Assembly (NCBI GenBank): GCA_021159015.1
Contig: JAGGSQ010000052.1
Coordinates: 1-35,019, forward strand
From: Candidatus Omnitrophota bacterium
GTDB lineage: Bacteria > Omnitrophota > Gorgyraeia > Duberdicusellales > Duberdicusellaceae
Length of the DNA stretch: 35,019 nt
Direction of reading: 5' to 3'
Below the pieces are notes generated by a model. It was not told the DNA's origin, ran no database searches, and worked only from the letters and a program-made list of their open reading frames with translations. The position numbers and the translations under genes were made by a program. Numbering within the stretch: position 1 is the stretch's first letter; each line of letters starts with the position of its first letter. Below are positions 1 to 35,019 of the stretch, one piece after another.

Positions 1-48
1 TTTATCAATTTAGCAATTTAGCAGTTTATCAGTTTATCAATTTATCAG
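1..48. repeat. 8-bp tandem repeat, TTTATCAR-like, about 6 imperfect copies
   Basis: Direct reading: tttatcaa tttagcaa tttagcag tttatcag tttatcaa tttatcag. It overlaps the stop codon (37-39) of the radical SAM ORF. Confidence 0.8.
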
Positions 49-1164
49 TTTGACATTCATCTGCTCTGCTGTGGCTTTTGCCAGTTCACAATAATAAGCA
101 ACAGGGGCCTCTTCATCACCTGTCTCTAAATACGCCCTTGCTGGGCAGTGATAGCAAATAGCCCTTAAAGGGCAATCCTTACATTTAGAATCTGTCTTAA
201 ACTTTTCTTTTAAAAGTTGAGGAAAACGCTTATAGAAACCTTCTCTAAATGATTCTTTCTTTAAATCAGAACTGAATTTTTCACTGAATTGACAGAATTT
301 CAGTATTCCATAGGGATTGATAAAAAATTGACTCATCCAGGCATTACAGCGATAAAGAAATTCTCTATCTCTATTTAAATCAGGAAAACCTGCTTTTAAT
401 CCATTTTGGTATTCTTCCCAAATTTCCGGGTCCTTTTTTCTAAGCTCCAACAACTCCTCAGGAGAAAGTCTAAATTCAGTGGGAGTTTTATCGCCATTTA
501 ATCTGGGATATATCATGGGGTCGTACTTGAAATAGTATCTATTCTTTGAAGGTTTACCTAAGAGTTCTTGCGCCCATCTTTTTATTTTAGCAATCTCATT
601 TTTATTCTGTTTAAGGCAATTGGACTTCAAAATTAAAGGTAATTTTTTTTCTTTCAATTTTTTAATATTTTCTATAACTTTTTCAAATGAGCCTTCCACT
701 TGAGTAATCGCTTCGTAGGCGCTTTTGGTTATCCCATTCAAAGTAATCTCTATGGAATAAGGAGGAGATTTTACCAAATAATCAATAATCTTATCTGTAA
801 AAAGTGTACCATTGGTAAATAAGGTAATGATAAACCCTTTGTTTCTGGCATAAGCATAAATCTTCAAGAAATCGTCTCTGATTAAAGGCTCTCCTCCAGT
901 AAAAGTGAGCCACAAACAGCCTTCTTTGTGGATTTCATCCAGAATTTCTTTCCACTCTTTAGTTGTTAATTCTCGGTTCTCTAACGTGTGACGTGTGACG
1001 TGTGACGTGTGACGTGTTGTATGTTTCCCCTCACTTCCTTTACAATAACAGTGAACGCAATTCAGATTACATCTATAGGTAAGTTCAATCTGACTATTTA
1101 AAGGATACTGGTCTTTTTTATTAGCTAAATTCCCATAGAAATGACCTCCGCTTATCTCTTCCAT
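37..1164 (-). CDS. Radical SAM/SPASM-domain peptide-modifying enzyme
   Basis: CNLNCVHC (CxxxCxxC), GGEPLIRDDF, and a C-terminal Cys cluster (CNAW, CQFSEKF, CKDCPLRAICYHCPARAY) typical of SPASM proteins. ORF track starts at 1233; the MEEISGG start at 1164 with an upstream purine-rich ggggaagag is more likely. Confidence 0.9.
   Translation of the reverse strand: MEEISGGHFYGNLANKKDQYPLNSQIELTYRCNLNCVHCYCKGSEGKHTTRHTSHVTRHTLENRELTTKEWKEILDEIHKEGCLWLTFTGGEPLIRDDFLKIYAYARNKGFIITLFTNGTLFTDKIIDYLVKSPPYSIEITLNGITKSAYEAITQVEGSFEKVIENIKKLKEKKLPLILKSNCLKQNKNEIAKIKRWAQELLGKPSKNRYYFKYDPMIYPRLNGDKTPTEFRLSPEELLELRKKDPEIWEEYQNGLKAGFPDLNRDREFLYRCNAWMSQFFINPYGILKFCQFSEKFSSDLKKESFREGFYKRFPQLLKEKFKTDSKCKDCPLRAICYHCPARAYLETGDEEAPVAYYCELAKATAEQMNVKLIN
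984..1017. repeat. 7-bp tandem repeat (ACGTGTG), 4 perfect copies plus a partial fifth
   Basis: Direct reading: acgtgtg x4 then acgtgt. It lies inside the radical SAM ORF and encodes TRHTSHVTRHT. Confidence 0.95.
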
Positions 1165-1216
1165 TACTCTTCCCCTGTAGTATAGTAGTATGGAATCACC
1201 AAAAAATAAAAAAGAC

Positions 1217-1462
1217 CTAAGAAGAAACCACACTGGAAGAAGCAGAGATAGACCATCCTGGGGAACTGAAAGTAGTGACTAAATACTTATCAGGACCCGC
1301 ACTACAAAAATGGCTATTTCTTGAAAGAGCAAGTCTATATCTTCCCCCCGGAGTGGCATGTATCGTTCTACCCGCCCAATAACAAGTACACCACAACACC
1401 GCCTGCTCAGGATTGAGTTTAATTCTGGTAACTCTGGGTCTGAATTTTGGTTTTCTTCCCAT
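1217..1462 (-). CDS. Candidate RiPP precursor peptide (81 aa)
   Basis: Strong SD (AAAAGGAGGT, 1471-1480) 8 bp before ATG. Leader-like segment GRKPKFRPRVTRIKLNPEQAVL followed by WCTCYWAGRTIHATPGGRY and a Ser/Gly/Cys-containing tail. Lies between a PqqD-like gene and a radical SAM gene on the same strand. Confidence 0.65.
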   Translation of the reverse strand: MGRKPKFRPRVTRIKLNPEQAVLWCTCYWAGRTIHATPGGRYRLALSRNSHFCSAGPDKYLVTTFSSPGWSISASSSVVSS

Positions 1463-1552
1463 AACTTAACACCTCCTTTTTTGTTCTACTCCTTATATTT
1501 CAAGAAGTTTTTGCACTTTTTAGTATGGAATGCGTATATAAGGTTTACCAAT

Positions 1553-1834
1553 TCAAACAAGTGCTTTTATCTCCTTCAAATCATTTAAAAATTGCAAAAG
1601 TTCTTTCTCTACCTCCTCAGGTGTGGCACCAAATCTTTTTAGAATCTCCTTCTTAATCTCATCCAATGTTTTCTTCCCATCAATCAGATTCCATACCGTC
1701 TGTCCTACTTTATTTAAGGTATAGATATAGTCGGCCTCCTCAGATGTCTTATAAATAGGGATTAAAATTGTCTCATCTTCAATCACCCTCATCACAAAAT
1801 CTGGATTCCTTTTTAGAACTAAACTGTTGTCCAT
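1553..1834 (-). CDS. PqqD-like RiPP recognition element protein
   Basis: 93 aa with the PqqD pattern: YTLNKVGQTVWNLIDGKKTLDEIKKEILKRFGATPEEVEKELLQFLNDL. Confidence 0.85.
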   Translation of the reverse strand: MDNSLVLKRNPDFVMRVIEDETILIPIYKTSEEADYIYTLNKVGQTVWNLIDGKKTLDEIKKEILKRFGATPEEVEKELLQFLNDLKEIKALV

Positions 1835-1864
1835 CTCTATCCCCCTTTCAATAATTTAGCTATC

Positions 1865-2268
1865 TTAAGACCTACTCTTAAAAGGATTCAGCATAACAAT
1901 AACACGATTAATAAATTGCTGATACTTTATGGTAAGATTTTTAATATGATTTTTCCTTAAGATAGCTATGACTCTTCCTTTAACCATATCCTTACTTACA
2001 AGCTCAATTGATTTTGAATTATCACCTCACTATAAAGCAAATATCTCTGTTTACCCTTAATCTTTTTTACCAAGCGATGGCAAACCAGTTGGTTACTCTT
2101 AACATATAGAATTATATCACCTATTTTTAAATCTTTAAAGGAGGTTTTCTTAACTATCAGCTTATCCTTTGACCTTAAAAATGGCCACATATTAAAACCT
2201 GTCGCTTCGAAAAAAAATAAATCTGGAGATTCCTGCTTTAAAGCCATAATCTTATCTCTCTGTGTCAT
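1865..2268 (-). pseudogene. S24/S26 signal-peptidase-like protein, frameshifted and lacking the catalytic Ser
   Basis: ATGFNMWPFLRSKDKLIVKKTSFKDLKIGDIILYVKSNQLVCHRLVKKIKGKQRYLL matches the S26 pattern GxSMxPxL...GDIVxY...HRV. The ORF stops at 1996, but the next frame continues GDNSKSIELVSKDMVKGRVIAILRKN to about 1865. Exact start (2304, 2268 or 2247) unresolved. Confidence 0.65.
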
Positions 2269-3826
2269 CTTTAACTTTGAATATACGAATTGCTGCAAGA
2301 CCATTGGGATAATAAATAGTTTTAATCGGTGTTGTCTCAGGATGGTTAATTTTAAAGTGTTTCCACAGCCAACTAAATTCGCCTCCTCGATAATCCTCGG
2401 GGTGGGATTCTGGCGCCCAGACTATATAATAAACACCTTTCCTATGCTGTCCTATCTGTCTTTTTGGTCCACCATAAAACTCATCCCCTATAGCAGTATT
2501 AAACAGATAATAATTAAGGTAATATGTGTAGTGGCTCCATTGATGAATCGGTTATTATCCCATAATTCTTAATATCAGGAACTCGGCTTAAATACTGAGC
2601 TGCTTCTTTACAGCCATAACTATTAAATCGGCATTCTTCCAGGTTAAAAGGTGCAATTTGATAATAATGCACTATTTGAAAGACCTCTGTAAAGATTAGC
2701 CCCGTACAAAGAAAGATTCCTGTAAAAAACAATAATCTACACTTAAAGAAAGCCTTTTTTATAGCGTAGTTAAATATCTCTGCGAAAAGTTTAGCTATTA
2801 CAATCAAAAAAGGTACTAAAATAATAATATATCTGGCTTGAAAAAATTTTACACCTGAAATAGCACCTAAACCACCTAAACCTAACCAGATTAAAAGAAT
2901 TTTATCTGAAACTTCTCTGCGACAGAAAGAAATAAATATTGAAAACAAAACAATGAGAAGTGTCGTCCTACTTATTAACAACGGAGAATTCAGAGCTTTA
3001 CCATAGAGAACAGAACCAGACGAATTAAAAAATAGGGCTTTAAATACTACGGGGCTATTATTTTTGAAATTTATCAATGACTTAATAAAAAAACAGCCAG
3101 AGTATCCTTAAAAGGTTCATCCTGATAGTACAAACGGTAAACCTTTCCTAAATATTGGTTATTTGACCTGTTATTTGCAAAAATATGAGTGGAGATAAAA
3201 TTACAAGAAATATCAATATACCTAATAAAAATACTCCTGGTCTAAGCCAATAAAGTTCTTTTCTTAAAAACACTAATGTTACCAAAAAAATGGGAACAAA
3301 AAGTAAGGAAGCCTGATAGGTATAGAATGAACCCACACTAAGAAAAAGGCAGGAAAGCAAAAACCATAAATTGCTTTTTTTGTTAATAGACTTAACCAAA
3401 GATAAAAAAATTAAACATCCCAAAAGAGGTGTTTCAATCGTAGCCGCTCCTACTCTACTTTGAATTATATGCCAGGGTAAAAAACACAGTAACAGCGCAG
3501 ATATTAGTCTTGCTCTTTCCCCATACATCTTTTTTGTTAACATATAAATCAGGATAACCGTGAATACGCCAATTAAAACTGAGGGCATACGAATGATATA
3601 TATAGGATCAGAAAAAATCTTGTTTGTAAAAAAGTTAAGTAACTAAAGAAAGGCCGGATATATCCATGAAAACAAGAAACCGGAATACCCATAAATTTAT
3701 CAAAATTGCTTAAGGAACCAATAGTCCATGTTGCTTCATCGTGATTAAGAGGAAAAAGTGTTAAGTTATATGCTCTAATAAAAAAGATAAAACAAAGATA
3801 AAACACAGTAATACTTTAAATCTCAT
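2252..3826 (-). pseudogene. GT39 / PMT-like (dolichyl-phosphate-mannose-type) membrane glycosyltransferase, multiply frameshifted
   Basis: Three consecutive minus-strand ORFs (3573-3806, 3148-3588, 2514-3077) give one protein: FPLNHDEATW N-terminus, multi-TM middle, then an unlisted frame GVYYIVWAPESHPEDYRGGEFSWLWKHFKINHPETTPIKTIYYPNGLAAIRIFKVKDDTER* ending at 2252. The ATG at 3826 overlaps the TGA of the upstream GT9 gene. Confidence 0.75.
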
Positions 3827-5040
3827 CTCTCCTCTATAGACAAAATAGACTTCATTGCCTTATAAACTTCATCTGGTCTAATCATCTTCAAACACCTGTT
3901 ATTTTTGCAAGCAGAAGAGCGATGATTAAAAATAGAAAAACAAGGAGAACAGATAAGATTTATATATATTACATAAGTCTCTCCTAAAGGAGCAAAAACA
4001 ATAGGACTTTCCGGTCCAAATATAACAAATTTTTTTATTGGAGTTAACGAAGCCAGATGAGCTAAACCACAATCATAGGTAATCAAAACCTCAGCTATAG
4101 CAAAAAGAATTAACAATTCTGAAAGAGTAGTTTTTCCGTTGAGATTTATACAACGGTTACTATTAATAGCCTCACAAAATCTCTTTGCCTTATGGGAGAA
4201 ATCTGCTTTTCCTACAACAACAATAAAATTTCTATCGTTCTCTAATATTCTTCTACAGAGAACAATAAAATTCTCTAATGGCCATTCTCTTAAAGGAAGG
4301 GTACCCTCTCCTGGATTAACAAGAAACAATTTTGCTCCTCTGTTTATCCCTAAATTTTGTAATTTCTTTAACATTCTTTCTTTTTTCTCCTCAGAGACAA
4401 TAAACTCAGGCAAACTAACTTCTTCTCTATTAATAACTCTTTTTAAGTCCGGGGTATCTTTCCTATCAAATTCAACTACTTGCAAAAAAGACAGAAAAGA
4501 TTTACTTATATGAATCATAGGATTGTACTGAATCTTGTGAGTCAATAAATTCCCTCGATATAAACCTTCAAGGGCATAATGATAAAACCCAATTCTTCTT
4601 TTCGCTCCTATCACAAAAGAAAATAAAACTGTAAAACGAGAAAAAAATTCTAAATCAAAAGCAACATCTATATTTTCTTTTCTCAATTTTTTTACCGCTC
4701 TTAAGGTATCTAAAACAAATAAGCAGACTGTGCTCTTCCTTATAGTCAATATCTTATCTGTAGAGATAATTCTCAATATCTCTAGAAGGGCTTTGTTTTC
4801 TTTAAAGCTAAGAAAGAAAACATCCGCTCGAGGGTATTTCTCTTTAAAATGTTTAATTAAAGGATAACTTAAAATAATACTTCCCATCTCTGACAATTTA
4901 ATAAATAACACCTTAGCTACTTCTTTCTCTTTCTTCTCTCGATAAGAAAATAATTTCCAAATATAGTTTATACCGCTAAATAGAAAACACAGAGGGATAC
5001 CTATCCAATAGTCTATTTTTTTCATGAATTCAATAGTCAT
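3823..5040 (-). CDS. Glycosyltransferase family 9 (LPS heptosyltransferase-like)
   Basis: 405 aa; FLVNPGEGTLPLREWPLENFIVLCRRIL, NLNGKTTLSELLILFAIAEVLITYDCGLAHLASL and FGPESP are GT9 motifs. Confidence 0.85.
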   Translation of the reverse strand: MTIEFMKKIDYWIGIPLCFLFSGINYIWKLFSYREKKEKEVAKVLFIKLSEMGSIILSYPLIKHFKEKYPRADVFFLSFKENKALLEILRIISTDKILTIRKSTVCLFVLDTLRAVKKLRKENIDVAFDLEFFSRFTVLFSFVIGAKRRIGFYHYALEGLYRGNLLTHKIQYNPMIHISKSFLSFLQVVEFDRKDTPDLKRVINREEVSLPEFIVSEEKKERMLKKLQNLGINRGAKLFLVNPGEGTLPLREWPLENFIVLCRRILENDRNFIVVVGKADFSHKAKRFCEAINSNRCINLNGKTTLSELLILFAIAEVLITYDCGLAHLASLTPIKKFVIFGPESPIVFAPLGETYVIYINLICSPCFSIFNHRSSACKNNRCLKMIRPDEVYKAMKSILSIEER

Positions 5041-5044
5041 CTTA

Positions 5045-5735
5045 TTTTTTTCTTCAAGGATTCTGAGATTGCTCTAAAAATATAGAAAAAACGATTTCGA
5101 TAAAAAAATCCTGTTTTTTTATCGTAAGGTTTAAGCCCATAGAATTTAGCAAACTGTTCTTGGAGGATGTTTAAAATATACTTTATTAGTTCTCCCAAAG
5201 ATCATAAAGAAGAAAATGGGACTTAAGATAAAGATTTTTAATTCTGCAAACTTTTTATAGAAAAAGTATTCCTCCTTATAAAATTTTGTATACTCTTTTT
5301 CTCCCAGAAGATAATCTTAACTCTTTCCATATTGCTGACGGAGCATCAACTTCTGAAAGAAATTTAGCTTGATAAAGGATAAAAAATAAAGCTGCATAAA
5401 GGCTGTATTTTCTACTTGTATTTAAACAATAATCTCAGTCAAAATGATAAGCATATTTATAATACTACATCATATGCATTTTTAAGACAGAGCGTTCTAC
5501 CATAGCGGCGATTATGTAAAACTAAACTAAAGAGTGCATCTTCCAGGGAAAAGTAATTTTATTAATTTCCCGTCTATATCAACTTCTCACTCTCTCTGCC
5601 AGATCTCTACTAAAATCGTACGACTCTTTCTTTTAAAATCAAGCCCCTAATGCAATTCCACAAAAGGCAATCTTCTCCTCTTCCCATAAAAGGCAAAATG
5701 ACACTGATTATTCTTCCAATAATTTTCCTTATAGT
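5045..5735 (-). pseudogene. Degraded coding remnant, family not identified
   Basis: No intact ORF, but minus-strand frames keep protein-like segments: EEEKIAFCGIALGA, DFSRDLAERV, LYAALFFILYQAKFLSEVDAPSAIWKELRLSSGRK, LGELIKYILNILQEQFAKFYGLKPYDKKTGFFYRNRFFYIFRAISESLKKKI, interrupted by stops and frameshifts. Confidence 0.5.
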
Positions 5736-6850
5736 TAACCATCCTTTTTGTCTATCATTCCTGCAATCACAAACCAAACAAAACTAAGCTGGAATACGTA
5801 AAAGTCAATATCTATAAGATTGTGCAGAAGAAAAAACAAATTAGTAAGAAAAAGAATCAGAGAAAGACTGCCTGTGCTATTAAATGCCGCTCTGGCGCTT
5901 GTCTTTAGAATATATACGACAAAGGCAGTAAAGCCTAAAAACCCCAGAATTCCATAGTCAAGCCACATCTGCAAAAACACGTTGTGGCAGTACATAATAC
6001 CAGTATAAAGATAATAACCCCCTGCACCGCAGCCTGTCAAAGGATAGCGGGCGATAAGCAGAAATGCTCTCTGCCAGAAATGCAGCCTCTGCCAGAAAGA
6101 AAAAGAAGGCGTAGCTATGACAACAGAGTTTTGACGCAGGATAAATATAAAAAATATTACCAAGAAAGCAGCAAGAAGAAAAAAAACAAACTGCACCTTA
6201 GCCTTTCTTTTCGTAAGCAGTAAGTAAACACTTAAGACAACGCTCAGGCAGAATAAAGCACCTAAGGAACGGCTCAAAATAACCAAAGACATAAAAACTA
6301 CACCCAGAATAACCTGCCAAACTTTTTCTCTTTCCTTATAACTTACTCCCAGATTAAGGATAAAAGCTAAAGACATAAAAGACCCTAAGGTATTGGGCAA
6401 AAGAAAAGGGAAAAAGGCGCGGTTCTGGCGCAGGAAGTATTCAGCAAAAGGATTGTTTATATTAGACTCCCTTAAGTAAGAAAGAATATGCCCTTTGCCA
6501 ATGAAAAAGGCATAGAAAGAAACCAAAGAAACCAAAAAGGAAGAGAAAACCAAGGCGCGCATTATCTTTTGACTATCCAAAGACCTGCCTATTATAAAGC
6601 TCAGAAAACCAAAAACAAATATATAGTACTGGCGCCAGAAAATAATACGGCTGGGTGAGAAGGAAAGAGAAAACAATAAATAGAGAGAAGCCAGAGAAAA
6701 AAGCAATAATACTTTTGCGTTTACTCTCAATTGTCTTCTCATAAGGAGTATCAAAAAGAAGAGGAAAAAGCCTACTGACCAAATCTGACTAAAAACAGGA
6801 AAGGCCCATTTATTAATGAGAAAACGCGTGGCAAAGAGGAGATTAAGCAT
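5735..6850 (-). CDS. O-antigen ligase / polymerase-like multi-TM protein
   Basis: 371 aa, many TM segments; ARYPLTGCGAGGYYLYTGIMYCHNVFLQMWLDYGILGFLGF is typical of Wzy_C/O-antigen ligase. Confidence 0.8.
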   Translation of the reverse strand: MLNLLFATRFLINKWAFPVFSQIWSVGFFLFFLILLMRRQLRVNAKVLLLFSLASLYLLFSLSFSPSRIIFWRQYYIFVFGFLSFIIGRSLDSQKIMRALVFSSFLVSLVSFYAFFIGKGHILSYLRESNINNPFAEYFLRQNRAFFPFLLPNTLGSFMSLAFILNLGVSYKEREKVWQVILGVVFMSLVILSRSLGALFCLSVVLSVYLLLTKRKAKVQFVFFLLAAFLVIFFIFILRQNSVVIATPSFSFWQRLHFWQRAFLLIARYPLTGCGAGGYYLYTGIMYCHNVFLQMWLDYGILGFLGFTAFVVYILKTSARAAFNSTGSLSLILFLTNLFFLLHNLIDIDFYVFQLSFVWFVIAGMIDKKDG

Positions 6851-6859
6851 TGATAACTA

Positions 6860-7876
6860 CTATGAAAGAAAACTTATCTTTTGGGAAGACTGCACTACCT
6901 CTCCGATAATAAAGACATCTATATCATTATCATTTTTCAAGCTACTTAGCACTCTTTGAGCTTGTTTCTTATCAACTATTAAAACCATCCCTATGCCCAT
7001 ATTAAAGACCGCATACATCTCTTTCTCGCTAATATTACCTTCTTTCTGGATAAAGCGAAAAATTTCAGGAACTGGCCAGCTTCTTTTATCTACTACAAAT
7101 CCCAAACCTTCCGGCAAAAGCTTGGTGAGCTTGTTATAAAAAGCTCCCCCTGTTATGTGAGCAATGCCCTTTACCACAAGAGTACCCTTATTAAATCTTG
7201 CCAACAACCTTCTTACTGTTTTTACATAAATCCGTGTAGGTTCAAGCAGTTCTTCCGCATAGCTTCTTATTTGCTTTCGGCTAAGTACTTTCCTTACGAG
7301 AGAAAAACCATTGGAATGAAGTCCGGAAGAAGAAAGCCCTAGCAACAAATCTCCTTTTTTTATTTTATGCCCATCTACTATCTCTTTTTTCTCTACTACT
7401 CCCACACAAAATCCCGCCAGATCATACTCTCCCCTTTTATATACCCCCGGCATTTCCGCTGTTTCCCCTCCTAAAAGCACACATTTCGCCTCCTTAAGTC
7501 CTTTATATATCCCTTCTACAATATCTCCCAACACGCCTAAATTAAGCTTGCCACAGGCAATATAATCAAGAAAAAATAAAGGAGCGGCCCCACAGCAGAC
7601 AATATCATTTACATTCATCGCTACCAAATCAATTCCTATAGTATTATGTTTTCCCAGAGCTTGCGCTAACTTGAGTTTCGTCCCTACGCCATCGCAGCTA
7701 CACACCAGATAAGGATGTTTTCTTTTTTTAATAAAGCCGCCATCAAAAAATGTCGCAAAAGCGCGTAGGCGAGGATTCTGAGGCATAAACTTCCTTATCT
7801 CTCTCACAAATCTTTCTGCTGCCTCTACATCTACACCGCTCTGACGATAACTGGTTTTCTTTACTTTCCGAGGCAT
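6860..7876 (-). CDS. purM: Phosphoribosylformylglycinamidine cyclo-ligase
   Basis: SYRQSGVDVEAAERFV, CDGVGTKLKLA, GGETAEMPGVY, GLSSSGLHSNGFSLVRK, GIAHITGGAFYNKL. Confidence 0.97.
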   Translation of the reverse strand: MPRKVKKTSYRQSGVDVEAAERFVREIRKFMPQNPRLRAFATFFDGGFIKKRKHPYLVCSCDGVGTKLKLAQALGKHNTIGIDLVAMNVNDIVCCGAAPLFFLDYIACGKLNLGVLGDIVEGIYKGLKEAKCVLLGGETAEMPGVYKRGEYDLAGFCVGVVEKKEIVDGHKIKKGDLLLGLSSSGLHSNGFSLVRKVLSRKQIRSYAEELLEPTRIYVKTVRRLLARFNKGTLVVKGIAHITGGAFYNKLTKLLPEGLGFVVDKRSWPVPEIFRFIQKEGNISEKEMYAVFNMGIGMVLIVDKKQAQRVLSSLKNDNDIDVFIIGEVVQSSQKISFLS

Positions 7877-9072
7877 CTTCTGTTAATAGTCGCTACTATT
7901 TTTTCTCGCAAAGCCTGTGGCTCCTGCCACCTCCTCCGTACAAATCCATCCATATCCACCGCTAAAACCTGAGCTACTACAAGAGGAGACTTATCTCCAA
8001 GCCCCATAAGAAAGTAAATAAGCCGTGGCGAATAAGTAAGAAGTAGCCGAAAAGCTCTCTTTCTTACTGCCTCATGCTCACTGAGCAAATTCTCAGCTAA
8101 GATATCTTCTACATCTATGCCTCTCTTACGAAACTCAGCTCTTAAGTAACTAGAATTAACATAAACCCTGTCTAAAGAAGCACTTATCTTATCTCTAAAT
8201 ATAGCTAAGGCCACAGCTGCGTAGTAGCGTAGAGTTTCTGGCGCGTTATTATCAAGCAAGATATCTTTTGTTCTCTCTAGAACCTGCCGTTGGTCTAAAT
8301 TAGCTAAAGCCACTAAGGAAGAACCTTTCAGTTGAGAATTAGAAGAATTTAACTCTTCCTCATCTGCTTTTACGAATATACCTGCTTCACTTAGCAAGAT
8401 TTTTATATTAGCGCGCACAATATCTTTCCTTTCCCGTTCTAACGCCTCCCTAAGTATATCTATATGACTACCACCCATATTGCCTAGAGCCATAACCGCA
8501 GCATTACGCAAAAGCCAGGAAGAAGAGCTTAATGCGCCAATTATTTCCTCTTCTGCCTCTTTATACCTATTTCTGTTCCACGCCCTTACTATCTCTGCTT
8601 TTACTAAATCATTTCTTTCGCTTCTAAAAACTTGCCGCAGCCAATCAAGAAGCTCCTTTCTGTTACTTCGTCCGATTATCCTTACTGCTGCCACACGAAT
8701 TTGAAGGATAGGAGAGTTTAGATATTTCTGAAGTTTAGCCTGAGTTAATTCTCCCCTAACCAAAGCCAAAACTAAATTGGCATAAGCTTTTATTATGGCA
8801 TCGGAAGAATGCTGATTACGCTCTAAGGCTCTAATTATCTGGGCTGTTTTGAATTTAGTTGTCGCCACTGCCAAAAAGGCACGGATTTTTAATGTATCCG
8901 AATGTGACTCAAGAAACTCTGCAAGTATATTTCCGGTATTACTTACCTTAAAAGCCTCGATGTAATCTAAACCTACCCGACGCAGCTGAGAAGAACGGCA
9001 ATATCCCCTTGCGCTGAGACTAACTCCCCCCAGAACCAAAATTAAACTAAAAACCAGCCCTATTCTTTTCAT
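7861..9072 (-). CDS. Secreted HEAT-repeat protein
   Basis: 403 aa; N-terminal signal sequence then repeated helical units such as LNSPILQIRVAAVRIIGR, LSSSSWLLRNAAVMALGNMG, LLDNNAPETLRYYAAVALAIFRD, LSEHEAVRKRAFRLLL. Confidence 0.8.
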   Translation of the reverse strand: MKRIGLVFSLILVLGGVSLSARGYCRSSQLRRVGLDYIEAFKVSNTGNILAEFLESHSDTLKIRAFLAVATTKFKTAQIIRALERNQHSSDAIIKAYANLVLALVRGELTQAKLQKYLNSPILQIRVAAVRIIGRSNRKELLDWLRQVFRSERNDLVKAEIVRAWNRNRYKEAEEEIIGALSSSSWLLRNAAVMALGNMGGSHIDILREALERERKDIVRANIKILLSEAGIFVKADEEELNSSNSQLKGSSLVALANLDQRQVLERTKDILLDNNAPETLRYYAAVALAIFRDKISASLDRVYVNSSYLRAEFRKRGIDVEDILAENLLSEHEAVRKRAFRLLLTYSPRLIYFLMGLGDKSPLVVAQVLAVDMDGFVRRRWQEPQALREKIVATINRRCLGK

Positions 9073-9085
9073 TTTCCCCTCCTAG

Positions 9086-10483
9086 CTAATACTGGTTGCC
9101 CCTCTCCAGGGCAAATTTATTTAATTCCTGCCTGGACTTAAGAGGATAGTTTCCGCTCCAGCAGGCGGTGCAATAATTATTGGCAGAATAGCGGAAACAC
9201 CTAAGCATTCCTTCCAGGCTCAAGTAGCCAATACTGTCAACCTCTAAAAATCTCCTCTCTTCTTCCAGACTCATTTTATTAGCAATAAGCCTGTTTTTAT
9301 CAGGGAAATCTATACCGTAAAAACAGCCGAAGCGGTGCGGAGGACAAGAAATACGCAAATGCACCTCTCTTGCTCCCAGACTCTTCAAATTTTTAACCCG
9401 GATACGGGAGGTAGTCCCGCGCACTATAGAATCATCAATTACGACTATGCGCTTATTGCTTACTACTTCTTTCAAAATATTAAATTTTAGACGGGCGGCT
9501 AATTCCCTCTCACTCTGATAGGGCTGAATAAAAGTCCTGCCTATATAATGATTGCGAATAATTCCCAAACCTAACGGTATATTTGACTCTTTAGAAAAAC
9601 CTAAGGCCGCCGAAGTCCCTGAATCTGGCACCCCCACTACTACATCTGCTTCTACCGGATGTTCTTTTGCTAAGGCCCTACCTAGCTCTTCTCTCACCAG
9701 ATGGACATTCTGCCCAAAGACAAAGGAATCGGGACGGGAAAAATAAATATGCTCAAAACTACAGAATGCTTTCTTCTTTAAGGAAGGAAATATTCTCTCA
9801 GAATGCAAACCATTTTTATCAACCCAAACTAACTCTCCCGGGTCCACCTCCCGCACGAACTCTGCTCCTACCAGATCCAAAGCGCAACTTTCAGAGGAAA
9901 TATAAAAACTATCTCCTTTTTTCCCGATACACAAGGGACGAAACCCCAAAGGGTCTCTCATCCCCGCCACCAGCCTATCATTCATAATCAGAAGCGAATA
10001 AGCACCTCTTATTTTACCTGTGGCATATCTCATTTTGTCCAGGAAGCTCTCTCCTTTAGCCCTCATCATAAGATGAAGTATTATCTCCGAATCAGACGAA
10101 CTCTGAAAGATTGCTCCCCTGTCTTCTAATTTTTCACGCAAAAGGCGGGAATTGAGAAGATTACCGTTATGAGCCAGACTCAAAGAACCGCGGCGTGAAT
10201 CCACAAAGAGAGGTTGTATATTTCTAATAGCCGTAGAGCCGGTAGTAGAATAGCGCACATGTCCGATAGCTTGATATCCTTTTAAACTATTAAGTATTGT
10301 CTCATTAAAAACATCGCCTACTAATCCCATTCCGCGGTGATTACAAAATACTTCTCCGTCAAAAGAAGTAATGCCACACGATTCTTCTCCCCGATGCTGC
10401 AGTGAATACAGTCCCAAAAATACTTCTTTCGCTGCCTCTTTTTGCCCGAATACTCCAAAGAGACCGCAATATTCTTTAATCAT
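9086..10483 (-). CDS. purF: Amidophosphoribosyltransferase
   Basis: CGLFGVFGQKEAA N-terminal nucleophile Cys, LQHRGEESCGI, GHVRYSTTGS, IVVIDDSIVRGTTSRIRV PRPP loop, C-terminal Cys set. Confidence 0.97.
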   Translation of the reverse strand: MIKEYCGLFGVFGQKEAAKEVFLGLYSLQHRGEESCGITSFDGEVFCNHRGMGLVGDVFNETILNSLKGYQAIGHVRYSTTGSTAIRNIQPLFVDSRRGSLSLAHNGNLLNSRLLREKLEDRGAIFQSSSDSEIILHLMMRAKGESFLDKMRYATGKIRGAYSLLIMNDRLVAGMRDPLGFRPLCIGKKGDSFYISSESCALDLVGAEFVREVDPGELVWVDKNGLHSERIFPSLKKKAFCSFEHIYFSRPDSFVFGQNVHLVREELGRALAKEHPVEADVVVGVPDSGTSAALGFSKESNIPLGLGIIRNHYIGRTFIQPYQSERELAARLKFNILKEVVSNKRIVVIDDSIVRGTTSRIRVKNLKSLGAREVHLRISCPPHRFGCFYGIDFPDKNRLIANKMSLEEERRFLEVDSIGYLSLEGMLRCFRYSANNYCTACWSGNYPLKSRQELNKFALERGNQY

Positions 10484-10485
10484 TA

Positions 10486-11259
10486 TTAAGCAAAATAACT
10501 TTTAATGTTTTTGAAAACTTCCAGCCCCCAGGCCTGAGCCTTCTCCTCTTTCTCATAAGGGCAATGCTCCGCATAAATATAACGCTCCGGATGCGGCATC
10601 ATTCCTAATATATTTCCTTCTGTATTTACCACTGCCGCAATATTCTTTAGAGATCCATTAGGATTAAAAGGGTAGCCTCTCCTTTCTCCTTCTTCGTTTA
10701 CATAACGCAAAGCCACAAGGTTTTCTTCCTCTATTTTACCTAATAAATTATCTTCTGTATAGAATTTTCCTTCTGCATGGGCTACCGGAAGAGGAAACAC
10801 TTCAGGAAGATTTCTAAACCAAAAATGTCTGCCTATCCGCTCTTTTTTCAGCCATACCCAACGGTCCTCAAAACGCCCCGAATCATTAAGTATCAACGAA
10901 CACCTCGGCTGGAAATCAGAGAAAGGCAGAAGGCCTAATTTGACCAAAATCTGGAAACCATTACATATACCCAAAATAAGCCCCCCTTTATGCATAAATT
11001 CTTGTAGTTCCTCCCTAAATATATTTTCGAGCTCCAAGGCAAAAACTTTTCCGGCCGATATATAATCTCCATAACTAAACCCTCCCGGGAGGCATATTAT
11101 TTGATACTTATGAAATAACTGCTTTTTGTCTTTTAAAGTACTCACATGTACTATATCTGCCTCTACCTCTGCTTTCTCAAAAGCAAGTTTTGTCTCGCGT
11201 TCACAATTAGTCCCCGCCGCCCGCAAAATTATAGCTCTAGGAGAAATAGCCATTCTCAA
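10486..11259 (-). CDS. purQ: Phosphoribosylformylglycinamidine synthase, glutaminase subunit
   Basis: RAAGTNCERETKLAFEKA, LPGGFSYGDYISAGK, GLILGICNGFQILVKLGLLP, MMPHPERY. Confidence 0.96.
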   Translation of the reverse strand: MRMAISPRAIILRAAGTNCERETKLAFEKAEVEADIVHVSTLKDKKQLFHKYQIICLPGGFSYGDYISAGKVFALELENIFREELQEFMHKGGLILGICNGFQILVKLGLLPFSDFQPRCSLILNDSGRFEDRWVWLKKERIGRHFWFRNLPEVFPLPVAHAEGKFYTEDNLLGKIEEENLVALRYVNEEGERRGYPFNPNGSLKNIAAVVNTEGNILGMMPHPERYIYAEHCPYEKEEKAQAWGLEVFKNIKSYFA

Positions 11260-14125
11260 ACCTCTTCCAGCTTTTTCTTAATTTTTCTACTTCCAAATCT
11301 ACTATTAACTCTGCTTCTCTGGAATAAACCTTTAGCTTTCTCTCTCCTACACACCCAACAAGACCAAAAGGAATTTGTGAAAATATTTTCTCAAATTTAT
11401 CTTTATTCTCTTTTTTAACTTCTACTATAAACCGGCTGGGACTTTCTGAAAAAAGCAGGCTGAAGGCAGAAATATTTTCTTCCTGAGGCAGCTCTGAAAG
11501 AAAGACGTCTACTCCTTTATTTCCCCCTATACACATCTCAGCTAAACACACCCCTAATCCTCCCTCGGAAATATCATGGCAGGATTCTATCAAGTTATTT
11601 TTTTGTGCTATGTTTATGTGCTGGAAAATCGTGCGTGCCATTGCTGCATCTGCTTTAGGTACAAATCCCCCTCCCCTGCCCCATAGACGCAGAACCTCAC
11701 TTCCCCCCAGCTCATTCTTTGTGACTCCTATAGCATAAACTAAGTTAGCTTTCTTTTGAAAGAAAGAGGGGGATGCTTTCTCCACATCTTCAATTATCCC
11801 TAAAGCTGAAATAAGCAAAGTAGGAGGAATTACAATACGTTTCCCCTCTAGAACAAACTCATTATAAAAGCTGTCCTTGCCGGAAATAAAGGGAACCCCT
11901 AAAGCCCTGGCATATTCGTAACAACCTCTAGCTGCTCTCACTAGCTCCCCGAGTTTTTCCTTATTTTCGGCTGAGCCCCAACAGAAATTGTCCAGAACCA
12001 CACAGCGGCCAAAATCTGCCCCTTGTGAGATAATATTTCTTATTGCTTCATCGATAGCAGCCTTAGCCATCCAGTAAGGGTCAATATCAGAATAAAAAGG
12101 ATTTATGCCACAACCCAGAACAATACCTTTTTTAGAATCATCCAGCGGTTTAATTATGGCCGCATCTGTTACTCCTCCATAGCGCCCCATCAAAGGTTTA
12201 GTGATAGTTTTAGCTTGTACTTCGTGATCATACTGACGAATAATCCAGTCTTTAGAAGCAATGTTGTAAGCACCTAAAAGCGCTAGTATAGTCTTGGCCT
12301 CGTCAATTCCTTCTATATCCGCTTCTTCCTCCTGCCTAACTTTCCATACTGCCTGCTTCTTTTCCTTTAAGAATCCCTTATGAAGAAAATTCATATCCAG
12401 ACTACAAACATTCCTGCCCTTATAAAAAACTTCTAACCTTTTAGAAGAGGTAACTTTACCTATTACCGCTATATCTACTTCTTCCTGCCGGCAAATCTCT
12501 TTAAGCCGCTCGAGTTTCTCCGGCCAGAGTACTAAAACCATTCTCTCTTGAGACTCAGATATCCATATTTCTGTATAATTTAGGCCCTGGTACTTTAAAG
12601 GAGCCTTCTCTAAGTAAACTTCTACTCCCTGCTCTCTGGCAATCTCCCCTACTGCCGAAGAGAACCCTCCTGCCCCACAATCAGTGATAGCAGTAAACAA
12701 ACCCTCACTTGCAGCTCTGGCTATCACTTCACATACTTTCTTCTCCTCCAAAGGATTTCCTATCTGTACCGCCGAACCCGCGGTATCAGTAGATTCTTCT
12801 TTCAGGATAGCAGAGGAGAAAGTGGCGCCATGAATACCGTCTTTGCCCGTGGCTCCTCCCATTACAACTACAATTTCCCCTGCCTCAACTGTTTTGAAAG
12901 ATCTCTCTTGAGGCAAAATTCCTACATTGCCGCAAAAAACTAAGGGATTACCTAAAAAACGCTCCTCAAACAATACTGCTCCTGCTACTGTAGGTATACC
13001 CATACGATTGCCATAATCTCGCACTCCTGCCACAACCCCCTCTATAATGCGGCGCGGCGGCAAGAGAGAAGAGGGTAAAGATTCCTCTTGTGTGTCCGGA
13101 CGGCCAAAGCAAAAGATATCTGTATTAGCAATAGGGAAAGCCCCCCTGCCTGTGCCAAGTATATCCCTAATCACGCCCCCTATACCCGTAGAAGCCCCTC
13201 CGTAAGGCTCAAGGCTAGAGGGATGATTATGGGTTTCAACTTTAAAACACACATTGTAACCTTTGTCAAACTTAATAATTCCGGCGTTATCTTCAAAAAC
13301 AGATACGCAAAGAGGATGATTAATTTCTTGAGTAGCTTTTTTAATGGTAGAAGCAAATAAATTGCTGATTGTCTCTTGCCTTAAAATTTTACCTGTTTCA
13401 TCTATCTCTATATATTCAAAATCACTACGGAAAGTCTTATGTAAACAATGCTCTGACCAGGTCTGGGCAATTGTTTCCAGTTCACAATCGGTAGGATTGC
13501 GGCCTTCTTTCTGAAAATATTCTTTAATCTTTTTCATCTCGGCTAGATTCAAAGAAAGCATTCCTTTTTTGCTTATTTCTTTAAGCTTAGATTCATCTGC
13601 ATTCAGAAGGTCGATGAGTTTAAGTTCGAGTTTCTCCTTCTGTTTTTCCAGCCTCAGATGAGTTTTCTTTTTAAACTCGCCGAAATCAAGTAAATATTCA
13701 ATTAAGGGGTTATATAAAAACTTGCGCGCCATCTCTGCATAATCCAGAGCCTCTGAAGCCACTAATTTATATTCGCGCACGTACTTAACTTCTCTTACTT
13801 TAAAGCCCATTTCTCTAATAATTCTTTTAGTGACTAAAGCCACATTGTCCATTACCTGAGGATAATAAGCTATGCTGATTACATTCCTTTCTTCCTTTAC
13901 TTCGGAGATATTACTCACCCTATATTCTTCACTCACTCTATCACAAAGAACTCTTGCCGCTATCTCTTCTGCCGTGGCAAAAGATTCCTCCAGCTCCAGA
14001 AGGTAGACCGAAGAAAATTTTACTTCTACATTTTTATAACCTAAACCTTCTAGTTCTCTTTCTAATTTAAGAGCGGCATAGCTCTTCAGGCCCGCACGAG
14101 GGAAGACATCTACCTTATATATCAT
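11237..14125 (-). CDS. purL: Phosphoribosylformylglycinamidine synthase II with fused N-terminal PurS-like region
   Basis: 962 aa; TWSEHCLHKTFRS, FKVETHNHPSSLEPYGGASTGIGGVIRD, GGATGKDGIHGATFSS, ITDCGAGGFSSA, CHDISEGGLGVCLAEM. N-terminal MIYKVDVFPRAGLKSYAALKLERELEGLGY is PurS-like. Confidence 0.95.
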   Translation of the reverse strand: MIYKVDVFPRAGLKSYAALKLERELEGLGYKNVEVKFSSVYLLELEESFATAEEIAARVLCDRVSEEYRVSNISEVKEERNVISIAYYPQVMDNVALVTKRIIREMGFKVREVKYVREYKLVASEALDYAEMARKFLYNPLIEYLLDFGEFKKKTHLRLEKQKEKLELKLIDLLNADESKLKEISKKGMLSLNLAEMKKIKEYFQKEGRNPTDCELETIAQTWSEHCLHKTFRSDFEYIEIDETGKILRQETISNLFASTIKKATQEINHPLCVSVFEDNAGIIKFDKGYNVCFKVETHNHPSSLEPYGGASTGIGGVIRDILGTGRGAFPIANTDIFCFGRPDTQEESLPSSLLPPRRIIEGVVAGVRDYGNRMGIPTVAGAVLFEERFLGNPLVFCGNVGILPQERSFKTVEAGEIVVVMGGATGKDGIHGATFSSAILKEESTDTAGSAVQIGNPLEEKKVCEVIARAASEGLFTAITDCGAGGFSSAVGEIAREQGVEVYLEKAPLKYQGLNYTEIWISESQERMVLVLWPEKLERLKEICRQEEVDIAVIGKVTSSKRLEVFYKGRNVCSLDMNFLHKGFLKEKKQAVWKVRQEEEADIEGIDEAKTILALLGAYNIASKDWIIRQYDHEVQAKTITKPLMGRYGGVTDAAIIKPLDDSKKGIVLGCGINPFYSDIDPYWMAKAAIDEAIRNIISQGADFGRCVVLDNFCWGSAENKEKLGELVRAARGCYEYARALGVPFISGKDSFYNEFVLEGKRIVIPPTLLISALGIIEDVEKASPSFFQKKANLVYAIGVTKNELGGSEVLRLWGRGGGFVPKADAAMARTIFQHINIAQKNNLIESCHDISEGGLGVCLAEMCIGGNKGVDVFLSELPQEENISAFSLLFSESPSRFIVEVKKENKDKFEKIFSQIPFGLVGCVGERKLKVYSREAELIVDLEVEKLRKSWKRFENGYFS

Positions 14126-14132
14126 GGAATAA

Positions 14133-15425
14133 TCAGAGTCCGGCTTTCCTATAAATTATATCTACGTTTTTAAGGTAAAACGAAGTATCAAAAAACCTTT
14201 CTATTTCCTGCCGGCTAAACAGCTGGGAAATTTTCCTATTCTTACCTAAAGCTGCAGCAAAATCTTCTCTTTTGTCTGAGGCACTAAGGGCAATTTTCTG
14301 GATTAAATCATAGGCCTCGGGACGCCCCAGGCCTTTTTCCATAAGCGCCAGTAGTATTTTCTGAGAATAAATCAGACCGCCGCTTTTTTCCAGATTAACC
14401 CGCATTCTCTTCCTGTCAACCACCAGTCCTTTCACTATTTCCTGCATTTTTCTCAGCATATATACAATAATTATCGTAGAATCGGGTATAATCACTCTCT
14501 CAGCAGAAGAATGAGAAATATCCCTCTCGTGCCACAAAGCAATATTTTCTAAAGCTACACCCAAGTTTCCCCGCAAGAGGCGGCTTAAGCCGCAAATCCG
14601 TTCACACAGAATAGGATTCCTCTTATGAGGCATAGCCGAAGAGCCTTTCTGGCCCTGATAGAAGGGTTCCTGCACTTCTCCTATCTCACTACGGCTCAAG
14701 GCTCTTATCTCCTGGGCAAAGCTTTCCATTACTGTACCTAAAACTGCCAGGGCGGAGATTAAATAACCTATCCTGTCGCGCGAGACAATCTGAGTAGAAA
14801 AAGAGGCAGGTTTTATTCCTATTTTCTTACACACAAATCTCTCTACCTTAGGACTAATATGGGCAAAAGTGCCTACTGCCCCGGAAATCTTGCCACAACA
14901 TACCTTTTCTTCCGCCTCGTCTAACGCCGCTAAAGCCCGTTGCAATTCGTCGTAAAATTTGACAAACTTAAGACCAAAACTGTAAGGCTCCGCTTGCATG
15001 CCGTGGGTACGCGCCAGGCATAAAACATTCTTATAGAGATAGGCTTTATTCTTTACCAGACGCATAAGGCTCTTAATTTCTTTGCGAATTATTCTGCAGG
15101 CATCTTTAAGTTGCCACGCCAGCGTAGTATCTAAAATATCAGAAGAAGTAAGACCTAAATGCAGATAACGCGAGTATCCGCCTAAAGACTGAGAAAGATT
15201 CAATACAAAGGCAACAATATCATGGTGGGTTTTGTTCTCAATTCTCTTAATCTGAGGAATCGAAATACGCGCCCGGCGGCGTATCTGCACGGCAGCTTTT
15301 TGAGGAATCCTGCCTTCTCTCGCAAGAGCTTCGCATACCAGAATTTCAATCTTCAAAAATCTTTGGAATTTTGATTCTTCTGTCCAAATAGCGCCAATAT
15401 CTTTGGGAGTATATCTCTCTATCAT
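14133..15425 (-). CDS. purB: Adenylosuccinate lyase
   Basis: HDIVAFVLNLSQ, LHLGLTSSDILDTTLAWQL, LARTHGMQAEPYSFGLK, GSSAMPHKRNPILCERI signature. Confidence 0.96.
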   Translation of the reverse strand: MIERYTPKDIGAIWTEESKFQRFLKIEILVCEALAREGRIPQKAAVQIRRRARISIPQIKRIENKTHHDIVAFVLNLSQSLGGYSRYLHLGLTSSDILDTTLAWQLKDACRIIRKEIKSLMRLVKNKAYLYKNVLCLARTHGMQAEPYSFGLKFVKFYDELQRALAALDEAEEKVCCGKISGAVGTFAHISPKVERFVCKKIGIKPASFSTQIVSRDRIGYLISALAVLGTVMESFAQEIRALSRSEIGEVQEPFYQGQKGSSAMPHKRNPILCERICGLSRLLRGNLGVALENIALWHERDISHSSAERVIIPDSTIIIVYMLRKMQEIVKGLVVDRKRMRVNLEKSGGLIYSQKILLALMEKGLGRPEAYDLIQKIALSASDKREDFAAALGKNRKISQLFSRQEIERFFDTSFYLKNVDIIYRKAGL

Positions 15426-15479
15426 ACCCTCACCCTAACAGATAAGATATTGTACTTTCTCTTAATAAAAAGTAAATAT

Positions 15480-16340
15480 CTAATCAAAAATAACTGTCTT
15501 ATTACGATAAACTAGTATCTTGCGCTCTAAGTGCCACAACAAAGCCCGGCTTAAAACTATTTTCTCTAGGTCCTTTCCTTTGCGTACAAAATCAGCCAAA
15601 CTATCCCGATGGCTGACTCTTACTGTATCTTGCTCAATAATCGGGCCGCTATCCACTTCCGTGGTTACATAGTGACTGGTAGCTCCTATCAATTTAACCC
15701 CTCGTAGATAAGCTTGCCGATAAGGCCTGGCCCCGGCAAAAGCCGGCAAGAAAGAATGGTGAATATTAATAATCCTCTGAGGGAAATGCTTTATAAAATT
15801 GGAAGAGAGTATCCGCATATAGCGAGCTAGAACTACTATTTCAATATTGTGCTCCTCTAACAGAGCCAGCTCCTCTTTTTCTACATCCTGCACATTTCTC
15901 TTCCCCAAAGGAAAATAAAAGAATTTGATACCAAAACTTTTTACAATTTTCTCCGCATCTTTATGGTTACTTATCACCAGGGAAATATTACAGTGAAACT
16001 GGCCTTCTTCATAACGCAGGAGCAAATCATAAAGACAATGCAATTGGCGTGAGACAAAAATAGCTACCTGAGGACGGCTGGGAAAGAAATGTAATCTCCA
16101 TTTCAACGAAAATTCCTTGGCTAAAGGTGCAAACTTATGAGGTATTTGTTGAGGTTTTATCTTAAATCGATGCAGAGACCATACAATACGCATAAAAAAT
16201 GTATTGGTTTCAAAATCAGTATGCTCGTCGGAATGTTCTATATTTCCTCCGTGGGAATAGATAAAATTGGCGACTTTGGCAATAATACCTTTTCGGTCAG
16301 GGCAAGAAATAAGCAGAACTACCTTCTCTTTTTTATCCAT
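15480..16340 (-). CDS. purU: Formyltetrahydrofolate deformylase
   Basis: ACT-like N-terminus (LLISCPDRKGIIAKVANFIYSHGGNI) plus formyltransferase fold (VISNHKDAEKIVKSFG, VLARYMRILS, IINIHHSFLPAFAGARPYRQAYLRGVKLIGATSHYVTTEVDSGPIIEQD). Confidence 0.95.
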   Translation of the reverse strand: MDKKEKVVLLISCPDRKGIIAKVANFIYSHGGNIEHSDEHTDFETNTFFMRIVWSLHRFKIKPQQIPHKFAPLAKEFSLKWRLHFFPSRPQVAIFVSRQLHCLYDLLLRYEEGQFHCNISLVISNHKDAEKIVKSFGIKFFYFPLGKRNVQDVEKEELALLEEHNIEIVVLARYMRILSSNFIKHFPQRIINIHHSFLPAFAGARPYRQAYLRGVKLIGATSHYVTTEVDSGPIIEQDTVRVSHRDSLADFVRKGKDLEKIVLSRALLWHLERKILVYRNKTVIFD

Positions 16341-16355
16341 AAAAAGATTATAAAC

Positions 16356-17834
16356 CTAAGCTCTTTTTAAATCAATCAAATACCTGAGACGTACAAAAAT
16401 AATTACACTTAAAACCAAATAATAAATAACCAGCCACAACAAAGATATACGAAAATCAAAGCTCGCTCCCGGCAGATGAGCAAAAAACATATTCAGTTTG
16501 ACAAAAAGCTCTACCAGAAACTCTAAGCTCCTTCCGAATACTACAGCTAAAATGCCAAAGGCAAAACCAAAGTAGACAATAATAGCGGTAAGAATAACTC
16601 CCAGAAAAGGAATGTCTATAATATTGACGAAGATATTGAGGAAATATACCTTACCGAAGTAGAAACTTAGAAGCGGCCAGATGCCCAGATTAACAAATAA
16701 TGAAAGAAAAAACAGCTTCCTGCCCCATGCCAGAGCTCCTCCTCCCGCCGCGGAAGAGGGATAGAAGTATTTAAAACCCACCAGAATGAAAAATACGCCT
16801 GAGAAAGAGAGCTGAAAACTAAGAGAAAAAATATCATAAGGCCTGAAGAGAAGATCAACCAAACCAGCCAAAGCTAAGGCACAGAATAAAGAGGGGCGCC
16901 GTCGCAGATAGAAACTGAAGGCGAAATAGCCATAGAAAAGGGCCGCTCTTAATACCGGAGGGCGCAGAGAACAGATAAAAGCATAAAACAAAATTAGAGG
17001 TACTGCTATTATTGTCCTCCGAGCATAATTAAAGCGCATTATTTTAAGGATAAATAAAACTACTCCCGCCACAATCCCCACATGCAGACCGCTTATAGCT
17101 AAGATATGAGCCGTGCCTGCTTTTACAAATATATGCCTTAAATTATTGAAGCAGATGTCTTTCTTTCCCAGAAATACTGCCTTTATAAAGCTTGCGGTTA
17201 AGAAGGAGAAGTTCTGACTCAAACGATGCTCTAAGAAAGAAGATATCTTCGCTGCTATTTTATGTAGAGAGAAGTTGTGCCGGAGAAGAAGAGGCTTATT
17301 AACTTTACGGCTATAAAGGGTAAACCTATAAGGAGACAAGAAAGAGAAAGTAGAAGGGGTCATTTTTAGCTTTGCTTTCAGAAGGTATATGTCAAAAAGA
17401 GTAAGGGAAGAACGAGAATAATCTTTCCATCTGGCCATACAGCGGCCTCTGCTCCAGCCATTATCTAACCAAAACTGTCCACCCGCCGGGTGGACAGAAA
17501 GGGTTCCTAAGAGCACGACACGGTAAAGATTGTAAGTTTTATATTCTCTTGATTTCTCCTGGGGTTGAATAAGGAAAGTTCTTTCTCCTAAAAGCTCATA
17601 GCAAGAACTCTGAAGGTTCTTTTCTTCTGTAGCACGCATCAAGCCGCCAAAGAAAAACACGCCTACTATTAATATGTCAAAAAGCAACAGTTTACTTCTC
17701 TTAAGTAAAAACACTGCTCCAAGCAAAAAAACAGCAGCTAGCAAGAATAAAAGCAAAAGAGGGAAAGAAAAAAGATAGCCCTCTACACACCCGAGGGCAA
17801 AAGCAACAAAAATCCAGAAAATGATAAAACTCAA
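16356..17834 (-). CDS. comEC: ComEC/Rec2-family competence membrane protein, short form
   Basis: 492 aa; GTAHILAISGLHVGIVAGVV, RPPVLRAALFYGYFAFSFYLRRRPSLFCALALAG, SFQLSFSGVFFIL. No C-terminal metallo-beta-lactamase domain in the ORF. Confidence 0.88.
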   Translation of the reverse strand: MSFIIFWIFVAFALGCVEGYLFSFPLLLLFLLAAVFLLGAVFLLKRSKLLLFDILIVGVFFFGGLMRATEEKNLQSSCYELLGERTFLIQPQEKSREYKTYNLYRVVLLGTLSVHPAGGQFWLDNGWSRGRCMARWKDYSRSSLTLFDIYLLKAKLKMTPSTFSFLSPYRFTLYSRKVNKPLLLRHNFSLHKIAAKISSFLEHRLSQNFSFLTASFIKAVFLGKKDICFNNLRHIFVKAGTAHILAISGLHVGIVAGVVLFILKIMRFNYARRTIIAVPLILFYAFICSLRPPVLRAALFYGYFAFSFYLRRRPSLFCALALAGLVDLLFRPYDIFSLSFQLSFSGVFFILVGFKYFYPSSAAGGGALAWGRKLFFLSLFVNLGIWPLLSFYFGKVYFLNIFVNIIDIPFLGVILTAIIVYFGFAFGILAVVFGRSLEFLVELFVKLNMFFAHLPGASFDFRISLLWLVIYYLVLSVIIFVRLRYLIDLKRA

Positions 17835-18181
17835 TTTATTTTGATAAACTTTGAGATTACTGGCAGCTTTTTTGGGCCTATACCTTTTACATTCAACAAT
17901 TCTTTCTTGGCCCGAAACCTGCCGTTCTTCTGGCGGTAAGCGATAATTCTTTTTGCTATCTTTACGCCAATATGCGGAATCTGTATAAGTTCTGATAAGC
18001 TGGCCTGGTTTATATCCACCAGCAATTCATCTTTTCTTCCCTCATAGAATATCTCTCTGGAGCCATTGTACGTTCTGAAGAAAGAAAGATAGGGAACGCT
18101 TATCCCCAGCAAAAAGAAAAAGCCTACGATAATTAAAGCCTTTCGTTCCTGTGAGGTTAAAGAAAATAAGTATTTTCTCAA
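17831..18181 (-). CDS. ComEA-like helix-hairpin-helix DNA-binding protein
   Basis: DINQASLSELIQIPHIGVKIAKRIIAYRQKNGRFRAKKELLNVKGIGPKKLPVISKFI; N-terminal TM segment. Confidence 0.9.
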   Translation of the reverse strand: MRKYLFSLTSQERKALIIVGFFFLLGISVPYLSFFRTYNGSREIFYEGRKDELLVDINQASLSELIQIPHIGVKIAKRIIAYRQKNGRFRAKKELLNVKGIGPKKLPVISKFIKIN

Positions 18182-20628
18182 TTTACAATATTTACCAGAC
18201 GCCCGGGTATGTAAATAACCTTTTGGGGAGGGGAACTCCCTAAAAGCTCTTTAACTTTAGCTAGCGACAAAGCGGCTGACTCTATTTCCTCTTGCGGCAT
18301 ACTAACATCTATTTCCAGATGGTCTCTTACCTTGCCATTTATCATCACCGCAATATTAACCTTTTTCTCTTGAAGTACTTTTTCATCGTAGCTGGGCCAG
18401 AAAGACTGAAAAATGCTATTTTTTTCTCCCATTCTCTGCCAAGCTTCTTCTGAAATATGAGGAGTAAAAGGAGCCAGGAGCAAGAAAAGTGTCTTTACTG
18501 CTTCTTCAAACACACTCTTTTCTACCAAAGGAGGATTAACGTTAATACTTTTATAAATCTCATTTACCAATTCCATAATCATGGCAATAGCGGTATTAAA
18601 CTGAAATGACGACTCCAGATCCTTAGTAACCTCTTTAACCGTCTGGTGGATTTTCCGTTTCAGACGCTGGTCTGCATCCTGATTATTGTTACTTTGCTGC
18701 CAATCCAATTCTTCCCTCATATCTAACAGGCGCCAGCAGCGTTTTAGAAAACGGAAGCACCCCACCAATCCCTCGTCTTTCCATTCAGCATCTTTCTCCG
18801 GCGGGCCCATAAAGAGAATATAAAGTCGCATAGTGTCAGCCCCATATGTATCTACAATATAATCAGGCGCCACCACATTACCTTTAGACTTAGACATTTT
18901 GAAACCATCTTTTACTATCATACCTTGCGTAAACAAACTATAGAATGGCTCAGAGAAACTAACCATCTTCAAATCATAAAGAAACTTATTGATAAAGCGG
19001 GAATACATAAGATGAAGAATAGCATGCTCTACCCCGCCAATATACTGGTCTACCGGTAACCAGCGATTAACATCTTCGGTAATAAAAGGAAGGCGGTGTT
19101 CTTGAGGGGAAATATAGCGTAGGTAATACCAGCTGGAATCAACAAAAGTATCCATAGTATCAGTCTCTCTCTTCGCAGCAGCGCCACAATGAGGACAAGT
19201 GGTATTTAAAAACTCTTTAACAAAATTAAGCGGCGATTGACCCGTAGGTAAAAATTCCACATTCTCTGGCAACAAAACTGGCAGATCTTCTTCCTCCACT
19301 GGCACAACACCGCAATTGGGACAATAAATAATGGGAATAGGTGCTCCCCAGTAACGCTGGCGGGAAATAAGCCAGTCCCGCAGCTTGTAATGGATTTTTC
19401 TTCTGCCAATCCCCTTATCTTCCATAAATTCAGCGATTTTCTTTTTAGCCAGAGAAGAATTGAGTCCCGAGAACTGGCCGGAGTTAATCAAAATCCCCTC
19501 TCCTTCGTATACATCTTCCTCGCTACCTGAGAGAGGTTTAATAACTTCTTTTATCTTAATATTATATTTCTTAGCAAATTCATAATCGCGCCGGTCATGA
19601 GCCGGCACACACATAATCGCACCTGTACCGTATTCTGCCAAAATATAATTGGCAATCCAGACGGGAATTCTTTCTTGAGTCATAGGATTAAGGGCATATT
19701 TACCACAAAATACCCCCTCCTTTTCGAAACTATCCAAAAGGCGAGCTGACTTAGGTTGGGATTTAGCTTTCTGGAGAAAAGCTTTTATTTCTTGTTTGTG
19801 AGGAGAATCTGCGATAAGTTTTTCCGCTAAAGGATGCTCAAAAGATATAGCTAGAAAAGTTGCACCAAAGATTGTATCAACACGGGTAGTAAAACATTTG
19901 ATTTTTTTATCAGAATTCTCAAGCGCAAAATCTATTTCTACTCCTTCGGAACGCCCAATCCAGTTTTTCTGCATTAGTTTCACCCTCTCTGGCCAATTAT
20001 TAAGTAATCTCAAATCCTCTAAAAGCCTGTCTGCATAAGCGGTAATTCTAAAAAACCACTGCTCAAGATCCTTCTGGATAACCGGTGTAGAACAACGCTC
20101 ACATTTCCCTTCCATAACTTGCTCATTAGCCAAGACTGTCTGACAGCTGGGGCAGTAGTTAACTTGAGCTTTCTTACGATAAGCCAAGCCGTTCTCGTAG
20201 AGTTTTAGAAACAACCATTGCGTCCACTTGTAATAATCAGGCAGGCAGGTAGTAATTTCCCTACGCCAATCATACATAATTCCCCAGGAAGAAAGCTGTT
20301 CCTTAATTCTCTTTATATTGCGCAAAGTCCAATCTTTGGGATTAATCTTATGTTTTATAGCTTGATTCTCAGCCGGCAACCCAAAAGCATCCCAGCCCAT
20401 AGGAGAAAGAACCGCAAACCTTTTCATCACCTTATAACGTACTACAGCATCACCAATTATGTAATTGCGTCCATGCCCCACATGAAGCTCAGAGGAGGGA
20501 TAAGGAAACATAACCAGGCAATAATATTTGGAACGGCTGCGGTCTTTAACGTCTACCTGAAATAGACCTTGTTCTTGCCAAAATTTTTGCCACTTTTTCT
20601 CGATTTCTCTAAAATTATAGTCAGTCAT
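18178..20628 (-). CDS. leuS: Leucyl-tRNA synthetase
   Basis: MFPYPSSELHVGHGRNYIIGD (HIGH-type), MGWDAFGLPAENQA, KMSKSKGNVVAPD (KMSKS), 816 aa. Confidence 0.98.
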   Translation of the reverse strand: MTDYNFREIEKKWQKFWQEQGLFQVDVKDRSRSKYYCLVMFPYPSSELHVGHGRNYIIGDAVVRYKVMKRFAVLSPMGWDAFGLPAENQAIKHKINPKDWTLRNIKRIKEQLSSWGIMYDWRREITTCLPDYYKWTQWLFLKLYENGLAYRKKAQVNYCPSCQTVLANEQVMEGKCERCSTPVIQKDLEQWFFRITAYADRLLEDLRLLNNWPERVKLMQKNWIGRSEGVEIDFALENSDKKIKCFTTRVDTIFGATFLAISFEHPLAEKLIADSPHKQEIKAFLQKAKSQPKSARLLDSFEKEGVFCGKYALNPMTQERIPVWIANYILAEYGTGAIMCVPAHDRRDYEFAKKYNIKIKEVIKPLSGSEEDVYEGEGILINSGQFSGLNSSLAKKKIAEFMEDKGIGRRKIHYKLRDWLISRQRYWGAPIPIIYCPNCGVVPVEEEDLPVLLPENVEFLPTGQSPLNFVKEFLNTTCPHCGAAAKRETDTMDTFVDSSWYYLRYISPQEHRLPFITEDVNRWLPVDQYIGGVEHAILHLMYSRFINKFLYDLKMVSFSEPFYSLFTQGMIVKDGFKMSKSKGNVVAPDYIVDTYGADTMRLYILFMGPPEKDAEWKDEGLVGCFRFLKRCWRLLDMREELDWQQSNNNQDADQRLKRKIHQTVKEVTKDLESSFQFNTAIAMIMELVNEIYKSINVNPPLVEKSVFEEAVKTLFLLLAPFTPHISEEAWQRMGEKNSIFQSFWPSYDEKVLQEKKVNIAVMINGKVRDHLEIDVSMPQEEIESAALSLAKVKELLGSSPPQKVIYIPGRLVNIVN

Positions 20629-21485
20629 GAGACACGAAAGATTCTTCTTATCTTACTTAAGTTTTTAGGATCGTCATCCTTGTCTTTCTTGGGAGTCTCA
20701 AGAATAAAAACTTTCTCACGTAAAACTTTATGGTTTACTATATTTCTAAATCCACCCAGTCCTATTTTCCCTTCTCCAATATGCCAATGGCGATCGCGGC
20801 GCGAACCTAATTCATCTTGTGTATCATTCAAATGTATTACTTCTATCTTCTCTTTACCTATATACTTATCTATCTTCTTTATAAAATCATCTAAGCCTCT
20901 TGCTGTTCTTATATTATAACCAGCACACCAACTATGGCAAGTATCAATACAAAGACCCAGATTTTGGCAATTCTTAAGCTCGCTAAATATATACTCTAAT
21001 TCCTCTATTTCTGCTCCCAGCCAGTGTCCTGAACCTGAAGTATTTTCCAATAAAACTTTTATACCACGCGGTGACCTCTTCAGTACATAATCCAAAGCTT
21101 TAACTACCTGTCCTAAGCCTCGCAGACGAGTGGAGCCTTTAAAACTCCCGGGATGAATCACCATAAATTTAGCTCCTAAATCTTTAGCTTCTATAATATC
21201 GCGCAAAAACTCATTGCGAGAGAGTTTCCAGAGGCGGGGTTTAGAAGTAGCCAGGTTCTGCATATAAACGCTGTGCACCACTACCGGCCCTATCCCTAAT
21301 TTCCTCAGGCTCCGCTTAAACCGCTGTTTATCGGCCGCGGGGAAAACTTTGGCTTTAAAAGCGCGGGGGTTGCGCAAAAAAATCTGAAAACAATTGCACC
21401 CCAATGACTCTGCCCGCTGGATGACCTTATCCAGTCCTCCCTCAATAGAAAGATGTACGCCTAAACGCAGACTCCTTTGGCCCAT
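20625..21485 (-). CDS. nfo: Endonuclease IV (deoxyribonuclease IV)
   Basis: GVHLSIEGGLDKVIQRAESLGCNCFQIFLRNPR, VVHSVYMQNLA, LGLCIDTCHSWCAGYNI, HLNDTQDELGSRRDRHWHIGEGKIG. Confidence 0.96.
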   Translation of the reverse strand: MGQRSLRLGVHLSIEGGLDKVIQRAESLGCNCFQIFLRNPRAFKAKVFPAADKQRFKRSLRKLGIGPVVVHSVYMQNLATSKPRLWKLSRNEFLRDIIEAKDLGAKFMVIHPGSFKGSTRLRGLGQVVKALDYVLKRSPRGIKVLLENTSGSGHWLGAEIEELEYIFSELKNCQNLGLCIDTCHSWCAGYNIRTARGLDDFIKKIDKYIGKEKIEVIHLNDTQDELGSRRDRHWHIGEGKIGLGGFRNIVNHKVLREKVFILETPKKDKDDDPKNLSKIRRIFRVS

Positions 21486-21728
21486 AAACTCTATCTTCCG
21501 TTAGAAAGTAAGATATTACCACAAGTCAACTCTTGCTTCAAACACAATAATTCCCTCTTAATCGAAATTGTTAAAGGCAAGATTGCAACTCTGAGGTGGG
21601 CTGGAAGCTATTTGAAAAAGGAAATTGGCAATCCGGCCATTCGGCCCCTCTGGCCCAGAAGAAGAAATTATATACAGGCCGCAACTCAGCTTATAAAAGA
21701 ACTTTTAATCTACCCTCAAGCATTTGAG

Positions 21729-22367
21729 CTAATTTTTCCGGGGAGCTTCAGATTCTTTAAGAAACCGCCCTACCACTATTCCGGCCATAAAGGGGATAAT
21801 TATCAACAAAAAGACTGCTGCTTGCGGCATAAGGGAAAACTTGAATCCCCCGCCAATATCAAGATTTAGATAAACCCCCTTATCTAACAGTATCTTTATC
21901 CCCCCGCTAAGAAGTTTCTCGATGAGGCGGCTGGCGATAAAAACAGCTATAGCAAAACTTGCTGCGCCTATACTTATCAGAAACGAAAAAGCCCTGTAAG
22001 CTCCAAACTTACGCTGCAGAGCTAAAATAAAAACCAAGGGCAGGAAAATATGGGCACAAATTATGCCCAAAATCCCTAGGGGAATAAGAAAATATTTGGC
22101 ATTGTGAAAGATAAAAGGGAAATGTTTGTTAAAAGATTTATTCCCTAGCTGCTTTTTCAGACGGGAAGAGACTTCTTTTCCTACTCTTCTTAGAGAAATC
22201 TTCCTCTGAGCCAGATTTTCCTTCTTCTGTCTCTTTATTCTAAAAACGTCACTAACTCTCAGATATTGTTTGCCAAAAACGCTCTCTATCTTTATTAGCG
22301 GCAGGAATATTGAGGCACAATTTATTAAGGAAAATAATACAGCGGCATAAAAAAGACTTTTCTTCAT
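21729..22367 (-). CDS. Hypothetical multi-TM membrane protein
   Basis: 212-aa ORF with several hydrophobic segments, start directly adjoining the NYN gene. Confidence 0.6.
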   Translation of the reverse strand: MKKSLFYAAVLFSLINCASIFLPLIKIESVFGKQYLRVSDVFRIKRQKKENLAQRKISLRRVGKEVSSRLKKQLGNKSFNKHFPFIFHNAKYFLIPLGILGIICAHIFLPLVFILALQRKFGAYRAFSFLISIGAASFAIAVFIASRLIEKLLSGGIKILLDKGVYLNLDIGGGFKFSLMPQAAVFLLIIIPFMAGIVVGRFLKESEAPRKN

Positions 22368-22966
22368 TAATTGCGGCGGCTGAAAATTTTCTTAAACTTT
22401 ACCGCCCGCACAAAATCGCAGTGTTTTTTAATATCATGGCTAAGCTCAACTACATCGTCACAATAGCCTACTGCTACCTGCAGGCCATTAAAACGGGCAA
22501 GTTTAAGAGCAGGTATCATATCAGTATCGGCACATAAAACGATTATTTTATCAACCAGCTGGCGGTAAGCCAGATGGGCGATATCCAGCCCCATAAGCAT
22601 ATCAACCTGCTTTTGGATAAAATCGGGGATGTTGCCGGGAAGCATCCCTCTGAATTTCAGCTTTCCTTCTCTTACCGCAATTAAATCTTCCGTGGATATC
22701 TTATCTAAGAAGGCAGAAGAAGTTTTATAAACATCATCGTTGGATAGGTCAATGCGACGGCCGTGCCAGGTAATTTCTTTTATGGGGGTTGAAACATAAA
22801 AAAATATACGGTGAACATACTCGTGTTTATCCACAAAGGCATAGATGAACCGCATTACATTTCTTACATTGTTATAGTCTACTTTCAAATGAAGCTTTTG
22901 AGTAGCGTGTAAAAATATACCTTTTCGTATATTTTCCCAATCTACAAATACTGCCACTTTTTGCAC
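22367..22966 (-). CDS. NYN-domain (LabA/DUF88-type PIN-like) protein
   Basis: VAVFVDWENIRKGI and KIIVLCADTDMIPALKLARFNGLQVAVGYCDD. Confidence 0.88.
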   Translation of the reverse strand: MQKVAVFVDWENIRKGIFLHATQKLHLKVDYNNVRNVMRFIYAFVDKHEYVHRIFFYVSTPIKEITWHGRRIDLSNDDVYKTSSAFLDKISTEDLIAVREGKLKFRGMLPGNIPDFIQKQVDMLMGLDIAHLAYRQLVDKIIVLCADTDMIPALKLARFNGLQVAVGYCDDVVELSHDIKKHCDFVRAVKFKKIFSRRN

Positions 22967-23044
22967 TCTTGCGCCTCTTTTTTATCTAAAAACAATAATA
23001 ACTCTTTAACTATTTTAAAAGCAGGGGCAGGATTGTCAAGAAAT

Positions 23045-23660
23045 CAAAGAGACTCTTTTCTAAGGACAAAACCGTTTAAGAGAGGAAGAACCAAGCGGCG
23101 GTTTACTTTTCTATAGACAATTTTTCCTTCCCAAGAGCCACCCTCTTTCACTTTCCCTCCTTCTAAAGTAAAGGCACAATCTTTTGGCAGGCTTCTTTTA
23201 AGAGAAAAATGCGCGTAGCAAATTCATCCGGATTCACCAACACCAGGCCTTTTCGGAAATATTCTCCCTCAGGTCTGCCTAAATTTATCTGGTATCCGGG
23301 ATAATATAAAATACAAACAGACGCAAATCTGTATTTATTTTTACTAAAGCCGCACTTTTAAAAACAATGGAAATAAACCTGGTGCGGATGTATTCGCGGG
23401 CAATTTTTAAGGCTTCCTTCCATTTTTCGTAGGAGTTAATATGCTCCCGGTAAATTGATGAAACCCTTCCTACGTTCCCCGGATGGAACGGTAAAGAAAA
23501 ACTTCAGGCCCTTTTGCTTTTTCACTCAAAAAAGGCATTATTACATAATCAAATGTCTATTGACAAAATCAACTTGCTCCTTTGTTATGTGGAAAGACAC
23601 TCTTAATCCCAAATACACATTTTTATCTTCGCTATAAGCTGAACTATTTCTCAAGAGAAT
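23045..23660 (-). pseudogene. Frameshifted remnant, possibly a glycoside-hydrolase-like TIM-barrel protein
   Basis: Minus-strand frames contain NVYLGLRVSFHITKEQVDFVNRH, LSEKAKGPEVFLYRSIRGT, IYREHINSYEKWKEALKIAREYIRTRF, YPGYQINLGRPEGEYFRKGLVLVNPDEFATRIFLLKEACQK and GGKVKEGGSWEGKIVYRKVNRRLVLPLLNGFVLRKESL*, split by stops and frameshifts. The YRSIxGTxEGF and GLVLVNP patterns resemble putative GH15-like proteins. Confidence 0.6.
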
Positions 23661-23744
23661 GGCAGTAAGTATTATTAGATTACTCTAAACAAATATTTAA
23701 TTTCTTTTTGCGAGAATAAGACAGCGTTTTAGCTCAAACAAGAA

Positions 23745-24476
23745 TCAACGCCGCCTGTGCCTATATATTCTTCTGGCCCGCCGCGGATGCCTGATTGCTG
23801 CCCGGGCCCGTTTTGGATGAGATTTTGCCACAGAATAGACTCTCTTAGCTGCATAAGGATGTTCCCGCGCTTTCTGGTAGGCCTTTTTACTCCTTTGGGG
23901 ATGCTCATTAAGGTACTGACGGTGCCTGTATAAAACTTTGGCAAATTCAGGATGATTATTTAAAAATGCGCGGTTTTTGTAAACTTCTTTGGCTACTTCG
24001 GGATGATCGTTGAGCCATTTTCTATTTTTGTAGATACTCTCAGCTATTTTAGGATGTTCTTCCAGCCACTTATTATTAGCTACCAACTTCCTGGCTATCT
24101 GAGGATGGTTCTTAAGCCCATCACGATTTCCATAAAGGTAAGGAAGCCCTTTTCTGTGCTTAATTAGCGCCTGTTTTTCTGCCTGCCTGTAAGCAGCCGC
24201 CTCATGAATGTCTAAAGCGCCATCGCCGTCAGTATCAAACCTTATGGCTCTTCTCCAGCGGAAATTGCCAAATTCCTCTGGTCCCTTTTTAGTCCCATTC
24301 CTTTTCCAATCTTTCTCAGTAAGAATTCCGTCCTCACCCGCCAGAGAATTAAACTTACCCTTATCATAATACTGGCCATACCATTCCAAAGCCTTCCTGC
24401 TTTCTGCTGCGAAACCAAGCGGTAATAATCCCATAATAACAAATAATATTAAAACCAGAGATATTGCTTTCTTCAT
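23745..24476 (-). CDS. Secreted EF-hand protein with ~17-aa HP-motif tandem repeats and a basic C-terminus
   Basis: Signal peptide MKKAISLVLILFVIMGLLPLGFAA; EF-hand loop DTDGDGALDIHE; repeats NNKWLEEHPKIAESIYK / NRKWLNDHPEVAKEVYK / NRAFLNNHPEFAKVLYR / HRQYLNEHPQRSKKAYQ; basic tail. Confidence 0.85.
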   Translation of the reverse strand: MKKAISLVLILFVIMGLLPLGFAAESRKALEWYGQYYDKGKFNSLAGEDGILTEKDWKRNGTKKGPEEFGNFRWRRAIRFDTDGDGALDIHEAAAYRQAEKQALIKHRKGLPYLYGNRDGLKNHPQIARKLVANNKWLEEHPKIAESIYKNRKWLNDHPEVAKEVYKNRAFLNNHPEFAKVLYRHRQYLNEHPQRSKKAYQKAREHPYAAKRVYSVAKSHPKRARAAIRHPRRARRIYRHRRR

Positions 24477-24510
24477 AACAAAGCCTCCTTTTTATCATTC
24501 TTTCTTCTTC

Positions 24511-25062
24511 TCATAATCCTTTTCCCCCTTTATCAAATTTGCGCCTTCTGAAAGCCTTCCTTCGCCGGGGATAGGAAAAACCCTGCCGTTTTCCCTTCCC
24601 TTCTTTCTTAAGTTTCTCCACCAGATTCTCGAACTTGTGCTTCTGTTCTGGATCAAGAAAACTCGCAATTTGTCCTATCGCTTCGTCTTTAATCTGAGAT
24701 AAACTAGTGCGGAACCGAAGACGCGTTCTGTCTATCTTCTCTTTTACCTCTCCCAGGACTTTCTTTAGCTTCTTCTTCTGTTCTGCGCTAAGACCTAATT
24801 CTCTGCTGAGTTTTATAAATGCACCTCTCGTTTCTCTAGTTAAATTGCGGCGGGCCGGAAAAACCAGAGCTTTCTTAAGCCGGCCATAGTTCTGAGGATA
24901 TTTGAGCAGATATTCTCTTATTATGCGGGGCAAATTATTAAAAGTGTATCTTTTATTGATAATAATTCCTGCTGCTGCTCCTGCTAAAGCACAAAGCACT
25001 CCCCAGCTAACAATATAAATAAACGGCCGTCGTATTCTCATCTTTCTCATCTCCTTTACCAC
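24511..25062 (-). CDS. Spy/CpxP-like (heavy-metal resistance type) periplasmic protein
   Basis: N-terminal membrane anchor then LGLSAEQKKKLKKVLGEVKEKIDRTRLRFRTSLSQIKDEAIGQIASFLDPEQKHKFENLVEKLKKE; follows an anti-sigma gene. Confidence 0.7.
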   Translation of the reverse strand: MVKEMRKMRIRRPFIYIVSWGVLCALAGAAAGIIINKRYTFNNLPRIIREYLLKYPQNYGRLKKALVFPARRNLTRETRGAFIKLSRELGLSAEQKKKLKKVLGEVKEKIDRTRLRFRTSLSQIKDEAIGQIASFLDPEQKHKFENLVEKLKKEGKGKRQGFSYPRRRKAFRRRKFDKGGKGL

Positions 25063-25502
25063 AATTCATTTAATAAATCCTGCGCTTTAAGCGCGCCGCT
25101 CAGAATCCCTATCTCTTCTCCCCCCAGACTCCCCCAAATATAGCTGTCGATACTGGCTCTTCTATAAAAGAGAGGCAGAGAAATTAAAAGTAAAAGGATA
25201 ATGACTAACGGCACCGGAATCAGCCGCCGCGCCAGAATCCCGGCTGTCTCTACTTCCTTCTCCCGAATTTTTTCCGTCTCCTCTCCAGCCTCTATCTTTG
25301 CCTTGAGCCGGACTAAGAAGCCCTCTCTTACTTTAACCCTTTCTTTGTCTGAAAACATCTTTTTTATCGCCGCTAAATTTTCAAGCTCCCCCCTGCATGC
25401 TGCGCACTTCTCAAGATGGCTCTCTATCAATTTTAACAGCCTTCCCTCAATCTCTTTATCCAGATAACGGCCCAGGAGTCTTTTTACTTTTCGGCAATTC
25501 AT
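25056..25502 (-). CDS. Anti-sigma factor with zf-HC2 zinc finger
   Basis: N-terminal ESHLEKCAACRGELENL (Hx3Cx2C), single TM (LIPVPLVIILLLLISLPLF), directly downstream of an ECF sigma gene. Confidence 0.85.
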   Translation of the reverse strand: MNCRKVKRLLGRYLDKEIEGRLLKLIESHLEKCAACRGELENLAAIKKMFSDKERVKVREGFLVRLKAKIEAGEETEKIREKEVETAGILARRLIPVPLVIILLLLISLPLFYRRASIDSYIWGSLGGEEIGILSGALKAQDLLNELW

Positions 25503-26065
25503 AATATATCTTCCTTTTTTACTAACGAGAATACTATTCTTTTGAACAAGCTGTGCGCCCGAAAAAGGCGCGATTCTACTGTTCCCACAAAACAGCCTAA
25601 AGTCTTGGCGATATCCCGATAAGAAAGCCCCTCTATATCCCTGAGCACCAGAACCGTACGGTATTTAAAAGGAAGCATACTCAGTGCTTTCTTTACCAGA
25701 GCCTGCCTTTCCTTATATTCCAGATTATCAAGAGCAACATTCTCTTTTCCGGTTGACTCTTTAGTTCCAAGATATTCTAAAGCTACATATTTCTGCTCGC
25801 GCTTAAGAAAAGTATAAGCAGTATTTACGGTAATCCGATAAAGCCAGGTTGAGAATTTCGCTCCTCGCCTAAAAAACCTAAGGTTTTTGTATACTTTAAT
25901 AAATACCTCCTGAGCAATATCCTCGGCATTATGGATTTGGCTGCCTAGAGAATATATTATATTCACCACTCTATTCTGATATTTACGCACTAACATCTCA
26001 AACCCTTCTCTTTCCCCTGCCAAGAATTTATCGATAAGAATATTGTCATCTCTTTCCTCTCTCAT
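25499..26065 (-). CDS. ECF-type RNA polymerase sigma-70 factor
   Basis: Region 2: NAEDIAQEVFIKVYKNLRFFRRGAKFSTWLYRITVNTAYTFLKR; region 4: LPFKYRTVLVLRDIEGLSYRDIAKTLGCFVGTVESRLFRA. Confidence 0.95.
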   Translation of the reverse strand: MREERDDNILIDKFLAGEREGFEMLVRKYQNRVVNIIYSLGSQIHNAEDIAQEVFIKVYKNLRFFRRGAKFSTWLYRITVNTAYTFLKREQKYVALEYLGTKESTGKENVALDNLEYKERQALVKKALSMLPFKYRTVLVLRDIEGLSYRDIAKTLGCFVGTVESRLFRAHSLFKRIVFSLVKKEDIL

Positions 26066-26233
26066 AACATTAGACTAACAGAACACCTATTTTATTCCTT
26101 AGAATTTTATATTTTTTCACTAATTTGCATAATATAAATCTTAAATCCTTTTTAAGAGACTGCTTCTTTGGCTTTATTCTATACAAAGTTTTCACATTCC
26201 TTTTCTTCTCAACATTTTATAACAAAAGCCTCC

Positions 26234-26260
26234 TCCCGCATAAACAATTTTTATGCGGGA
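26234..26260. other. Perfect 11-bp stem hairpin, 5-nt loop
   Basis: TCCCGCATAAA-CAATT-TTTATGCGGGA in the gap between the tonB operon and the ECF sigma gene; no clear U-tract on either strand. Confidence 0.8.
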
Positions 26261-26517
26261 AGTATTTACAGGCCAACAAAAATTACTTCGGATTTAAATC
26301 TTAAACCTTGTTTAGATATTCGCCTTCGCAGAGATGATTCTTGGGAGAGAAATTAAAAGGGATTTGAAGCTCGCCTCCAGACAGATATCATTGTCAGTCT
26401 ATGGCTTGGCAAAGCCAAAACAAAAAAGAAATCTATTTCTACCCCGCCACCCCAAATTTTTTGTTCTCTTCAGATAAACAGTGGTTTAAAATTTTTAGAA
26501 ATAAGGTATTTTGCTCT

Positions 26518-27189
26518 TTATTGCAATGTAAAGACAACAGAGACTTCCATTGAAAGAGAAGATACCCTCATTTCTTCAGGTATGGGGGGAAAGGGATTTG
26601 CTCTTTTTACTGTTGAGACTGCTTCCTTATCAAGAATACTAAATCCTGATGATTGGACAATTTTGATATCTTTAGCGACCCCGCTGGACAAAACTACAAA
26701 TGCAAGATAAACTGTTCCTTCAAGTCCTTGTTTTTTCGCCCAGTTAGGATATCTGCGGCAGGATTCAATTTTTTGTTTAATTATGTCCTGATACCTGAGC
26801 ATTGCCTCTTTTTGAGGATTTATAACCTCCACAATTTCTTGAGCTGGCTCTGGCTGTGGTTGTTCTGCTATTTCCTTTTCAATCTGCTCTTTAGGTTGTA
26901 GCTCTGGTTCTTCCACAATTTTTTCTTCTTCGGGTTGCGGTTCTGGTTCGGGGTTTGGTTCAACTAATTTTTTGTGCTTTTCTATCTCTTCCAGTTTTTT
27001 CTCTTCTCCCATTACATCTATTTTAGGCAAAAGGGGTGGTTTTTCTATTTCAATCTGAACGGATATCTGTTTGGTTTTTTCAGGGTGAGACTTATTAAAA
27101 TTAAACCCCGGTACTCTTAAAACTATGCAATGGACTAATAGAGAAAAAAGAAAAGTAATTTTTATTATTTTTTCATCAGAGCTTCTCAT
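26518..27189 (-). CDS. tonB: TonB energy transducer
   Basis: N-terminal TM, Pro/Glu-rich linker (EPNPEPEPQPEEEK...), C-terminal YPNWAKKQGLEGTVYLAFVVLSSGVAKDIKIVQSSGFSILDKEAVSTVKRANPFPPIP. Confidence 0.93.
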   Translation of the reverse strand: MRSSDEKIIKITFLFSLLVHCIVLRVPGFNFNKSHPEKTKQISVQIEIEKPPLLPKIDVMGEEKKLEEIEKHKKLVEPNPEPEPQPEEEKIVEEPELQPKEQIEKEIAEQPQPEPAQEIVEVINPQKEAMLRYQDIIKQKIESCRRYPNWAKKQGLEGTVYLAFVVLSSGVAKDIKIVQSSGFSILDKEAVSTVKRANPFPPIPEEMRVSSLSMEVSVVFTLQ

Positions 27190-27644
27190 TTATTTAACTC
27201 TGTAGCTGAAGTGACAGAATTAACATTTCTATCCTGCTGTAACTTATCTTTTATCTGAGTAGATATTACCAGACCTTCCGTTCCTGCCTCTTTGGCTACA
27301 TCCATCACTCTTACTGCCAGACCAAGATTAATCCTCTCATCGGCTTTTAGAACCACGGTCTTTTTTCGAGCTGTTTTTAGCTTCTCCTCCAGAGCATCTC
27401 TTAACTCATCAATATTAATCTCTCTATCGTTAAGGTATATTCTGTTGTCTTTGGTTATAAATACAATAATATTTTCTTCCTCCTGAGGTTTGGCAGTCGC
27501 AGCCTGAGGCAGGGCGAGCTTTATCCCCGGCTGCATTATAAAGTTGGCCGTAAGCATAAAGAAGATAAGAAGTAAAAACACTATATCTATTAAAGGAGCA
27601 ATATCTAAATGCATTCTTATTCTCTTTCCCCGCTCAAACTCCAT
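27186..27644 (-). CDS. exbD: ExbD/TolR biopolymer transport protein
   Basis: DIAPLIDIVFLLLIFFMLTANFIMQPGIKLALPQA; overlaps exbB and tonB reading frames. Confidence 0.93.
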   Translation of the reverse strand: MEFERGKRIRMHLDIAPLIDIVFLLLIFFMLTANFIMQPGIKLALPQAATAKPQEEENIIVFITKDNRIYLNDREINIDELRDALEEKLKTARKKTVVLKADERINLGLAVRVMDVAKEAGTEGLVISTQIKDKLQQDRNVNSVTSATELNK

Positions 27645-28293
27645 ATTCTACATCCTCCTTCAATTGTTCCGTTCTTTCTGTGCCCCGCTGTTTAATCCCT
27701 AACCACTCCGTTAAAACTTCTGCTGCATCCTTCATCTGATGGGAGAAACTATCTACCTTTCCTTCAAAATAGTGGTAAAAAATTATTACTGGGATTGCTA
27801 CTGATAATCCTGCTGCTGTAGTAATTAAAGCCTCCCAGATTCCTCCTGCCAAAACAGAAGCATTTACTTTTCCTCCCAATTCCTGAATTTTCATAAAACA
27901 CTTAATCATTCCTGTAACTGTGCCTAAAAGACCTAAAAGCGGTGATATATGAGCAATGATACCTAAGCCTCTTAAATTTTTCTCCAATTTCCTTAACTCT
28001 CTGGAGCCAGCCCTGGAGATTATCTTTTTTTTCTCAGGATAAGCTCTTCTGTGGATATGAATACCTACGGCTAAAATATGTGCTACAGGGCCTCGTGTCT
28101 CCTTACATAATCTTTCTGCTTCCTCTAATCTGCCTTCAAATAATAGTCTCTTTATCTGAGCAGTTAAATTACCTACATTGGTCTTTATCCTGCGAAAATA
28201 CCACAGTCTCTCCAGAATAATAGCAAAAGCTATTACTGAGCATAATAAAATTGGCCACATTAAAAAGCCGCCTTTTAGAAAAAATTCAAACAT
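27634..28293 (-). CDS. exbB: ExbB/TolQ/MotA-family proton channel protein
   Basis: GGFLMWPILLCSVIAFAIILERLWYFRR, IAHISPLLGLLGTVTGMIKCF, AGGIWEALITTAAGLSVAIPVIIFYHYF. Confidence 0.94.
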   Translation of the reverse strand: MFEFFLKGGFLMWPILLCSVIAFAIILERLWYFRRIKTNVGNLTAQIKRLLFEGRLEEAERLCKETRGPVAHILAVGIHIHRRAYPEKKKIISRAGSRELRKLEKNLRGLGIIAHISPLLGLLGTVTGMIKCFMKIQELGGKVNASVLAGGIWEALITTAAGLSVAIPVIIFYHYFEGKVDSFSHQMKDAAEVLTEWLGIKQRGTERTEQLKEDVEYGV

Positions 28294-28322
28294 AAAAACT
28301 CCTCACTTTTTACTATGATTTT

Positions 28323-28511
28323 TTAAAACCACTCTATCTGCCTTGCTTTTTTTCGTAACCTCTTCAGGCTCAAAACAACCTCTTTAAGAGAATTGGAACA
28401 GTCATACTCTTGAGGAAAACAAAGCCTGCTTCTATCTTTTAAAGCCTCTACTATTAAACCTAACTTCCTGATTTCTTCTTCTAACAATCGGGCAAAGGTA
28501 GCTCTACTCAT
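28323..28511 (-). CDS. Small hypothetical protein (62 aa)
   Basis: Overlaps the upstream small ORF by a few bp inside a tightly packed operon; no recognisable domain. Confidence 0.55.
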   Translation of the reverse strand: MSRATFARLLEEEIRKLGLIVEALKDRSRLCFPQEYDCSNSLKEVVLSLKRLRKKARQIEWF

Positions 28512-28707
28512 CCCTATAAAAATCTTCTTTAATTAAATTTTTTAAACTCATCTCCATAAGTTTTGAGGAAGCCTGTTTAACCATCAAACTAAACTCCTCA
28601 AAAGCCTCCTCTGTAAAGTGTAAGGTTATGCCTTTAACACGAACGTGAATTATTCCATGCGGGCACCTAAAAATACTTCCCATTTTGTTTTTAGACAAGT
28701 CTTCCAT
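28504..28707 (-). CDS. Small conserved-looking hypothetical protein (67 aa) with CPHGxIHV motif
   Basis: MGSIFRCPHGIIHVRVKGITLHFTEEAFEEFSLMVKQA; SD-like ggaggaatt upstream; operon context. Confidence 0.65.
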   Translation of the reverse strand: MEDLSKNKMGSIFRCPHGIIHVRVKGITLHFTEEAFEEFSLMVKQASSKLMEMSLKNLIKEDFYRDE

Positions 28708-28721
28708 AATTAATTCCTCCC

Positions 28722-29165
28722 TTATTCATTTAGTCTCTTTCTTAAACTCTTACCCCAATCTTCTGCTTTTTCAAGCTGGGGCTGGATGTCTCCGTCAATC
28801 TTTAAAGAATCAATAATGATTTCTGCGCCGCAACTTTTCAATCTCTCCTCTAAAATATCCACTGCTTTACAGAACTGGGGATAGATACTATCTCCGGGGC
28901 CGAAAACAGCACCCTTTTTACCATTAAGCCTTATCTTTCTCATCTCTTTCTCAAAGGAGATAAAATCATCCTGTAATTCTCCATCTCCCCAGGTTGAACA
29001 GCCCAATACAATCACATCATAGTCTTTTAACTCCTCAGGACCGGACTCAGTTACATTTTTAACCACAACCTCCGCTCCCGAAGCTTTCAATCCTTCTCCC
29101 ACATATTTAGATAAAGTCTCTGTGTTTCCTGTGGTTGAGCCGTAAATAACAATTGTTTTTTTCAT
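28722..29165 (-). CDS. Flavodoxin
   Basis: IVIYGSTTGNTETLSKYVGEGL FMN-phosphate loop; VLGCSTWGDGELQDDF; FGPGDSIYPQFCKAVDILEERL. Confidence 0.95.
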   Translation of the reverse strand: MKKTIVIYGSTTGNTETLSKYVGEGLKASGAEVVVKNVTESGPEELKDYDVIVLGCSTWGDGELQDDFISFEKEMRKIRLNGKKGAVFGPGDSIYPQFCKAVDILEERLKSCGAEIIIDSLKIDGDIQPQLEKAEDWGKSLRKRLNE

Positions 29166-29183
29166 CTTCCTCCCCTCCTTTCT

Positions 29184-29995
29184 TTAAGGTATCTCAAAGG
29201 TTAAAGTGGCGGTGTAAGCCAATGTATTACATTTATCTTTTAAATTATCTGGAGCAGGTAATTCCATCCTTGCTTTTATAAGATGTGGACCCAATGGATA
29301 ATTCTTATTTCGGCTATACCTTCACTATTTGTTGAGACAGCACAGGCAAAATCATCACCGGTTGAGAAACCAGCGTAAGTTGCATAAACAGGACAGAATG
29401 GGGCAGGTTTGCCATTAAATAAAACTTTAACCGGTAAAAAATCTCCCAATTTTAAATTTAGAGGATTCTTTAAAGGAACTATCTCTAATTTATGACCAAC
29501 CGGTTTATCAAAATTAATCAAATCTTTTTTGCCTATATTTATTAAAGCCTTTGCATATTGTTCATAGTAAAGGCTTACAATAATTCTTCCTTTAACTTCG
29601 GTCTTGGGCCCGATTTGATGATGAACTTCTCCTTTTTCTACATACATTGTGTAAAAACCCGACCTTAATTTGGCAGCAACTACATAACAACCCGGTTCTT
29701 TAAATCTTACTTGTGTGGCTAAAAATCCCCCGGCATTGGGTTTTAAATTATGATGTTTTCCGCATCTGGGACAAACATAATAAAACTCTTCCAGTTGCTT
29801 TGGGGATAAAAAATCATCTACAGGATAATGGTGTCCAAAACCAAAATAAAGATTTGTCTTTGCCCCGTATTTAGAATAAATTTCAGGATTATAATCAGAA
29901 GCATTAATCCATAAGGTATGAGCAGAAGCACTGGCAGAGGACAACAAACAAATGCTTAGAAACAAACCTGCAACAAAAAAATTTCTCTTTCTCAT
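29184..29995 (-). CDS. DUF4198-like secreted protein, apparent frameshift near its 3' end
   Basis: Signal peptide; HTLWINASDYNPE, KTNLYFGFGHHYPVDDFL, typical DUF4198 layout. Track ORF ends at 29276 (IIHWVHIL*); the neighbouring frame continues GPHLIKARMELPAPDNLKDKCNTLAYTATLTFEIP* to about 29184. Confidence 0.75.
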
Positions 29996-30010
29996 CTTAC
30001 ACCTCCATTT

Positions 30011-31831
30011 TTAGAATTTTATTTTTACTCCACCCAAAAACTCTGTGCCATCTATATCATACTCATCAGAAATATTTTTCTTACCGAAGATATTATCCAC
30101 TCGCGCAAAAATAGAAGCATTCTTCCCCATATCTTTGGTTAAAGAAAGGTTGAATATGGTATAGCCTCCCAATCTGTTGTAATCACTATCATATCTTCTT
30201 CCAATGTATTCGCTTTCAAGATTTACATTGATATTAATCCCGGGAATTATCCAGCTAATTTCTAAAGTCAACTTATGTTTTGGTTTATAGGTAAGCTCTT
30301 TTTTTGTGCTTTTATCTTCAGTATCCAGGAAAGTATATCCCAGTCTTGCCGTTAAATTATCTTTAATCTGACTGGCTAAGCTTAACTCTATTCCTTGAGT
30401 CATTGCCTTATTCACATTTTCCCAATACATATCCCAGGGGAATTTTGGAGCACCCCAAGGCCAAAAATGTTTTTCAATCCTGTAACTTATCAAATCTTTA
30501 AGTTTATTCCTGAAACAAGATAATTTTCCTAAGAGTTTCTTTGAAAATTTATATTCAGCCCCTACCTGATAACCCACAGATTTTTCTGGTTTTAAATCAG
30601 GATTGGCATGAACAAGATAAGGTCCCATCCTCCAGCCATCTGCATAAAGCTTAACCAATGTAGGACCTCTGAAGGCTCTTCCTACAGATGCCCTTAATTT
30701 AAAATCCTCACTCACCTTATAAAGCAGACTTGCTTTAGGATTGACTTCTGTTCCCCATCTGTTATGGTCATCTATACGTGTTCCCAAAACAAAAATAAAA
30801 GGTGAAAAATCTATCTCATCCTGAATGAAGAAACTGTGAAGAGTCTGGTCTGCTTTATAAACTTTGCCTTTATCATCTACTTCTTCCTTGTGATAATGAT
30901 AGCCACCGGTTACAGTATGAATATCTAAAATCAGCCGGCTATAATTTATCTCTGTTTCATATGAATCGTCTTCCCAGTCTGAGGATTTATCAGTAGTCCA
31001 GTGTTTGTAATTAAACCAGGAGCCTCTTAAAGTCAATTTAGATAATTCATCAGGAGTCCATTCCCAGATAGAGTTAAGGCTAAATCTTTCTTGCTTGCGT
31101 CCTTCATCCTTCATTCTGTGTTCAGAATAAGAGGGCTTAAGAGTCAATTTAGATTCCGGGCTAAACTTATATTCGAAACTTGCCTGAAACATATTCTCCC
31201 GGTATTGGTCTGTTATTTTATGAACACCTTCTGATTCTCTGTAAGTATAATTAAGAAAGCAACCGAACTTGTCTTTTTTAGCCCCCCCATTTACCTCGTG
31301 AATCTGCATTCCTCTACTGCCAAAACTGACAGAAGCAGAAAATGTGGGTTTTTCCGGTGCGGATTTAGTAATAACATTAATTACTCCGCCTACAGCATCG
31401 CTTCCATATAAAGCAGAAGCAGGCCCTTTTACAACTTCAATCCTTTCTACCGCTTCTATAGGAATCTGTTGTAAGTCAACAGCGACAGCGTGCCCTCCTA
31501 AAATCCTCTGTCCATCTACCAAAATGAGAGTATGCTTTGCATCAAGCCCCAGCATCTCAATTTTTCCTTTATCACCCCAGGAGCCACAATTTTTATTAAT
31601 CTTTATTCCTGTTAGATACGTTAAAGCATCCTGAACTGTCTTGATATTTTTAGCTTTAATCTCTTCTTTGGTAATTACCTCTGCTTCAGTTGGCACATCA
31701 CCCAAAGTATGCTCTGTTTTTGTAGCAGTAACTATGACCTCGCCTAAATTAAATGCTTTCCCTTGAGCCTTTGCCTGATTTGAATTTAAACTAAGCAAAA
31801 TTGCTACTGCCAGAAACTTGCAAACCTTCAT
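30011..31831 (-). CDS. TonB-dependent outer-membrane receptor
   Basis: Signal peptide; GEVIVTATKTEHTLGDVPTEAEVITKEEI (TonB box/plug), PASALYGSDAVGGVINVITK, C-terminal beta-barrel ending ...FLGGVKIKF. Start at 31831 has an upstream AGGAGG; the 31864 start crosses the operator palindrome. Confidence 0.95.
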   Translation of the reverse strand: MKVCKFLAVAILLSLNSNQAKAQGKAFNLGEVIVTATKTEHTLGDVPTEAEVITKEEIKAKNIKTVQDALTYLTGIKINKNCGSWGDKGKIEMLGLDAKHTLILVDGQRILGGHAVAVDLQQIPIEAVERIEVVKGPASALYGSDAVGGVINVITKSAPEKPTFSASVSFGSRGMQIHEVNGGAKKDKFGCFLNYTYRESEGVHKITDQYRENMFQASFEYKFSPESKLTLKPSYSEHRMKDEGRKQERFSLNSIWEWTPDELSKLTLRGSWFNYKHWTTDKSSDWEDDSYETEINYSRLILDIHTVTGGYHYHKEEVDDKGKVYKADQTLHSFFIQDEIDFSPFIFVLGTRIDDHNRWGTEVNPKASLLYKVSEDFKLRASVGRAFRGPTLVKLYADGWRMGPYLVHANPDLKPEKSVGYQVGAEYKFSKKLLGKLSCFRNKLKDLISYRIEKHFWPWGAPKFPWDMYWENVNKAMTQGIELSLASQIKDNLTARLGYTFLDTEDKSTKKELTYKPKHKLTLEISWIIPGININVNLESEYIGRRYDSDYNRLGGYTIFNLSLTKDMGKNASIFARVDNIFGKKNISDEYDIDGTEFLGGVKIKF

Positions 31832-31847
31832 CTTGCACCTCCTTTTG

Positions 31848-31861
31848 TTAGGTTTACCTAA
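31848..31861. promoter_or_regulatory. DtxR-type operator-like palindrome upstream of the TonB-dependent receptor gene
   Basis: TTAGG-TTTA-CCTAA within the longer TGTTAGGTTTACCTAACA (31846-31863); same half-sites and spacing as the two sites at the dtxR-like promoter. Confidence 0.65.
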
Positions 31862-31879
31862 CATTTCATTTAAAAAAAT

Positions 31880-33889
31880 TTATCCTGTAAAAATCTTACC
31901 TATCTGATAGAAAAGAACACTTAAAACCCATCCTAAGATTAAACTGTAAGATACAGCCAGAGCAGCCCATTTCCAGTTGGTTTCCCTTTTTATGGTAGCA
32001 ATTGCGGCAATGCAGGGAATGTAAATCAAAGTCATAATCAAAAAGGCATAAGCGGATAAAGGAGTAAACTGTTGCAATAAAACTGCTTTTAAACCCTCTT
32101 CCGTTGCTCCATATAAAGTTCCCAGAGTTCCTACCATAACTTCTTTTGCCAGTATGCCAAAAACAAGGGCAACGCCTGCCTGCCAGAAACCAAATCCGGC
32201 TGGTTTAAATAAAGGAGCTAAAATTTTGCCAAACTTACCAATCAAAGAATTTTCTCCCGCGTATCCAACTCCCAAAGGAAGACTTGATAAAAGCCAGACA
32301 AGCACAACTCCCAGGAATATAATTGTTCCTGCCTTTTTCACAAATAAAGAAGACCTCGTCCACATAGACAAAAGAACATTTCTTATTGTTGGGATTCTGT
32401 AAGGCGGAAGTTCCATAACTAAAGGAGCAACCTCTCCTTTAAAGAACATATGTTTAAAAACCTTGGCTACAAAAATTGCTAAGATTATCCCCAGGATATA
32501 CAGAGAAAATACAATCAACCCTTGATTTTTAGGGAAAAAAGCTGAGGCAAAAAGAATATAAACTGGAAGGCGAGCAGAACAGCTCATTAAGGGATTAACC
32601 AGAATTGTTAAAATCCTGTCTTTTCTTGACTCCAGAGTCCTTGCGGCCATAATTCCTGGAATATTACATCCAAAACCCAAAAGCATAGGGATAAATGATT
32701 TTCCATGCAACCCTAAAGCATGCATGAATCTGTCCACAACAAAGGCAGCTCTTGCCAGATACCCGGAATCCTCTAAAATTGATATTCCTAAAAATAAAAA
32801 CACAATATTGGGCAAAAAAACCAAAACCGAACCTACTCCACTTATTATTCCATCAGAAACTAAAGAGCCAGCCCAAAAGGGGAGGTTTTGATTTTCAAAA
32901 AATAGTTTAGCGCTTTCAGCCAAACTGCCAAAAAACCCATCAACTAAATCAGCAATAGGTGAGCCAAGGCTAAATACCATCTGAAACAATAAATACATAA
33001 AAAATAAAAAGAGAGGGATTCCCAAAATGCGACTGGTTAACACTTTATCCAGTTTATCAGAAAAGGTAAGGCGGTCCTCTAAAGATATTTCTTTTTTAAC
33101 ACATTCTTTAACCACACCTTTTAAAAAAGCATATCTTCTTTCTATTATGAACGTTTCTAAATCTTCGCCTGTAAACCTTGAGAGCTCTCTCTCTGCTTTA
33201 TTTTTTACTTCTTCTATGTGCGGTATAGTGTTGTTTTCTATTTCCTTCAATAGGTCAAAACCCTGTTCCAGAACTCTTATAGCTGCAGCTCTTGGGGATA
33301 TATTTAAGGAGATCTCTTTATCTTTAAGAAGCAAAATAATCTCCTCTATTGTGCTTTCTAAATTTTGATAATCTATTTTGAAAGGTTTCCTTATATCCTT
33401 CTCCAGATTAACTATAATTTTCTCTTTTAAATCTTTAATACCCTTTCCTTTTGAAGCCACAGTTTCTACAATATCTGTTCCTAAAATCTTGGAAAGTTTT
33501 TGGGTATCAATTCTTATTTTACTTTTTCCTACTATATCCATCATATTTAAATCTAAAAGAAGCGGCTGCCCCATCTCCAAGAGCTGAATTACAAGATAAA
33601 GGTTTCTCTCTAAATTTGAAGCATCAATCACACAAATAACTAAATCTGGCTTTTCTTTAATTAAAAAATCACGGGCTATCCTTTCATCAATGGAATAAGC
33701 ACTGAGGCTATAAGTTCCCGGTAAATCCACAACCTCTATTCTTTCATCCTGATAAGTAAAATATCCCTGCTTTTTCTCAACTGTAGTTCCAGGCCAATTT
33801 CCAATCTTTTCTCTTGCTCCGCATAAAAGATTAAATACTGTAGTTTTTCCTGAATTGGGATTTCCTGCTAAAGCAATTTTATAACCCAT
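31880..33889 (-). CDS. feoB: Ferrous iron transport protein B
   Basis: GNPNSGKTTVFNLLCG, NWPGTTVEKKQG, DLPGTYSLSAYSIDE, GFGCNIPGIMAARTL; 669 aa. Confidence 0.97.
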   Translation of the reverse strand: MGYKIALAGNPNSGKTTVFNLLCGAREKIGNWPGTTVEKKQGYFTYQDERIEVVDLPGTYSLSAYSIDERIARDFLIKEKPDLVICVIDASNLERNLYLVIQLLEMGQPLLLDLNMMDIVGKSKIRIDTQKLSKILGTDIVETVASKGKGIKDLKEKIIVNLEKDIRKPFKIDYQNLESTIEEIILLLKDKEISLNISPRAAAIRVLEQGFDLLKEIENNTIPHIEEVKNKAERELSRFTGEDLETFIIERRYAFLKGVVKECVKKEISLEDRLTFSDKLDKVLTSRILGIPLFLFFMYLLFQMVFSLGSPIADLVDGFFGSLAESAKLFFENQNLPFWAGSLVSDGIISGVGSVLVFLPNIVFLFLGISILEDSGYLARAAFVVDRFMHALGLHGKSFIPMLLGFGCNIPGIMAARTLESRKDRILTILVNPLMSCSARLPVYILFASAFFPKNQGLIVFSLYILGIILAIFVAKVFKHMFFKGEVAPLVMELPPYRIPTIRNVLLSMWTRSSLFVKKAGTIIFLGVVLVWLLSSLPLGVGYAGENSLIGKFGKILAPLFKPAGFGFWQAGVALVFGILAKEVMVGTLGTLYGATEEGLKAVLLQQFTPLSAYAFLIMTLIYIPCIAAIATIKRETNWKWAALAVSYSLILGWVLSVLFYQIGKIFTG

Positions 33890-33891
33890 TT

Positions 33892-34122
33892 TTATCCCTT
33901 CTTTACATACTCAACAAAAATTCTAAAAGAAGCGCCTCTGCCTAAAGCTATCCTTGAATTGCCTAAGGAGATTAAAAGAAGGCCTCTGGTATTATTTAAT
34001 ACTTTTATAATTTCTCCCTCATTTATCCCCATATTCATAACTCTTGATACAAAACCTCTTCCTCCAATTATTCTTACAATTCTTACTAATCTTTTTTCCT
34101 CTACCATTGATAAAGGCATCAT
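33892..34122 (-). CDS. feoA: Ferrous iron transport protein A
   Basis: 76 aa, SH3-like FeoA pattern: GRGFVSRVMNMGINEGEIIKVLNNTRGLLLISLGNSRIALGRGASFRIFV. Confidence 0.9.
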   Translation of the reverse strand: MMPLSMVEEKRLVRIVRIIGGRGFVSRVMNMGINEGEIIKVLNNTRGLLLISLGNSRIALGRGASFRIFVEYVKKG

Positions 34123-34844
34123 AAAACCTCAACAATCACTTTTTCTGCTTCTTCTTTTCTTAAACTTATATGGGTATTTTTTATTAAAACGTCTACAGGA
34201 GAACCTAAAGGAGCAACTTTTTCTATTTTGAGTATCTCACCCTTTACAAAGCCTAAACCTAAAAGTTTACTTTTTAAAATACCGGTATCAGTTATTTTTG
34301 ATATTTTTGCTTTGGCACCAACTTTTAAATCACTTAATTTAACTATGTTATTTTGGGAATTTCCTCCCAAAAATTTAGCCTTACATTCAAGGGGTCTTTT
34401 CTTGTGCTTGACAAAATAGTAAAAGTTGTTTAACCACTCAGGCTCACCCTGTGGACAGGTCTCAATAAAATCTATAAACTTAATGATTCTCTCAAGAGTC
34501 TCTTTGCTTAAATAATGCTCAATCCTGCAGGCATCAGTTTCAGCAATTTTCTCATCTATCCCTAAAATCTGGTGAAGAAATTTTTTAAGCATAATATGCC
34601 TTCCATAAACTGCCTTTGCTTTGTTGATACCTTCCTGAGTTAATTCAATGTATCCGTAGTATTCATGCACTATTAAATTCTTCTCTTTAAGTTTTCTTAA
34701 AACCTCAACTACTGAAGGAGCCTTAACCTTTAAATGTTTGGCTAAATCTTTAACTCTCACTGTCTGCTTTTTTTGTTTAATTACAAAAATACTCTCCAGA
34801 TAATCTTCTAATGAAGGGCTAATAGTTAAAACATTCCTTGCCAT
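34119..34844 (-). CDS. DtxR/MntR-family metal-dependent regulator with C-terminal FeoA-like domain
   Basis: SLEDYLESIFVIKQKKQTVRVKDLAKHLKVKAPSVVEVLRKLKEKNLIVHEYYGYIELTQEG; C-terminal SKLLGLGFVKGEILKIEKVAPLGSPVDVLIKNTHISLRKEEAEKVIVE. Confidence 0.95.
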   Translation of the reverse strand: MARNVLTISPSLEDYLESIFVIKQKKQTVRVKDLAKHLKVKAPSVVEVLRKLKEKNLIVHEYYGYIELTQEGINKAKAVYGRHIMLKKFLHQILGIDEKIAETDACRIEHYLSKETLERIIKFIDFIETCPQGEPEWLNNFYYFVKHKKRPLECKAKFLGGNSQNNIVKLSDLKVGAKAKISKITDTGILKSKLLGLGFVKGEILKIEKVAPLGSPVDVLIKNTHISLRKEEAEKVIVEVL

Positions 34845-34860
34845 CTTTTCACCTCCTTAG

Positions 34861-34902
34861 TTAAGGAGACCTAATTATATTAGGCATCCCTAACTTCGTC
34901 AA
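34861..34902 (-). promoter_or_regulatory. Sigma-70-type promoter with two overlapping DtxR-like operators
   Basis: Minus strand: TTGACG (34897-34902), 17-bp spacer, TATAAT (34874-34879). Operators TTAGGCATCCCTAA (34880-34893, inside the spacer) and TTAAGGAGACCTAA (34861-34874, touching the -10 and the start region). SD TAAGGAGGT precedes the ATG at 34844. Confidence 0.8.
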
Positions 34903-35019
34903 GAGTTTTTCTAAAAATTTTAAACCTCCCCATCCCTCCATTTTTCTAATCATCCCCTTTGATTTCACTAATGAGATTCACGGATGTAAGAGAAGAAATC
35001 TTTAAGAATGATTTAACCC

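Follow-up and report, generated by a model that had tools for sequence, protein, structure and literature searches.

The window analysed here is a complete 35-kb contig (35019 bp) from a member of the Omnitrophota, a little-studied phylum that is hardly represented in culture and from which few natural products are known. Within its first 2.3 kb the minus strand codes for a radical SAM enzyme of the SPASM type, a peptide of 81 aa, a PqqD/RRE protein and a peptidase of the S26 family. These and the adjoining features are as follows.

1..51, no strand assigned: tandem repeat with the unit TTTATCAA, at the contig terminus
37..1164, minus strand: radical SAM/SPASM peptide maturase of clade A (PF04055, 1.6e-24; CxxxCxxC at residues 32-39)
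984..1017, no strand assigned: ACGTGTG heptamer repeated 4.9 times in the radical SAM gene, where it inserts HTTRHTSHVTRHT in frame
1217..1462, minus strand: predicted RiPP precursor peptide, 81 aa, with a ribosome-binding site, a leader found in 30 of 384 genomes of the class, and the C-terminus ...VVSS
1394..1462, minus strand: leader MGRKPKFRPRVTRIKLNPEQAVL, with the recognition-type motif [F/Y/W]xxPx[I/V/L]
1220..1393, minus strand: hypervariable core containing CxC and a third Cys (C53) and ending in Ser, starting at a putative leader/core boundary
1553..1834, minus strand: PqqD-like discrete RiPP recognition element (PF05402, 52.9 bits, 4.9e-14, above the cut-off)
1862..2304, minus strand: S26 (archaeal-type signal peptidase I-like) gene, broken, with its in-frame part at 1996-2304 (PF00717, 24.1 bits; TIGR02228, 29.4 bits)
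2324..3827, minus strand: GT39/PMT_2 glycosyltransferase gene, frameshifted (PF13231, 3.7e-11 on one fragment)
3823..5040, minus strand: GT9 heptosyltransferase-like gene, intact (PF01075, 3.2e-15)

An earlier note had described a four-gene cassette at 37-2304. The genes and their consecutive order on the minus strand, S26-like peptidase, PqqD, 81-aa peptide and radical SAM enzyme, are borne out by the profile matches, but the S26 gene is broken and the operon is truncated by the contig end. The assembly probably breaks at base 1 of the window because of the terminal tandem repeat. Since the contig terminus interrupts the cassette, the four genes represent only part of an operon. Searches for Rfam families and tRNA genes found none in the window.

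The radical SAM gene probably starts with the ATG at 1164 and not with the GTG at 1233, because homologues begin there. The translated sequence displays seven SPASM-type cysteines (C273, C291, C328, C331, C337, C340 and C359). The SPASM assignment made in the note is upheld by the cysteine pattern and the CxxxCxxC motif but not by the Pfam SPASM model, whose match of 14.5 bits is under the 21.5-bit cut-off. In the tree the enzyme falls in clade A (97/96), and it has 73% identity to its counterpart in locus L046. The HTTRHTSHVTRHT insertion lies in a loop that is of variable length among the radical SAM enzymes of relatives. None of the curated NCBIfam cut-offs for sactipeptide, ranthipeptide, SCIFF, PQQ or mycofactocin enzymes is reached, all matches being far below, and the enzymes of relatives are likewise under the curated NCBIfam cut-offs. 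The view that this is not a sactipeptide, ranthipeptide or SCIFF system agrees with these results, as no curated model is satisfied.

Alignment with homologues and a three-frame reading show that the window S26 gene loses its frame after about position 2030. The nucleophile Ser is retained in 22 of the 23 readable homologues, with Cys in L103, and is Asn (NMWPF) in the window. As the gene is broken, this copy may be decaying or may depend on a second S26, for example a form fused to the nucleotidyltransferase, which is found among relatives. The GT39 gene is readable only via four frame changes (three-frame reading). Its start overlaps the stop of GT9 in an ATGA at about 3823-3827, as had been noted. 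The proposed tie of the cassette to these two genes in particular is a weak one. L034 has a PMT_2 gene upstream and L042 a GT9 gene within the operon, but in neither case is orthology to the window gene clear, and the window GT39 is broken; a conserved association with the GT9 and GT39 genes of the window is unsupported as orthology. Several operons do have glycosyltransferase and polysaccharide-export genes nearby.

The 81-aa peptide is preceded by a strong ribosome-binding site, AAGGAGGTGTTAAGTT-ATG. This site and the conservation of the leader across genera place the peptide far beyond chance, and to judge from its sequence it is a genuine RiPP precursor. The leader pattern is M.RKPKFRP.ITRvKLNPEQAVL.C.C, with hypervariable cores downstream, and the more general consensus is [F/Y/W]xxPx[I/V/L]xx[I/V]xLxPEQAVLxC. 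At a threshold of 1e-5 the family is present in 30 of the 384 class genomes, with up to 25 copies per genome. Recurring small open reading frames with a common leader had been proposed as a check and are thus found, and radical SAM/PqqD pairs devoid of a conserved small open reading frame, which would have spoken against the pathway, were not encountered. NCBIfam and PDB sequence searches matched the precursor to no named family. In CxC-type precursors leader identity is 0.75 and core identity 0.26, the latter to be compared with 0.22 for shuffled cores. Hypervariable cores behind constant leaders suggest that diversity is being selected, as in peptides used between bacteria or in contact with a host.

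Important is the C-terminal residue. Of the 58 full-length precursors, 54 have Ser and 4 have Thr as the last residue, compared with 10.7% Ser/Thr for 419 other genes, a statistic that ignores kinship. No Ser/Thr column of the precursor alignment other than the C-terminal Ser reaches 90% conservation. In a second architecture, all 15 kinase-adjacent peptides end in Ser or Thr.

Natural fusions of PqqD with the precursor are found in two genomes. In the structure model of the fusion (pLDDT 83-86), the leader is predicted as a strand followed by a helix, and the top PDB match is the lasso RRE TbiB1 with bound leader. The modeling supports a role of PqqD as a leader-associated RRE.

Complete operons in relatives comprise S26, PqqD, precursor, radical SAM enzymes of clades A, B and C, an HprK-like kinase, a PF14907 nucleotidyltransferase and an ABC exporter. 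The order in L063, S26, PqqD, precursor, radical SAM A, kinase, radical SAM C, ABC exporter, nucleotidyltransferase, matches that of the window. Operons carry one to three radical SAM enzymes, with about one gene of each clade per operon, the window having A, and in L106 a radical SAM enzyme is fused to the kinase. The ABC and nucleotidyltransferase genes are not beside every precursor. The exporter is MsbA-like and is without a C39 peptidase domain. The kinase occurs in 27 of 30 precursor genomes and in 71 of 354 others (Fisher 1e-14, kinship ignored). NCBIfam and PDB sequence searches gave only weak P-loop matches for it, and the family was resolved by a fold search, which assigned the HprK/PEPCK fold (Foldseek 1e-7 to 2e-5, pLDDT 89). 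An invariant H and GxSxxGK[S/T] and a near-invariant DD are displayed by the kinases of relatives; these are the essential residues of lasso kinases (PMC10368454). Searches of the window's own genome assembly (93% complete) with PF04055 and for the kinase revealed no kinase and no radical SAM enzyme of clade B or C. Thus the downstream half of the operon is an extrapolation for the window. The kinase, nucleotidyltransferase, exporter, two further radical SAM enzymes, the invariant Ser/Thr end and the kinship with LPP, paeninodin and SynChlorMet were all hidden from the first reading of this DNA.

Comparison with known systems shows several partial likenesses. The LPP family (lpp of Paenibacillus alginolyticus), described in 2026 as restricted to Bacillota, has in common an archaeal-type signal peptidase, a discrete RRE, an HprK-like kinase, an NTP transferase and an MsbA-like exporter, as well as a conserved YxxPx leader, a hypervariable C-terminal part and frequent location within polysaccharide loci (PMC13381572). 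This five-part set is complete in the operons of relatives, the window itself being cut off. However the text of the LPP paper mentions no radical SAM enzyme, and the LPP phosphosite is Ser3 (PMC13381572), whereas C-terminal Ser/Thr is proposed here. The LPP leader YxxPxVLxHQxIxFETxxS is not found in these peptides, which have the PEQAVLxC-type consensus, and the LPP definition of a linear product with no further core-modifying enzyme does not hold for them. Lasso peptides of the paeninodin/pseudomycoidin type likewise have an RRE (B1), an HprK-like kinase acting on the C-terminal Ser, a nucleotidyltransferase, an ABC exporter and a YxxPxL-type leader motif. The motifs, the HprK fold and the Ser-ending substrate of a lasso-type kinase are all present in relatives, but the window's assembly has no kinase. 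Radical SAM enzymes stand here in place of the lasso cyclase: no cyclase (PF00733) occurs within 10 kb of precursors in 26 genomes, and none of the precursors has a B2 protease (PF13471) within 10 kb.

The SynChlorMet cassette (ScmC-F) also has a PqqD-related protein, an HprK-like protein and two radical SAM/SPASM enzymes, as against three clades here. In L118 the cassette is accompanied by an S26-domain protein and by small peptides with a WQAPEL motif, candidate precursors that do not end in Ser or Thr. This locus, in genome G221, is the only genuine SynChlorMet cassette found; proteins of the window system are under the Scm cut-offs, and by these scores the system is a sub-threshold relative of SynChlorMet. 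With PQQ, mycofactocin, sactipeptides and ranthipeptides it has in common PqqD-type recognition, a SPASM radical SAM enzyme, a ribosomal peptide and a Cys-containing core, but differs in the extra kinase and nucleotidyltransferase. Open-licence literature yielded nothing on SynChlorMet or on radical SAM chemistry combined with phosphorylation. The combination appears to be a not yet described variant among ribosomal natural products.

The window is best read as holding the upstream part of a RiPP operon that is scattered across Omnitrophota. The RiPP pathway of the earlier note, in which PqqD and a SPASM radical SAM enzyme serve a small peptide, is well supported: the leader is conserved and the core hypervariable, precursors occur in many copies, PqqD and precursor are naturally fused, and the radical SAM enzymes form three orthologous clades. 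The pathway is quite probably one in which radical SAM chemistry is joined by phosphorylation of the C-terminal Ser/Thr by the HprK-like kinase, with the nucleotidyltransferase perhaps adding a sugar. Here the discrete PqqD/RRE would bind the leader and hand the precursor to the SPASM radical SAM enzymes, which most likely modify the hypervariable core near the conserved Cys residues (CxC or CC, plus further Cys); the bond formed by each enzyme is a guess. The kinase, standard in relatives, would phosphorylate the universal C-terminal Ser/Thr, and the PF14907 nucleotidyltransferase may attach a sugar to that phosphate. The S26 protease would cut off the leader, and the MsbA-like exporter would secrete the product. 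Computation directly shows which genes are present and in what order, how far leader and core are conserved, the Ser/Thr end, the kinase fold and motifs, and the fusions. The phosphorylation, leader cleavage and nucleotidyltransferase steps are drawn by analogy from characterised LPP and lasso relatives: an HprK homologue phosphorylates a C-terminal Ser and a nucleotidyltransferase adds hexoses (PMC8498205), and the S26-like LppS cuts a leader presented by the RRE (PMC13381572).

The site of phosphorylation should also be considered. LppK and BsfK act on core Ser3 (PMC10368454, PMC13381572), so an HprK-like fold leaves the phosphosite unfixed. The kinase might target a Ser near the leader-core junction or elsewhere, with the C-terminal Ser/Thr serving some other end, for example glycan attachment or exporter recognition. 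CC-type precursors, in which Ser almost always precedes the first Cys, are consistent with a junction site, and the glycosyltransferase and polysaccharide-export genes near several operons with glycan attachment. However CxC-type precursors often have a residue other than Ser/Thr before the Cys (W, F, A, D, Q, M), no second Ser/Thr column is conserved, and characterised C-terminal-Ser kinases tolerate many sequences (PMC8498205); we regard this alternative as unlikely. It is possible, if somewhat doubtful, that the locus in this genome is a decaying remnant with S26 and GT39 pseudogenes, the rest of the operon lost and the peptide unmatured. The Ser to Asn change and frameshift in S26, the four frame changes in GT39, the repeat insertion within the radical SAM gene, the missing kinase and clade B and C enzymes in a 93% complete genome, and the absence of the precursor from four relatives of the same family point that way. 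Against this, the PqqD, precursor and radical SAM genes remain intact: the catalytic cysteines are present and the ribosome-binding site is good. The terminal repeat accounts equally well for the missing genes, and S26 and GT39 may contain sequencing or assembly errors.

That the window system is itself the SynChlorMet cassette of the NCBIfam models is improbable. The types of parts are alike, PqqD matching ScmD, the radical SAM enzymes ScmE/ScmF and the kinases ScmC, but matches of the window and type-I proteins are far under the curated cut-offs (36 against 100, 81 against 400 and 20-37 against 125 bits), and the separate cassette in G221 is above all four cut-offs and has different precursors. 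A conserved regulatory or structural small protein beside radical SAM genes is hardly credible given the conserved leader with a near-random core, the multiple copies, the PqqD fusions and the constant Ser/Thr end.

Under the preferred reading, a radical-SAM RiPP phosphorylated at its C-terminus, one pathway would unite radical SAM core chemistry with C-terminal phosphorylation/glycosylation, two known RiPP modules. The precursors are testable and the prediction fixed, a phosphate on the C-terminal Ser/Thr, and the natural RRE-precursor fusions are of use for structural work. For the orphan SynChlorMet cassette, the L118 peptides are candidate precursors. More tentatively, and on somewhat less than even confidence, the system could represent a distinct RiPP class in which up to three radical SAM enzymes crosslink Cys cores, kinase and nucleotidyltransferase put a phospho-sugar on the last Ser, and up to 25 exported, possibly glycan-linked peptides are made per genome, with SynChlorMet in the wider group and the L118 WQAPEL peptides as its precursors. 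As to biological role, our guess is that these are secreted or surface peptides under diversifying selection.

The genome that holds the window is 1.18 Mb in size, and the window is one whole contig of 35,019 bp. Those relatives that carry a name are Candidatus Omnitrophota. Its left end carries the following genes:

3823-5040, minus strand: GT9
left end of the window, minus strand: GT39/PMT_2 gene, not intact
left end of the window, minus strand: S26-like peptidase gene, not intact
1553-1834, minus strand: PqqD
1217-1462, minus strand: 81-aa peptide
37-1164, minus strand: radical SAM/SPASM enzyme, reaching a tandem repeat at the contig end

The earlier note described a four-gene cassette downstream of GT9/GT39. 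All six genes listed above are on the minus strand. Two of the six are damaged. The GT39 gene is readable only with four frame changes; the S26 gene has lost its reading frame and in alignment shows Asn at the nucleophile position, where Ser is kept in 22 of 23 readable homologues. Because the radical SAM gene extends to the contig-end repeat, the operon is truncated. The broken S26, PqqD, the precursor and rSAM-A (one of three radical SAM clades, A to C) are the only operon genes seen in this organism; the kinase and rSAM-B/C were not found in its 93% complete assembly, owing either to the contig break or to loss. A heptamer repeat, ACGTGTG, lies within the radical SAM gene (984-1017). One unit more or fewer would put the gene out of frame, and thus the repeat could serve as an on/off switch. 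Other insertions at the same loop are found in relatives (L046, L052, L058).

By its sequence, the 81-aa peptide is a RiPP precursor. Small ORFs with the same leader do recur, as the RiPP reading anticipated: the first 23-27 residues are found across the class Gorgyraeia. Profile searches placed the precursor in 30 of 384 class genomes and in 23 of 237 sampled phylum genomes (four of the 23 outside the class). A single genome can hold as many as 25 copies. There are two core types, one with CxC and at least one further Cys, the other with CC and two further Cys. CxC-type precursors have a mean identity of 75% in leaders vs 26% in cores (shuffled cores, 22%). The last residue is Ser in 54 and Thr in 4 of the 58 full-length precursors, hence Ser or Thr in every one, compared with 11% of other nearby genes, a statistic that ignores shared ancestry. 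With cores so diverged that they are nearly random, selection is the easiest explanation for the constant end. In genome G209 (L035, L036, L043-L045, L119), at least 25 CC-type precursors are spread over many contigs, mostly apart from the maturases, which are grouped on contig C80 (L119:6742-11445).

In neighbourhoods of 3-20 kb from 22 genomes, a set of genes recurs. PqqD and the precursor are accompanied by S26, which either stands alone or is fused with a PF14907 nucleotidyltransferase, by as many as three radical SAM proteins, by an ABC exporter that lacks a C39 domain, and by a protein of some 310 aa. Common extra genes encode a UPF0489 protein, U32 peptidases, a methyltransferase and GT4 glycosyltransferases. 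The radical SAM proteins fall into three supported clades, and an operon has about one protein from each; that of the window belongs to clade A (73% identity to the L046 protein). Locus L063 has the same gene order as the window as far as the contig end; beyond that point come kinase, rSAM-C, ABC and nucleotidyltransferase. A Poly_export/SLBB polysaccharide export gene lies upstream of the L063 operon (L063:11247-12164), and the clusters of linear polyphosphorylated peptides (LPP) of Bacillota are likewise described in polysaccharide loci. A UPF0489 protein with TPR repeats is encoded inside one operon (L051:12194-13657), with similar genes in seven other loci. Operon UPF0489 proteins weakly resemble peptide arginases (44.9 bits against a cut-off of 350), and an Arg-to-ornithine step is possible. 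In another locus, pairs made up of a U32-family peptidase gene with its partner recur among the radical SAM genes (L047:2278-4200 and 7409-9304).

In two genomes PqqD and precursor are fused as one protein:

L108:3589-4131, PqqD-precursor fusion
L054:2309-3148, PqqD-precursor fusion
L056:11487-12236, PqqD-precursor fusion

For one fusion, the leader is modelled as a strand and a helix (pLDDT 83-86), and the top-ranking PDB entry is the lasso RRE TbiB1 bound to its leader, which suggests leader docking on PqqD. The G270 fusions have repeat-rich linkers.

The 310-aa protein can be recognised as an HprK-like kinase from its model (pLDDT 89), which matches the folds of PEPCK and HPr kinase. It has conserved His, GxSxxGK[S/T] and DD motifs, and the equivalent residues are necessary in lasso peptide kinases (PMC10368454). 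The kinase is present in 27 of 30 precursor genomes vs 71 of the remaining 354 class genomes, counts that ignore phylogeny. Most of the other kinases sampled come from a second architecture, PqqD-rSAM-peptide-kinase-S26/nucleotidyltransferase. There too the peptides ([Y/W]xxPxIxxVxLxPEEAVLxxCK...) have Ser or Thr as their last residue, in 15 of 15 cases. At L106:7880-9844 a radical SAM domain and an HprK-like kinase form a single 654-aa fusion protein; on either side of it lie small peptides that have KWAxPQLIVxTRG leaders and Ser at the end.

Known classes were considered. The system fails the lasso test, its precursor leader fails the LPP leader consensus, and the window system falls below every cut-off for SynChlorMet, the ScmC/D/E/F cassette of NCBIfam. 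A genuine SynChlorMet cassette passing all four cut-offs is present in G221, apart from the window-type system (L118, contig C5, 7771-13540). It shares the Omnitrophota layout, with an S26-domain protein downstream and two small peptides between the enzymes (leader motif EWQAPELV, C..GS repeats), candidate precursors of this orphan cassette. None of these types of precursor is matched by an NCBIfam model, and no description of this gene combination was found in open-licence literature.

In Bacillota LPP, an S26-like peptidase cleaves off the leader, which the RRE presents, and the core is polyphosphorylated by an HprK-like kinase (PMC13381572). In lasso precursors, the C-terminal Ser is phosphorylated by HprK homologues, and in pseudomycoidin a nucleotidyltransferase puts hexoses on the C-terminal phosphate (PMC8498205). 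Since the Omnitrophota operon holds this full set plus radical SAM enzymes, the steps may be inferred by analogy: guided by the leader, the radical SAM enzymes would modify the core, probably at Cys, the C-terminal residue would be phosphorylated and possibly glycosylated, and the leader would be removed and the product exported. The phosphosite could lie elsewhere than the C-terminus, because LppK and BsfK act on Ser3. The Omnitrophota system appears to be related to the phosphopeptide RiPPs of the LPP and paeninodin types, with radical SAM enzymes in addition.
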